Assembly (NCBI GenBank): GCA_012959965.1 | Contig: DUCF01000066.1 | Span: 5,886-69,885 of the forward strand | DNA: 64,000 nt | Direction of reading: 5' to 3' | Source of the DNA: Candidatus Thioglobus sp. | Lineage (GTDB): Bacteria > Pseudomonadota > Gammaproteobacteria > PS1 > Pseudothioglobaceae | Shown: positions 1 through 64,000 of the stretch, one piece after another | Numbering within the stretch: the stretch's first letter is position 1 | Layout of the letters: each line of letters starts with the position of its first letter | Translations under genes and position numbers: made by a program | The notes under the pieces: generated by a model | Databases searched by the model: none | What the model was told of the DNA's origin: nothing | What the model saw: only the letters and a program-made list of their open reading frames with translations

Positions 1-1479
1 GAACGCACGCGAAAAGTGCGGCGGGAACATGATGAACTATTGAAAGTCAATCGGGCATTCGATGATGCTCGCCGCGAGGCGGAACATTCGAAGATGCTCG
101 CGGTGGAAGCCAATCAGGCCAAAAGTCGTTTTCTGGCCAACATGAGTCACGAAATCAGAACGCCGTTGAATGCGATTCTGGGTTATACGCAGATTCTGCA
201 GCGGGAGACCAGCCTGACAGAAGATCAGCAGTCTGCCTTCCAGGCCATACACGATAGTGGCGAACACCTGCTTATACTCATCAACAACGTCCTCGATATT
301 TCGCGGGTAGAAGCCGGAAAAATGGAGTTGGAACCGTTCGATTTCGATATCCAGACTGTCATCCGGCAGACAGCCGATATGTTCCGACTCCGATGCGAAC
401 AAAAAGGTCTGGAATGGTGCGTGGAGACGATTGAAGATCCAATTATTCCCGTTCACAGTGATGAAAATAAAATTAGACAGATCCTCGTCAATCTATGCGG
501 TAATGCCGTGAAATTCACCGATGGCGGCTGCATTACGTTGAGGTTACAACGGCATGCTGAAGATCGTTACGTCATCGAGGTGGAAGACTCCGGGCGCGGT
601 ATAGAGGAAGGCCGTCTAAACATTATCTTCGAACCGTTTAATCAATCGCATTATGGCGACCAGGCAGAAGGGACCGGCCTGGGGCTTTCTATTACGAAAC
701 GTCATGTGGAATTAATGCATGGGACTATTGAGGTGACATCGAAGCCGGATGTCGGCACCTGTTTTCGTGTTGAATTAACCCTTCCGCCGGCCCAGGAACT
801 TTTGCTGGATATCGATCAGGATACGATATATCGATTAAACACCGACGACCTTTTATCAGCACTTATTGTTGATAATAACGCATTAAATCGGGATGTCTTA
901 CGTTGGATGTTGAGTGATATGGGGATGGAGGTAAGGGTAGCTAATAGCGCCTCGGAGGCCTTTTATGTTCTGCGGGACTGGATGCCGTCTATAATTTTCA
1001 TGGATGTACGAATGCCGGGCGTAGACGGCGTTACGGCGACCCAGCGCATTTGGGATATGTATGGTCGCGATCAATACCGCCTTGTGATGGTCTCCGCCTC
1101 TGTTTTTCAGCAGGATAAAGATCGTATTCTGGATTTGGGCGTAGATGATTTTATAGAGAAGCCATTCAAAATCGATCGGTTGGTATCCTGTCTGAAGAAA
1201 ACATTGAATGTAGAGTTCGACACCATCGAGCTGCAAAAACCAGAGGCTGATTCGGCAGATATAGATATGGGCAACATACACGTCAGTCTACCTGAGACCA
1301 TGCGGGGTCGTCTCCTTGAAGCAGCAGACCTTTATAAAGTAACAGAGTTGGATGTTTGTCTCGGCGAGATGGAAATATTGGGAGACGAAGAACGTAGCCT
1401 GGCACGGCACCTGCGCAGGTTAAATCGCCGCTTCGATATGCCGGGCATCACCAAAATCGTCCAAAGTCTTGAACCCTGA
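1..1479 (+). CDS. Hybrid sensor histidine kinase (HisKA + HATPase_c + REC), 5' end probably outside the window
   Basis: ORF 16..1479. H-box FLANMSHEIRTPLNAILGY, N-box DENKIRQILVNLCGNAVKFT, G-boxes DSGRGI and GTGLGLSI, then a receiver domain with IIFMDVRMPGVDG. Starts mid coiled-coil, so likely 5' partial. Confidence 0.9.
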   Translation, partial: ERTRKVRREHDELLKVNRAFDDARREAEHSKMLAVEANQAKSRFLANMSHEIRTPLNAILGYTQILQRETSLTEDQQSAFQAIHDSGEHLLILINNVLDISRVEAGKMELEPFDFDIQTVIRQTADMFRLRCEQKGLEWCVETIEDPIIPVHSDENKIRQILVNLCGNAVKFTDGGCITLRLQRHAEDRYVIEVEDSGRGIEEGRLNIIFEPFNQSHYGDQAEGTGLGLSITKRHVELMHGTIEVTSKPDVGTCFRVELTLPPAQELLLDIDQDTIYRLNTDDLLSALIVDNNALNRDVLRWMLSDMGMEVRVANSASEAFYVLRDWMPSIIFMDVRMPGVDGVTATQRIWDMYGRDQYRLVMVSASVFQQDKDRILDLGVDDFIEKPFKIDRLVSCLKKTLNVEFDTIELQKPEADSADIDMGNIHVSLPETMRGRLLEAADLYKVTELDVCLGEMEILGDEERSLARHLRRLNRRFDMPGITKIVQSLEP

Positions 1480-1625
1480 ACCAAACATAAGGAAATGGTG
1501 ATGACAAGTGTCCTGCGGACGCGTTGCGAGCACTTCGTGGTTTAGTGATTGGGTGATCGAAAAGACCAATTAAAATTCAAAGTCCAATCACCCGACCACC
1601 CAATCACTCATTCACCAATCACTAA

Positions 1626-3149
1626 ATGTCCCCTACGCCTCCATCATACACAGAGCCCATCGGCGGGACCATCCTGATTGTTGACGATGTGCCAGCCAAC
1701 TTGAGTGTGTTGAAAACAACGCTCGAATCGGCCGGATACAATGTGTCTGTCGCCCCCAGTGGTGAAATAGCGCTCCGCATTGTAAACGGCGTAAAGCCGG
1801 ATCTGATTCTGCTTGATATCCTTATGCCCGGGATGGATGGTTTTGAATTATGCAGGCAGTTAAAATCCAGAGAAGGAACCCGTTCCGTTCCGGTTCTTTT
1901 TCTGAGCGCCCAGGATGATAAAAAAATTGTGATTAAAGGATTCCAACATGGTGGGGTGGACTATCTTACAAAACCGTATGCTGTGGAAGAGGTGCTTGCC
2001 CGCGTAAGAACCCACCTGGATCTGCATCAGATGATTCGTTTGCTGGATAAAAAGAACGATGAGCTGGAAGGCCAGAACAAAGCCCTAAAAATAGCCGTCG
2101 AAGAGCGGGATCACGCAGAAAAAGAACGCGAAAAACTGACCGATCGATTGGCGGTTATAGAACGGCAGGACGAACACTGGGATGTGGACGGTATCATCAC
2201 CCGGAGTAAGACGCTGCAGAATATTTTGAGTAATCTGACGCCGTTGAGCCAGGCTCATACGGTCAGCGTACTGATTACAGGCGAAAGCGGCACAGGAAAG
2301 GAACTGATCGCCCGGGCGATCCATCGGCGTGGCCCGAATCATAACAGGCCGTTTATTCCGGTCAACTGTTCAGCCATTCCTGGAGAACTAGCTGAATCTT
2401 TGCTGTTTGGCCATCGTGCCGGTGCGTTCACCGGGGCGGCACATGATCACAAGGGATACTTTGAAACGGCGGAGGATGGGACTCTTTTTTTGGATGAGAT
2501 CAGTAGTATGCCATTGGATCTCCAGTCGAAATTATTACGCATTCTGGAAACAAAATGTATTCAACGACTGGGGGATCAGGCAGAAAAAAAGATCAACGTG
2601 CGGGTCGTCGCTGCCAGCAATCAGGATTTGCAGACGCGTATTGCCGAGGGCAGTTTCCGTCAGGATCTTTATTACCGACTGGCGCGGTTTATAATCACGC
2701 TGCCCACCCTCCGTGAGATTCCGGAAGATGTACCGATTCTGGCAAATCACTTTATCCGCATGTTTTCTGCAGAGATGAATATTGATCCGCCCACCCTGAG
2801 TCCGGACATATTGAGCGCCTTGCAAGCCTATTCTTTTCCTGGAAATGTACGGGAATTGAAGAACTTGATGGAACGGGCCGTTCTCATGTGCAGCGGCCGC
2901 GAGATCCTGCCGGAGCACATCCCGTTTGATACCGGACGATTATCACCCATCCAGCCGACGACCGGCGGATCATCAATACACATCAACGCTGCAGATGATA
3001 TTCCCTTCAACCTGGCAGATGCGGAGGTTTACCTTTTCCGCCGTGCACTCAAGAAATCGGATGGAAACATGGCCGCTGCCGCTCGCCTCCTTGGTGTCGG
3101 CCGCCAGAAAGTTTACCATGTTCTTGCCCGGAAAAAACCTAGAAAATGA
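1626..3149 (+). CDS. Sigma-54-dependent response regulator (REC + AAA+ NtrC-type + Fis-like HTH)
   Basis: REC motif DLILLDILMPGMDG; Walker A GESGTGKE; GAFTGA loop; FLDEISSMPLDLQSKLLRILE; C-terminal MAAAARLLGVGRQKVYHVL HTH. Confidence 0.93.
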   Translation: MSPTPPSYTEPIGGTILIVDDVPANLSVLKTTLESAGYNVSVAPSGEIALRIVNGVKPDLILLDILMPGMDGFELCRQLKSREGTRSVPVLFLSAQDDKKIVIKGFQHGGVDYLTKPYAVEEVLARVRTHLDLHQMIRLLDKKNDELEGQNKALKIAVEERDHAEKEREKLTDRLAVIERQDEHWDVDGIITRSKTLQNILSNLTPLSQAHTVSVLITGESGTGKELIARAIHRRGPNHNRPFIPVNCSAIPGELAESLLFGHRAGAFTGAAHDHKGYFETAEDGTLFLDEISSMPLDLQSKLLRILETKCIQRLGDQAEKKINVRVVAASNQDLQTRIAEGSFRQDLYYRLARFIITLPTLREIPEDVPILANHFIRMFSAEMNIDPPTLSPDILSALQAYSFPGNVRELKNLMERAVLMCSGREILPEHIPFDTGRLSPIQPTTGGSSIHINAADDIPFNLADAEVYLFRRALKKSDGNMAAAARLLGVGRQKVYHVLARKKPRK

Positions 3150-3163
3150 CATCGATATTCACA

Positions 3164-3796
3164 TCATCCGTATGCTATATGCGCCACCCTTACCCCTGTT
3201 TCGAATGACTGAATACAGGCCTGCGCCAGCGCTAACGCGCGCGCGCCGGCCTGTGCAGGGACCGGAGGGTGATTCCCCTTGCGAAAGGCATCCAGCATTA
3301 CATCGAAGTACTTGTCGAATGTCTTATGGAATTCACGGTCTTCATCGTTAAAATAGCCTGCCTGCCAGACTTCTGCGGTCTCGTTGCCGACCGCCTGGTA
3401 CGAGAATCGTCTTACCGTATCATCGATCACGATCCGCCCTGAAGTGCCGTTGATTTCCAGTAAGTGGGTGTCCGGATAGGCATAAGAAGCATCGTACGAG
3501 CCGATCATCGCTCCCACGCCCCCTGTGGCAAAATGCAAGGCTACAGAAAGCGTACTGTAGCCTTTGCCGGTCATGTCCGTCATCTGGGCGGCTACCGAAT
3601 CAACGGGCCCGCAAAGAAATTCCAGCATATCGAAGCCATGACACTGCGTCTCGATCAAATTATCATGATCAAAACAAGAACCGCCTTCTCCGCCAAAACG
3701 CCATAGGGCATGGACCACCTGGCCTAACCGGCCGTCCTGAATCGTCTGTTGCGCCATCTGAACTGGCCGGGCATATCGATGATTGAAATTAATGGC
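3164..3796 (-). pseudogene. Gfo/Idh/MocA-family oxidoreductase, C-terminal part only; N-terminal Rossmann domain missing at a sequence junction
   Basis: ORF 3164..3757. Reading upstream of the annotated Met in frame gives [16 protein letters not shown], typical of the family interior, then a stop (TAG) in foreign-looking sequence. Confidence 0.75.
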
Positions 3797-3949
3797 GAAA
3801 AACTACAAACCATTAAGATTGAGTGTGCCGAGTTAAGATTAACATTAAACCTGTCAGAAAAACACAACTATTTGCCTGTTTTAATCCGAAAAACCAATGG
3901 CAATAGCCGCTTCCACCTTACTTTAACAGACTATCAAGAACTGCCTTAA
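3779..3949 (+). CDS. Short ORF of unknown function abutting the junction; could be the C-terminus of a truncated gene
   Basis: [56 protein letters not shown]; open back through the junction, stop overlaps the uvrA stop. Confidence 0.3.
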
Positions 3950-6762
3950 AGGTGCTTCTTAAGATAATGAGCAGTAAACGATTGCCCTGACTGGCAAACT
4001 TCCTCAGGTGTACCAACGGCAATAATTTCTCCGCCTTTATCACCCCCCTCTGGCCCCAAATCAACCACCCAATCGGCCGTTTTAATCACATCAAGGTTGT
4101 GCTCAATAATGACAATCGTGTTATTCCTATCCCTTAGACGAGAAATCACTGAGAGAAGTTGCTTAATATCATGAAAGTGTAGACCGGTAGTTGGCTCATC
4201 TAGAATGTAGAGTGTTTGGCCGGTGTCTGTTTTCGATAGTTCTTTTGACAGCTTCACTCGTTGCGCCTCACCACCGGATAAAGTGGTCGCATTTTGACCT
4301 AAAGTGATGTAACTCAAACCAACATCCATCAATGTTTGCAATTTTTGTGAGATTTTCGGAATCGCATAGAAAAACTCAAGTGCATCCTCAACCGTCATCT
4401 CTAGCACATCAGCAATACTCTTGCCTTTGTATGTGATTTCTAGCGTCTCTCGATTGTAGCGATGGCCATTGCACACATCACAAGAAACATAAATATCAGG
4501 CAGAAAATGCATTTCAACTTTAATCAAGCCATCACCTTTGCAGGCCTCACAGCGCCCACCTTGTACATTAAAACTAAAACGACCTGATTTATAACCCCTT
4601 GATCGGGACTCCAAAGTTTGAGCAAACAAATCTCTAATCAAAGTAAGGGCGCCGGTGTAAGTGGCGGGATTGGATCTTGGTGTTCTACCAATAGGGCTTT
4701 GATCGATGCTGACCACCTTGTCAAACAGCTCCATACCCTCAACACTCTCATAAGGAGCGATTTCCACCTGCGCCCTGTTGAGGATTTTTGCAGCCAGTAA
4801 GTACAGCGTATTGTTGATCAGTGTGGATTTTCCAGACCCTGAGACACCAGTAATACAAGTGAGCACACCAACAGGAATCTCCAAGTCAACACCTTTCAAA
4901 TTATTACCACTAGCACCAAAGATGCGCAGCCATTGATCGGCTTTTTTCCGTGTTTTTGGTATTTGAATGACTTGACGACCACTGAGATAATCACCTGTTA
5001 AAGAGTTGGTATTTGCAATAACTTCTTCAGGGGTGCCATAAGCAATGATTTCACCACCATGCACACCAGCGCCCGGCCCAATGTCAATCACATAGTCAGC
5101 CTGTCTGATAGCATCTTCATCGTGCTCAACAACGATAACTGTATTGCCCAAATCTCTCAAGTAAATCAATGTATCAAGTAACTTCTGATTGTCGCGTTGG
5201 TGCAAGCCAATCGATGGCTCGTCCAACACATAGAGTACGCCCATTAATCCAGCGCCAATTTGCGAAGCCAGGCGTATTCTCTGCGCCTCACCGCCAGAAA
5301 GGCTATTGGCCTTTCGTTCCAATGAAAGATAATCCAGACCAACATTAATTAAAAAGTGTAGGCGCTGAACAATTTCTTTGAGAATCTTACTAGCAATCTC
5401 GCCACGCTTGCCTTCCAACTCAAGAGTGTCAAAAAATTTAAATGTTTGACCGATAGACAACTTGGTAATGCTTGAAAGATTTCTATTGCGAATGAAAACA
5501 TTTCGTGCCGCTGTATTGAGGCGATCCCCGTGACACGTCGCGCAAGGCTTGCTAACCACATATCGTGACAACTCTTCTCTAACGCTGCGAATCTCGCTTT
5601 CTTCATAGCGTCGCATCATTCTAGGGATTACTCCTTCAAAAGGCTTCTTCTTATTCGACCAACCTTTTCTGCCTTTTATTTTTGAAAAATCCATTTCATC
5701 TTTACCGCTACCATAAAGAATGATGTGTTGATGCTCTTGGGATAATTCATTGAATGGCACATCAATCGCAAAGCTGTAATAATTGGCAACAATAGAAAGC
5801 ATTTGGTAAAAATATGCATTGTGCTTACTCCAGCCATAAATCGCGCCATCTTCCAAGCTGAGCTCAGGATTAGCGACTACTTTTTCTTCGTCAAAAACCT
5901 CTTTTACACCCAAGCCAGCGCAGGTTTCACACGCGCCCACTGGATTGTTGAAAGAGAAAAGTCGCGGCTCTAATTCACTCAAAGAGTAACCGCAGTGTGT
6001 GCATGAAAACTTAGACGAAAAAGTCATTTCCTGCCAATTAACACCCTCTACCATAGGTCCTATTTTGACAATTCCAGCACTCATATTAAGAGCTGTTTCT
6101 AGTGATTCAGACAATCTTGATGAAATATCATCTCTGACTTTTAATCGATCAACAACAATTTCAATGGTGTGAAATTTTGCTCCATCCAAATCATTGAGTT
6201 CGTCAAGTAAAAGAATTTCGCCATCGACTCTCGCCCTTAAAAACCCTTGATGAGACAACTCTTCTAATAATTTCTTATGACTGCCCTTTCGGTTTTGTAC
6301 AATCGGTGCGAGAATGAGTATTTTCTCATCTTCAGGCAGCTCTAGAATGCTGTCCACCATTTGCGAAATGGTTTGTGAGGACAGTGGCACTTGATGCTCT
6401 GGACATCTTGGCGTACCAACTCTGGCATACAACAATCTCAAATAATCATAAATTTCAGTGATTGTGCCGACCGTTGATCTAGGGTTGTGTGAAGTGGCTT
6501 TTTGCTCAATCGAAATGGCTGGAGAAAGACCTTCAATATGATCAACATCTGGCTTCTCCATTAAAGACAAAAACTGTCTAGCATAAGCCGACAAAGATTC
6601 GACATATCGCCTTTGACCCTCGGCATAAATAGTATCAAATGCCAATGATGATTTTCCCGATCCGGACAAACCGGTAATGACAACTAACTTATTCCTAGGG
6701 AGGGTGACATCAATGTTCTTTAAGTTGTGAACTCTGGCGCCGCGGATGCTGATCATATCCAT
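3946..6762 (-). CDS. uvrA: Excinuclease ABC subunit A
   Basis: 938 aa; starts [44 protein letters not shown]; two ABC domains, zinc-finger cysteines. Confidence 0.98.
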
Positions 6763-6851
6763 AATAACAAGCTGGTTTATTGAGGGACAAAGGGTTAATT
6801 ATACTCATGCCTTGTGTAAAATCATTATTTTGTAACGAATTCATTGATTTA

Positions 6852-7580
6852 ATGGCTATATACAGTCGAATTCTACTTAAGCTTAGCGGCGAAGCCTTAG
6901 CTAGCGACAGCAATAGTATTGACCCAAAAACCTTGGACAAAGTTGTTTCGATTGTGCGCTCTGCACTGGATTTAGACGTCGAGGTTGCCATTGTGATCGG
7001 TGGCGGCAATATTTTTCGTGGTGCAAGTCTTGCTAAAGCGGGCATGAATCGCGTAACAGGCGACCATATCGGCATGTTGGCAACAGTGATGAACGCATTG
7101 GCCATTGCTGACGCCTTTGAAAGAAATCAAATCACTTCAACAGTAATGTCAGGTTTTCCAATTGGCGGCGGCGTATGCGACCCCGTTGATCACAAGAAAG
7201 CCAAAGAAGCTTTATCGCAAGGCACGGTAGTCATATTTTCAGCCGGCACTGGCAACCCATGCTTTACAACCGACACAGGTGCAGCACTCAGAGCTATCGA
7301 AGTTGATGCTGATGTTGTCTTCAAGGCCACTAAAGTTGATGGTATATATTGCTCTGATCCCGCCAATAATCCAAACGCAGTAAAATACGACACCTTAAAT
7401 TTTAACGAAGCAATTGAACAAAATCTAGCAGTCATGGATACAGCTGCATTTGCACTTTGTCGTGAACACAATATCGATATTTGTGTTTTTTCTATGCTTG
7501 ACGACATCAATACCTTATCACATATTTTAAATGGACGCTCAGTTGGTACAACTGTGAGTCAAAACGGAGATTTAACATGA
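6852..7580 (+). CDS. pyrH: UMP kinase
   Basis: [16 protein letters not shown]...IGGGNIFRG; internal ATG at 6852 preferred over the 6780 ORF start. Confidence 0.96.
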
Positions 7581-8134
7581 TTAATGAAATTCATAACGAT
7601 GCAGACGATCGTATGAAAAAATCCTTTGCCGCTTTGGAAACTAATTTTAGTAAGATTCGCGCTGGACGAGCACACCCCTCTCTACTGGAGCAGATTCAAG
7701 TGGAATATTACGGCTCGATGGTTCCCCTTTCTCAGGTGTCTAACATCAGTGCTGAAGACTCAAGAACGCTCAAAGTCTCTCCTTGGGAAAAAGACATGGT
7801 AGCGCCAATCGAAAAGGCAATAATGAAGTCGGACTTAGGTCTAAACCCAACAACTATGGGTCAAATCATGCGTATCCCATTGCCGCCACTGACAGAGGAG
7901 CGTCGCAGAGAATTGGTGCGTGTCGTACGCGATGAAGCCGAGCATGCAAAAGTTGCCATTAGAAATATTCGTAGAGATGCGATTTCTGATTATCGCGACC
8001 TGCTAAAAGAAAAAGAAGTCTCAGAAGATGAGGCACACCGTGCAGAAGACAACATCCAAAAAATCACCGATGCGCATATTGCTGAGATCGAAAAAGCACT
8101 GGGCGATAAAGAGAACTCACTGTTAGAAATATAG
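7577..8134 (+). CDS. frr: Ribosome recycling factor
   Basis: 185 aa; [41 protein letters not shown] overlap with pyrH. Confidence 0.97.
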
Positions 8135-8151
8135 ACTTTTCATTGGTTATA

Positions 8152-8181
8152 AAAAAAGCCCGCATCAGCGGGCTTTTTTAT
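8152..8181 (+). terminator. Intrinsic terminator after frr
   Basis: aaaaaaGCCCGCatcaGCGGGCtttttta. Confidence 0.9.
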
Positions 8182-8197
8182 TGATATTTGATGAACA

Positions 8198-8806
8198 TTA
8201 AAGCATCAACATACCAGTCAATACCAGTGCACAAGTATTTGCCACAAGTGGATCATCAGAATCAAATGTATCTTCACAAGTCTCTGTCATGCTTTCGAAA
8301 GTCTCTTCAAAAAACTCAACAACATTATCCGCCGCTTCCTCAAGAACAGTCTTAGGCTCAAGAGTCATCGCAAGTGCCTCTTCATCGATTGAGACCATTT
8401 GCTCGCCGCAAGGCATTGCAGCCTCTACAACAACTTCTGTAATTGTGCCAACACCCGAAAGTGCACCTGTTATCACATCGTCTTCAGCAAACGACCCGTA
8501 ACCTGTTTCAGCAGTCTGAAAATAGATCAAAGTGTGCGTCTCATCATCATAAGAGGTCACAATTGCTTGCGTACCGCTTTCAGCAGAAATAATTTCACCC
8601 CCAACAAAACCACTGTCGCTAGACAAAACAAGAGATGTATACATTGTATCAGTACCGCCGTCATCAGTACAAGGGTCGAATACCACTACTTCATCTAAAG
8701 ACTCAACCGGACCTGAATCGCGATCATCGCCACCAGCAACAACATTTGTCGCTAATAATAAAACACATAAAAATTTAATTAATTGGTTTGTCACACTAAC
8801 CTCCAT
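8198..8806 (-). CDS. Hypothetical secreted acidic protein
   Basis: 202 aa; signal-peptide-like N-terminus (LIKFLCVLLLATNVVAGG), highly acidic, Cys-containing; central G-F-x-x-(G/D)-E/D-x-I-x-(G/A)-x-S-G pattern occurring twice. Confidence 0.7.
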   Translation of the reverse strand: MEVSVTNQLIKFLCVLLLATNVVAGGDDRDSGPVESLDEVVVFDPCTDDGGTDTMYTSLVLSSDSGFVGGEIISAESGTQAIVTSYDDETHTLIYFQTAETGYGSFAEDDVITGALSGVGTITEVVVEAAMPCGEQMVSIDEEALAMTLEPKTVLEEAADNVVEFFEETFESMTETCEDTFDSDDPLVANTCALVLTGMLML

Positions 8807-8888
8807 TAGTAAAAAGTAAACAAGCTCCTTTATTACAAATATTTTATACTACTTATATTTTTTACAATAACGTTCTTGTTGAATTATT

Positions 8889-9845
8889 ATGCTAAATGAC
8901 GTACAAACCTTTTTTGATCAATTTGATCATGAAGATATCACAATGCAATGGTTAAAGGCGAGCCAAGCCGCACTGCAAGTTAAAAATGGCAATGTAGGTA
9001 GATGGTCAGCGGCGCTTGATCTCATAACTCCCGATAAGAAAGGCGTTGCCAGTGTGGCAAAGCCATACATTAGCATTACCAACTCCACTGATGACCAAGC
9101 GCAATTGATTGAGGGCTTAAGTAAGCTGATGCCATGGCGCAAAGGACCATTTTTGATTGACAACTTAGCGCTCGAAAGTGAATGGCAAGGCGACATGAAA
9201 TGGCAACGCCTAAAGCAACATATTCAGCCTCTCAGGGGCAGGAAAGTATTGGATGTGGGTTCTGGTAATGGCTATTTCACTCTAAGAATGGCGCTCGAAG
9301 GTGCGGCACTCGCATTAGGAATTGAGCCATTTTTACTGTTTAACTATCAATTTATGGCAATCAAATCGTTAACGTCATCCTGTACCACGGCGCATTTATT
9401 ACCAATCAGACTTGAGGACATGGCACCCGCGGCCATTTTTGACACTGTGTTTTCAATGGGCGTTCTGTACCACCAAAGAGATCACATGCTGCACTTACAA
9501 CAACTGAAAAAAATGATGGCGCCAGAAGGTGAACTTATTTTAGAAACACTCATCGTTGATGGCGTCAAAGGTCACGCTCTTATTCCACAAGATCGTTACG
9601 CCAGAATGCGCAACGTCCACTGCCTACCCAGCGTAGAAACGCTTAAATCCTGGCTGGAAGAAGCAGAATTCAATCAAATCAAGGTGATTAATGTTTGCAA
9701 AACCACTATTGAGGAGCAGCGCCGTACTGAGTGGATTGGCGAAAATAGCGCCTCTCTCGAAGACTTTCTCGATCCATCGGATGATAATTTGACGATTGAA
9801 GGACTTCCAGCGCCAAAAAGAGTGATTGTCATCGCACAGCAATAG
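8889..9845 (+). CDS. cmoB: tRNA U34 carboxymethyltransferase
   Basis: 318 aa; KVLDVGSGNGYFTLRMALEGAALALGIEPFLLFNYQF; FDTVFSMGVLYHQRDHMLHL; typical CmoB architecture. Confidence 0.93.
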   Translation: MLNDVQTFFDQFDHEDITMQWLKASQAALQVKNGNVGRWSAALDLITPDKKGVASVAKPYISITNSTDDQAQLIEGLSKLMPWRKGPFLIDNLALESEWQGDMKWQRLKQHIQPLRGRKVLDVGSGNGYFTLRMALEGAALALGIEPFLLFNYQFMAIKSLTSSCTTAHLLPIRLEDMAPAAIFDTVFSMGVLYHQRDHMLHLQQLKKMMAPEGELILETLIVDGVKGHALIPQDRYARMRNVHCLPSVETLKSWLEEAEFNQIKVINVCKTTIEEQRRTEWIGENSASLEDFLDPSDDNLTIEGLPAPKRVIVIAQQ

Positions 9846-9869
9846 GTCGCATTCAAGTATAATTTACCC

Positions 9870-10760
9870 TTGAATTTAAGGCATGCAATGATCTCTCGTC
9901 TTTACCTAAGTTTGGCTCTTTTATTACTCACTTACAGCGCCAGCGCTCAAAGTACACCTAGCGTTGTGGTAAGTATTAAACCTATTCACTCAATCGTCTC
10001 AAGCCTTATGCAAGGCGTTGGTGTGCCTCAACTATTGCTAGAAACTAATGAGTCCGCCCATGGCTTTCATATTCGGCCATCTCAGGTGATGGCTATTGAA
10101 AATGCAGATCTCATTGTCTCGATTGACCCTAAATTTGAGGCTGGATTAGCAAACATCCTTAGTACTTACAGCGCCTCATCTCAACTGATTATTAGCGAGT
10201 TAAATCTTGCTAACTTTTATACTTTTAGAGGGAATGGCGAGGCAGGAGAGCACGATTACCACTTGTGGCTAGATGTCAACAATGTCAGGGCTGTCGCCAA
10301 ACATCTGGCCAATCGCTTGATTAAAATCGATGCAGACAATACCTCTACATATTCCAGAAATTTAGAAGCTCTTAATGTCAAATTACTGCAGCTTCACAAA
10401 GATAATAACGCTCAATTAGCAGAACTTGCTGAGATCAATTTTGCCAATTATTCTGACACGATTCAATATTTTGAAAAAAGTTACAACCTCAACCAACCCA
10501 TTATCATCACACCCTATCATGGCGCAAGGCTTAGTATTCGCGGCGTATTGAATGCCAAAAAGAAAATGAAACAACAGCAAGTAAAATGCTTACTTCACAC
10601 CAATGAAATTAGCCTTGAAAAAACAGACGTTATCGTTGAAGGCGTGGCAATTATGCGCAATGAAATCAGCATACTAGGCAACGAACTTGAAAGCGGCCCA
10701 GACCAATATTTCAATTTAATGAAAAACCTCACCTCACAAATATCACAATGTCTCCGATAA
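9870..10760 (+). CDS. znuA: Zinc ABC transporter substrate-binding protein (ZnuA-like)
   Basis: Signal peptide; VVVSIKPIHSIVSSLMQGV, ESAHGFHIRPSQ, HDYHLWLDVNNVRAVA. The ATG at 9888 (MISRLYLS) is an alternative start. Confidence 0.85.
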   Translation: MNLRHAMISRLYLSLALLLLTYSASAQSTPSVVVSIKPIHSIVSSLMQGVGVPQLLLETNESAHGFHIRPSQVMAIENADLIVSIDPKFEAGLANILSTYSASSQLIISELNLANFYTFRGNGEAGEHDYHLWLDVNNVRAVAKHLANRLIKIDADNTSTYSRNLEALNVKLLQLHKDNNAQLAELAEINFANYSDTIQYFEKSYNLNQPIIITPYHGARLSIRGVLNAKKKMKQQQVKCLLHTNEISLEKTDVIVEGVAIMRNEISILGNELESGPDQYFNLMKNLTSQISQCLR

Positions 10761-11533
10761 GGCCCAGTTTCAATAAAGCAGCTTCACAGTATAATGCTCA
10801 CGCATTTTTACAAGATGAGATAGCGCTTCGTCTTTCAGAAAAGCTTAATGTCATTGCAATCAATCCTGGAGTGGTGATAGATTTAGGCGCAGGCACGGGT
10901 CTATTAAGCAGCAAACTCTCGCAAAAACTGCCGAACGCACAACTGGTTTGTGTTGATTTCGCCCAGCAATCATTACAATCAAACCCAGCCCAATACAAGG
11001 TTTGTGCAGATGCTCACCAGTTACCATTTGCGGATAAAAGCATTGACTTCATTGCCTCCAACCTAATGATGCAATGGTGTCCAGATTTAAAAATTCTGTT
11101 TACTGAGTGTCATCGAGTATTAAAACCTGGTGGCCTAATGCTTTTCTCAACTTTTGGCCCAGACACACTGAAAGAATTAAAGCGCAGTTGGTCTGTCGTC
11201 GACTCCGAGCCTCATGTCAACACGTTTACGGACATGCACGATATTGGCGACCAAATGCTACAATCTGGCTTTAACAACCCTATTATGGAAATGGAGACAC
11301 TCACCCTAACCTATGAAAAGGTCATCGATCTGATGCGAGACTTAAAAGGCATTGGCGCGCAAACTGTACGTAACCGCTCAAAATCATTAATGGGAAAAAC
11401 AAAGTTTAGCAAGATGATTGAGATGTATGAGGCCTATCGAAAAGAGGGCAAATTACCCGCAACTTACGAAGTAGTTTACGGCCATGCTTGGAAGAGCGAG
11501 AATAAACTCAACCAAATCGCACTAGAAAATTAA
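10748..11533 (+). CDS. bioC: Malonyl-[acyl-carrier protein] O-methyltransferase
   Basis: 261 aa; FNKAASQYNAHAFLQDEIA, VIDLGAGTGLLS, ASNLMMQWCPDL; typical BioC. Confidence 0.9.
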   Translation: MSPIRPSFNKAASQYNAHAFLQDEIALRLSEKLNVIAINPGVVIDLGAGTGLLSSKLSQKLPNAQLVCVDFAQQSLQSNPAQYKVCADAHQLPFADKSIDFIASNLMMQWCPDLKILFTECHRVLKPGGLMLFSTFGPDTLKELKRSWSVVDSEPHVNTFTDMHDIGDQMLQSGFNNPIMEMETLTLTYEKVIDLMRDLKGIGAQTVRNRSKSLMGKTKFSKMIEMYEAYRKEGKLPATYEVVYGHAWKSENKLNQIALEN

Positions 11534-11862
11534 GATACCGACTGGTTTTTTTCCAATTTAACCGCAGTGCCACAAGCAAACAACTCTGCCGAGCCTTGTA
11601 GTACTGTTGACGTGGTAAACCTGACACAAACAATGCCATCAGCGCCCATAGATTTTGCGTCAGCAATCATTCTATCGATCGATTGCTCTCTAGATTCGGC
11701 TATCATCTTAGTATATTCAGTGATTTCACCACCAATCAAAGTGCGTAAGCCCGCAAGAATGTCTTTGCCAATATGTCTCGCGCGAATGGTGTTGCCTTTT
11801 GCAAGGCCAAGCGTTTCGATAACCTGGTAATCTGAAAATGTATCTTGTGTTGTAATTAACAT
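11530..11862 (-). CDS. YbjQ/UPF0145 family (heavy-metal-binding-like) protein
   Basis: MLITTQDTFSDYQVIETLGLAKGNTIRARHIGKDILAGLRTLIGGEITEYTKMIAESREQSIDRM; internal Met preferred over the ORF start. Confidence 0.9.
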   Translation of the reverse strand: MLITTQDTFSDYQVIETLGLAKGNTIRARHIGKDILAGLRTLIGGEITEYTKMIAESREQSIDRMIADAKSMGADGIVCVRFTTSTVLQGSAELFACGTAVKLEKNQSVS

Positions 11863-11875
11863 CCCAACTCTCCTT

Positions 11876-12088
11876 TTATCTTTTAACTGTTTTTGAATAA
11901 TGATCGTCCTCTTTATTTCTAAGACGCTCAACAATAACCTTGATAATCAATAAAATAACACCCGTAGCCCCAGCAAGTGCAGATAAACCTAAGCCACCAA
12001 CTGGAACAATATCAATCACCACCAGCAGCCAACAAAATGCAGCAATGCCTAACAGTGAATAAGCCAGTCTTTCCATGGTCTTCTCCAT
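11876..12088 (-). CDS. Small two-TM membrane protein
   Basis: 70 aa with two hydrophobic segments (YSLLGIAAFCWLLVVIDIV; LGLSALAGATGVILLIIKVIV), tightly linked to the ybjQ-like gene. Confidence 0.6.
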   Translation of the reverse strand: MEKTMERLAYSLLGIAAFCWLLVVIDIVPVGGLGLSALAGATGVILLIIKVIVERLRNKEDDHYSKTVKR

Positions 12089-12116
12089 AACATGATCAGT
12101 GCATTCTACACCAGAC

Positions 12117-12968
12117 CTATATATTTAAAAGCACTTCATCACCCACTTCCACGACAGTCATCAGATTTTCGGCGCTTGAAACAATTGCATTCTGTCCAAA
12201 AATTGCATTTTTCTCATCACCACTCATATTCAATTTAGCCAATGTTGTAAGTGGCTCCTTCGAATTTCTCACAACACCGGTGTCTTGTTGGATTGTTGTA
12301 ATTTTGCAGCGAATACAAGGTTTTTTCATAGCGAACCGATAACGACCAGCCGCCTCATCAAGATAATACGAGGTTTTTTTTTCTATCTTCTCAAGCCCAT
12401 CAACAACAATATTTGGTCGAAAGCAATCCATCGTCACTGCTGATTCACCATTTAATACAAGACTGGTGTTTAAATAATCAAGACTTACACTTGAGGTGAT
12501 TAAATATGGAAACTGGTCGGAAAATGCACTTTGGGCTTGTTCAGAATTCAAGTATTTATTTGGGACTGCTCGCCTCTCATTTGGAGAAAATCTAACCAGC
12601 CTTAGAGCCGATCCCTTGTATTTTCCCAAATGACGAGTGAGCCAAATAGATACCTCTTCCCCCTCATCATACGCCTCACAGCAATCTTGCCAAACTGTTG
12701 CTTTCACCAATGTTTTCCGACCAAAATCCAGCGAAATAACTAAAGGCGTAGAATCTGTGCAATATAGTGTGAGCTTAGTTGAATCAATTTCCACCCCAAT
12801 TGTTGCCATAGATTCAATTTGGCGCTGAGTAATAAAATGATATTGATTATCGGTGATCATCCACTCTCTGTCATATTGAAAGCCATTTATACCAATTTGC
12901 GCCCGCTGAAGCGAGATTCCTGAAAGAGATTTAACAGGGTAAATATACAAATGACTGATATTAATCAT
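12117..12968 (-). CDS. MOSC domain-containing protein (YcbX-like)
   Basis: ISHLYIYPVKSLSGISLQRAQIGINGFQYDREWMITD; FRPNIVVDG; PCIRCKITTIQQDTG. Confidence 0.93.
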   Translation of the reverse strand: MINISHLYIYPVKSLSGISLQRAQIGINGFQYDREWMITDNQYHFITQRQIESMATIGVEIDSTKLTLYCTDSTPLVISLDFGRKTLVKATVWQDCCEAYDEGEEVSIWLTRHLGKYKGSALRLVRFSPNERRAVPNKYLNSEQAQSAFSDQFPYLITSSVSLDYLNTSLVLNGESAVTMDCFRPNIVVDGLEKIEKKTSYYLDEAAGRYRFAMKKPCIRCKITTIQQDTGVVRNSKEPLTTLAKLNMSGDEKNAIFGQNAIVSSAENLMTVVEVGDEVLLNI

Positions 12969-12971
12969 TAA

Positions 12972-13598
12972 TCAGTTTCTTCTATTGCTCAGCCACTGCC
13001 TGTAATTTGGGGTATGTCTATAAAGTATCAACACAAACAGAAACATAGTTGCTATTAGAAAATAGTTGTAATCTAAGTCGAGTAGTGGGGAATACCACTG
13101 CGGCTGATAATGATACGCCCAAACAGTAAAAATCGGAAACACGGCAGTGCCAACAGTAGAGGCAATAAACGGAGTCTTGTTTGAGCAGAAAAAAGCAATA
13201 CCGTACAATAACAAAGAAACCAATATCGCAATGGGTGACAAGACCAGCATAACTCCTGCACTGGTGGCAACACACTTTCCTCCCCTAAATTTTAAGAAAA
13301 CCGGATAGGCATGACCAATGACCGAACTCACGCCAATAACAATCATCAGGTTGTCTGCTAAATTAAGCCAATACTTAGCAAGGATAATGGCGAGAGCGCC
13401 TTTACTGACATCAAAGAACAAGGCCAGTGCGCCTGGAATTTTTCCGGCCGATCGGATGGTGTTAACTGCACCAACATTGCCGCTGCCTTTGGTTCGTATA
13501 TCTACTCCCCACAACTTACCAAAGAGCAAAGAAAATGGAATAGAGCCCAAAAGATAACTGAATAGCGCGATCAAAACAAATTCAATATTAAAAGTCAT
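12972..13598 (-). CDS. plsY: Glycerol-3-phosphate acyltransferase
   Basis: YLLGSIPFSLLFGKLWGVDIRTKGSGNVGAVNTIRSAGK; GHAYPVFLKFRGGKCVATSAGV. Confidence 0.95.
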   Translation of the reverse strand: MTFNIEFVLIALFSYLLGSIPFSLLFGKLWGVDIRTKGSGNVGAVNTIRSAGKIPGALALFFDVSKGALAIILAKYWLNLADNLMIVIGVSSVIGHAYPVFLKFRGGKCVATSAGVMLVLSPIAILVSLLLYGIAFFCSNKTPFIASTVGTAVFPIFTVWAYHYQPQWYSPLLDLDYNYFLIATMFLFVLILYRHTPNYRQWLSNRRN

Positions 13599-14796
13599 TA
13601 CTTGTCGCCTTCTCTAATAATAATCCCAGTCGCTTTACTTCTTTCAAAGACATGCAGTCATAACAAGGAAGATAAATCATTGACTTGATTAATTGTGCCG
13701 CCCTAGATGCAGTATACGCACTTTTTTGAGATGCATCTTCAACCGCAATTAAGCTTTGTCTAGTGGTTGCATCAAAGCCATTTTTTCTAAGCAGCGCAAT
13801 CAAGCCATCAACCTCTTGCTCTTTTTTAACAATAATAGGAAATACCCAATAAATATGACTTGCAGCACCGTCGCCCGGACAACTGTAATATTTACTGGCG
13901 AAGCTGTAGAGTATTTTTCCGCGTTCAGTTTGCGCTCGATAGCGCTGCGAACGATTATCTTTAAAGCGTCTTTTCATCACCGACATTAAAGATGAACAAG
14001 GTCTTTTTCTAATATTTTGAAAAAACCCATCACCGGAAAAACCTTTAGACCACTTATAGAGTATCTTATCGTAATCAATACTAAACCACTGGCAATATTT
14101 AACAAGTACGGCAAATGAGAAACTCAGCGTGAGGGTTTTTAGAAAGCTGTATTTAAGGATTTTTTTCAAATAACTTGACGTGCTTTGAATGGGATAGATC
14201 TTGTATGCTTTAATCATTAATTCTCTTAATGCCGTATCTTGGACTTCTAGTATTGCACCGCCCAGCGCAGTAGCCGTTTTAATGGTACCGAAACTGTACA
14301 TTGAGATATCGGTCAACTCATTAGGCTTGCAACTCTCGACGCCATAGGACTGAGCAAAGTCCTCAATCAGCAAAAGATCTCGATTTTTGACCACACTGAC
14401 AATGTCATCAATTGGACTGTGGGTGCCGAATAAGTGCGTAATAATAACCGCACAAGTGTTATCGGTAATAAGCGCCTTAACCGAGTTTGCACTGGGCAGA
14501 GTCGTGCGCTCATCTATCTCAAGGGGCACAGCAACCAAACCATGCTCTTCTATGATGCTAATCATATCCGGAATAGTGAGAGCTGAAATAAGCACTTCAC
14601 CGCCCTCCTGATAACTCAACGTTTTGAGTAATAAATCAAAGCCCGTTCTAACCGAAAAGCAGGTGAATGTCGACTGATCACCCCACTGCGCGTTGATCGC
14701 TTTTATGGTTTTGCTGAAATTGGGCGGAACAATGCACTTGCCCATGCCAAATAAGAGATCTGAATATGAAATGTCTATGCGCTTTCTAATCCACAT
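13588..14796 (-). CDS. DegT/DnrJ/EryC1/StrS-family PLP-dependent aminotransferase-like protein
   Basis: 402 aa; VLISALTIPDM, VIITHLFGTHSPID, LLIEDFAQSYG, MYSFGTIKTATALGGAIL (candidate PLP Lys). Confidence 0.8.
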   Translation of the reverse strand: MWIRKRIDISYSDLLFGMGKCIVPPNFSKTIKAINAQWGDQSTFTCFSVRTGFDLLLKTLSYQEGGEVLISALTIPDMISIIEEHGLVAVPLEIDERTTLPSANSVKALITDNTCAVIITHLFGTHSPIDDIVSVVKNRDLLLIEDFAQSYGVESCKPNELTDISMYSFGTIKTATALGGAILEVQDTALRELMIKAYKIYPIQSTSSYLKKILKYSFLKTLTLSFSFAVLVKYCQWFSIDYDKILYKWSKGFSGDGFFQNIRKRPCSSLMSVMKRRFKDNRSQRYRAQTERGKILYSFASKYYSCPGDGAASHIYWVFPIIVKKEQEVDGLIALLRKNGFDATTRQSLIAVEDASQKSAYTASRAAQLIKSMIYLPCYDCMSLKEVKRLGLLLEKATSNDF

Positions 14797-14865
14797 AGCA
14801 AGGCGATTGTAACGATTGCAACATAAAGCTCATTATAGGTTTTGCATGAGACCTATAATGATTAA

Positions 14866-15303
14866 CTATTGCCTAATAGTTGATTGATATTGGGTAATCC
14901 ACTCATCAACACTCACTTTTCTTACCAATTGAGCAATAAGCTCTAGGGGTAAGCTACTAAAGTCTTTAAAGCGAGTGCAAGATTTACTCATATCAAGTTT
15001 TCTCCTTGAGTGTTTTAGGCGCTCTACCACAAACCAGTCAAGCAACTCTGGCATGGCGTATATGCCCATGTGATAAAAACCAACAAAATGTTTTTGTGGG
15101 GCCAAATTAATAAAAGGCAGGGGTAGCTTTGGATTACAGTGACAATCCGCCGAAAAAAGACTATGTGGCACTACGTAGTCAATCATCCCAACTCGCTACC
15201 CCTCCAAGCTCTTAGGGATATTGCCTATAATTGTCTTTCTGAGCACAATAAAACCAGCTCGCCTCTCACGCGGAACTTTTGTCAAATACTCCTCAACAGT
15301 CAA
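14866..15303 (-). pseudogene. DUF1801-like protein gene interrupted by one in-frame TAG (15196-15198)
   Basis: ORF 14866..15186 (MIDYVVPHSLFSADCHCNPKLPLPFI...) continues in the same frame upstream as LTVEEYLTKVPRERRAGFIVLRKTIIGNIPKSLEG*RVGMIDY, matching the usual N-terminus of this family. Confidence 0.75.
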
Positions 15304-15324
15304 CGCTTAAGATTGCATAATTAA

Positions 15325-16338
15325 TTATAAATCACCATAATTGGTTAAAAAACCTGGCGACTCATCAGCAAGATCTTTAATGGCGACCTCAACCTCTTTG
15401 ATGGCGCTTTTGAGTTCGCCAATAATATAATTTTTATCCTTGGTAAACGGCAGTTCATCAATCAAGCGGTCAAGTCGACCTCGAGCCAACCAGGCCTTAT
15501 GGCGCGCCCATTCAGGGAGCAAAACATCGTGAGGGTCAACAGCTTTAATATCAGAAAAACGAGAGAAGTCGGGTGATGTAGTATCAAGTGGTACGTAACC
15601 ATTTACCATTGTTATACGGTCATAAACCGCCTTTAATTTCGCCCCACGATGGACAATCATGCCGCCTTGCATAACCACCATGTAACCAGGACCCGGGAAG
15701 TTAGGGCTCACAATTCGATGTTCAGGCATTGGTTGACCGTTACGGGTAATTTCTGCTACTTCGGCTTTTGTTCCCAAAAAATATTGAAATTCACCGCCCA
15801 CTTGCTCTCTTGGATCTGAAACCATCAACACATAATCCAATCCCAGCGTATCACTGTGCCATTTATCTATCGCTCGATCGAGATCATCAGGCGCATAATT
15901 ACAGTGGCCCAAATGCAATGGAATACTATGTGGCGCAACAGCAATACCGTAGATTTCTGAAAGAAATTTTGACACTTTTGGGCATAAACATAAGTCTCGC
16001 AAAAAACGAGATCGATACACACCCCCACGTAGTATGTATTGAATTCTCTCTCCACCCGTCACTGTGTATTGCCTTAACTGTTGCACAACATTCATTAATG
16101 CCGCCACACCTTCGTCTGAAAGTAGTCGCGCAACTCCAGAAATGCCGTAATCTGTAGGGCACTGTTCAATTTCAGCATCACTGTAACCAAAATCTCGTAA
16201 AGAGAGTGATTCTTTCGGATACTCTAAAGCCAAATGCTTATCTGAATTATAGGTCGGTTCATCATCCAAGTATTGATAACCTTCTGGCAAGGTTTTCGGG
16301 AATGCAATTGGTTGGTTTTTTGTTTGTTTCCTCATCAC
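15325..16338 (-). CDS. Putative Fe(II)/2-oxoglutarate-dependent oxygenase-like protein
   Basis: 337 aa; WHSDTLGLDYVLMVSD ... GGEFQYFLG ... PGYMVVMQGGMIVHRGAKL..RITMVNGYV resembles HxD...H plus downstream Arg of double-stranded beta-helix oxygenases. Confidence 0.55.
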   Translation of the reverse strand: MMRKQTKNQPIAFPKTLPEGYQYLDDEPTYNSDKHLALEYPKESLSLRDFGYSDAEIEQCPTDYGISGVARLLSDEGVAALMNVVQQLRQYTVTGGERIQYILRGGVYRSRFLRDLCLCPKVSKFLSEIYGIAVAPHSIPLHLGHCNYAPDDLDRAIDKWHSDTLGLDYVLMVSDPREQVGGEFQYFLGTKAEVAEITRNGQPMPEHRIVSPNFPGPGYMVVMQGGMIVHRGAKLKAVYDRITMVNGYVPLDTTSPDFSRFSDIKAVDPHDVLLPEWARHKAWLARGRLDRLIDELPFTKDKNYIIGELKSAIKEVEVAIKDLADESPGFLTNYGDL

Positions 16339-16464
16339 TAATCAAGTTGAAAAACTCAGATTGTAAATGACTTTAACGCCCAATATAAAAAAATCATAAT
16401 AATAACGATGTTAAATTCAACTAACCATTAAGCTTTAAGTCGAATCGTAACTCATCAGGACACC

Positions 16465-16491
16465 CAAAAAACCTTTATTGCAATGAGGCTT
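16465..16491 (-). terminator. Possible intrinsic terminator of the ABC transporter operon
   Basis: Minus-strand AGCCTCATTGCAATAAAGGTTTTTT: imperfect stem followed by a T-run. Confidence 0.4.
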
Positions 16492-16519
16492 AACATGGCT
16501 GCCAAGAGATAAATTGGCT

Positions 16520-17281
16520 CTACTGCTTAAGTCGATAGCCTGTCTTAAACATCCAGGCAACAATCGCCATACAAGCACCTAAAAATATCAGAATCATTGT
16601 CAAACTAGTTCCGATACTAACATCACTTACTTCAAAAAAGCTCCAACGAAACCCACTAACTAAATACAGTACCGGGTTGAATAAAGTCACTTTTTGCCAA
16701 AATTCTGGAAGCATACTGATGGAGTAAAAACTACCTCCCAAAAAAACCAAAGGTGTAACAATCAATAGCGGAACCACTTGTAGTTTCTCGAAATTGCCCG
16801 CCCATAGGCCAATAATAAAGCCAAACAAACTAAAAGTGATGCAAGTAAGTACTAAGAAAGACAGCATCCATATAGGATGATCGATTTGCAGCTCAACAAA
16901 AAAGCTGGCAGTAATCAAGATTACAGCCGCTAGAATGAGTGACTTGCTTGCTGCTGCGCCAACATAGCCGATTAGCACTTCGAAGAATGAAAGTGGCGCC
17001 GAGAGAATCTCGTAAATTGTGCCCGTAAATTTTGGAAAGAATATCCCAAATGAAGCATTAGAGATGCTCTGCGTCAAAATGGAAAGCATAGTTAATCCAG
17101 GCACAATAAAGAGCCCGTAAGAGACGCCTTCAATGCTGTCAATACTTGCGCCTATTGCTGCACCGAAAACAATAAAGTACAGCGCTGTAGAAATAACTGG
17201 TGAAGCAATACTTTGAAACAAAGTTTGCCAAAAACGGGTCATCTCGTTGAGATAAATCACTTTGATTGCACGGAAATTCAT
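16520..17281 (-). CDS. ABC-2 type transporter permease
   Basis: 253 aa, six hydrophobic segments; [38 protein letters not shown]. Confidence 0.93.
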
Positions 17282-18204
17282 GCCACCTCCTTCACCAAAT
17301 CAACAAAAATATCCTCGAGTGAACTTTGCGAAATTTTTAAATCGCTAAAGACTAACCCAGCCTCACTAATGGAATGAATAACGTCGGCAATGTTGGCCCC
17401 CTCCTCCGTCGTATCATACGTATATGTCACTGAGCTTCCTTTTGGTGAAAGCTCCAGGTTAAACTGGGTCAATGATTCGGGGATTGTCTCGATAACTTCA
17501 TTCAGCTCTAAAATCAATTGTTTTTTGCCAAGGCTAGCCATTAAATGGTCTTTTGTTTCCACCAAAAGCAACTCGCCATTATTAATAATACCCACTCTAT
17601 CGGCAATTTCTTCAGCCTCTTCAATATAGTGCGTTGTAAGGATAATGGTCACACCTGAAGCTCTGAGCTTGCGAACAATCGCCCACATATCTTTTCTTAG
17701 CTCCACATCAACGCCAGCTGTTGGCTCATCTAAAAATAATATTTTTGGCTCATGTGACAACGCTTTGGCAATCAATACTCGGCGCTTCATGCCTCCAGAA
17801 AGCGCCCTTAATTCATCATTCTTCTTATCAAAAAGAGACAAATCTTTCAACAGTTGCTCGAGGTATGCCTCATTTTTCTTGCAGCCAAATAAGCCACGAC
17901 TGAAATTAACAGTACTCCAAACTGTCTCGAATGCACCAATCGTTAGCTCTTGCGGGACTAATCCAATAATTTCTCTAGTTTGACGAAAGTCATTAATAAT
18001 ATCTTTACCAGCGACGGTGACAGTGCCAGCACTCGGAGAAACAATACCGCAAATCGCAGAAATAAGTGTTGTCTTGCCAGCGCCGTTTGGCCCCAGAAGG
18101 GCGAGAATTTCACCCTCTTTGATATCGAGAGAAATATTCTTTAAGGCTTCAAAACCTGTGTCATAGGTTTTGCATAGATTATCAATAGAGATGATTGGGT
18201 TCAT
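17278..18204 (-). CDS. ABC transporter ATP-binding protein
   Basis: Walker [10 protein letters not shown], signature LSGGMKRR, Walker [14 protein letters not shown]. Confidence 0.97.
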
Positions 18205-18248
18205 AAATTAGGGAATATTTTATGCAGTTTAATTTGTGCTCATTTTAC

Positions 18249-18587
18249 TCAGAGAAGCCGCGAACCATTAGCAATTTCACCGTCTGGTATTGCCAAAATG
18301 ACAGAATTATCTTTGCGGTAAAAACCAAGCACTAAACACTCGCTCATGATTGGCCCCACTTGCTTTGGTGGGAAGTTCACAACACCAAGTACTTGTTTGC
18401 CAATAAGGTCGCCCTTGTCATAAAAATCGGTTATTTGTGCACTTGATTTTTTGACACCAATTTCATCGCCGAAATCAACGGTGAGGATATAGGCAGGACT
18501 TCTCGCCTCGGGAAAATCCTGAGTTGAGAGCACCGTACCCACTCTAATGTCCACTTTTTCAAAATCTTGCCAACTTATTTCTCCCAT
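18249..18587 (-). CDS. tRNA-binding domain protein (CsaA/YgjH-like)
   Basis: MGEISWQDFEKVDIRVGTVLSTQDFPEARSPAYILTVDFGDEIGVKKSSAQITDFY. Confidence 0.92.
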   Translation of the reverse strand: MGEISWQDFEKVDIRVGTVLSTQDFPEARSPAYILTVDFGDEIGVKKSSAQITDFYDKGDLIGKQVLGVVNFPPKQVGPIMSECLVLGFYRKDNSVILAIPDGEIANGSRLL

Positions 18588-18601
18588 AATCACATTCCTA
18601 T

Positions 18602-18901
18602 TTACAGCCGATACCAAGTAAGTGGTTTACTGTTATTTCTTTTGATAACACCTTTCGCTTCAAGATCAAGCTGTACGGTTTTCATCCACCAACTGGACTT
18701 CGCACCTTCGGGAAAAAGGTCTTGTGGCAAATGCGGCTGAATCAAAACCAGCATTTCTTTTTGAGTGATGCCACTTATATCAATTGACAAAACGGCTAGC
18801 AAAGCTTCTTTCATTGCAGAATACTTAATTTTGTTCACTCGTGAAGTGCACCCAGGTACATTGATATTCTCAACAACAACTTTATCAATCATTTTTACCA
18901 A
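18602..18901 (-). CDS. DUF6958-like hypothetical protein
   Basis: 99 aa; KIKYSAMKEALLAVLS...LFPEGAKSSWWMKTVQLDLEAKGVIKR...PLTWYRL. Confidence 0.7.
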   Translation of the reverse strand: MVKMIDKVVVENINVPGCTSRVNKIKYSAMKEALLAVLSIDISGITQKEMLVLIQPHLPQDLFPEGAKSSWWMKTVQLDLEAKGVIKRNNSKPLTWYRL

Positions 18902-18910
18902 CGAGAAGGA

Positions 18911-19375
18911 TTAAAACCAACGCCGGACTTTGGCTTTGTAAGTTGTGTAGTGCTCTCTAAAATTAAGCTCCATCGCCTTTTCTTCGGGGATTATTTGCAG
19001 AAAGTTCAATACCGGTACAAATAATACAGCCAATACCAGCGAAAAGCCGTTGGCCAAAAACACGCCCCAAGCCAATAGCACACATAGCATACCCAAGTAC
19101 ATTGGGTTACGAGTATATTGATAAATTCCCGTTGTCACTAACGTTCCAGCCTTCTCAGGCTGAAGAGGGTTGACTGTGGTCTTAGCTTTCACAAAAGACA
19201 CGACACCCAGAATCGAAAACAATGCCCCGAATGAAGCAAGACCTATTGCCATAGATAATCTCACTGCTTCATCAAGCACAGACCCCGGCAAATATTGGTC
19301 GGAGACCCACATACAAAAAACAAAAAGTGCTGTCAGCATAGGTGGTGGAATTTTTGTTTCAAGACTTTTCAGCAT
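18911..19375 (-). CDS. Isoprenylcysteine carboxyl methyltransferase/phospholipid methyltransferase-like membrane protein
   Basis: GTLVTTGIYQYTRNPMYLGMLCVLLAWGVFLAN; EEKAMELNFREHYTTYKAKVRRW. Confidence 0.9.
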   Translation of the reverse strand: MLKSLETKIPPPMLTALFVFCMWVSDQYLPGSVLDEAVRLSMAIGLASFGALFSILGVVSFVKAKTTVNPLQPEKAGTLVTTGIYQYTRNPMYLGMLCVLLAWGVFLANGFSLVLAVLFVPVLNFLQIIPEEKAMELNFREHYTTYKAKVRRWF

Positions 19376-19439
19376 AATTAGTTACAAGACAACAAAGGCG
19401 GATTATTAATTCTACTCCTTCTCAAGGCGTGCAATAATC

Positions 19440-20501
19440 TTAAACAAGCAAATCCCTAATAGATTGCTCAAGTGCTCCTGTAAAGCCAGAATCGTTTCCC
19501 GGGTTGGCGGCACAATGTCCCCAGGGCGAGTCATAAGCTCTAAGCTCTGCATTCGGTATGAGTTCAGCTTCAATTTGATTGTCTGCCGGCGGAAAGTACA
19601 AATCCTGAGCGCAAGGCATGAGAATTGTCTTTGCCTTAATGGAGCTGAGCGCTTGATGATAATTACCGTTATACAGAGGCCCAACACTTATATCACCGGC
19701 TTGCCAAGTGCTTAACTTTGCCAACAAATTATTGGCATCCCAGTTCTCAGCGTGATCCTTCTCCCAATCAAGAAGCAACGCTTCAGCTGACTCGTAACCA
19801 ATCTCTTTGAACAACTCGTCTCGATAAAATGTTTGCGAAAAAGCCCAGCCGGCATATACTCTGGCAAACGCTTTTAAACCGGCAATTGGCGGCGTTGTGT
19901 AATTACCACCATCCCAATGCCCATCAGCACACAGTGCGGCTTTAACCCCTTCAAGAAACACGTGGTTATGAATTGAGGTCTTGGCAGATGCGCAAAACGG
20001 AAGTATGGTGTCAACAAAATCTGGATACTGCGCAGCCCATTGATAGGCCTGACAGCCAGCCATTGACCAGCCAGTGACAAGCGCTATGCGTTCAACATAC
20101 AGATGCTCAGTTAATAATCGATACTGGCAAGCAATATTATCCCAAAGGCTTATTTGTGGGAAGCGTGGCCCATCTTGTGGTACAGGTGTATTAGACGGTG
20201 AAGATGAGAGACCATTACCAAATAAGTTAATAGAGACAATGAAATGTTTCTTTGGATCAATCGCCCTGCCAGCGCCAAAAAAAACCTCGTTTCTTTGATG
20301 AGAGCCGGTGTAAAAAGTCGGCAAAACTACAACATTGTCTTTGTTTTTATTTAACTTACCGTATGTTTTATAAACCAAGAATGCCGCTTTCAGACACTCA
20401 CCCGACAAAAGAGAGACTGATCCTAATTCGTATTTTTTGCTATTAATCATCAAGAGTGTTTTACTTATAGGGTTGTTGTTTTTATACAGACAATCCATCA
20501 A
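19440..20501 (-). CDS. Alpha/beta-fold hydrolase of the homoserine O-acetyltransferase (MetX) superfamily; substrate unknown
   Basis: LFGNGLSSSPSNTP, nucleophile elbow VTGWSMAGCQAYQWA, C-terminal SPWGHCAANPGN; 12 bp downstream of the glnT-like gene. Confidence 0.82.
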   Translation of the reverse strand: MMDCLYKNNNPISKTLLMINSKKYELGSVSLLSGECLKAAFLVYKTYGKLNKNKDNVVVLPTFYTGSHQRNEVFFGAGRAIDPKKHFIVSINLFGNGLSSSPSNTPVPQDGPRFPQISLWDNIACQYRLLTEHLYVERIALVTGWSMAGCQAYQWAAQYPDFVDTILPFCASAKTSIHNHVFLEGVKAALCADGHWDGGNYTTPPIAGLKAFARVYAGWAFSQTFYRDELFKEIGYESAEALLLDWEKDHAENWDANNLLAKLSTWQAGDISVGPLYNGNYHQALSSIKAKTILMPCAQDLYFPPADNQIEAELIPNAELRAYDSPWGHCAANPGNDSGFTGALEQSIRDLLV

Positions 20502-20513
20502 AGTTTGCCATTA

Positions 20514-21827
20514 TTAACAGTCTAACGTATGATCGCGCTCCCACTGGCTTAGATGAGAGGAGTGATCGTCCCACTGACTTTTTTTCATTTTCACGTAAGA
20601 GTCAATTAAGTTGTCTCCCAATCGCTCTCGCAACACATCACTGCCGTCAAGCAAGCGTAGCGCATCAAGTAGGTTACGTGGCAACTGCTTGTAACCTTCT
20701 AAATCTTTGCCAAGCTCGTACATGTTAATATTTAGTGGATCACCCGGATCGCGATTAGCTGCAACCCCGTCAAGACCACAGGCAAGGATAGCTGCTTGCA
20801 TTAAATACGCATTAGCAGCACCATCCATTAAGCGCAATTCAAAACGCCCCGAGTCTGGCACTCGAATCATATGGGTGCGATTGTTGCCACCATAAGTTAT
20901 CGAGCTCGGTGACCAAGTTGCACCTGAATCCGTTCTTGGCGCATTGATGCGCTTATAACTGTTGATAGTTGGGTTGAAGATTGCAGTGAGACGGTCAGCG
21001 CTGTGCATAATGCCGCCAAGAAATTGATAAGCTAAAGGCGATAACCCCAAACCACGAGCATCGTCCTCACCATTAAATAGGTTTTTACTGCCATCCAGAC
21101 TCCAAATGGATAGATGAGAGTGACAGCCGTTTCCTGTTAGATGACTGAATGGTTTAGGCATAAACGTTGCTCTCATACCATGAAGCTCAGCGATAGATTT
21201 AACCATGTACTTGAAAAACACATGACGATCTGCAGTTTTCAGTACATCATCATAATCCCAGTTCATTTCAAACTGGCCGTTGGCATCTTCGTGATCGTTC
21301 TGATACGGATTCCATTCTAATTCGATCATTGCATCACAAATCTGTTTTATCACTGGATACTGGCGCATTAAAGCCTGTTGATCGTAGCAAGGTTTGCTAT
21401 GCTGATCTTTGTCATCAGCGATATTGGTGCCATCACTGTTGATCAAGTGATACTCACACTCCACACCGGTTTTCATGCGAAAGCCCAATTTTTCAGCTTC
21501 AACCAACTGCCTTTTAAGGGCAACTCTTGGCGAGGCCTCAACCGGCTTGCCGTCCATCCATAAATCTGATGCCAACCAGGCAACTTCCTTCTTCCAAGGC
21601 AATTGAATCAAACTGTCAGGATCAGGAATAGCAAACATATCTGGATGCGCAGGAGTCATATCTAACCAAGCAGCAAACCCGGCAAAACCCGCACCATTTT
21701 TTTGCATGCCGTCGATGGCTCTAGTAGGCACCAATTTAGAGCGCAAATTTCCGAATAGGTCAACAAAGCTGATAAGAAAATATTCAATGCCACGTTCAGC
21801 AGCTATCTCACTTAGTTTAATTGTCAT
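20514..21827 (-). CDS. glnT: GlnT-type (type III-like) glutamine synthetase family ligase; candidate gamma-glutamylmethylamide synthetase
   Basis: VECEYHLI, NDHEDANGQFEMNWDYDDVLKTADR, GNGCHSHLSIW, NPTINSYKRINAP, FELRLMDGAANAYLMQAA. Confidence 0.88.
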   Translation of the reverse strand: MTIKLSEIAAERGIEYFLISFVDLFGNLRSKLVPTRAIDGMQKNGAGFAGFAAWLDMTPAHPDMFAIPDPDSLIQLPWKKEVAWLASDLWMDGKPVEASPRVALKRQLVEAEKLGFRMKTGVECEYHLINSDGTNIADDKDQHSKPCYDQQALMRQYPVIKQICDAMIELEWNPYQNDHEDANGQFEMNWDYDDVLKTADRHVFFKYMVKSIAELHGMRATFMPKPFSHLTGNGCHSHLSIWSLDGSKNLFNGEDDARGLGLSPLAYQFLGGIMHSADRLTAIFNPTINSYKRINAPRTDSGATWSPSSITYGGNNRTHMIRVPDSGRFELRLMDGAANAYLMQAAILACGLDGVAANRDPGDPLNINMYELGKDLEGYKQLPRNLLDALRLLDGSDVLRERLGDNLIDSYVKMKKSQWDDHSSHLSQWERDHTLDC

Positions 21828-21872
21828 AAAACCTCCTTTTCCTCTTAAATAGAATATGTATGAATAAAGCTA

Positions 21873-23195
21873 TTAAAAACTACTTTTACCTGGAATCCAG
21901 TTGGTTCCTGCCAATGGCACGCCAGCCATTGCTGCCGCTTCCATTGTCAGTGCCACCATATCCTCTGGCTCCAAGTTATGTACATGACTCTTGCCACAGG
22001 CTCGCGCAAGTGTTTGCAGTTCCAGAGTAAGAACATTAAGATAGTTAGCCAATCGGCGTCCGCCCAGTTCTGGATCCAGCCTTTTGGCAAGCTCAGGGTC
22101 TTGAGTAGTAATACCGGCCGGATCATTGCCCGCTTGATAATCATCCCAAAATCCAGCGGCAGAGCCGAGGGCTTTGTATTCTTCATCGAACTCAGGGCTT
22201 TGGTCACCAAGCGCAATGAGCGCGGCTGATCCAATAGCCACAGCATCAGCACCTAAGGCTAAGCACTTGGCCACATCAGCGCCACTGCGAATACCGCCAG
22301 AGACAATCAATTGTACTTTGCGGTGCATATCCATCTCCACTAAAGCCTCAACAGCCAAGCGTACTGCTGGCATAGTTGGAATACCTACATGCTCAATAAA
22401 AACATCTTGGGTTGCTGCGGTACCGCCTTGCATGCCATCCACAACGACCACGTCAGCGCCCGATTTGACCGCCAAGGTGACATCGTAAAACACACGCGTG
22501 GCACCGACTTTGACATAAATAGGCTTTTCCCAGTTAGTAATTTCTCGTAACTCCTGGATTTTAATTTCCAGATCATCTGGGCCCGTCCAATCGGGGTGAC
22601 GACACGCAGAGCGCTGATCAATTCCTTCAGGAAGGTTTCGCATTTGTGCAACTCTCGGGGAAATTTTTTGTCCGAGTAGCATGCCGCCTCCGCCTGGTTT
22701 GGCGCCTTGACCAAGGACGATTTCAATGGCATCGGCACGTCTCAAGTCATCGGGGTTCATGCCATAACGTGATGGCAAGTATTGATAGATAAGGATTTTC
22801 GAGTGCCCCCTTTCTTCCGGCGTCATACCACCATCACCTGTCGTTGTACTGGTGCCTGCAAGTGTTGCACCCCTACCTAAAGATTCTTTAGCTTGTGCCG
22901 AGAGAGCGCCAAAGCTCATGCCGGCAATTGTAATTGGGGTTTTTAAATGAATTGGATTTTTTGCAAAACGACCCCCCAACACCACTTCAGTGGTGCATTT
23001 TTCACGGTAACCTTCCAAGGGGTAGCGGGAAGTTGAGGCGCCTAAAAATACCAAATCATCAAAACTTGGGAGAGCTCTTTTGGCGCCAAAGCCGCGAATA
23101 TCATAAATACCCGTTCTGGCAGCGCGCTGAATTTCCGCAACCACATGACGTGGAAATGTAGCTGATTCAATTAATGCTGGATTATCTTTACTCAT
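21873..23195 (-). CDS. FMN-binding glutamate synthase-family protein (GlxD/MgsC-like)
   Basis: ITIAGMSFGALSAQAKESLGRGA, GQGAKPGGGGMLLGQKIS, GGIRSGADVAKCLALGADAVAIG. Confidence 0.92.
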   Translation of the reverse strand: MSKDNPALIESATFPRHVVAEIQRAARTGIYDIRGFGAKRALPSFDDLVFLGASTSRYPLEGYREKCTTEVVLGGRFAKNPIHLKTPITIAGMSFGALSAQAKESLGRGATLAGTSTTTGDGGMTPEERGHSKILIYQYLPSRYGMNPDDLRRADAIEIVLGQGAKPGGGGMLLGQKISPRVAQMRNLPEGIDQRSACRHPDWTGPDDLEIKIQELREITNWEKPIYVKVGATRVFYDVTLAVKSGADVVVVDGMQGGTAATQDVFIEHVGIPTMPAVRLAVEALVEMDMHRKVQLIVSGGIRSGADVAKCLALGADAVAIGSAALIALGDQSPEFDEEYKALGSAAGFWDDYQAGNDPAGITTQDPELAKRLDPELGGRRLANYLNVLTLELQTLARACGKSHVHNLEPEDMVALTMEAAAMAGVPLAGTNWIPGKSSF

Positions 23196-23207
23196 GTTCT
23201 TGTCTCC

Positions 23208-23882
23208 TTAGTAGGCGTCAACTTGATCAATATCAAAATTGTATAATTTTCGGGCAGAGCCGTAGCGGCGAAACTCGTCAACATTGTGACCCATCTCGGA
23301 TTGCTTTAATAACTCCTCTAACTGCTCTTTGTGTTCAGCACGCATTTCTTTTTCAATACAATCTGTGCCCAGACTGGCCACCTGGCCACGGACGTATAAA
23401 CGCGCTTCGTAAATAGAGTCGCCCAGAGCGTCACCAGCGTCACCACAAACCACTAAACAGCCAGACTGTGCCATGAAGGCACTCATATGACCGATGTTGC
23501 CGCCGACAACAATATCAACACCTTTCATTGATATGCCGCAGCGTGAGCTAGCATCGCCCTCAATCACAAGTAGCCCGCCGTGTGCTGTTGCGCCAGCGTA
23601 TTGTGAGGCGTTGCCGGTCACGTGGACTTTGCCTGACATCATGTTCTCTGCTAAACCAGGACCTGCATTGCCGTTAATGGCAATGCTTGCCTGTTGATTC
23701 ATACCAGCGCAGTAATAGCCTACATGGCCGTTAATACCAACATTGATGGCCGTGGTTAAGCCCACTGAGACAGCGTGCTTTCCACCAGTATTACTGATGC
23801 TGAACTTGCCTCCAGAAGCGGCTCCTTGCAACGCCTCATTAAGGCTTCTAACAGTGCTTGTATTTAAATTAATTTCTGTCAT
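23208..23882 (-). CDS. GltB C-terminal (GXGXG) domain protein (GlxC/MgsB-like)
   Basis: MTEINLNTSTVRSLNEAL...GHVGYYCAGMNQQASIAINGNAGPGLAENMMSGKVHVTGNAS; repeated beta-helix glycine pattern. Confidence 0.88.
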   Translation of the reverse strand: MTEINLNTSTVRSLNEALQGAASGGKFSISNTGGKHAVSVGLTTAINVGINGHVGYYCAGMNQQASIAINGNAGPGLAENMMSGKVHVTGNASQYAGATAHGGLLVIEGDASSRCGISMKGVDIVVGGNIGHMSAFMAQSGCLVVCGDAGDALGDSIYEARLYVRGQVASLGTDCIEKEMRAEHKEQLEELLKQSEMGHNVDEFRRYGSARKLYNFDIDQVDAY

Positions 23883-23884
23883 GA

Positions 23885-24778
23885 TTAGCTCCTTTTCCAG
23901 CTGTAAATTTGAGTCGGCTCTGGTTCCCAAATACGCGCATTTTCAGCGCCAGGCAAAGTTGCAATGGCACGATACTCAGAGGCCATTGCCGCCCAGTCAT
24001 CTGTTTCTGCCATGATTGCAGGCTTACAACCAACAGGATCTCGCATTACCGCAAAGCCATCCTTAGTACCAATTGCAAAGGTATAAAAACCGTCTAGATC
24101 ATCAATTGCGTGGTTAAGAGCTTGCTCCAAGTCGTCGCCCTCGCTTAAGCGCCAGCTAAGGTAGCCCGCAGCAACTTCGGTATCGTTGTCGGTTGTGAAT
24201 TTAACGCCTCGGCGACGTAAAGTTTCACGCAGACGATTGTGGTTTGATAAGGAGCCGTTATGCACTAAGCACAAATCTTGACCGGTTGAAAATGGGTGGG
24301 AATGTTCGGTTGTAATAGCACTTTCCGTTGCCATGCGAGTATGGCCTAAGGCATGCGTTCCACTCATGCTTTTAATATCAAACTTCTCAATAAAGTCAAG
24401 TGGATCGCCTACACCCTTAAAGACTTCAATATTGGTGCCTGAACTGGTAATACTAAGTTCACTGTAGTTATTATCAAGCCAGTCCTGAACTTCGTCAGCG
24501 CTTGAATTCACAAACAGTACGGCTTGATTGTGCACCACCGCTATTTTTTTAAGGCTAAAAACGGTTTTAATTGCCACTTCAAGAGCATTCCAGTCAAAAT
24601 TTGAATGCTGAGCCAGCACAGAAATTTTGCAACCATTTGTATGAGGGTCTCGGTAAATCGCTATCCCCGCGCTATCCGGTCCACGCTCTGTCATCTCACT
24701 CAACATAGGTGCTATCAGAGCGCCTAATTGAGATTCCAGTGCTGGGTTTTTTATAAACAATCCAACAATTCCACACAT
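23885..24778 (-). CDS. Class II glutamine amidotransferase domain protein (GlxB/MgsA-like)
   Basis: MCGIVGLF with Cys2 nucleophile; MTERGPDSAGIAIY; ALGHTRMATES; HPFSTGQDLCLVHNGSLSNHNRLR. Confidence 0.93.
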   Translation of the reverse strand: MCGIVGLFIKNPALESQLGALIAPMLSEMTERGPDSAGIAIYRDPHTNGCKISVLAQHSNFDWNALEVAIKTVFSLKKIAVVHNQAVLFVNSSADEVQDWLDNNYSELSITSSGTNIEVFKGVGDPLDFIEKFDIKSMSGTHALGHTRMATESAITTEHSHPFSTGQDLCLVHNGSLSNHNRLRETLRRRGVKFTTDNDTEVAAGYLSWRLSEGDDLEQALNHAIDDLDGFYTFAIGTKDGFAVMRDPVGCKPAIMAETDDWAAMASEYRAIATLPGAENARIWEPEPTQIYSWKRS

Positions 24779-24898
24779 ATATAACTCCAAAAAAATAGCC
24801 AGCCTGAATTCATAATCAACTTAATTTTGGCTGCAGTTAAAATTAAATCACGAATAACATTATTTTATTAATCACAAGTCTTTCACTTTATTTTCTAC

Positions 24899-24977
24899 AA
24901 ATGAAAGTTGCCCTAATCAATTAAGGCATAAAGAGAAATAAAAAAAGCCGAAATATCGAGCAAGGCAGCTTTCATTT
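24899..24977 (-). promoter_or_regulatory. Candidate structured 5' leader of the glx/mgs-like operon
   Basis: AAATGAAAGTTGCC (24899-24912) pairs with GGCAGCTTTCATTT (24964-24977), 13/14 plus one wobble; the same TTTCA segment can instead pair with a downstream TGAAAG. Confidence 0.35.
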
Positions 24978-25014
24978 TTAGTGCTTGTTCTGCAATTATC
25001 GTTGTTTTTTTTAT

Positions 25015-25043
25015 TTGACAATAACTAATATATTAAATACACT
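25015..25043 (+). promoter_or_regulatory. Sigma70-like promoter of the lysR-family gene
   Basis: TTGACA (25015-25020), 17-nt spacer, TACACT (25038-25043). Confidence 0.65.
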
Positions 25044-25060
25044 GTTGTGAAATATCAACA
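25043..25060. promoter_or_regulatory. Candidate LysR-family operator
   Basis: TGTTG-tgaaatat-CAACA inverted repeat abutting the -10 element of the lysR promoter. Confidence 0.45.
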
Positions 25061-25073
25061 ATTCTATGATTCA

Positions 25074-25949
25074 ATGCACCTAAACCAACTGCTAATTTTT
25101 TCAAAAATCGCCCAACATAAAAGCTTTACCAAGGCCGCTACCGAGTTACAAGTCGATAAATCAACAGTCAGCAATAATCTCGCGAAACTTGAATCCCGTC
25201 TGGGGGTTAGATTATTAAATAGAAGTACTCGCAGCGTGACTCTTACTGAAGCTGGACAGGGCTATTATCAGTACTGTCAACAGATTGTAGAGACCGCCGA
25301 AGAGGCCGAGCAATTTACCGCTAATCTCGGCAAGGAAGCGGTTGGATTATTACGCGTAGCAGCTTTAAACGATTTTTCACAAATATTCATTCCCAAAGTT
25401 ATCCAGCCATTTATGGAAGCCAATCCGAAAGTTGAAATGGAACTTATACTTGAATATCGAAACACCGATTTAGTTAAGGAACGTGTCGACATTGCTTTGC
25501 GTTTTGGCATTGTACCTCTTGAAGATTCCAATCTCATTTCAAAAAAAATTCTTGATGATGAGTTAGGCCTTTATTGCTCACCTGGGTTTATCGATAAATA
25601 TGGAAAACTTGTGGATGTCAGTCAAATAAACGATTTTGATTTGATTGAGCTTTTTATGGGTCCGCACATCCAACTCCCCATTAAGAAAGGCAATGTCAGC
25701 TATACAATTGATATGAAAGGTAGATTCAAGGTAAATGACTTACTAAGTGCCAAAGATGCTGCGTTATCTGGCTTAGGGATTGCAGCCCTATCCAAACTCC
25801 TTAGTCAGGAGGCGGTTGAGAAAAAACAACTAGTGCCACTACTGACTGACTGGCAATTTCCAAGTGTTGCTGTATACGCAATCTACCCCAGTCGCCAGTG
25901 GATGCCGGCAAAATTAAAAGTTTTTTTATCGTATCTCGAGCAACTATAA
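25074..25949 (+). CDS. LysR-family transcriptional regulator
   Basis: MHLNQLLIFSKIAQHKSFTKAATELQVDKSTVSNNLAKLESRLGVRLLNRSTRSVTLTEAG; Met at 25074 preferred over GTG 25047. Confidence 0.95.
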   Translation: MHLNQLLIFSKIAQHKSFTKAATELQVDKSTVSNNLAKLESRLGVRLLNRSTRSVTLTEAGQGYYQYCQQIVETAEEAEQFTANLGKEAVGLLRVAALNDFSQIFIPKVIQPFMEANPKVEMELILEYRNTDLVKERVDIALRFGIVPLEDSNLISKKILDDELGLYCSPGFIDKYGKLVDVSQINDFDLIELFMGPHIQLPIKKGNVSYTIDMKGRFKVNDLLSAKDAALSGLGIAALSKLLSQEAVEKKQLVPLLTDWQFPSVAVYAIYPSRQWMPAKLKVFLSYLEQL

Positions 25950-25998
25950 ACCTTTGCTGGCAACTAACAAGCCACCAACAAGGGTTTTTATAAATGAT

Positions 25999-27447
25999 TT
26001 AGTACAGCCTTAGATACTCCTCAACTTCCCATTCTGTCACCGCCTGGTGATAGCGATCCCATTCGTCCATCTTGTAGGCGAAGAATTGTTTCATCATCGA
26101 CTCACCCAAAACTTCGCGGGCAAAATCACTCTTTTGTAATGCCTCCAATGCCTCAAGTAAGTTGCGTGGCAACGAAGTAATATTAGCTTCTTTGATTTCT
26201 TCTTTACTCAAGGAATACAAATCCAAATTGAGAGGATCACCAGGGTCGATCTTATTCTTAATACCATCAATCGTTGCCGCTGTTGTTAAAGCAAGTGACA
26301 AGTACGGGTTCATGCACATATCCGCCGCACGATTCTCAATACAAAAACGATTTTGAGGCAAGCGAACCATACAAGAGCGGTTGTTATCACCATAAGCCAT
26401 TTGGGTTGGCGCCCAGGTAACTGTCCCCCCCTCGAATCCACCCACTTTAGGCACCAAGCCATTATAAGAATTCACCGTTGAACAGGCAATGGCAGTAATT
26501 GCATGGCCGTGTTTTAATATGCCACCAATTGCATGGTAGGTCTCTTCTGAAAACTTGCCGTCTTCGCCCTCAAAAATATTACCGCCACCGTCAGTGTCAG
26601 TCAAACTGAAATTAATATGCGCACCAGAGCGCCAATCGCCAATTGTAGGCTTCGGCATAAAGGTAATAAACATACCATGGTTTTTTGCTATCTCTTTTAA
26701 CAAGACTCGCAAGAAAACAAGGCGATCGGCCATTTCAAGAACATTGGTATAAGTAAAGTCTAATTCAAATTGCGAATAAGCACCCTCAGCAACTACGTCT
26801 TTAACACCCCAACCGAGACCGTTCAAGATATCAATCATTTCGCCAAGAAAGCCCATCGATTCAATGCTGTATTCAGCATCATAACCAAAGGCTTGACGGC
26901 GTGGACGAAGACCTTTACCAACAGCAGGGTCATCATCAATAGCCTTAACCGGCTGACCATTCTCCCAACGCATTGCAATAAATTCAGGCTCAATGCCACA
27001 GAAGGCTTTAAAGCCAGCATCTTCGGCATCCTTAACTGCACGTTTAAGTGTTTGACGTGGACAAAGGTTGTAAGGTTTACCCTCCCACCATAAGTCTGCA
27101 AAAACCCAGGCGCAAGTTTCATCCCAAGGGCAAATAACCAGGGTATCCAAATCTGGAACAGGAATTTGATCAGAGTCAGCTGGCCCTAATTCTGGCACAA
27201 ATGAAATAGAGTGGACTGCGAATTGCGGACCTTTGCCCATACATAAGGCTTCAAATTCACACATTGGCACCGGTTTGGTTTTTGGAATGCCAAGTAAATC
27301 AATCCAACAGGATAGAATGTATTTAACACCTGCCTTTTCCAGTTTTTCTTTAGCCTTAATAACGCGCGCTTTCGATGGCAGCGCATCAACCATTGATGTT
27401 GGATATGTATTTGTCATATATTCTCCTAATAACTCGTGTTGATACAA
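25999..27447 (-). CDS. Second glutamine synthetase-family ligase, divergent (gamma-glutamyl-amine ligase-like)
   Basis: 482 aa; GIEPEFIAM, YSQFELDFTYTNVLEMADR, RSGAHINFSL, NRFCIENRAADMCMNPYLSLA; canonical NSYKR replaced by NSYNG. Confidence 0.88.
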   Translation of the reverse strand: MYQHELLGEYMTNTYPTSMVDALPSKARVIKAKEKLEKAGVKYILSCWIDLLGIPKTKPVPMCEFEALCMGKGPQFAVHSISFVPELGPADSDQIPVPDLDTLVICPWDETCAWVFADLWWEGKPYNLCPRQTLKRAVKDAEDAGFKAFCGIEPEFIAMRWENGQPVKAIDDDPAVGKGLRPRRQAFGYDAEYSIESMGFLGEMIDILNGLGWGVKDVVAEGAYSQFELDFTYTNVLEMADRLVFLRVLLKEIAKNHGMFITFMPKPTIGDWRSGAHINFSLTDTDGGGNIFEGEDGKFSEETYHAIGGILKHGHAITAIACSTVNSYNGLVPKVGGFEGGTVTWAPTQMAYGDNNRSCMVRLPQNRFCIENRAADMCMNPYLSLALTTAATIDGIKNKIDPGDPLNLDLYSLSKEEIKEANITSLPRNLLEALEALQKSDFAREVLGESMMKQFFAYKMDEWDRYHQAVTEWEVEEYLRLY

Positions 27448-27449
27448 AC

Positions 27450-28001
27450 TTAAAGGTTTTCGTGTGACTTTAACAAAAACTGATTTTTAAAGGTTGTTAA
27501 TCCTTTCATTACTTCTACATTGTTGATATCGTCTTTATTAAAACAATGTTCGTCGAGAAAACGGCATAAGGTGTCATCGCTATTCGAAACAATTTCCACC
27601 AAAAGGTCGTAACGCCCAGTAACCCAGATAATAAAAACAATTTCAGGACAATCCTGCAACCTCTTAGCAACCGCCCCAGGGCTTGAAGTAGGCGCAACCT
27701 TAATACCCAACATCGAATCTGTTGCATAATTAATTGCAGAAGGATCAACCAAGGCTTTTATTTGCAAAACTCCAGCATCTTTCATTCGATTCACACGATT
27801 TCTCACCGTGCCTTCGGAAACATCCAGCGCTGTGGCTATCTCTTTAAAGGGTAAGCGTCCATCCATCTCAAGCATGCCAATAATTTGTTGATTTAATTTA
27901 TCACCCAAAGTATCTCTTGATGGGATACGTAGCAATTGATCGCCACCATTCACGTCGGCTGTTTGATTCAAAGACATAACAGGTTTGCTAGAATTATTCA
28001 T
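27450..28001 (-). CDS. Lrp/AsnC-family transcriptional regulator
   Basis: LNQQIIGMLEMDGRLPFKEIATALDVSEGTVRNRVNRMKDAGVLQIKALVDP; RAM-like C-terminus (VFIIWVTGRYDLLVEI). Confidence 0.95.
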   Translation of the reverse strand: MNNSSKPVMSLNQTADVNGGDQLLRIPSRDTLGDKLNQQIIGMLEMDGRLPFKEIATALDVSEGTVRNRVNRMKDAGVLQIKALVDPSAINYATDSMLGIKVAPTSSPGAVAKRLQDCPEIVFIIWVTGRYDLLVEIVSNSDDTLCRFLDEHCFNKDDINNVEVMKGLTTFKNQFLLKSHENL

Positions 28002-28016
28002 TAATAGTCCTTAGTT

Positions 28017-28412
28017 CTATGGCATATCTTCTGGATCAATGCCCGGAACAAAAGTGATGCCAGCTTGTTGCTTCCAATCGTGGGGATAAGCCGCATAAAA
28101 AATCACGCATTTTTCATCACACTCATAAGCAATGTGATTGTCGCGAGGAATATAGAGAACATCACCTGGTGAGCATGTATAGGACTTTCCATCACAAGTC
28201 AGTCTAAACTCACCTTCCATACAATAAATAATTTCATCACAAGTCAGGTCCCATGGGACCGACACTTGATTCAAGAAATTAAGCCCGCCACACATTGTGT
28301 CACTGACGTTGCTTGTGACAAATGGTTTGATATAGGACTTTCCTGGCTCTAAAGTATGCAGACGATTTTCAATATCGCTAAATTTATACAACTTGGGTGT
28401 TTTATCACTCAT
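28017..28412 (-). CDS. Cupin-domain protein
   Basis: WDLTCDEIIYCMEGEFRLTCDGKSYTCSPGDVLYIPRDNHIAYECDEKCVIFYAAYP. Confidence 0.9.
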   Translation of the reverse strand: MSDKTPKLYKFSDIENRLHTLEPGKSYIKPFVTSNVSDTMCGGLNFLNQVSVPWDLTCDEIIYCMEGEFRLTCDGKSYTCSPGDVLYIPRDNHIAYECDEKCVIFYAAYPHDWKQQAGITFVPGIDPEDMP

Positions 28413-28427
28413 CTTTTTCTCCTAGAT

Positions 28428-28850
28428 TTAGTTTGGATTAATGGTTTCGTTTAATTCAACAACATAGCCGTCAGGATCTTTCAAGAAAGCTAAAATTCTT
28501 GTCCCATGACTCATTGGACCAGGTGGTGCTATGATTTCAGCACCTTGCGCAGTGAGGTCTTCAAAAGCTTTATGTACATCTGGGGTTTCAATGCAAAGAT
28601 GGCCCCAGCCATTGCCCTTGTCGTAGTGCCCTTCTTGGTCCCAGTTATGAGTTAACTCCAAGGTTGGGAATTCTGCTTCGGGGCCATAACCAATAAAAGT
28701 ATTGGTGTAACGGCCACCTGGATAGTCGGTCTTTCTTAACACCTGCATTCCTAAAATATCGCAGTAAAAATGGATAGACTTATCTAGATCCAACACCCTG
28801 ATCATTGTGTGGGCCAGTCTATAATTCGGTTTTTTATTCTCTTCAAACAT
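28428..28850 (-). CDS. gloA: Glyoxalase/VOC family protein, lactoylglutathione lyase-like
   Basis: YRLAHTMIRVLDLDKSIHFYCDILGMQVLRKTDYPGGRYTNTFIGYG; LELTHNWD; GWGHLCIETPDV; FLKDPDGYVVELNE. Confidence 0.9.
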   Translation of the reverse strand: MFEENKKPNYRLAHTMIRVLDLDKSIHFYCDILGMQVLRKTDYPGGRYTNTFIGYGPEAEFPTLELTHNWDQEGHYDKGNGWGHLCIETPDVHKAFEDLTAQGAEIIAPPGPMSHGTRILAFLKDPDGYVVELNETINPN

Positions 28851-28870
28851 TAATTAACTCCTAGTTTTGT

Positions 28871-29971
28871 TTATTTATTCTGTGTCACAGCAGTTGAAAT
28901 CATTGTTTGGAAGGCGCGAACACTATCCTCCCAATGAGGTGATAATAGACCACCATCTTCCGCAACAGGTGACGCTCTACCGAGCTGCATGCGCGCGCAG
29001 ATTGCATGGTCTTCTTTGTGCACATCCCACCATAGTTGTTTTATCTCTTCTATCTCAGGCGCCGATAAAGATTGACCTTCTGTAGTGTAAATTACTCTTT
29101 TCTGAGTTGTACGCCCAGAGTCTACGGGTACGCTCAAATACACGCCAAGTTGATCGGGGAAATAACGCCCAATAATAAAATTCGGAAATAGGGTTAGATA
29201 GCGCGAACTCACCGAAAGACAGCCCTCTACTTGATCACTATCATCCAAATCGACCGCACTACCAAGACACACACCATCAACGATTGTGTAGTGATCTTCA
29301 AGCGGTTGATTGGTTGTTGTGCGGTGTACAAATTGAACGTGATAAGGCTCAATAAAATTTTCAATAAGAAATTTCCAATTGCACGAAATTTCACCGAAGT
29401 CCAATGTCGCCACAGGACTAACTTGATCAAAATTTATACCATCTAAATGTCGAATCAAGGGCTCCGCATAAACTTCAAATTCTGGCGCATCACCGCTTAA
29501 ATTGATAAAAATCCAATCGTGCCAAACTACCAACCTTATTGGTATAAGGCCATGTTCCGACATTTCAAAACCTTCTGGGTGATGTTCTTTACCACCAAAA
29601 AATGGGGTTGCGCAAAGCTCGCCATCCAAATTATAGGTCCAAGCATGGTAAGGGCAGCACAACATGGCACCGACATTCATCGGCTCATCAACCAGCTTAA
29701 GGCATCGATGAGAGCAGGCATTATGAAATGCACCTATATCACCTCGCGTATTTTTGATTAGCAGTACGGGTTTTCCAGCCACTATCACTGGCTGTGCATC
29801 GCCAGGCTCAGCAAGCTCATGAGCAAAGCCAACAAAAACCCAGTTATCAGAAAACAGTGTGTCGTATTCAGCTTGTAAAAATTGCTCATCATTGTACGCA
29901 GCAGCAGGCAAGCCATGCTTTAGCACGCCTTGCTCGAAGAACGCAGACAATTCAATTGTATTCTTACTCAT
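28871..29971 (-). CDS. Rieske non-heme iron oxygenase, alpha-subunit type (aromatic-ring-hydroxylating/GbcA-like)
   Basis: Rieske CSHRC...CCPYHAW; mononuclear Fe site ENFIEPYHVQFVH; internal Met at 29971 (MSKNTIELSAF). Confidence 0.93.
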   Translation of the reverse strand: MSKNTIELSAFFEQGVLKHGLPAAAYNDEQFLQAEYDTLFSDNWVFVGFAHELAEPGDAQPVIVAGKPVLLIKNTRGDIGAFHNACSHRCLKLVDEPMNVGAMLCCPYHAWTYNLDGELCATPFFGGKEHHPEGFEMSEHGLIPIRLVVWHDWIFINLSGDAPEFEVYAEPLIRHLDGINFDQVSPVATLDFGEISCNWKFLIENFIEPYHVQFVHRTTTNQPLEDHYTIVDGVCLGSAVDLDDSDQVEGCLSVSSRYLTLFPNFIIGRYFPDQLGVYLSVPVDSGRTTQKRVIYTTEGQSLSAPEIEEIKQLWWDVHKEDHAICARMQLGRASPVAEDGGLLSPHWEDSVRAFQTMISTAVTQNK

Positions 29972-30008
29972 TACACACTCCAAACATTAGGCAGCAAATT
30001 TTCTATAT

Positions 30009-30051
30009 TGGCAGATTGTTTCTGCCATATATTGCATTTAATGCAATATAT
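30009..30051. promoter_or_regulatory. Two adjacent inverted repeats upstream of the Rieske operon
   Basis: TGGCAGA-ttgtt-TCTGCCA (30009-30027) and ATATATTGCATT-t-AATGCAATATAT (30027-30051, perfect 12-bp arms); a further half site TTGCAATAT at 30062-30070. Confidence 0.6.
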
Positions 30052-30241
30052 AATAAGATATTTGCAATATACACATATTTAATGGATATAAATGATAAAT
30101 ATGCAATTAATTTTGATATTTCTGAGTATTTGTGTCAGGTTGATACCAGTGAAGGAGCGTAAGAAGGGATTAAAACGAACTTCGAGTGATTTTCAGGGTG
30201 TCGTGAAATCTACAAACTGTATGGTTGTGATGATAAATAAA

Positions 30242-31108
30242 CTAAGAATATTTTTTACCCCAAATTTCAAGACTACTCGTTGCAAGAATAATCACTAAAA
30301 CTCCTACCCACTGAGAGAGGGCGAGTGAGTTATGGAAAGCAACAATGCCAATCATAATGGTAAATATTGGCTCAAAAAACATCACATTAGAGGTGCGAAC
30401 AGGGCCAATTTTTGCAATCGAATAAAAGAAGAAATAAAATCCGCCGATCATACCCACGGCCGAGGCCAAACTCCACTGAATCATCTCAAAGGTAACTGAA
30501 GCAATAGGCTCTGGCGTGATAATAAAATAAATCAGTGCAAATACACCTGTTGGCAATATCATCAGATATTTAATCAAACCCCAGCCCGGCTCCACGTCTT
30601 TATGACGTGAAAGAATATTAACCGCCGCCTGGGCAATAGACGCAATCGTTCCCCAGAAAACACCCCAAGCTTCCCAATCAGAGGCATCGCCTTGCACCAT
30701 TAGCCAAATACCAAACAGAGAGACAATTAACGCAGCTGCTGATATTAGGTCAATGGAGCGACTCTTCATCACCGAGTTGGCAAAAAAGGTAAACAGCGGG
30801 AAGGTGTAGATCACCACAACCGCTAGACTGAGTGGGATCAACTTGAGTGAGTACATATAACAGCCGACAAATACAGCCTGCAAAATGCTGATTGCAATCA
30901 GCCTCATATAAAGTGATTTCGTTTTTTTCTTTTTGCTGGTCTTGTCTAGCGCGCTTGAGAGTAACAGGGTTGTTGTGTAACGAACACAAAGCAAAAGAAA
31001 GACACTACCACCTGCAGCATAATACAAGGGTGCCATCGAAGCAGCGAACGAAAAAAAGAGTGCCGAGACAATAGCTGAAAGAATATTGACAGAGAGTAAC
31101 GCTTTCAC
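30242..31108 (-). CDS. EamA/DMT-family transporter
   Basis: 288 aa, about 10 hydrophobic segments; duplicated EamA pattern; FFEPIFTIMIGIVAFHNSLALSQWVGVLVIILA. Confidence 0.9.
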   Translation of the reverse strand: MKALLSVNILSAIVSALFFSFAASMAPLYYAAGGSVFLLLCVRYTTTLLLSSALDKTSKKKKTKSLYMRLIAISILQAVFVGCYMYSLKLIPLSLAVVVIYTFPLFTFFANSVMKSRSIDLISAAALIVSLFGIWLMVQGDASDWEAWGVFWGTIASIAQAAVNILSRHKDVEPGWGLIKYLMILPTGVFALIYFIITPEPIASVTFEMIQWSLASAVGMIGGFYFFFYSIAKIGPVRTSNVMFFEPIFTIMIGIVAFHNSLALSQWVGVLVIILATSSLEIWGKKYS

Positions 31109-31198
31109 AGTAATAAAGATAAGGCCATATAGAAAGTCTGCATTTTATAACTCAAAAATGTGAAGCGTCAAGCTTTATCTTTAACCCCAATAAAATAC

Positions 31199-31918
31199 TT
31201 ATTTACTGAGATTGTTCCTCATTTTCTCTGGGTTATTTGTTGTCAAAGAGGATGCACCCCAATCCGACATACGTTGAGCCCAAGCTGCATCATCAATAGT
31301 CCAGCCGGTGTGGTATGACAAACCCAGTGCAAGCACTGCATCAACCAATTCTTTTGAATTTTCATTGTTTGAGCTCAGGCCATCGGCACCAATATCAAGC
31401 AATACTGGTAGGATTTTCTCAATATCAAAATCCGTTTCAAAGTCATTCAACCAATTTGCCTGATACTCCGGCGCCAACGCTTTACACGCTTTAATAACAT
31501 CCGCATCAAAAGCAATAATAACAACTTGCTCAGGACTTAAGTTTGATTGCCTAAGCTGACTCACCAATACCGGCACGATTTCCGTACCGCATTTGATTTC
31601 AATAAGAATTTTCTTACAAACGGGAATGGTGGCAATCACCTCATCGAGCGTAGAGATTCTTTCTGCAGAAAACTTCTTTGCACGATAACTACCAATATCA
31701 ACAACTTTCAACTCTTGTAAAGTGGATTCGACAACAACAAGCTTTTTATCACCAACTCGTCCAGTATTGTCATCGTGAATGCAAACAATAACACCGTCTT
31801 TCGTTAGCCGAAAATCACCTTCAATTGCATCGGAATTTTGCTCCCAAGCCAACTCAAATGAAGCCAGTGTGTTTTCTGGTGCAGCGCCAGAAGCGCCCCT
31901 GTGTGCAACAATAAGCAT
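31199..31918 (-). CDS. glpQ: Glycerophosphodiester phosphodiesterase
   Basis: MLIVAHRGASGAAPENTLASFELAWEQNSDAIEGDFRLTKDGVIVCIHDD. Confidence 0.94.
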   Translation of the reverse strand: MLIVAHRGASGAAPENTLASFELAWEQNSDAIEGDFRLTKDGVIVCIHDDNTGRVGDKKLVVVESTLQELKVVDIGSYRAKKFSAERISTLDEVIATIPVCKKILIEIKCGTEIVPVLVSQLRQSNLSPEQVVIIAFDADVIKACKALAPEYQANWLNDFETDFDIEKILPVLLDIGADGLSSNNENSKELVDAVLALGLSYHTGWTIDDAAWAQRMSDWGASSLTTNNPEKMRNNLSK

Positions 31919-31923
31919 ATTAA

Positions 31924-32991
31924 TTACAAGTATTTATTCGCAAGCTTCTCACCAAGAGCACGGGAGGTTGTCCACTTACCACCAAAAACAGTGATGATTT
32001 CACCATTTTTCTCAAGCACGTATTCTCGGGACGCCTTATTAGGGTTTTTGTGTGAAATTAGCAGCGGCCTTAAACCGGCATAATTGCCAACAATATCCAC
32101 TCTCGTCACGCCATTTTTAAAATAATACTGATAGGCGGCCAACAAATAGCTGATTTCTTCACTCGACGGCTTAATCGGCTCATCAATCGATTGGTGTACT
32201 TCGGTCGTGCCAACTAAAGTCTTGCCATGATGAGGTAGCACAAAAAAGACACGCTCCTCGCCGGGCACTTCCAATATGAAGCCACTGTCTAATGGACGAT
32301 TAATAATAATATGCGAGCCACGAATCAAATCAAGATGTGTTTCAGTTTTAATGTCTGAGTGCTGCAACAAGGCCTCAGCCCATGGGCCAGTCACATTAAT
32401 GACTTTGTCGAATTGATGCAATTCTCCCGACTCTAAGTGAATTGTGCCATCAATATCAAGTCGACTAACAGGGCTATTCTCAAATATTCTACAACCCTCG
32501 GCACGCAATTCATCAGCCAACATCAAGCCTAAATTCTTGTCGTCCATTTGCCCGTCAGAATAACTGTAAAGAGCCGACAAATTGCTTTTGTTAAACTGAG
32601 GGTATTGCTTAGAAAATTGATCGATACCTTCTTTACAATGTTTCTGGATCGTGTGCTTTCCTGCCAAAATATCGTACAGATACAAGCCAACGCGCACCAT
32701 CCAAGCGGGGCGTCTACTTGTTTTATAAATAGGAAGATAGAAACGCAAAGGCCGAGTCAATTCGCTAGACTTATTGAGCCAATATTTCCGCTCTTTGAGG
32801 GACTCTCGCACCAAGCGAAATTCGGCATGCTCCAAATAGCGTAAGCCACCATGCAAAAGTTTAGATGAGTTAGCACTGGTCTCACTCATCAAAGAGCCAC
32901 GCTCAAATAGCGTGACTTCATGGCCTTTTTTCAAAGCCTCTGAGGCCACACAAAGGCCGTTAATACCCCCGCCTACAATGCCAATTTTCAT
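31924..32991 (-). CDS. glpD: FAD-dependent glycerol-3-phosphate dehydrogenase-like protein, short form
   Basis: MKIGIVGGGINGLCVASEALKKGHEVTLFERG..SSKLLHGGLRYLEHAEFRLVRESLKER; GTTEV; VFGGKWTTSRALGEKLANKYL; 355 aa and ends where the DAO_C domain would begin. Confidence 0.85.
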   Translation of the reverse strand: MKIGIVGGGINGLCVASEALKKGHEVTLFERGSLMSETSANSSKLLHGGLRYLEHAEFRLVRESLKERKYWLNKSSELTRPLRFYLPIYKTSRRPAWMVRVGLYLYDILAGKHTIQKHCKEGIDQFSKQYPQFNKSNLSALYSYSDGQMDDKNLGLMLADELRAEGCRIFENSPVSRLDIDGTIHLESGELHQFDKVINVTGPWAEALLQHSDIKTETHLDLIRGSHIIINRPLDSGFILEVPGEERVFFVLPHHGKTLVGTTEVHQSIDEPIKPSSEEISYLLAAYQYYFKNGVTRVDIVGNYAGLRPLLISHKNPNKASREYVLEKNGEIITVFGGKWTTSRALGEKLANKYL

Positions 32992-33032
32992 TCAGATTGA
33001 ATCAGTATTTTCCAAGTTTGCATTATAGGGCC

Positions 33033-33158
33033 TTCAAGGTACAGAAAATTAAAATATAGCAAACCCATCTTCAATAATTTTCTTAAGAAAATCACTTAAT
33101 TCTAAAGACGAAAAATACCGATTTAGTGTGCTTTAAGGCTTTAAATCGGTGTTTTTTT
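33033..33158 (+). ncRNA. Candidate small RNA or 5' leader ending in an intrinsic terminator
   Basis: Promoter-like TTGAAT(32997-33002)-N18-CATTAT(33021-33026); terminator ACCGATTTA...TAAATCGGT + GTTTTTTT; no plus-strand CDS upstream. Confidence 0.4.
33117..33158 (+). terminator. Intrinsic terminator in a divergent intergenic region
   Basis: ACCGATTTA (33117-33125) / TAAATCGGT (33142-33150) followed by a seven-T run (33152-33158). Confidence 0.65.
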
Positions 33159-33235
33159 GAGATGTTTACAGAAATTTAAGAAATAATGAAAAGGAAAATC
33201 GCTTAACAATATTTTTAGAGTAATATGGCAATACT

Positions 33236-33523
33236 ATGGCAGCATTTTTAATTGTTCACTCAAAACTGAACAACCCCAATCTTTTTCAGAAATACGTTGT
33301 CGCATCAGAAGACTCACTTAAACAATACAAAGGAGAGTATTTATTAGGTGGCAAACTTAATACAGTATTAGAGGGAAAACACGATAAATCTCGTACAGTT
33401 GTATTTCAATTCCCAAGCTCCGAACATGCAAAAAATTGGTACAACAGTGAAGAGTATCGCAAAGTTAAGCACTTACGTGACAACACAGGCGTATTTGACT
33501 TTGTTTTAGTCGACTCATTCTAG
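33236..33523 (+). CDS. DUF1330/YciI-like small protein
   Basis: 95 aa; YVVASEDSLKQYKGEYLLGGKLNTVLEGKHDKSRTVVFQFPSSEHAKNWYNSEEYRKVKHLR. Confidence 0.85.
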   Translation: MAAFLIVHSKLNNPNLFQKYVVASEDSLKQYKGEYLLGGKLNTVLEGKHDKSRTVVFQFPSSEHAKNWYNSEEYRKVKHLRDNTGVFDFVLVDSF

Positions 33524-33563
33524 TACGATTGAACGGAATAATCACCTAAAAAATAGGTCTTGT

Positions 33564-33590
33564 TATAAAAAAGGCTCTAAATAAGAGCCC
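33564..33590 (-). terminator. Intrinsic terminator of the nuo operon
   Basis: Minus strand GGGCTCTTATTTAGAGCCTTTTTTATAAC. Confidence 0.8.
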
Positions 33591-33621
33591 TTAAATTACA
33601 ACAAACAATTGTTACGAGAAT

Positions 33622-35070
33622 CTAGAAAAGTGAAATCGCCAACACCATCCAGTAACTTGGCATAAGGCCAATCACCAAAATAAGAATGCCGTTGATAGAC
33701 AAAACAACTTTCATGTCCAATGGTGCAGACACTACAATCTCTTTATCGGCATCATCAAAATACATGGTCTTAATAATTTGCAAATAATAGTAAGCACTGA
33801 TTACCGCAAACACGACCGCGATGATTGCGAGGTAAACATAACCTGCTGATACCACTTGCTGGAGAATGAATAACTTTGAGAAGAAGCCAATAAATGGCGG
33901 CACGCCAGCCATGGAAAGCATAACAACAAGCATGATTAAGGCAAACCAAGGCGAGTGTTTGCTAAGACCTCTAAAGTCAGAAACTTGCTCGGCCTCAAAG
34001 CCTTGTTTGTTAAGGGCGATGATTGAGCCAAACGCAGCCAAACTCATCAAAATGTAGGCCAACACATAAAATGCAGCCGCACCGTAGCCTTCAATAACGC
34101 CGGTGGCGAAGCCAAGCAAAATAAAACCAATATGAGAAATTGTCGAATAAGCCAAAAGGCGCTTGATGTTGGATTGCATTAAAGCAACCAAAGAGCCAAG
34201 CGCGATGGAAAGAATCGCCAACACCATAAATAGATCCGACCAATACGCCTGCATCGCACCAAGACCATCAATCATTAAACGCACCAACATCGCTGCAGCA
34301 GCAATTTTTGGCACGGTAGATAAGAACATTGTGACCGAAGTCGGCGCGCCTTGATAAACATCCGGAACCCACATGTGAAATGGCACAGCGCCCAGCTTGA
34401 AAGCAATACCAATAACCAAGAACACTAGGCCAAAATTAAGAATAAGCACTTGTTCTGAGACTAAGGTCGCACTTGTAGCAAATGTCGCAATTTGGGCAAT
34501 ATCCAAAGCGCCAGTAATGCCGTAAATCATTGACATGCCATAGAGCAACAAGCCCGATGCAATTGCGCCCAATACAAAATACTTCAGCGCAGCTTCAACA
34601 GCTGTTGCACGATCTCTAGCGATGGCAATCAGCGTGTATAAAGATAGTGACATAATCTCAAGGCCTAGATAAATCGTCAGCAAGCTGTGAGCTGAAATCA
34701 TCACCATCATGCCGAGTATTGAAAGCAAAGCAAGGACAAAATATTCACCTTTAAACAGATTATGTACCTTGAGGTAGTGGCGAGTATAGACAAGCGCCAC
34801 CATGGCAAAGCCCATGGTAAAGATCTTAAAGGTTGAGCCCATCGTATCAAGCACAAAAGTGCCGTCGAAAATCACTTGCGATTCACCGATTAAAGTAAAG
34901 GCTAAGTAGCCAGTAACGAATAAAGTGATTTGCGTTAAATAATAAGTCAGATTTTGAAAACGCTCAGAGGTGTATAAGTCAAGTAGCAAAATCACAACAG
35001 CGGCCGACAACATAAAAACCTCTGGCAGAGCGAAACACAAGTCGGCAATATTAAATTGATAATCTATCAT
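33622..35070 (-). CDS. nuoN: NADH-quinone oxidoreductase subunit N
   Basis: 482 aa; MSLSLYTLIAI, LGAVPFHMWVPDVYQGAPTSVT. Confidence 0.96.
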   Translation of the reverse strand: MIDYQFNIADLCFALPEVFMLSAAVVILLLDLYTSERFQNLTYYLTQITLFVTGYLAFTLIGESQVIFDGTFVLDTMGSTFKIFTMGFAMVALVYTRHYLKVHNLFKGEYFVLALLSILGMMVMISAHSLLTIYLGLEIMSLSLYTLIAIARDRATAVEAALKYFVLGAIASGLLLYGMSMIYGITGALDIAQIATFATSATLVSEQVLILNFGLVFLVIGIAFKLGAVPFHMWVPDVYQGAPTSVTMFLSTVPKIAAAAMLVRLMIDGLGAMQAYWSDLFMVLAILSIALGSLVALMQSNIKRLLAYSTISHIGFILLGFATGVIEGYGAAAFYVLAYILMSLAAFGSIIALNKQGFEAEQVSDFRGLSKHSPWFALIMLVVMLSMAGVPPFIGFFSKLFILQQVVSAGYVYLAIIAVVFAVISAYYYLQIIKTMYFDDADKEIVVSAPLDMKVVLSINGILILVIGLMPSYWMVLAISLF

Positions 35071-36611
35071 AATGTTACCGGTAGTTTGGTTGTGAGCGCC
35101 TGCTCAAGAAGGTTAACAACGGATGCGTGCATCACTTCAACCACCGGTTGCGGATAAACACCCATGACAATAACAGCCACAGCAAGTATTGCCAAGATAA
35201 AGAACTCTCTGTTGTTAATATCACTCAACGTGCTGACAGCTGAATTCGTCACCGGACCCCAGAATACACGCTTCACCATCCACAGCGTGTAAGCTGCACC
35301 GATGATAAGCGTTGTTGCTGCAAGGAAGGCGTACCAGAAGTTTGCTTGAAGCGCACTAAGGATAACCATGAACTCACCAACAAAGCCAGACGTTCCTGGA
35401 AGACCAGCATTTGCCATCGCAAATAACACGGCAAAACCGGTGAATTTAGGCATGGAGTTAATGACGCCACCATAGGTTGAAATGTCTCTTGAGTGCAAGC
35501 GGTCATAAAGCACACCAACCACCAAGAACATCGCGGCAGAAATAAAGCCGTGGGAAATCATTTGTATCATCGCACCTTCAAGGCCGAGATAAACACCTTC
35601 GAGACTGCCAATAATATTGCCGTCGGTACCCATTTCCACGATTGAGAATAAAGAAAACACACCCAAAGTCACAAAACCCATGTGGGAAATTGATGAATAA
35701 GCAATGAGCTTCTTCATGTCTTTTTGCACAAGGGCGACAAAGCCAATGTAGACAATTGCAATAAGGGAAAGTACGATCACAACAGTTGCAAACTCTGACG
35801 AAGCATCTGGCGTAATTGGTAATGAGAAACGGAAGAAGCCGTAACCACCCATCTTCAACATGATGGCTGCTAGAATAACCGAGCCTCCTGTTGGTGCTTG
35901 TACGTGTGCGTCGGGCAACCAAGTGTGCACTGGGAACATTGGCACTTTCACCGCAAAGGCGAGGAAAAACGCCCAGAAAATCCAGCTTTGCTCGGTGAGC
36001 GTTAACGGTAAATCATTAAGCACTGCAAGTGAGAATGAGGCGCCATCCCCTTGAATGGTGTACATGTAGATCAAAGACACCAGTAGGAATACTGAGCCAA
36101 GGAATGTGTAGAGGAAGAACTTAACCGCCGCATAAACGCGATTTTGACCACCCCAAATACCGATAATAAGCAGCATCGGAATGAGCGAGGCCTCCCAGAA
36201 TACGTAGAATAGAATCGCATCCATTGACGAGAATACGCCGATGATGACACCCTCCATCATTAAAAAGGCTGCCATGTAGTCGGCAGGTCTGTTTTGAATT
36301 ACTTCCCAGCCAGCAACAATCACTAGGATAGTCGAGAATGTCGTAAGGATAATCAAAGGCATCGAAATGCCATCAATACCAATGTGGTAGCGAATATTAA
36401 ATTGCTCAATCCAAGGCAAATCTAGGACAAATTGCATATCAGAAGTTGAGGTATCAAAGCCTGTCCAAAGAGTTAGTGATAGTGCGAACACCGCAACAGC
36501 TATCGCAACAGCTACCCATTTCGCAATATCGCTACGCTTATTGCCAATGGCTATAACCAAGCCGCCGCCTAATACTGGCAGCCAAATCAATATATTAAGT
36601 AACGAGTCCAT
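35067..36611 (-). CDS. nuoM: NADH-quinone oxidoreductase subunit M
   Basis: 514 aa; FYVFWEASLIPMLLIIGIWGG, PVHTWLPDAHVQAPTGGSVILA. Confidence 0.97.
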   Translation of the reverse strand: MDSLLNILIWLPVLGGGLVIAIGNKRSDIAKWVAVAIAVAVFALSLTLWTGFDTSTSDMQFVLDLPWIEQFNIRYHIGIDGISMPLIILTTFSTILVIVAGWEVIQNRPADYMAAFLMMEGVIIGVFSSMDAILFYVFWEASLIPMLLIIGIWGGQNRVYAAVKFFLYTFLGSVFLLVSLIYMYTIQGDGASFSLAVLNDLPLTLTEQSWIFWAFFLAFAVKVPMFPVHTWLPDAHVQAPTGGSVILAAIMLKMGGYGFFRFSLPITPDASSEFATVVIVLSLIAIVYIGFVALVQKDMKKLIAYSSISHMGFVTLGVFSLFSIVEMGTDGNIIGSLEGVYLGLEGAMIQMISHGFISAAMFLVVGVLYDRLHSRDISTYGGVINSMPKFTGFAVLFAMANAGLPGTSGFVGEFMVILSALQANFWYAFLAATTLIIGAAYTLWMVKRVFWGPVTNSAVSTLSDINNREFFILAILAVAVIVMGVYPQPVVEVMHASVVNLLEQALTTKLPVTL

Positions 36612-36612
36612 A

Positions 36613-38586
36613 CTATGATCCTAAGCGAATTAGTGGGTTATCGCCTGAGACAAGCACCCAAGTTAAAACAAGCATTAAGCCAATAATCATAAAGAAGGCG
36701 TAATGATATAAATAGCCCGTTTGTACCGGTCGGATAACCGAGCCAACAAAGCGTGCGAATCTGGCAGAGCCGTTAACCACGAATTGATCGATGATTGCCA
36801 TATCTGAAATACGCCACAACAAATCACCTAATTTTCTCGAGCCACGAACAAAAACAATCTCGTTAAAACGGTCAAAACCGTAAAGTGATTCTAAGACGTA
36901 ATTTGTGCGACGGAAGCGCTTTTGAATAGCATCTGCCCACTGCGTGCGATAAAGCGAGAACAGCCAAGCAGTACCAATACCACCGACCATCATCCAGAAT
37001 GGTAATGTCATCACAGAATGGGTAATTAAAGCAAAAGCCGAATGGAAGTGTTCTTTGAGTGCCGCAACAGCGCCGTGCGTTTCTGAGTTAATTGTAATTG
37101 CATTGTCCAGCCAACCGGTAAAGAGCATTGGCTCAATAGTAAAGTAACCGATAACGGCTGACGGTATCGCCAACATAATCAATGGTGCGGTAATCGATGA
37201 AGTGGTTTCATGTAGGTGCTCTTCTGTGTGACGATCAACGCGCGACTTGCCGTGGAAGACCAAAAAGAACATGCGGAATGAATACAAAGCGGTAATAAAT
37301 ACACCAGCAACAACCGCGTAATAAACCCATTCTGCAAACGGTAAATTGGAGAAATGAACCGCCTCGATAATCATGTCTTTCGAGAAAAAGCCGGCAAAGC
37401 CTGGGAAGCCAATCAATGCCAGTGTGCCCACCAAAGAAGTAATATAAGTAATCGGCATTTTCTTGCGCAAACCACCCATCTTGCGAATGTCTTGCTCGTG
37501 ATGCATAGCGACAATCACCGAGCCTGCTGCAAGGAATAATAAAGCTTTAAAGAAGGCGTGTGTCATCAGGTGGAAAATAGCCACTGAGTAAGCGCTAACA
37601 CCGAGAGCAACAGTCATATAACCCAGTTGAGATAATGTTGAATAAGCAACAACACGCTTAATGTCGTTCTGCACAATACCAAGTAAACCCATGAATAAAG
37701 CGGTAATCGCACCAATGACCATAACCACAGTCAAAGCAACATCACTGAGCTCGAAAATAGGCGACATGCGAGAGACCATAAAGATGCCGGCCGTTACCAT
37801 TGTCGCTGCGTGAATCAACGCTGAAATCGGCGTTGGACCCTCCATAGAACCCGGTAGCCACACGTGAAGTGGCACTTGCGCTGATTTACCCATTGCGCCA
37901 ACAAATAGCAATAAGCAAATTACAGTAATCACCGACATGTCGCCAAAGATTGTTTGACCATTAACTTGGTCGGCCAAAGCAAATGTTTCAGCGTAGTCCA
38001 GTGTACCGAAAAATGCCAATAACAACGCAATGCCAAGAAGGAAGCCAAAGTCACCGACGCGGTTTACCAAGAAAGCTTTAAGGTTGGCCTCAACCGCGGA
38101 TTCTTTGCCGTGCCAGAAGCCGATCAATAAGTAAGATACTAAACCCACCGCTTCCCAGCCGAAGAATAACTGCATAAAGTTGTTTGACATTACCAACATA
38201 AACATCGCAAAGGTAAACAGCGAGATATAGCTGAAAAACTTGGTGTAACCATCGTCATCAACCATATAGCCAATGGTGTAAATGTGCACCATCAACGAGA
38301 CAAATGAGACAATAACCAGCATCACCGAGGTTAGATTATCAACCAAGAAGCCAACGCTAATGTTCAGACTACCAATTTGCATCCAGGTATAGAGATTTTC
38401 ATTAAAGACATCGCCACCTTCAAGCACATGGTGATTAAAAACATACAACGCTAAAACAGTCGAAACAGCAACACCTAAAATGGTAATCGTATGCGATAGT
38501 GTGCGACCCAAGCGATTACCTGCAAGACCAACAATGAGTGAACCAATAAGGGGTGATAAGGCAAGTGTTAAATAAATATTTTCCAT
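36613..38586 (-). CDS. nuoL: NADH-quinone oxidoreductase subunit L
   Basis: 657 aa; FFGWEAVGLVSYLLIGFW, QVPLHVWLPGSMEGPTPISALIHAATMVTAG. Confidence 0.97.
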   Translation of the reverse strand: MENIYLTLALSPLIGSLIVGLAGNRLGRTLSHTITILGVAVSTVLALYVFNHHVLEGGDVFNENLYTWMQIGSLNISVGFLVDNLTSVMLVIVSFVSLMVHIYTIGYMVDDDGYTKFFSYISLFTFAMFMLVMSNNFMQLFFGWEAVGLVSYLLIGFWHGKESAVEANLKAFLVNRVGDFGFLLGIALLLAFFGTLDYAETFALADQVNGQTIFGDMSVITVICLLLFVGAMGKSAQVPLHVWLPGSMEGPTPISALIHAATMVTAGIFMVSRMSPIFELSDVALTVVMVIGAITALFMGLLGIVQNDIKRVVAYSTLSQLGYMTVALGVSAYSVAIFHLMTHAFFKALLFLAAGSVIVAMHHEQDIRKMGGLRKKMPITYITSLVGTLALIGFPGFAGFFSKDMIIEAVHFSNLPFAEWVYYAVVAGVFITALYSFRMFFLVFHGKSRVDRHTEEHLHETTSSITAPLIMLAIPSAVIGYFTIEPMLFTGWLDNAITINSETHGAVAALKEHFHSAFALITHSVMTLPFWMMVGGIGTAWLFSLYRTQWADAIQKRFRRTNYVLESLYGFDRFNEIVFVRGSRKLGDLLWRISDMAIIDQFVVNGSARFARFVGSVIRPVQTGYLYHYAFFMIIGLMLVLTWVLVSGDNPLIRLGS

Positions 38587-38595
38587 AAACTTCGT

Positions 38596-38901
38596 TTAAC
38601 CCTTCAAACTGTTGGTGACGTCAACATCAATCGAGCCACGATTTCTATACATTAGCGTTAGAATCGCCAAGCCGATAGCCACTTCCGCTGCAGCAACTGT
38701 CAAAATAAAGAAGACAAAAATTTGCCCCGCAACATCACCACTGTAATAAGAGAACGCGATGAAATTAGTATTAACCGCTGCCAAAATTAACTCAACACAC
38801 ATCAACAACATGATGATGTTGGTTCTGTTGATGAATATTCCCGCTAGGCCAATACAAAAAACGATGGCACTTAAAATAAGGTAGTCCGATAGAGCAATCA
38901 T
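38596..38901 (-). CDS. nuoK: NADH-quinone oxidoreductase subunit K
   Basis: 101 aa; [38 protein letters not shown]. Confidence 0.97.
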
Positions 38902-39512
38902 TTTGACTCCTTACGTTTGCCAGAGGGAATAGAGACAATGCGCATTCTGTCTTTTGCTTGCACGTTCACTTGTTCTGAAACATCTTGCTTTTTGCTTCTA
39001 GAGCCCTTGCGGTGAACCAGTGTAATGGCGGCAATAATCGCAATCAATAGCAACACTGCAGCCAACTCGAATGGGTATACGTAAGCGGTGTATAGCACAT
39101 TGGCAAGTTCTGTAATATTGCTGTAATCAGCAGCGTGTCTAGCTGGTTCGGCCACAACGTCAAGACCAAACTGGCCAGCACTAAGAACCAATGCCATTTG
39201 TGCAATAACGATCGCAGCAACAACAATGCCGAGTGGCAAGTATTTGGTGAATTTTGCACGTAGGGTGGATTGATCAACGTCAAGCATTTTGATGACAAAC
39301 AAGAACAACACCATCACTGCGCCAACGTAGACCAAAATCAACGTCACCGCCAAAAATTCAGCTTCTAGCAACAACCAAATACTGGCTGCACTGAAAAACG
39401 ACAATATTAATAGCATTGCCGCCTTCATTGTGTTTCTTGACGTTACCATCAACGCAGCACTTGCTACAAAGCAGAAGCCAAACACATAAAATAGTACTGA
39501 TGTAAATTCCAT
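38898..39512 (-). CDS. nuoJ: NADH-quinone oxidoreductase subunit J
   Basis: 204 aa; [31 protein letters not shown]. Confidence 0.96.
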
Positions 39513-39520
39513 AACTCAAA

Positions 39521-40012
39521 TTACCTGTATTTAGAATCTTCAAGACGAGCTTTGCTAATCGCCTTCTCGTTCTCATCGCCAATCGCTAACAAGCCTTTCT
39601 TGTCGATAATACTGCTCTCTCTTGATTCGAATGCATAATCAAAAATATGCGTTTCAACAATGGCATCGACTGGACAAGCCTCTTCACAAAAACCACAAAA
39701 AATGCACTTGAATAAATCAATATCGTATTGTGTTGTGCGGCGCGTGCCATCGTCTCTCATTTCCGATTCGATGGTTATTGCATTAGCCGGACAAACTGCT
39801 TCACAAAGCTTGCAAGCAATACAGCGCTCTTCGCCGTTTGGATAACGACGCAGGGCGTGAAGCCCTCTAAATCTTGGTGAAATTGGCGTTCTCTCTTCAG
39901 GGAACTGCACCGTAATTTTGTCTGCAACAAGCTGTTTGGCAGTAATTTTCATGCCAGCACGGATATCGCCTAATCCAAAGTCTTTAACAAGTTTTTTTAC
40001 TTTTTTAATCAT
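39521..40012 (-). CDS. nuoI: NADH-quinone oxidoreductase subunit I (2x 4Fe-4S ferredoxin)
   Basis: [16 protein letters not shown] and [16 protein letters not shown]. Confidence 0.98.
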
Positions 40013-40032
40013 AAAATTTCCTTTCTAGATTT

Positions 40033-41100
40033 CTAGAACCAAGGGCCAATTTCAAGCTGTGTCATCAATCCCACAACAAAAATCCAGATAATGGTTAGCG
40101 GTAAAAACACCTTCCAGCATAAGCGCATAATTTGGTCGTAACGGTATCTTGGGAATGTCGCCCTAATCCACAAATACAAGAATAGAAAGAAACTCATTTT
40201 TACCAATAACCAGACAAGATCCGGCACAAAAGTAAACCAAGCCTCTAAGTATGGCACGCCTTCAAACGGCGAATGCCAGCCACCGAAAAACATCAATACA
40301 GCAAGGGCTGCCATCATAATCATATTGATGTATTCAGCCATAAAGAATAAGGCAAAACACATGCCTGAATATTCAACATGGGTACCACCAACAATTTCGG
40401 ACTCGCCTTCAACCACGTCAAATGGGGCACGGTTAGTTTCACATAGTGCTGAAATCCAAAAGACAATCATCATTGGGAATAACGGAATCCAATACCAATT
40501 CCAAATGCCGCCCGCTTGGTCTGCAACAATTGTATTCAAATTAACAGAGCCAGCAATCATCACTACCGTGACAACAACAAACCCAATAACAATTTCATAC
40601 GACACCAACATTGAAGCACTGCGAAGTGCGCCCAATAGTGGGTATTTTGAGTTCGATGCCCAACCTGCCAAAATGATGCCGTAAACACCTACAGAACCAA
40701 TCGCCAAGACATAAAGTAAACTCACGTCCAAATCGGTAATGTAGAAACCTTCACCCATCGGGATCACTGCCCAAATAGCAACGGCTGGCACAAAAGCTAA
40801 GATTGGCGCAAGCAGAAATAAATAGATGTTGGCTTTTGATGGGAAAATAATTTCCTTAAACATCATCTTGAAAACGTCAGCAAAGGGCTGCAATAAGCCA
40901 AGTGGCCCAACACGGTTTGGACCGATACGAAGCTGCATATAACCAATGACTTTACGCTCAGCATAAGTCATGTAAGCCATCATAATGATGAGCGGTAAAA
41001 TTAAGGCGACACCCTTAATAAGGATAATAACAACATCGGCTAAGCCGCCGTCAAACCACGGTATCAGCGTATGAATAAGATCTACAAACGATTGCCACAT
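40033..41100 (-). CDS. nuoH: NADH-quinone oxidoreductase subunit H
   Basis: 355 aa; [35 protein letters not shown]. Confidence 0.97.
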
Positions 41101-41115
41101 AATAAAGTCTCGCCC

Positions 41116-43344
41116 CTATCGCTGTCTTGCTTGGTTTGTGTGAACAAACACACAACCTTCAGCAACGGTTTCGTTAATATTGACAGGTACACCTTTATAA
41201 CAATCGCCCTGTGATAATTCAAGTATTTTCGCGGTCGCCGCACTAACAACCGCCTCGCTTATTTGACCTATTTGAGTTTGTTGTAAGGACTGCGCATGTC
41301 TAGTTAATACGTCCGAAGCATAAGGTGTGTATTGCCAAACGGTAGCGATATTCGGCACCTCCATGGCAATAATATCAACTTCACTGGTTGCTACATTTGG
41401 GCTTAGTGACAACGCATCATCCGCCACTTGTGGCGAATCCGTATAATCAAAACCTGGCAACTCCAATAAATCAGCCAATACTTTAAGCACTTTCCAGCCC
41501 GGCTTGGAATCGCCCGCAGCCTTTACTGAAGCACCATAAGATTGTGCCACATTTTCGATATTGATGTGCGTTCCAGAAGTCTCGTAGAAACTTGCCAGCG
41601 GTAAAATGACATCGGCGAAACCTAATACCGACTCATCCTCAAAACTATTAATTGCAACAACAAAAGCGTCATCTCGACTCAAATCTTCAATGGCAGCAGT
41701 TGAATCCACACAATCATATGTAGGATAAACATCCAGCAAAACAAAAGTATTCAAATTTGCAGTAAACATTTGTGCTGCATTCAAACCGCCGTTTGGTTTA
41801 AAGCTGACTTTTTCTGCAGCAAGCGTATTGCCCGTAGCACTTGCATTCAGTGTTTTAGAGTTTGATGCTTTAGCAATTTGCGTAACAAGTTTGGCCACTT
41901 GATCCGCACAAGGATTGCTGTTGACTTGTTCGCCCAATACCACAACCGCATTTTCTGCAGCCGATAAAGTGCTGGCAATATCAATCTGTGCTTGATCAAC
42001 TTTCGTATCTTTTAAATAATCTGGCAGCGCAAGAGAGTTAGCCTCTAGCAAGGCCTTTAATACACCCGAAAGTGTGGCAAGCGTATTTTGTGGTGCGCTT
42101 AATACGCTGTTGGCAACTCGATAATTAAAATCAAATGTCAACGAATTGACAGTTGAAACCTTGGCGCCATTTAATGTTGCTTTTCTAATACGATGATTAA
42201 TCATCGGTTGCTCTAAGCGCAAGTATGAGTTAACAATCAACGCATGATCGATAGCCTCTAATTCTGCTAAAGAGATAGTGGTCTCTAGCGCACTTGTACT
42301 ACTTGGATTGGCAACATCCAAACGAGTGTCTAAGTTTTCAGAACCTAGGCCACGTGTTAGTTTTTGCAATAAATACAACTCTTCCAATGTTGCATTCTTT
42401 GAAGCCAAAGCGCCAAACGCCTCAGCAGAATTCTTTTTAATGCCGCTCGTTGCCGCTTCAAGTGCAGCTTCCCAAGAGACCTCTTGCCATTCGCCTTTGA
42501 CCTTAATTTTAGGTGTTAAAGCGCGATTTTCATTTGTAAGGCCTTCGTATGAAAAGCGATCTCTGTCTGAAATCCAAGTTTCATTGACGCTCTCGTTGTC
42601 TCTTGCAACAACACGCTTAACTTTGCCTTTATGTGTTTGTGTGAAAATGTTGGAGCCGACTAGATCGTGGCGTGCAACACTCTCAACAGAGTTCATTTGC
42701 CAAGAGCGAACTTCGTAACGGAACGGCTTTGAAGTCAATGCGCCCACTGGACAAACATCGATCATGTTGCCTGAAAGCTCTGATTGAATACCTTCGCTTA
42801 AGAAAGGTTCAATTTTCAGCTCTTCACCTCGTCCCGTTGCGCCCATTTCAACAATACCTGCCACTTCTGCGCCAAAACGTACACAACGTGTGCAGTGAAT
42901 GCAGCGTGTCATATCGGTTTGAATTAATGCGCCAATACCTTTATCGGCAACAATGCGCTTGCCTTCATTAAACTTGGAAACGTCTGAGCCGTATTCCATA
43001 GCTACATCTTGCAATTCACACTCGCCACCTTGATCACAAATTGGGCAATCCAATGGGTGGTTAATGAGCAAAAACTCCATTACCGCTTTTTGCGATGCCT
43101 TGGCTTTTTCATTATTTGTATGGACTCTCATACCCGCCGACGCTGGCGTCGAACAAGCCGGTTGTGGCTTCGGATTGCCCTCAACATCAACAAGGCACAT
43201 ACGGCAATTAGCCGCTACCGATAATTTCTTGTGGTAACAAAAACGGGGAATATCAATACCTTCTCTATCGGCAATCGAAATAATCGACTCACCCGAGTGA
43301 CCATGAACGACACTGCCGTCAATTTCGATTTCAATATCAACCAT
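41116..43344 (-). CDS. nuoG: NADH-quinone oxidoreductase subunit G
   Basis: 742 aa; [65 protein letters not shown]. Confidence 0.97.
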
Positions 43345-44620
43345 CGCTGTTTACCTTAGTTACCATACTCTTGCCGTGTTTAATGTAATACTCAAACTCG
43401 TCTCTAAAATGTCTAATAAAGCTCTCTACAGGCATTGCTGCTGCATCGCCTAATGCACAAATCGTATTGCCCATAATTTTGTCTTGAACGCTCGTCAATA
43501 AATCCAAGTCTTGCATTTTTCCTTGGCCATCCATGATGCGCTTTAATACGCGATACATCCAACCGGTGCCCTCTCTACAGGGTGTGCATTGACCACAAGA
43601 TTCATCATAATAAAAATGCGCCAAACGCGTTAAGGCTGCTACCATACACGTTGTGTCGTCCATAACAATCACCGAGCCTGCGCCGAGCATGGAGCCGACT
43701 TGCTCAATGGAGTCATAATCCATTGTCATTTTCATCGCATCCTCTGCCGGAAGTACTGGCGTCGAAGAGCCGCCTGGAATAACTGCTTTTAATGTTCTGC
43801 CTTCTCGAAGACCACCTGCCATTTCCAATAACTCAGAAAATGGAGTGCCCATTGGAATCTCGAAATTTGCTGGCTTGGTTACATGACCCGTCACCGAGAA
43901 TAATTTACAGCCACCAGAGTTTGGCACCCCTAAATCGGCGAACCATTGACCGCCGCGCGCCAAAATATCCGGCACAGAAGCAAAACTTTCAGTGTTGTTG
44001 ATCGTTGTTGGCATACCGTAAAGTCCAACATTGGCTGGAAACGGCGGCTTAAATCTTGGTTGGCCTTTTTTGCCCTCGAGCGACTCAAGCAATGCCGTCT
44101 CTTCACCGCAAATGTAGGCGCCCGCTCCCAAATGAGTATGCAAGTCAAAGTTGACTTCGCTATCGCCAATGTCGCACCCTAAAAGTCCGGCATCGTAAGC
44201 CTCTTTTAAAGCCTCTTCAAAACGATAGTATGGCTCCATGAACTCGCCACGAATGTAATTGTAGCCCACGGTAGCACCCATCACATAACCGGCAATCGCC
44301 ATGCCTTCAATCACTGAATGCGGATTGAATCTTAGAATATCTCTGTCTTTACAAGTGCCTGGCTCGCCTTCGTCTGAATTACAAACAACGTACTTTTGTC
44401 CGTCTTGGTTGCGAGGCATAAAGCTCCACTTAAGACCCGTTGGGAATCCAGCACCACCGCGCCCTCTTAGGCCGGACGTTTTTAATTCACCCAAAATCGC
44501 CTCTGGCGATAACTCACCATGAAGAATTTTGCGCCAAACACTATAACCACCCGTCGCTTCGTAAGTCGCTAAACTTGATGGGTTTTCTTTATCTATGTTT
44601 TTGAAACAGACTTCGTTCAC
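43337..44620 (-). CDS. nuoF: NADH-quinone oxidoreductase subunit F
   Basis: 427 aa; [35 protein letters not shown]. Confidence 0.98.
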
Positions 44621-45090
44621 TTTAAACCATCCAAAATCTCATCAATTTTTTGCTGTGTTAGGTTTTCATAATACCGGTCACCAATTTGAAACATCGGTGC
44701 ACCAACACATGCGCCCAAGCACTCAACTTTCTTAACGCTAACCAAACCATCTTCACTTACCTCTCCTATTTTCACGCCTGTTTTTGTCTCTAAATACGAG
44801 ATCAAATCATCAGCACCATTGAGCATGCATGAAATATTGTGGCAAAAACGAATAACGTGCTTGCCTACGGGTTTGTGATTGTAATTTTCGTAAAAAGTGG
44901 CCACTTCGTATGCACTGATGACAGGCATTTCTAAGTAATCGGCGACTGCTTGGATTGACTCACTGGTTAGACTGCCGTCATTTTCAGCTTGGACAATTTT
45001 CAAAGCCTCCATCACCGCCGAGCTTTGGCAGCCAGCAGGGTACTTAGCCACCCAAGTGTCAATTTGTTGTTTTGCTTTATCCGAAATCAT
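44617..45090 (-). CDS. nuoE: NADH-quinone oxidoreductase subunit E
   Basis: 157 aa; [31 protein letters not shown]. Confidence 0.97.
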
Positions 45091-46340
45091 CGGTCAATTT
45101 CTCCAAAAACAATATCTTGTGTTCCAATAATTGTGACCACGTCAGAGAGCATATGGCCTCTAGCCATTTCATCCATTGCCGCTAAATGCGCAAAACCTGG
45201 TGCGCGCATCTTAACGCGGTATGGCTTGTTAGCGCCGTCAGAAACTAGGTAAACGCCGAACTCACCCTTAGGGTGCTCAATAGCAGAGTACACCTCGCCT
45301 TCAGGCAGGCAGTAGCCTTCTGTGAATAATTTAAAGTGATGAATGAGGGATTCCATGTCGTCCTTCATATCACTGCGTTTTGGCGGCGCCACTTTGTGAT
45401 CATCCGACATGACAGGACCAGGATTAGCTCGAAGCCAAGTGATACACTGCTCAATAATACGAGTCGACTGACGCATTTCTTCCATGCGCACCAAGTAGCG
45501 GTCATAACTGTCGCCAGTAACACCGACAGGAATATCGAATTCCATCTTATCGTAAACCGAGTAAGGTTCGTTTTTGCGAATATCCCACTCAATACCTGAA
45601 CCGCGAAGCATTGGACCGGTAAAGCCAAGCTGCATTGCTCGCTCCGGGGTAACAATGCCGATATTAACGAGGCGTTGTTTCCAAATTCTGTTGTCCGTCA
45701 AAAGGTTTGAATATTGGTCAATACTGTCTGGAAAGTTCGCAGCAAAGTCGGCAATAAAATCCAGTAAAGAGCCTTGACGATTAGCATTCATTTCTTCAAG
45801 CTCTTTGGCTTTGCGCAATTTTGACTCTAAGTATTGCGGCATTTTGTCCGGCAAATCACGGTACACACCGCCCGGACGATAGTAGGTTGCGTGCATACGA
45901 GAACCACTGACCGCTTCATAGCAATCAATGAGTTTTTCGCGCTCCCTAAAGGCGTACAAGAAAACACTCATTGCACCGACATCTAGGGCATGAGTTCCAA
46001 GCCACATAAGATGGTTAAGAATACGAGTTATTTCATCGAACATTACTCGAATGTATTGGGCGCGCTCTGGAATTTCTAGACCAAGCATGGTTTCAATCGC
46101 CATCACATAAGCGTGCTCGTTACACATCATAGAAACGTAATCGAGTCTGTCCATATAACCAATTGATTGATTATAAGGCTTTGATTCTGCTAATTTTTCT
46201 GTGCCACGATGCAAAAGACCAATATGCGGATCGGCGCGTTCAACGACTTCACCGTCCATTTCAAGAATAAGACGAAGCACGCCATGTGCTGCAGGATGTT
46301 GTGGCCCAAAATTAAGGGTGTAATTGCGCATTTCAGACAT
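45087..46340 (-). CDS. nuoD: NADH-quinone oxidoreductase subunit D
   Basis: 417 aa; [40 protein letters not shown]. Confidence 0.98.
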
Positions 46341-46342
46341 AA

Positions 46343-46957
46343 TTATTTCCTTATTACCCTTGGAACATTGATATTAGGCTCAATACTTACAGGCTCGTAA
46401 ACAACTCTGCCTAATTCTTCGTCGTAGCGCATTTCTACTTCGCCAATCATTGGGAAGTCTTTTCTCAGAGGGTGGCCTACAAAGCCATAATCGGTCAAAA
46501 TTCGGCGTAAATCCGTGTGGTTTTCGAACAAAATACCAAATAAATCAAAAGCCTCTCTTTCGTACCAGTCCGCCGAATTCCAAATGCCGGTGACAGACTC
46601 AATAATGAGGTTGTCGCCCGCTAAAAGCGCTTTGACGCGCAAACGCTTATTGTCAGAAACAGAGAGCATGTGATAAACAACGGCAAATCGATGGCTTTGT
46701 ATTTTCTCGGATTGTTGCACCGTACGGCCACGGCCATAACCCGATGAGCTGGCATTACCATCCCAATCCGATTCGCCGTAGGTTAGATAATCAATACCGC
46801 TGAGATCAACCAAAATTTCGAAATTAAAATCGTCTCTTAATTTCATGCACGTTTCGATAATAGCGCCACTGTCAATGGTTAATGTGATCTCACCGTATGC
46901 CTCGGTAATACCATCAGCGTCAAAAACGTCACTTAATTGTTTCTTTAATTCGTTCAT
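46343..46957 (-). CDS. nuoC: NADH-quinone oxidoreductase subunit C
   Basis: 204 aa; [39 protein letters not shown]. Confidence 0.97.
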
Positions 46958-46959
46958 AT

Positions 46960-47439
46960 TTAAGTGCGGGCAATGGTGTTGGTTCGACGAATTTTATCTT
47001 GCAACTGCAAAATCCCGTAGAGCAGGGCTTCAGCTGTTGGCGGACAACCCGGCACATACACATCAACCGGTACGATTCGGTCGCAGCCACGAACTACAGC
47101 ATAAGAATAGTGGTAGTAACCGCCGCCGTTAGCGCAAGAACCCATAGATATCACGTATCTTGGCTCCGGCATTTGGTCGTAAACTTTGCGCAGCGCTGGC
47201 GCCATTTTGTTGGTTAGAGTGCCAGCAACAATCATTAAATCGGACTGTCTAGGCGTTGGCCTAAAAACGATACCGAAACGATCAAGATCGTAACGAGATG
47301 AGCCCGCCTCCATCATTTCAACCGCGCAACAAGCTAGGCCAAACGTCATTGGCCAAAGAGAGCCGGTACGCGCCCAATTAATTACTTTGTCGAGTGAGGC
47401 GGTAACAAACCCCTCTTTCATTAAACCTTCAATAGCCAT
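46960..47439 (-). CDS. nuoB: NADH-quinone oxidoreductase subunit B
   Basis: 159 aa; [62 protein letters not shown]. Confidence 0.98.
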
Positions 47440-47451
47440 AATTAACTCTTG

Positions 47452-47808
47452 TTATTCCCACTCTAATGCGCCCTTCTTCCACTCGAATATGAAACCAACA
47501 ACGAGCAACAATAAGAAAATCGACATACCAATAAAACCAAACCATCCAAGCTTGGCCTGCACAACAGCCCAAGGGATAAAGAATGCAACTTCCAAATCAA
47601 AAAGAATAAAGAGGATTGCCACTAAGTAGTAGCGAACATTGAAATGCATTCTGGAGTCTTCAAATGCGGGAAAACCACACTCAAATTGTGAATTTTTTTC
47701 TTCGTATGGCTTGCTTGGGCCAAGAAGGTAACCAACCAAAGTTAGGCCAACGCCAAATGCGATGCCTAGGAATATAAATACTGCGATCGGTAAATAATTT
47801 TCTAACAC
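47452..47808 (-). CDS. nuoA: NADH-quinone oxidoreductase subunit A
   Basis: 118 aa; PYEEKNSQFECGFPAFEDSRMHFNVRYYLVAILFILFDLEVAFFIPWA. Confidence 0.97.
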   Translation of the reverse strand: MLENYLPIAVFIFLGIAFGVGLTLVGYLLGPSKPYEEKNSQFECGFPAFEDSRMHFNVRYYLVAILFILFDLEVAFFIPWAVVQAKLGWFGFIGMSIFLLLLVVGFIFEWKKGALEWE

Positions 47809-47909
47809 TTTTCTTGCTCGGATTAGGGGTGCGAATATTATAACAACTTAATCGTAAAACAGCGAGAAAGTTGGCGCTGAAAACACAGAGAAAATCCGAA
47901 AACGTGGGC

Positions 47910-49334
47910 TTAATTGTTGAGTTGCGTGCCGCCGACGGTGAGAGAGTCCAGTTTTAAGCTTGGCTGGCCAACACCGACTGGCACACTTTGTCCTTCTTTG
48001 CCACAAACGCCTATGCCAGGATCAAGTCTTAGGTCGTTTCCCACCATGGATATTTGGTGCAACACTTCATCGCCCGCACCAATAAGAGTTGCGCCTTTAA
48101 TCGGCTTGGTGATTTTGCCATTTTTGATAAGGTAAGCTTCATTGGCAGAGAAAACAAACTTGCCGTTGGTGATGTCCACTTGACCGCCATCAAAATTCTT
48201 AGCATAGATGCCGTCGTCAACTGAGGCAATCATATCTTCAAAACTGTCCTTACCACTAAGCATATAGGTATTAGTCATTCTTGGCATAGGAATATGCGCA
48301 TAAGACTCTCGTCTGGCGTTACCTGTACTTGACTCACCCATAAGTCTAGCGTTGAGCTTATCGAACATATAGCCTTTCAAGACACCGTCTTTGATTAGAA
48401 CGGTTTCTTGGGTCGGTGTGCCCTCGTCATCAATGGTTAGGCTGCCCCTGCGATTAGCAATTGTGCCATTATCAACAATGGTGCACTTCTCATTGGCAAC
48501 TTGCTGACCAATCTTGCCGCTAAAAACGGACGTTTTTTTGCGATTAAAATCCCCTTCAAGACCATGACCAATCGCCTCATGCAATAATACCCCTGGCCAG
48601 CCAGAGCCAAGAATCACTGGCATCTTTCCAGCTGGCGCATCTTCCGATTCAAGCGCAACCAAGGCCATGCGAATGGCCTCCTGGGTGTAGATTTCTATAA
48701 AGCCATTGTCGACAAAATAACGGTAATCATAGCGACCGCCGCCGCCGCTTGAAGCCTGCTCAACTCGGCCGTTTTTTTCAACAACAACACTGATACTTAT
48801 TCGAACCATTGGACGGCAATCCATTTGATAAACGCCATCGGTCGAAGCAATTAAAATTTCACTATAAGCGCCAGAAAGTGAGGCGCTGACTTGTTTTACA
48901 TTTTTCTCTTTCCTAGCAATAACATCAATTTGGCGTAGCACATCAACCTTCTCTTCCGGGGTTAGGCTGCCCAATGGACTAAGTGCTGGATATTTTGCCC
49001 GTGAAGAGGCCGCTTGTAAGATTTTTGGCTGATGTAGGCGATTTGTGTCTGAAATCCCTTTAGCAAAGTCAATCGCGCCTTGGATAGCCTTCAAGTTAAG
49101 ATCATCCGAATAAGAGAAGCCTGTTTTGTCGCCGATTACGCTGCGCGCGCCCACACCATGACTGATGTGATACGAGCCATCTTTGACAATACCCTCATCA
49201 AGCACCCATGACTCAGCCTCTGAATGCTGAAAATATAAGTCCGCATAGTCAGCGCCAGTTTCAGAAAGGGAGCCTAATAAATCAAAAATACCCTCTTGAT
49301 TAATGCTGTGATCATCGAGCAGCTGCTGAATCAT
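47910..49334 (-). CDS. tldD: Metalloprotease TldD
   Basis: 474 aa; GSGWPGVLLHEAIGHGLEGDFNRKKTSVF; VGVCGKEGQ-type C-terminus. Confidence 0.96.
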   Translation of the reverse strand: MIQQLLDDHSINQEGIFDLLGSLSETGADYADLYFQHSEAESWVLDEGIVKDGSYHISHGVGARSVIGDKTGFSYSDDLNLKAIQGAIDFAKGISDTNRLHQPKILQAASSRAKYPALSPLGSLTPEEKVDVLRQIDVIARKEKNVKQVSASLSGAYSEILIASTDGVYQMDCRPMVRISISVVVEKNGRVEQASSGGGGRYDYRYFVDNGFIEIYTQEAIRMALVALESEDAPAGKMPVILGSGWPGVLLHEAIGHGLEGDFNRKKTSVFSGKIGQQVANEKCTIVDNGTIANRRGSLTIDDEGTPTQETVLIKDGVLKGYMFDKLNARLMGESSTGNARRESYAHIPMPRMTNTYMLSGKDSFEDMIASVDDGIYAKNFDGGQVDITNGKFVFSANEAYLIKNGKITKPIKGATLIGAGDEVLHQISMVGNDLRLDPGIGVCGKEGQSVPVGVGQPSLKLDSLTVGGTQLNN

Positions 49335-51847
49335 AAGTCAGCACCTTTGGATTCAATCACCGGATTAGACCAGGGCCCGGTAATTGTATAGCTGAATTCC
49401 AAAACATCATTAAACATCTTACCAATGACTGCGCCACCGAATAACAATTTATCGGCTGCCCAGATACCCAATCCAGTGAGGCCGCCACCAGCAAGGTAAG
49501 TAGCTAGAGGCACACTATCAGCAATAGCAGGCCTAACAGTTGCCACTAGATTGTAGTTGCGGTTAACCAAGTCGGCATAGCCTGATAATTCGATTTCACT
49601 GTCTTCACTCTCAATTTGAAAGTCATAAATACTGGCCCTTGCATCGCCAAATAGTAATTTAACATTAATTCTATCGTAAGCGAAACCTTGCTCCTTTAGT
49701 TCGCTCTTATCGAGCTTCATTCGACTGGCAATTGAGTTCAGATTGACAAAAGACAATAATTTAAAGAAACTTGGGTCTTGCTCGGTAAACACACCCTTTT
49801 CAATGTCCACCTTGATAAAACCACTCACTTTAGCGGTTGAAATTTCCCACGGCGCACAATCGCAATAAAGGCGGATATCGGTGGTGAATTTACCACCACT
49901 CACCGGCTCCTCAATGCCAAACCTTTCCAAGAAGTCGGATAGATTGTGGTGTGAAGCTTGCGCCCTAAGAATGGTTTTTCCATCCATCCAGTCGCCATTA
50001 AAAACCAATTCCTTATCGCTGACACCAATATCTTCAAATCTTAGGCTTTGAATTTGCATCACTTGCTCTTTGCTAATGAGGTCGGCTTCAAAATTTGGAA
50101 TCGCACTGCCATTCACTTCGGCATTTTTTGAAATTAAGTGAAAGCTTGGGAAGTCACCTGGCAAAAAATTCCAAGGGCTTTTGATCTCGTCAATATCGAC
50201 CATTCTAAGGTCGTGTAATTCAACAAATGCAGGGCCCTTAGGGTGCGGATAAAGATAAACACCAACTTCAACATCTTCAGAGTTAATTTGCGCATGCCAC
50301 TCACTACCACCTTCTTGACTGATAAACACCTCAAGATCACTATCTACTTGCTTCATCGCCACCTTAAATGTGGAAGCGTTGTCATCTATCCACTCATCAG
50401 GGTTGATTGACAATTCAAACGGAACGCCACCTATATCACCCTTACCTTTAGTTTGAAGAATATCATAGTGGTAAGAAATTTGAGAGGTGTAATTATCAAT
50501 CATTATTTTTCCTTCCAGTAAACTCAATCGATTGTCGGTGACAAACATATCACAATCCAGTACAACCTCTTTCCCTTGACCTTTATTAAAAGGTGCTTCA
50601 ATAATAACGTCACCAAAAATATCTCCACTGAGTTCAAACTGATCAATAAAATATTTGGTGACTTCCGAGGCTGGCGATTTTTTAATAAATGCCGTAACTT
50701 GTTCACTGGTTGAGTTAATGCGACCGTGGGCAATAATTTTTGCATCATCCCGGCCAAAATTATGCGCTGAAATATTTAAATAACTGATATCAATACCACC
50801 CACCTTGGCGTCTTTACCCGTAATTTGCACGTAATTATTGGTAAAAGAAACTCTGGCATTAAGCTCGGTAATTGGCGGCCACTCTGGGTCCATTGTCAAT
50901 TGAGCGTTCGCAAGATCTGCACTAAATTTTGTTATTGGCGCAGCCTGTTCGCCAGATAAATTAAAACGTGTGGTAAACATCGCATTTTTTATCATGCCCG
51001 AGTTTAGTGACTGGCTTAGCCAAACAGCACTTTTTGTATTTGCCAATGCTTCGGGTATATTTTGCTGGATTTTAGCGACATCAATCTGGTCAATATAGCT
51101 TTCAAACTCAAGGAACATTTGCCCTTTTTCAGAGAAAATTTTAAGCTGTGCAGAAAGACTAAAATCATCGTTTTTAATAGAAAAAGGAAAAACAGCCATC
51201 TTGTCCTCTTTCGCTCTGGTGACATCAACACTGGTTTTTATGTCCACAGTGTTGCCAATTTTCGGCGCTTGAACACCGGTCACTAGCGTTTGATTTTCCA
51301 TCGAAAAAGTAATCTTTTGTTTGTTTCTTTTTAGTTTAATCGGTGCGAGCTGATGCGCGTTTTCCCCGCGAATAATGGTTTTATTGATGGACAAAGTTTC
51401 CAGTGCTAATAAACTAGAAAGTCCCGTGTTGGAGAAAACAGCGTCCGTATCAATAAACGCCATGTAGGATTCAATTAAAGTTGCGTCAACAGTTAGCTTC
51501 CCAATATCGATATGCCCAGGTATTTCAATACCATCAATAAGGGCAGAAAGGTTAACATCCCAGCGAAGCACGTCCATCGACACAATTGGATTTAGGCCCT
51601 TTGCGCCGATCTCCAGGTCGTGAGCAGCCAATAACAATTCGTTGTCAATAAATTCTAATGCCAGCCGCTCAATACTAACATCCAAACCCGTGGCACTTGA
51701 GAGTCTCTGCTCAAGAGGCCCTTTTATGGTTTGGGGGAAGAGCACAAAGAAGGCCACAACACTCAATAATAGCAGCGATGCAATGCCGGTAAACCAGGTG
51801 CTCATTTTGAGAAGGTTGAAGCTGCGGTGAAGACTTATGTTAAGCAT
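49331..51847 (-). CDS. YhdP/AsmA-like (DUF3971) protein
   Basis: 838 aa; N-terminal TM; beta-rich repetitive AsmA-like sequence; typical yhdP-tldD neighbourhood; C-terminal SFVNLNSIASRMKLDKSELKEQGFAYDRI. Confidence 0.82.
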   Translation of the reverse strand: MLNISLHRSFNLLKMSTWFTGIASLLLLSVVAFFVLFPQTIKGPLEQRLSSATGLDVSIERLALEFIDNELLLAAHDLEIGAKGLNPIVSMDVLRWDVNLSALIDGIEIPGHIDIGKLTVDATLIESYMAFIDTDAVFSNTGLSSLLALETLSINKTIIRGENAHQLAPIKLKRNKQKITFSMENQTLVTGVQAPKIGNTVDIKTSVDVTRAKEDKMAVFPFSIKNDDFSLSAQLKIFSEKGQMFLEFESYIDQIDVAKIQQNIPEALANTKSAVWLSQSLNSGMIKNAMFTTRFNLSGEQAAPITKFSADLANAQLTMDPEWPPITELNARVSFTNNYVQITGKDAKVGGIDISYLNISAHNFGRDDAKIIAHGRINSTSEQVTAFIKKSPASEVTKYFIDQFELSGDIFGDVIIEAPFNKGQGKEVVLDCDMFVTDNRLSLLEGKIMIDNYTSQISYHYDILQTKGKGDIGGVPFELSINPDEWIDDNASTFKVAMKQVDSDLEVFISQEGGSEWHAQINSEDVEVGVYLYPHPKGPAFVELHDLRMVDIDEIKSPWNFLPGDFPSFHLISKNAEVNGSAIPNFEADLISKEQVMQIQSLRFEDIGVSDKELVFNGDWMDGKTILRAQASHHNLSDFLERFGIEEPVSGGKFTTDIRLYCDCAPWEISTAKVSGFIKVDIEKGVFTEQDPSFFKLLSFVNLNSIASRMKLDKSELKEQGFAYDRINVKLLFGDARASIYDFQIESEDSEIELSGYADLVNRNYNLVATVRPAIADSVPLATYLAGGGLTGLGIWAADKLLFGGAVIGKMFNDVLEFSYTITGPWSNPVIESKGADL

Positions 51848-51928
51848 ATTTATAGTGGATTCGAGTGCAAGTCATTATAACCAAATGTATAATATGCCGG
51901 AATTTAATCTGATTACGAAGGAAGAAAA

Positions 51929-52366
51929 ATGAGTCAAGGTGCAAAAGGTACAAGTAGGCTAATGATAATAGCTTGGTTAGCTGCAATGGTGTTTATTGCA
52001 GTAATGTTCTTTGGTGGTTCAAGTGATGATTCTGTCGAGGTTGCTACCGACAGCGCAACACTGGAACGCATTCAGCCAGTAGGTGAAGTCAGCGTTGAAA
52101 GTGCTGTTGCATCAACAGGTGGCACTGAACGCTCAGGCGAAGAGCTTTACGCAAGATGTCAAGGTTGTCATGGCACGGGCGCTATGGGTGCACCGAAGTT
52201 TGGCTCTTTAGCTGATTGGGCGCCAAGAATTGAGCGTGGCATTGATGACGTTCTTCAAGTTGCTATTGCTGGTACTGGCGCGATGCCACCAAAAGGCGGT
52301 TGTTCTGACTGTTCAGACAACGAACTTAAGTCTGTTATTCAATACATGATGGAAAGCACTAAGTAA
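51929..52366 (+). CDS. c-type cytochrome (cytochrome c5-like)
   Basis: N-terminal TM anchor; GEELYARCQGCHGTGAMGAPKFG; AIAGTGAMPPKGGCSDCSDNELKSVIQYM. Confidence 0.92.
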   Translation: MSQGAKGTSRLMIIAWLAAMVFIAVMFFGGSSDDSVEVATDSATLERIQPVGEVSVESAVASTGGTERSGEELYARCQGCHGTGAMGAPKFGSLADWAPRIERGIDDVLQVAIAGTGAMPPKGGCSDCSDNELKSVIQYMMESTK

Positions 52367-52380
52367 AACTCAGCAACACA

Positions 52381-52430
52381 GGAGGGTCTTTACAACAAGA
52401 ATTTTATAACTATTGTAGTAAAGAGTCTCC
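52381..52430. terminator. Possible bidirectional terminator between convergent genes
   Basis: GGAG..CTTTAC..ACA / TGT..GTAAAG..CTCC imperfect stem. Confidence 0.45.
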
Positions 52431-52432
52431 CT

Positions 52433-52924
52433 TTAGGGGCTTAGCGGTTGAAATACACCCAAGTCCCTATTTTTTTGCACGTCACCCCACGGTAACACTC
52501 TACCGTTCATCGCCACATACACACCCGGATCAAGTAATTGCACCGAACCTAGTGCACAGCCGAAATTAAACAAGGCGTCGGAATTATTCACCGCATAAGG
52601 CACCATTGCGCCAAACAACACGATTGTTTTATTAAAGTCACCCTCACCCAAGAGCTTGGCAGTCTCGCACATCGTATCGGTGCCATGGGTAATCAAAATC
52701 CTATTTTCTTCACACTCTAAGCAATGCTTAAGTATTAACGCCCGATCGGAATCGATCATATCCAAACTGTCCTTTAACAGTAGAATTTCTGACGTTATCT
52801 CAACTTCAGTTCTTGCACGCAAAAGCATTTCAGGAAAATGGGTGGCTTCGAATGTCAGCTCACCGTTAGATTGATCATAAACCTTGTCAATCGTACCGCC
52901 AGTAATTAATAATCTAACACCCAT
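52433..52924 (-). CDS. Asparaginase-domain protein, small
   Basis: MGVRLLITGGTIDKVYD; ILITHGTDTMCETAKLL; only the N-terminal asparaginase-like domain (163 aa). Confidence 0.85.
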   Translation of the reverse strand: MGVRLLITGGTIDKVYDQSNGELTFEATHFPEMLLRARTEVEITSEILLLKDSLDMIDSDRALILKHCLECEENRILITHGTDTMCETAKLLGEGDFNKTIVLFGAMVPYAVNNSDALFNFGCALGSVQLLDPGVYVAMNGRVLPWGDVQKNRDLGVFQPLSP

Positions 52925-52934
52925 CGGAGGCTCT

Positions 52935-53423
52935 TTATTCCTCAGGCGAAATCGTGCGACGCCATATGGTTGTTCGCCCGAACAGCGCAAGACCAATGTA
53001 ACCCCTTACCGACAGAGTGCCGTCACTCTTGAGTTTGATGTTGCAATCGTAATCTTTGCCGTTCTCGGGGTCATAAATCTTACCCTTTCGCCATTTGTTA
53101 TTTCCGATATAGGCGAAACCCCTTAATAAGTTTAAGCCAACAATAGGAAAATCTTGCTTATCTGGATCTGGGTTATTACGATCAACTTTTGCCTGACCCG
53201 CCAAACCGGTCGTCGTGTCGTCCGCATACAAGGGGTTTTTAAGGGCGACAATTCTGCCGAAATACCCATCACCCTCACGATATATCTCCACTGTGGCATT
53301 GTCGTTTTCGGTAAACCAAAAACCCAGTAGCCGATCGCCTTCAGTATTGGCGACGGACGCCGCTGAAACAAACAACAATCCAATTAGCGCTAGTAACCTT
53401 ATTTTTAGGGTGTTTTTAAACAT
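52935..53423 (-). CDS. DUF2147-family secreted protein
   Basis: Signal peptide; GFWFTENDNATVEIYREGDGYFGRIVAL; GNNKWRKGKIYDPENGKDYDCNIKLKSDGTLSVRGYIG. Confidence 0.88.
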   Translation of the reverse strand: MFKNTLKIRLLALIGLLFVSAASVANTEGDRLLGFWFTENDNATVEIYREGDGYFGRIVALKNPLYADDTTTGLAGQAKVDRNNPDPDKQDFPIVGLNLLRGFAYIGNNKWRKGKIYDPENGKDYDCNIKLKSDGTLSVRGYIGLALFGRTTIWRRTISPEE

Positions 53424-53544
53424 AGTCGAAATAGAAATCGAAAAAATCATTGTACGCTTTTTGATTTATAAAGTCTTAAATCCTTTCTCGAAAATCAAAG
53501 ATTCTAAAAAAGGTATTTAAAAATTCCAGAAAAAATGGAAATGA

Positions 53545-54188
53545 CTATTTATAGTCTCTTTTTCCAAAGATATCCGTACCGATTCGAACAAAAGTAGCGC
53601 CATTTTGGACTGCCAATTCCAAGTCCTGGCTCATTCCCATCGATAAAGTGTCCATTTTTGGATATTTAGCAAGTAAATTCGCCATTTTAGAGAAGCTTTG
53701 AGCGGGATGTGCTTGACTGGGAATGCACATAAAGCCTCGAAGAGAAATATTTGGCAAATTTTCGATTTGCGGCACAATCTCCTCGATTTCTTCCAATAGA
53801 AAGCCGGATTTGGTTGCTTCTTGGTCGATATTCACTTGCAATAAAATATTCAAATCGTACAAAGATTCTGATCTTTGATCGCTCAGTCTTTTTGCAATTT
53901 TTACCCGCTCAACACTGTGCACCCAGTCAAAGTGTTCCGCTATTTTTGACGTTTTATTGGATTGAATCGGACCGATAAAATGCCAAATAAGATCCTGACC
54001 TTGAAGGGTGTCTATCTTTTCAAGAGCCTCTTGAAGATAGTTTTCACCAAAATGCTGCTGTCCAGCATCCACGGCCAACTGAAGTTCAACGGCATTACGT
54101 GTTTTGCTTACAGCAATTAATTGAACACTTTGATCGTGACTAACCGAGTCTATTCGCGATTGAACTTTTTCAAGACTCTCATCAATCA

Positions 54189-54189
<1 letters not shown>
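53545..54189 (-). CDS. Pyridoxal phosphate homeostasis protein (YggS/PLPBP family)
   Basis: LIAVSKTRNAVELQLAVDAGQQHFGENYLQEALEKI; WHFIGPIQSNKTSKIAEHFDWVHSVER. Confidence 0.95.
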
Positions 54190-55920
<1,731 letters not shown>

Positions 55921-55981
55921 TTATTGTTAAAGAAAAACTAGCGAGTATTTTACCCCATGGGCATTTCAAGCGTTAAGTCAG

Positions 55982-56407
55982 TTAATGACAAGCTTTCCCA
56001 AATTTCTTAAGGCGCCAATAGTTGTAAGGCCACGGTGTGATAAAGCCAAAAAATAGTGAGATCGGCAACACCCACCACATAAACACAGCACCGCCGGTTA
56101 ATAAATAGTCTACCAAATTCATTGCTACTTCCATTGAGATCATGGAAATAAGACTCATACCAACGGCTGTTTTAAAAGCCAGCTTTAGCGCCATTGATTG
56201 ACGCACCAATATAATGGTTTCAAGAATAATACTGGTAACAATACCGTTAAACATTGCTAAAGCAAAAATAAACATAGTTGGGTAACCGCTATCCTGCATA
56301 ATCGCAATCGTACCAAAGTCACCAATTGAGCAACCAATCAAACACCATTTGGTGTTGTTAGCACTATTTTTCCAGGTGTGTTTACAAGACCAAAATCCAC
56401 TATTCAT
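55982..56407 (-). CDS. DUF4396-like membrane protein
   Basis: MNSGFWSCKHTWKNSANNTKWCLIGCSIGDFGTIAIMQ; four hydrophobic segments; PWPYNYWRLKKFGKACH. Confidence 0.75.
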   Translation of the reverse strand: MNSGFWSCKHTWKNSANNTKWCLIGCSIGDFGTIAIMQDSGYPTMFIFALAMFNGIVTSIILETIILVRQSMALKLAFKTAVGMSLISMISMEVAMNLVDYLLTGGAVFMWWVLPISLFFGFITPWPYNYWRLKKFGKACH

Positions 56408-56802
56408 TATTTAAACCTCTCTTCATATTTAGTTTTTAATTCACTCGGCCAAAGACTCATAATATAGTCAAGAGCCGCTTGTTTTTCGTCATCAGACAAT
56501 GTATTTTCAAAAGCAGGCATCTGACCACCCATTTTAATACCGCCCTCATTAATCGTATTCAATAATTGCAGCGGCGAATGATGCCAAGCATGTGCCGTAC
56601 CATCAAGAGGTGGTGCTGGATATTTTCCATCAGCACCTTTTTCCTTCCAATTACTGACAAGTCCGCGCGCCTCTTTACCATGACAAACAACGCAGTTAGC
56701 CTCAAATACAACCTTGCCAATGGCAACATCCGAATTTTCAGAGTCATCACTACTGCAAGCAGAAAGCAGAAAGAATAACAAAGCGATACTCGGTAATTTC
56801 AT
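56407..56802 (-). CDS. Lipoprotein-type monoheme cytochrome c
   Basis: Lipobox LLSAC; NCVVCHGKEARG; GGQMPAFENTLSDDEKQAALDYIMSLW. Confidence 0.9.
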   Translation of the reverse strand: MKLPSIALLFFLLSACSSDDSENSDVAIGKVVFEANCVVCHGKEARGLVSNWKEKGADGKYPAPPLDGTAHAWHHSPLQLLNTINEGGIKMGGQMPAFENTLSDDEKQAALDYIMSLWPSELKTKYEERFK

Positions 56803-57923
56803 AAAAACATTTCCTGTAAATTATTTACAAAGTCAAAACCTTTAGAGGTTGGCGTTAGTCGATTATTCTCGACACTCAACAATCCCAAATCGCTGGCGAT
56901 GCTCAACCTTTCACCAATAACATTTAGCGATTTTCCAGTTCTTGATTCAAATAATGCCAAGTCAAAACCCTGTTTTAATCTCAACGCATTGAGCATAAAC
57001 TCAAAAGTTGTATTTTCGATGATTTTAATAGGCAAATCAAGGTCTTTACCTTGAAATTTAACCATGTAATCTTTCGGTGATTTTGGCTTTAGAGTGCGAA
57101 AGATTGTTTGCGTTTTACAGTTCGTTATCTTGCCGTGTGCGCCCGCTCCAATGCCTAAATAATCGCCAAATTGCCAATAATTCATATTGTGCTTTGAAGG
57201 AATTTTGCCGTAAGCCGAAATCTCATATTGTTGATGCCCATGGCTCTCTATTAGTGCCGCCCCTTTTGCACCCATTGCCCAAATATCCTCATCGTCTGGC
57301 AATTTAGGTGGAAATTTGGCAAATAACGTATTCGGCTCCAAGGTGAGCTGATAAAAAGAAATATGAGTTGAGTCAAATGACAAAGCCATCTCAACATCAC
57401 TCAAACATTGCTTCATCGTCTGCCCTTCAAGACCATGCATCAAATCAATATTAAAATTATCAAACCCCACTTCTTTGGCTTTTTCAATTGCATGAGCGGC
57501 TTCATCACTCGAGTGAATCCTACCTAATTGGCGCAGGTGTTGATCATTAAACGATTGCACACCAATGGACAGTCGATTGATACCCGACTCTCTGAAACGC
57601 GCAAATTTATCAATCTCAAATGTGCCAGGATTGGTCTCTAGGGTGATTTCCGCATCTTTATCAATGTTTAAGTTTTGATAAAGCCCTTGCATTAAACGCT
57701 CAAGCTCATCGCTACCAAGCAAACTGGGGGTACCACCACCCATAAAAATAGAGTGAATGGGGCGGCCTTGCAGATAAGGTAAATCTTTTTCTAAATCTGC
57801 AAGCAAAGCCTCAACATACGCGCCATCCGGCACCCCTTCATGAGAATTAAAATCGCAATAAGGGCATTTTTTTACGCACCAAGGATAGTGAACGTAGAGT
57901 GAAATTGGCGGTAACCGTAGCAA
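56799..57923 (-). CDS. hemW: Radical SAM protein HemW (oxygen-independent coproporphyrinogen III oxidase-like)
   Basis: LYVHYPWCVKKCPYCDFNSH; FMGGGTPSLL; INRLSIGVQSFND. Confidence 0.95.
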   Translation of the reverse strand: MLRLPPISLYVHYPWCVKKCPYCDFNSHEGVPDGAYVEALLADLEKDLPYLQGRPIHSIFMGGGTPSLLGSDELERLMQGLYQNLNIDKDAEITLETNPGTFEIDKFARFRESGINRLSIGVQSFNDQHLRQLGRIHSSDEAAHAIEKAKEVGFDNFNIDLMHGLEGQTMKQCLSDVEMALSFDSTHISFYQLTLEPNTLFAKFPPKLPDDEDIWAMGAKGAALIESHGHQQYEISAYGKIPSKHNMNYWQFGDYLGIGAGAHGKITNCKTQTIFRTLKPKSPKDYMVKFQGKDLDLPIKIIENTTFEFMLNALRLKQGFDLALFESRTGKSLNVIGERLSIASDLGLLSVENNRLTPTSKGFDFVNNLQEMFL

Positions 57924-57928
57924 GGGAA

Positions 57929-58516
57929 TCAGTCTTTAAGTTGCTCTAGAAAAGCTTGCAGAGCTTGACCTCTGTGCGAAATTTTATTTTTTTCTTCAGG
58001 GCTCAGTTCGGCAGAAGTGCAACCATGCGATGGCACATAAAAGATTGGATCGTAACCAAACCCTCCTTCACCTCGAACTTCATCAATGATTTCACCCTCC
58101 CAACCTCTTTGAATAATCACCGGCGTAGGATCTTGGCAGTGCTGTACGAAAGTCAGTGCACACCAGAAGCGCGCTCGTCGATTGTCATTATTGTTGCGCT
58201 TAAGATCGGACAATAGCTTTTGTAAATTTTCCTCATCGCTAGCACCTTTGCCCGCGTAACGGGCTGAGTAAATGCCAGGGGCGCCGCTCAGTGCATCGAC
58301 CACAAGACCCGAATCATCCGCTAGTGCTGGCAGACCAGTTTGTTTAGAGGCGTTGCGTGCCTTGATTAAGGCATTTTCTACAAAACTCAAGCCAGTTTCT
58401 GGCACTTCATTCACGCCCAGCTCTTTTTGCGAGATGACCTCGTAAACACCGCTTAACATCGCATCCAGTTCGCGCACTTTTCCCGAGTTTCCGGTGGCAA
58501 GAATGAGTTTTTTCAT
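57929..58516 (-). CDS. rdgB: XTP/dITP diphosphatase
   Basis: LILATGNSGKVRELDAML; ALADDSGLVVDALSGAPGIYSARYAG; GFGYDPIFYVP. Confidence 0.97.
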   Translation of the reverse strand: MKKLILATGNSGKVRELDAMLSGVYEVISQKELGVNEVPETGLSFVENALIKARNASKQTGLPALADDSGLVVDALSGAPGIYSARYAGKGASDEENLQKLLSDLKRNNNDNRRARFWCALTFVQHCQDPTPVIIQRGWEGEIIDEVRGEGGFGYDPIFYVPSHGCTSAELSPEEKNKISHRGQALQAFLEQLKD

Positions 58517-58592
58517 GGAATATAGCTGCGCATAATATAAGGGAAATTATATCTGAGGTATAATCGCCCATCAACAGCAATCGGAATGCACG

Positions 58593-59255
58593 ATGACACA
58601 AGATGAAATGAAAAATGACGTGGCAAAAGCCGCCCTTATGTACGTCGTTCCGAATACGATTATTGGCGTTGGTACAGGCTCTACAGCCAATTTTTTCATT
58701 GATGCCTTGGCCACAATGAAAGATCAAATTGTAGGCGCAGTAGCCAGTTCGTTGGCCACACAAGAGCGTCTAGAAGGTCATAACATACCTGTGTTTGATC
58801 TTAACGACGTTGAAACGATGTCAGTCTATATTGATGGTGCAGATGAATCTGATGTCGAACTGAACCTCATCAAGGGTGGTGGTGGTGCACTTACTCGTGA
58901 AAAAATTGTCGCTGCAGTTGCACAGCAGTTTGTTTGTATTGCAGACGAATCCAAGTTGGTTAACGTTATGGGCGAGTTCCCTTTACCGGTCGAGGTAATT
59001 CCAATGTCAGTAAATTATGTTAAGCGAGAAATCACCAACAACATTGGTGGCACACCTGTTTTGCGTGAAGGTTTTGTCACTGATAACGGCAACCTTATTC
59101 TTGACGTTAAAAGCTTAAAAATCACCGATCCAAAAGCGCTAGAAACTGAGCTAAACAACATTGTTGGTGTTGTTACCAATGGCTTATTCGCCAACCGTAG
59201 CGCCGATGTTCTACTGCTTGGCACCCAACAAGGCGTCAAAACAATTACCCTATAG
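58593..59255 (+). CDS. rpiA: Ribose-5-phosphate isomerase A
   Basis: [43 protein letters not shown]. Confidence 0.97.
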
Positions 59256-59348
59256 CCAAACTGCTTTTTATTGACAGCCTTTCTATGCAAGCATAAAATA
59301 ATCTTTAAAGGTGTAACAACCAATTTATTTCTATTTTTTGAGGTCTTT

Positions 59349-59576
59349 ATGGCGCAACACACACTGGACGCAACCGGGCTAAACTGCCCCATGCCCATTT
59401 TAAAAACTAAGCAGGCGCTGGCAAAAATGGAAGCCAAAGATACTCTGAAGGTGACCTGCACGGATAAAGGCTCGACCAAGGACTTTATCGCATTTTGCCA
59501 TCAAACTGGCAATACCCTAATTTCGCATGAAGCCAAAGATGATCAGTATATTTTTAATATCGAGAAGAGAGATTAA
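59349..59576 (+). CDS. tusA: Sulfurtransferase TusA family protein
   Basis: MAQHTLDATGLNCPMPILKTKQALAKM (CPxP active site). Confidence 0.95.
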   Translation: MAQHTLDATGLNCPMPILKTKQALAKMEAKDTLKVTCTDKGSTKDFIAFCHQTGNTLISHEAKDDQYIFNIEKRD

Positions 59577-59585
59577 GGAATACAA

Positions 59586-60101
59586 ATGTCTGAAAATAAC
59601 GGAATGACAATAATTGCCTCTAAAGGCACCCTGGACTGGGCTTTCCCGCCATTCATTGTGGGCTCTACTGCCGCCGCAATGGGGAAAGAGGTAACAATAT
59701 TTTTTACTTTTTACGGCCTTGGCTTACTCTTAAAAGACCTCTCAAGTTTACGCGTCTCTCCTCAGGGTAACCCCGCAATGCCGATGAAAATGCCTTTTGG
59801 TCCGCAATGGCTTCAGAAGATTGATTTCGGTCCAAAAATCCCCAACATCATGTGGAATATCCCAGGAATGGAGTTTTTTGCGACAAGCATGATGAAGAAA
59901 ACAATGAAAAAAAATAACATTGCTACCATTGAAGAGCTTCGAGATGTTTGCCTAGAAATGGGTGTTAAGCTCATTGCTTGCGAAATGACCATTGGCATGT
60001 TTGGCTACTCACGAGAAGACTTCATCGATGGCATCGAATACGCCGGAGCAGCAACCTATCTAGACATTGCCCAAGGCTCCAACCATGACTTGTTTATCTA
60101 A
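59586..60101 (+). CDS. DsrE/DsrF/DrsH-like family protein
   Basis: MTIIASKGTLDWAFPPFIVGSTAAAMGKEVTIFFTFYGLGLLLKD; LISACEM-type segment VKLIACEMTIGMFGYSREDFIDGIEYAGAATYLDIA. Confidence 0.93.
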   Translation: MSENNGMTIIASKGTLDWAFPPFIVGSTAAAMGKEVTIFFTFYGLGLLLKDLSSLRVSPQGNPAMPMKMPFGPQWLQKIDFGPKIPNIMWNIPGMEFFATSMMKKTMKKNNIATIEELRDVCLEMGVKLIACEMTIGMFGYSREDFIDGIEYAGAATYLDIAQGSNHDLFI

Positions 60102-60113
60102 CGAGAATAAGTG

Positions 60114-60767
60114 TTAACGCAAGTCCAGAATAGGCCAGTTTTTATCTTCAGCATACGCTCTTAACGCATCATTCGGATTAACCGCAACAGGGTGATCCAC
60201 AACGTCTAGCAGTGGAATGTCATTATGCGAGTCGGAATAAAAGCTTGAGCCCTCCAGGGTCTCACCGTGCTCATCAAGCCACAGCATTAAATTGTCTACT
60301 TTTCCGGAGGCATAAGTAGGAATGCCAACAATCTTACCGGTATAACAACCGTCAACTATCTCAGCTTCAATCGCCAAAATATTATCGATGCCGTATAAGT
60401 TTGCAATCGCCTCGGTGACGAATCGACTGGTTGCAGTAATAACCAGTATGGTGTCGCCTTGGCTTTTATGTTTATCGATTAATTGCTGCGCCTTATCAAG
60501 AATGATAGGCTTAATTTTCTCAGTTATGAATTGCGCGTGCATCGACGTCAATTCACCCATACTAAAGCGAGATAGGGGCTCAATAGCAAATTCTGAATAT
60601 TCTTGGATATCAAGAGTACCAAGGTTGTACTGCTGAAAATAGTGCTCATTTTTTTCACGATGAAACTGCGCATCAACCGCACCAATGTCGCACAAAAACT
60701 CGCCCCAAAGGTAATCACTATCGCCGCCAATGAGTGTGTTGTCCATATCAAAAATTGCTAGTGACAT
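60114..60767 (-). CDS. HAD-IB family phosphatase (SerB-like)
   Basis: IFDMDNTLIGGDSDYLWGEFL; ITATSRFVTEAIA; FYSDSHNDIPLL. Confidence 0.93.
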   Translation of the reverse strand: MSLAIFDMDNTLIGGDSDYLWGEFLCDIGAVDAQFHREKNEHYFQQYNLGTLDIQEYSEFAIEPLSRFSMGELTSMHAQFITEKIKPIILDKAQQLIDKHKSQGDTILVITATSRFVTEAIANLYGIDNILAIEAEIVDGCYTGKIVGIPTYASGKVDNLMLWLDEHGETLEGSSFYSDSHNDIPLLDVVDHPVAVNPNDALRAYAEDKNWPILDLR

Positions 60768-61360
60768 GCACTCTCCTTAATAATTTCTATAATTTCGTCG
60801 GTTGAATCAACCACTCTCATTAATGCAATATCTTGGAGGTCAATATAGCTATCCTCTGCCAGCTTTGAAAACCAAAACAACAGCGGCTTCCAATATTCAA
60901 GACCATACAATATCAAAGGTACACGAGGCATCTTTTGCGTTTGCACCAAAGTCAACACCTCCATCAACTCATCCGCTGTACCATAACCACCGGGAAAGTA
61001 TACGCAAGCTTTGGCGTGCTTAACCAGCATCACCTTTCGTGAGAAAAAATGCTCAAAAGTTAAACACTCATCCAAGTACGGATTGGCGCTTTGTTCGTGC
61101 GGCAATTCAATATTAAGCCCAATACTTTTTGACTTGCCTTCATAGGCGCCCTTATTGGCGGCCTTCATAATGCCGGGCCCAGCGCCAGTAAGAATGTTAT
61201 ACCCCTCATCTGACAGTTCTTTTGCTAGTTGATAAGCCTCTTGAAACAGAGGGTCTGTGCGCTTTACTCTTGCCGAACCAAAAATCGTAATGTTATTTTT
61301 GTAGGCCGACAGGCGCTGCTGAGCCTCAGCCATTTCAAGCCCAACATCAACGATATTCAT
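60758..61360 (-). CDS. LOG/TIGR00730-family Rossmann-fold protein
   Basis: [40 protein letters not shown]. Confidence 0.93.
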
Positions 61361-62640
61361 AACTGAGAAAAAGCCTTACTAGCAGCATCGATGGTCTTAT
61401 CAAGCTCGTTTTTGCCATGAGCACCCGATAAAAATCCAGCCTCATAGGCCGATGGTGCCAAATATACACCCTCATTCAACATCAGCTGATAAAAAGCCTT
61501 AAAACGTTCGATATTACAATTCGATGCTTGGGAAAAATTACTGACTTTATCTTCATCACTAAAGAACAATCCAAACATGCCACCGATAGTATTCGCTGTC
61601 ATTGGGATATTGCATTCCCTCGCAGCATTAACTATGCCTGAAGTTAAATACTCGGTGCTTTCGCTAAGATTTTTGTAGAAATTCGCATCACTTTCCAAGA
61701 CGCTTAGCATCGCCAAACCGGCAGCCATAGATAGCGGGTTACCCGACAATGTGCCAGCTTGATACACAGGACCCAAAGGCGCAATCCCACTCATAATTTC
61801 ACGCTTACCACCAAAGGCTGCAACCGGCAAACCACCACCAATCACTTTACCCAGGGTGGTTAGGTCGGGCTTCACTTGATAATGCACTTGTGCGCCACCG
61901 AGTGCCACTCGAAAACCGGTCATCACTTCGTCAAAAATAAGCACGGTGCCGTGTGCGTCACAGACATCTCGTAGACCTTGTAAAAATCCTTCGTTCGGTG
62001 GAATGCAATTCATATTGCCAGCCACTGGCTCCACGATAATACAAGCCACTTGCTCACCCATCTCAGCAAACAATGTATTAACGGATTCCAAATTGTTGTA
62101 TTCCAGAGTTAGGGTGTGTTGCGCCAAATCTGCTGGCACACCTGGTGATGTTGGTACGCCCAAGGTCAATGCGCCCGATCCCGCCTTAACCAATAAAGAG
62201 TCTGAATGACCGTGATAACAACCTTCAAACTTTACGATTTTATCGCGATTGGTATAGCCTCGCGCTAAGCGAATAGCGCTCATCGTTGCCTCTGTGCCCG
62301 AACTTACCATTCGTACAAGCTCGATTGATGGCACCAACTGGCAAACTTTTTTCGCCAGTTGAGTTTCAATTTCAGTCGGCGCTCCAAAGCTCAAACCCTT
62401 GTCCAAAGTCTCTCTAACCGCATCAAGAATCACCGGGTTTGAGTGGCCCAAGATCATGGGCCCCCACGAGCCGACGTAGTCTATGTATTCTTTGCCATCA
62501 ACATCAACAAGGTAGGCGCCCTCACCCCGTTCAAAATAGATAGGATCGCCACCAACACCATTAAACGCCCTCACAGGGGAATTAACACCGCCAGGAATGT
62601 AGTTTTTGGCTTCATTAAAAAACGTTGACGACTGACTCAT
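61357..62640 (-). CDS. hemL: Glutamate-1-semialdehyde 2,1-aminomutase
   Basis: [74 protein letters not shown]. Confidence 0.97.
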
Positions 62641-63680
62641 AAGGCCTCCTGGGGACTGGTAATGGCTGGATATTGTTTGAGATGGGTAATATGCGACCAA
62701 ACAATGAGCACATTATCCAATAATAATGCCATATTTACAGGGCTTTGTGCCAACGAAATCGCTCGTGAAATATCATCCAATAGACGGAATAAATTATCCG
62801 AAGACGCCTTGTTGACAACTTTGTTTAGCTCCAATAAAGCGCCCTGTGTTTTAAGTAGCTTTAGGCGAATGCCTTCGGTTATAAGTTGCTGTAAACAAAC
62901 TAGAGTTTCTAGCTCATGCCCCTCAAACATCTCTGTCTCAATGGTTTTGGCAGGATTCATTGCCATTTCCAGCAAATGATTCTGCCAGCCTTGAAACTGA
63001 AGAAAATAATCCCCCTGCAGCTTTTCCACTGCCCTAAATGGAATACCATGAGCACTTTCAAGCAACTGAGCAGAATCAAAGTCACTGCGCTTTTCACGAT
63101 CAATATGATTGGACAACCACTCCACACTCTCAGAATCAAAAGTCGGTCTAATATGCACACTTTGGCAGCGAGAAAGAATGGTTGCCGGTAATGCGCTGGC
63201 ATTGTGCGCCAGTAAAATAATCAGAGTATTTTCTCGAGGCTCTTCAAGCGTTTTAAGCAGGCTATTGGCAGCACTGACGTTCATCTGGTCAGCATAAAAA
63301 ATAACGCCAATTTGCAGCTCATCTGCAGTTTTGTTCAGAATATCACAAAAAGCGCGAATCTGATCAACACGAATTTCTTTTGACTCCTTGCCAGACTCCC
63401 TTAACTCTGTTCGACAAAAAATCATATTGGGGTAATGCGACCTTCTTACCAGTACGTTTTGATCCAATACCTCTCTTGGATTATCTTTAGCAAGTTGACG
63501 ACAGTGCCGGCAGTCGCCACAAGAGTCATTCTTGCACAAAAGTGTCTGAATAAAACGCTCTGCAAGTTCAAATTTTCCAATTTTTTCAGTGCCGGTAATC
63601 AGTAGTGCTTGTGGCAGGTGGCTTTGCTCTAGCATTTGGGTAAGCTTTGCAAAAGCATTTTGGTGCCAAGGTAGAATCAT
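62637..63680 (-). CDS. holB: DNA polymerase III subunit delta'
   Basis: [69 protein letters not shown]. Confidence 0.93.
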
Positions 63681-64000
63681 AGCTGCTCTAAATAAGTATG
63701 AATTTGTTGACTAACCTCGTCAATTGCAACAGAAGCGTCAACCAATTTGATGCGTTGAGGGTATTGTAAAGAGCGGTCAATAAATACTTGTCTGACGCGC
63801 TCAAAAAAGGCTCGCTCTTCTTGCTCAATACGGTCTTTAGCTGAGCGTACTTCAATTCTTGTCATGCCAATATCAACACTGAGATCCAACAACAAAGTCA
63901 AATCAGGCCGAAACTCACCTTGCACCCAAGTTTCGAGCGCTTCAATACGTTTTAAATCTAGCGATCTTCCGCCACCTTGGTAGGCAAAAGAGGCGTCGGT
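63677..64000 (-). CDS. tmk: Thymidylate kinase, 5' partial at the window edge
   Basis: Frame open to the window edge: TDASFAYQGGGRSLDLKRIEALETWVQGEFRPDLTLLLDLSVDIGMTRI. Confidence 0.92.
   Translation of the reverse strand, partial: TDASFAYQGGGRSLDLKRIEALETWVQGEFRPDLTLLLDLSVDIGMTRIEVRSAKDRIEQEERAFFERVRQVFIDRSLQYPQRIKLVDASVAIDEVSQQIHTYLEQL

Follow-up and report, generated by a model that had tools for sequence, protein, structure and literature searches.

A conserved Rieske oxygenase gene cluster joined to gmaS-mgsABC in a Thioglobus/SUP05-group bacterium, probably for the catabolism of homarine

Introduction

Ferrer-Gonzalez et al. (2026, Nat Microbiol 11:1531, doi 10.1038/s41564-026-02313-7) reportedly described a homarine operon (homABCDER) of five conserved enzymes and one regulator, which is reported to occur in Rhodobacterales, SAR11 and SAR116 and to have N-methylglutamate and glutamate as its products. 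Homarine is consumed by Ruegeria pomeroyi (PMC12817926), in which gmaS-mgsABC are the genes of the N-methylglutamate pathway (PMC13390433), and PMC13390433 cites a homarine pathway, published in 2026, that uses Mgd. Quaternary amines are the substrates of the group V Rieske oxygenases, which are set apart by an aromatic contact to the quaternary ammonium and among them act on several quaternary N-methyl compounds (PMC7948474). The group V enzyme CntA has a bridging Glu (PMC7948474; PMC10952381), and the Cys pair beside its iron is unique to some group V enzymes and is not a trait of all of them (PMC10952381). For gamma-glutamylmethylamide synthetase, the structure and catalytic residues of RhGmaS, from Rhodovulum sp. 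12E13, serve as the reference (PMC7948447); its Arg288 contacts a glutamate analogue and lies within an ATP-responsive loop (PMC7948447). Here we compare these systems with a gene cluster in a 64-kb stretch of DNA from a marine gammaproteobacterium of the Thioglobus/SUP05 group, the whole of which we refer to as the window.

Organization of the gene cluster

Gene families were assigned with Pfam and NCBIfam profiles, and the cluster comprises the following genes.

28871..29971, minus strand, Rieske oxygenase alpha subunit, group-V-like, 366 aa (Pfam PF00355 and PF00848; start ATG 29971)
28428..28850, minus strand, VOC protein, glyoxalase-I-like (GloA-like) (TIGR00068, 132.1 bits, exceeding the cut-off of 120)
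28017..28412, minus strand, small EutQ-type cupin (PF06249; 2pyt/4axo relatives)
27450..28001, minus strand, Lrp/AsnC-family regulator (PF13404/PF01037)
25999..27447, minus strand, GS-like ATP-dependent enzyme, GS2 (PF00120 and residues; glutamate-binding Arg lost)
25047..25949, plus strand, LysR regulator between the two halves (Pfam)
23885..24790, minus strand, glutamine-amidotransferase-like protein (GATase_6), MgsA-type (N-methylglutamate synthase) (PF13522)
23208..23930, minus strand, GXGXG-domain protein, MgsB-type (PF01493)
21873..23195, minus strand, glutamate-synthase-type FMN protein, MgsC-type (PF01645, 306 bits)
20514..21827, minus strand, gamma-glutamylmethylamide synthetase GmaS (TIGR03105, 654 bits; 63% identity to RhGmaS 7CQL)
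19440..20501, minus strand, MetX-like alpha/beta-hydrolase, the last gene of the conserved core (PF00561, PRK07581)

The five ORFs from the Rieske gene to GS2 occupy 25999-29983 on the minus strand, and both their coordinates and their profile matches agree with a preliminary description of this DNA as five tightly packed genes of these families, with a regulator of its own (the Lrp/AsnC gene) embedded in the catabolic operon. The ATG at 29971 is a better start for the Rieske gene than the ORF limit at 29983, and GS2 probably starts at an ATG near 27417, because its relatives are 472-475 aa long. From GS2 to the Rieske gene the intergenic gaps are 2 bp (or about 32 bp with the likelier GS2 ATG), 15, 15 and 20 bp. 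The five genes are real but were too short a unit for the operon, as the run continues past the LysR gene into mgsABC, gmaS and the hydrolase gene. An Rfam search of the 64-kb window gave no match. The idea of a shared operator was dropped, since the relatives did not show the 25-bp palindrome that lies upstream of the Rieske gene.

Conservation and distribution

With the Rieske protein as the query, 80 loci were found in species-representative genomes at 57-90% identity, in SUP05/Thioglobus, Pelagibacteraceae, Ruegeria, Leisingera, Roseibium, Silicimonas and Hyphomicrobiales; the hosts fall in the Thioglobus/SUP05 group, SAR11, Rhodobacterales and Hyphomicrobiales. Forty-nine loci have full flanks (at least 7 kb before the match and about 8 kb after it), and these retain GS2 (49/49), the VOC gene (48/49), the hydrolase (47/49), the cupin (45/49) and the Lrp gene (31/49), which bears out the co-conservation of the five genes first grouped together. 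On these counts the conserved core consists of the Rieske, VOC, cupin, GS2 and hydrolase genes plus Lrp, and its conservation is far beyond chance. mgsABC is adjacent in 15 of the 49, in both Gamma- and Alphaproteobacteria. Within the family to which the window belongs, 23 of the 29 genomes from its own genus have GS2, versus 1 of the 54 others.

The order Rieske-VOC-cupin-Lrp-GS2-GATase-GXGXG-FMN-GmaS-hydrolase, on one strand and without LysR, occurs in two finished genomes from the genus of the window. LysR is near-absent at the equivalent place in relatives, and the LysR gene of the window therefore splits what is elsewhere a single ten-gene run. In a third genome from this genus gmaS is kept but mgsABC has been lost. 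Insertions between GS2 and the hydrolase gene include a BCCT transporter gene in three relative loci and an NMT1/THI5-like ABC system in four loci and in locus L103, and the SAR11 copies of the cluster are situated among betaine/carnitine-type genes. A Rhodobacterales Rieske group at 33-36% identity was set aside as another system, with CntA-like neighbours (VanB-type reductase, BCCT and sarcosine oxidase, in one example).

Features of the Rieske oxygenase

The Rieske Fe ligands are invariant among 81 homologs, in all of which the bridging carboxylate is Glu212, and position 210, the equivalent of CntA Tyr203, is Phe in 70 and Tyr in 11. The Cys pair that CntA has beside the iron is absent, these positions being Pro213 and Val216 in 81 of 81 homologs. 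In an AlphaFold model (pLDDT 78) the nearest solved fold is CntA, at about 21% identity in the fold alignment, and the stachydrine demethylase is among the next. Taken from its residues, the protein has the group V, quaternary-ammonium features of a bridging Glu and an aromatic residue, and it resembles CntA, stachydrine demethylase and GbcA in these, in its fold and in having no beta subunit, as had been proposed earlier; it differs in forming its own clade with a five-enzyme operon, and from CntA in having Pro and Val for the Cys pair. The Rieske residues, the CntA-like fold and the BCCT or NMT1/THI5-like transporter genes of relatives point to a zwitterionic substrate with a quaternary nitrogen, and an oxidative attack on an N-methylated compound, part of the preliminary description, is supported.

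The glutamine synthetase-like enzyme

GS2 is about 34% identical both to RhGmaS and to an aniline-type ligase. The Mg- and phosphate-binding residues Glu122, Glu124, Glu179, Glu186, His235, Arg312, Arg317, Glu325 and Arg327 are kept in all 71 GS2 homologs, whereas the equivalent of RhGmaS Arg288 is Gly in 71 of 71; an Arg is present at this position in GmaS, the Delftia aniline-type ligase and E. coli PuuA. Another glutamate-analogue contact, RhGmaS Gly231, corresponds to Arg in GS2. The simplest reading of these residues is an ATP-using enzyme without the usual glutamate binding, and since the Arg288 equivalent is lost while the ATP/Mg residues remain, GS2 is probably not a gamma-glutamyl ligase. 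The capture of nitrogen as a gamma-glutamyl amide, originally ascribed to this embedded enzyme, fits the separate gmaS gene (20514-21827) better. GS2 has Val in place of Asp177, a change set aside as a diagnostic because PuuA has the same residue, and the AlphaFold model of GS2 (pLDDT 65) is too weak for pocket arguments, so that this reading comes from residues only.

We tentatively suggest, as a possibility somewhat short of an even chance, that GS2 phosphorylates and couples (or helps to open) a carboxylate of the pathway other than glutamate, in an ATP-dependent step of the breakdown of an N-methyl compound. If true, a carboxylate-using GS2 would bring to the glutamine synthetase superfamily a class of substrate that has not been described for it, and its replaced glutamate site poses a defined, testable biochemical question.

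Linkage to the N-methylglutamate pathway

The gene at 20514-21827 encodes a type III GS with 63% identity to the structurally characterised RhGmaS (7CQL); the equivalents of Asp177, Glu186 and Arg288 are found in 20 of 20 members of the GmaS clade, and Arg312 is seen in the alignment. By identity and residues it is predicted to be a true GmaS. Three genes for glutamate-synthase-type subunits (PF13522, PF01493 and PF01645) adjoin it, and as judged from their families the four are the gmaS-mgsABC genes of the N-methylglutamate pathway. They agree with R. pomeroyi gmaS-mgsABC (PMC13390433) both in the residues of GmaS and in having three synthase-type genes, but in the window the set is inserted between GS2 and the hydrolase of the core, in the order mgsABC-gmaS. 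Another contig of the genome carries a BDAG dehydrogenase operon of the Mgd/Sox type with a GbcB-like reductase (L099:910-2115), and because three of its four subunits fall under the curated sarcosine-oxidase cut-offs, either an Mgd or a Sox assignment is possible. The partner reductase of the Rieske protein would be encoded elsewhere in the genome, with none beside the window genes.

Homarine as the probable substrate

A plausible scenario is that the cluster serves the catabolism of a zwitterion with a quaternary N-methyl group, homarine (N-methylpicolinate) being the likeliest, in this Thioglobus/SUP05-group marine gammaproteobacterium, and we hold this to be probable. A hom operon joined to gmaS-mgsABC would fit the 5+1 core and its hosts as well as the group-V-type Rieske protein, the transporters and the N-methylglutamate genes, and for this reason we judge it the most likely identity of the cluster. 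The 5+1 layout and the Rhodobacterales and SAR11 hosts resemble those reported for the hom operon; we treat this likeness as a lead and not as proof of membership. A further likeness is the tie to N-methylglutamate metabolism, through Mgd (PMC13390433), and a difference is that the cluster of the window forms one run with gmaS-mgsABC in a genome of the Thioglobus/SUP05 group. The preliminary description took the system to be undescribed, but PMC13390433 cites a homarine pathway from 2026, for which the cluster is a strong candidate. Most likely it represents a further member of that pathway, with one unexplained enzyme, GS2. The cluster thus seems to belong to a pathway that is widespread among marine bacteria and most likely breaks down the phytoplankton metabolite homarine. 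If it is the homarine pathway, one genus within the Thioglobus/SUP05 group would join the users of this abundant metabolite. The gene order physically couples the pathway to methylamine/N-methylglutamate recycling.

Other readings share parts of this evidence. The same architecture could act on a different quaternary N-methyl substrate, such as a betaine of the amino-acid or carnitine-like kind or another N-methyl pyridinium, with the methylamine passing to GmaS/MgsABC; group V enzymes act on several such compounds (PMC7948474), the BCCT transporters of relatives are not specific, and the position of the SAR11 copies among betaine/carnitine-type genes agrees with it. Five specialised enzymes nevertheless exceed the needs of a simple demethylation or C-N cleavage. 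The hosts and gene count, moreover, fit those reported for the homarine operon, and we regard a different substrate as rather unlikely.

The preliminary description, which is partly supported overall, had instead likened the cluster to aniline degradation and typed its Rieske protein as GbcA-type. In the aniline-like scheme GS2 ligates an amine to glutamate and the Rieske enzyme acts on, or feeds, a gamma-glutamyl amide; the window and the aniline-type clusters (tdn/atd/npa; Delftia plasmid pLME1) do both pair a GS-fold protein with a Rieske alpha subunit, the ATP/Mg residues of GS2 are intact, and its similarity to the aniline-type ligase is moderate. However, the GS-like and alpha-subunit genes of the pLME1 cluster are accompanied by genes for a GATase1, a beta subunit and a reductase, none of which lies beside the window genes. 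The pLME1 alpha subunit has a bridging Asp where the window protein has Glu, its GS-like protein keeps the glutamate-binding Arg that is Gly in GS2, and a true GmaS is next door in the window. Cluster content and residues thus differ from the aniline type, and ligation of the amine by GS2 is highly improbable. As for GbcA, it is the best NCBIfam match of the Rieske protein (NF058607), and a GbcB-like reductase is present in the genome, but the match reaches 131.7 bits, far under the cut-off of 670, and another Rieske protein of the same genome scores higher for GbcA, at 279.8 bits. Identity as GbcA was accordingly rejected, and a glycine betaine monooxygenase operon with passenger genes that are almost invariably kept is barely credible.

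Proposed pathway

For homarine, the preferred substrate, the group-V-type Rieske oxygenase, with its reductase encoded elsewhere, would oxidise the compound next to the quaternary nitrogen, and the opened product would be processed by the glyoxalase-I-like protein, cupin, alpha/beta-hydrolase and ATP-dependent GS-like enzyme. The N-methyl nitrogen would then enter the N-methylglutamate pathway, with GmaS and MgsABC from the cluster and the Mgd/Sox-type dehydrogenase from elsewhere, to give glutamate, ammonium and one-carbon units, the Lrp/AsnC protein presumably regulating the cluster. N-methylglutamate would retain the homarine nitrogen, C2-C5 and the carboxylate, so that C6 would have to be lost. 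A possible route is that Rieske oxidation at C6 or C5-C6 opens the ring to an oxo-aldehyde or formyl intermediate, of which the oxo-aldehyde would be taken by the GloA-like protein, with the hydrolase and the GS-like enzyme completing the conversion; this particular order is offered as a doubtful one. The His/Glu/His/Glu metal site of the VOC protein is intact in 76 of 76 homologs.

Relatives commonly have a further Rieske gene, of about 455 aa, to which the homarine account gives no role. It lies with a 2-hydroxyacid dehydrogenase gene alongside the core in about 30 loci, and the genome of the window carries the pair on another contig.

A perfect palindrome of 25 bp (ATATATTGCATTAAATGCAATATAT, positions 30027-30051 of the window) lies approximately 55 bp 5' of the Rieske gene start codon; it could be the operator to which the operon's own Lrp protein binds. 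No copy of this palindrome was found in the upstream regions of the relatives.

A gene for a second Rieske oxygenase, about 455 aa long, lies on a 4.4 kb contig of the window's genome (C32, locus L100), together with one for a D-2-hydroxyacid dehydrogenase; this pair mostly adjoins the operon in relatives, whereas here it is separated from it by residing on a different contig. Rieske oxygenase alpha subunits are numerous in this genome for its size of 1.79 Mb (loci L001-L008 and L100), and several of them have the bridging Glu. The genome of a relative in the same genus (L110) carries the core genes and gmaS, without the intervening mgsABC.

Copies of the operon at five SAR11 loci (L061, L063, L070, L071 and L074) adjoin ProVW-type transporter genes, and further neighbours resemble, on inspection by eye, genes of the carnitine-dehydrogenase, BKACE, thioesterase, TauD-like and HD-domain kinds. 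The operon surroundings at these loci possibly constitute a quaternary-amine island.
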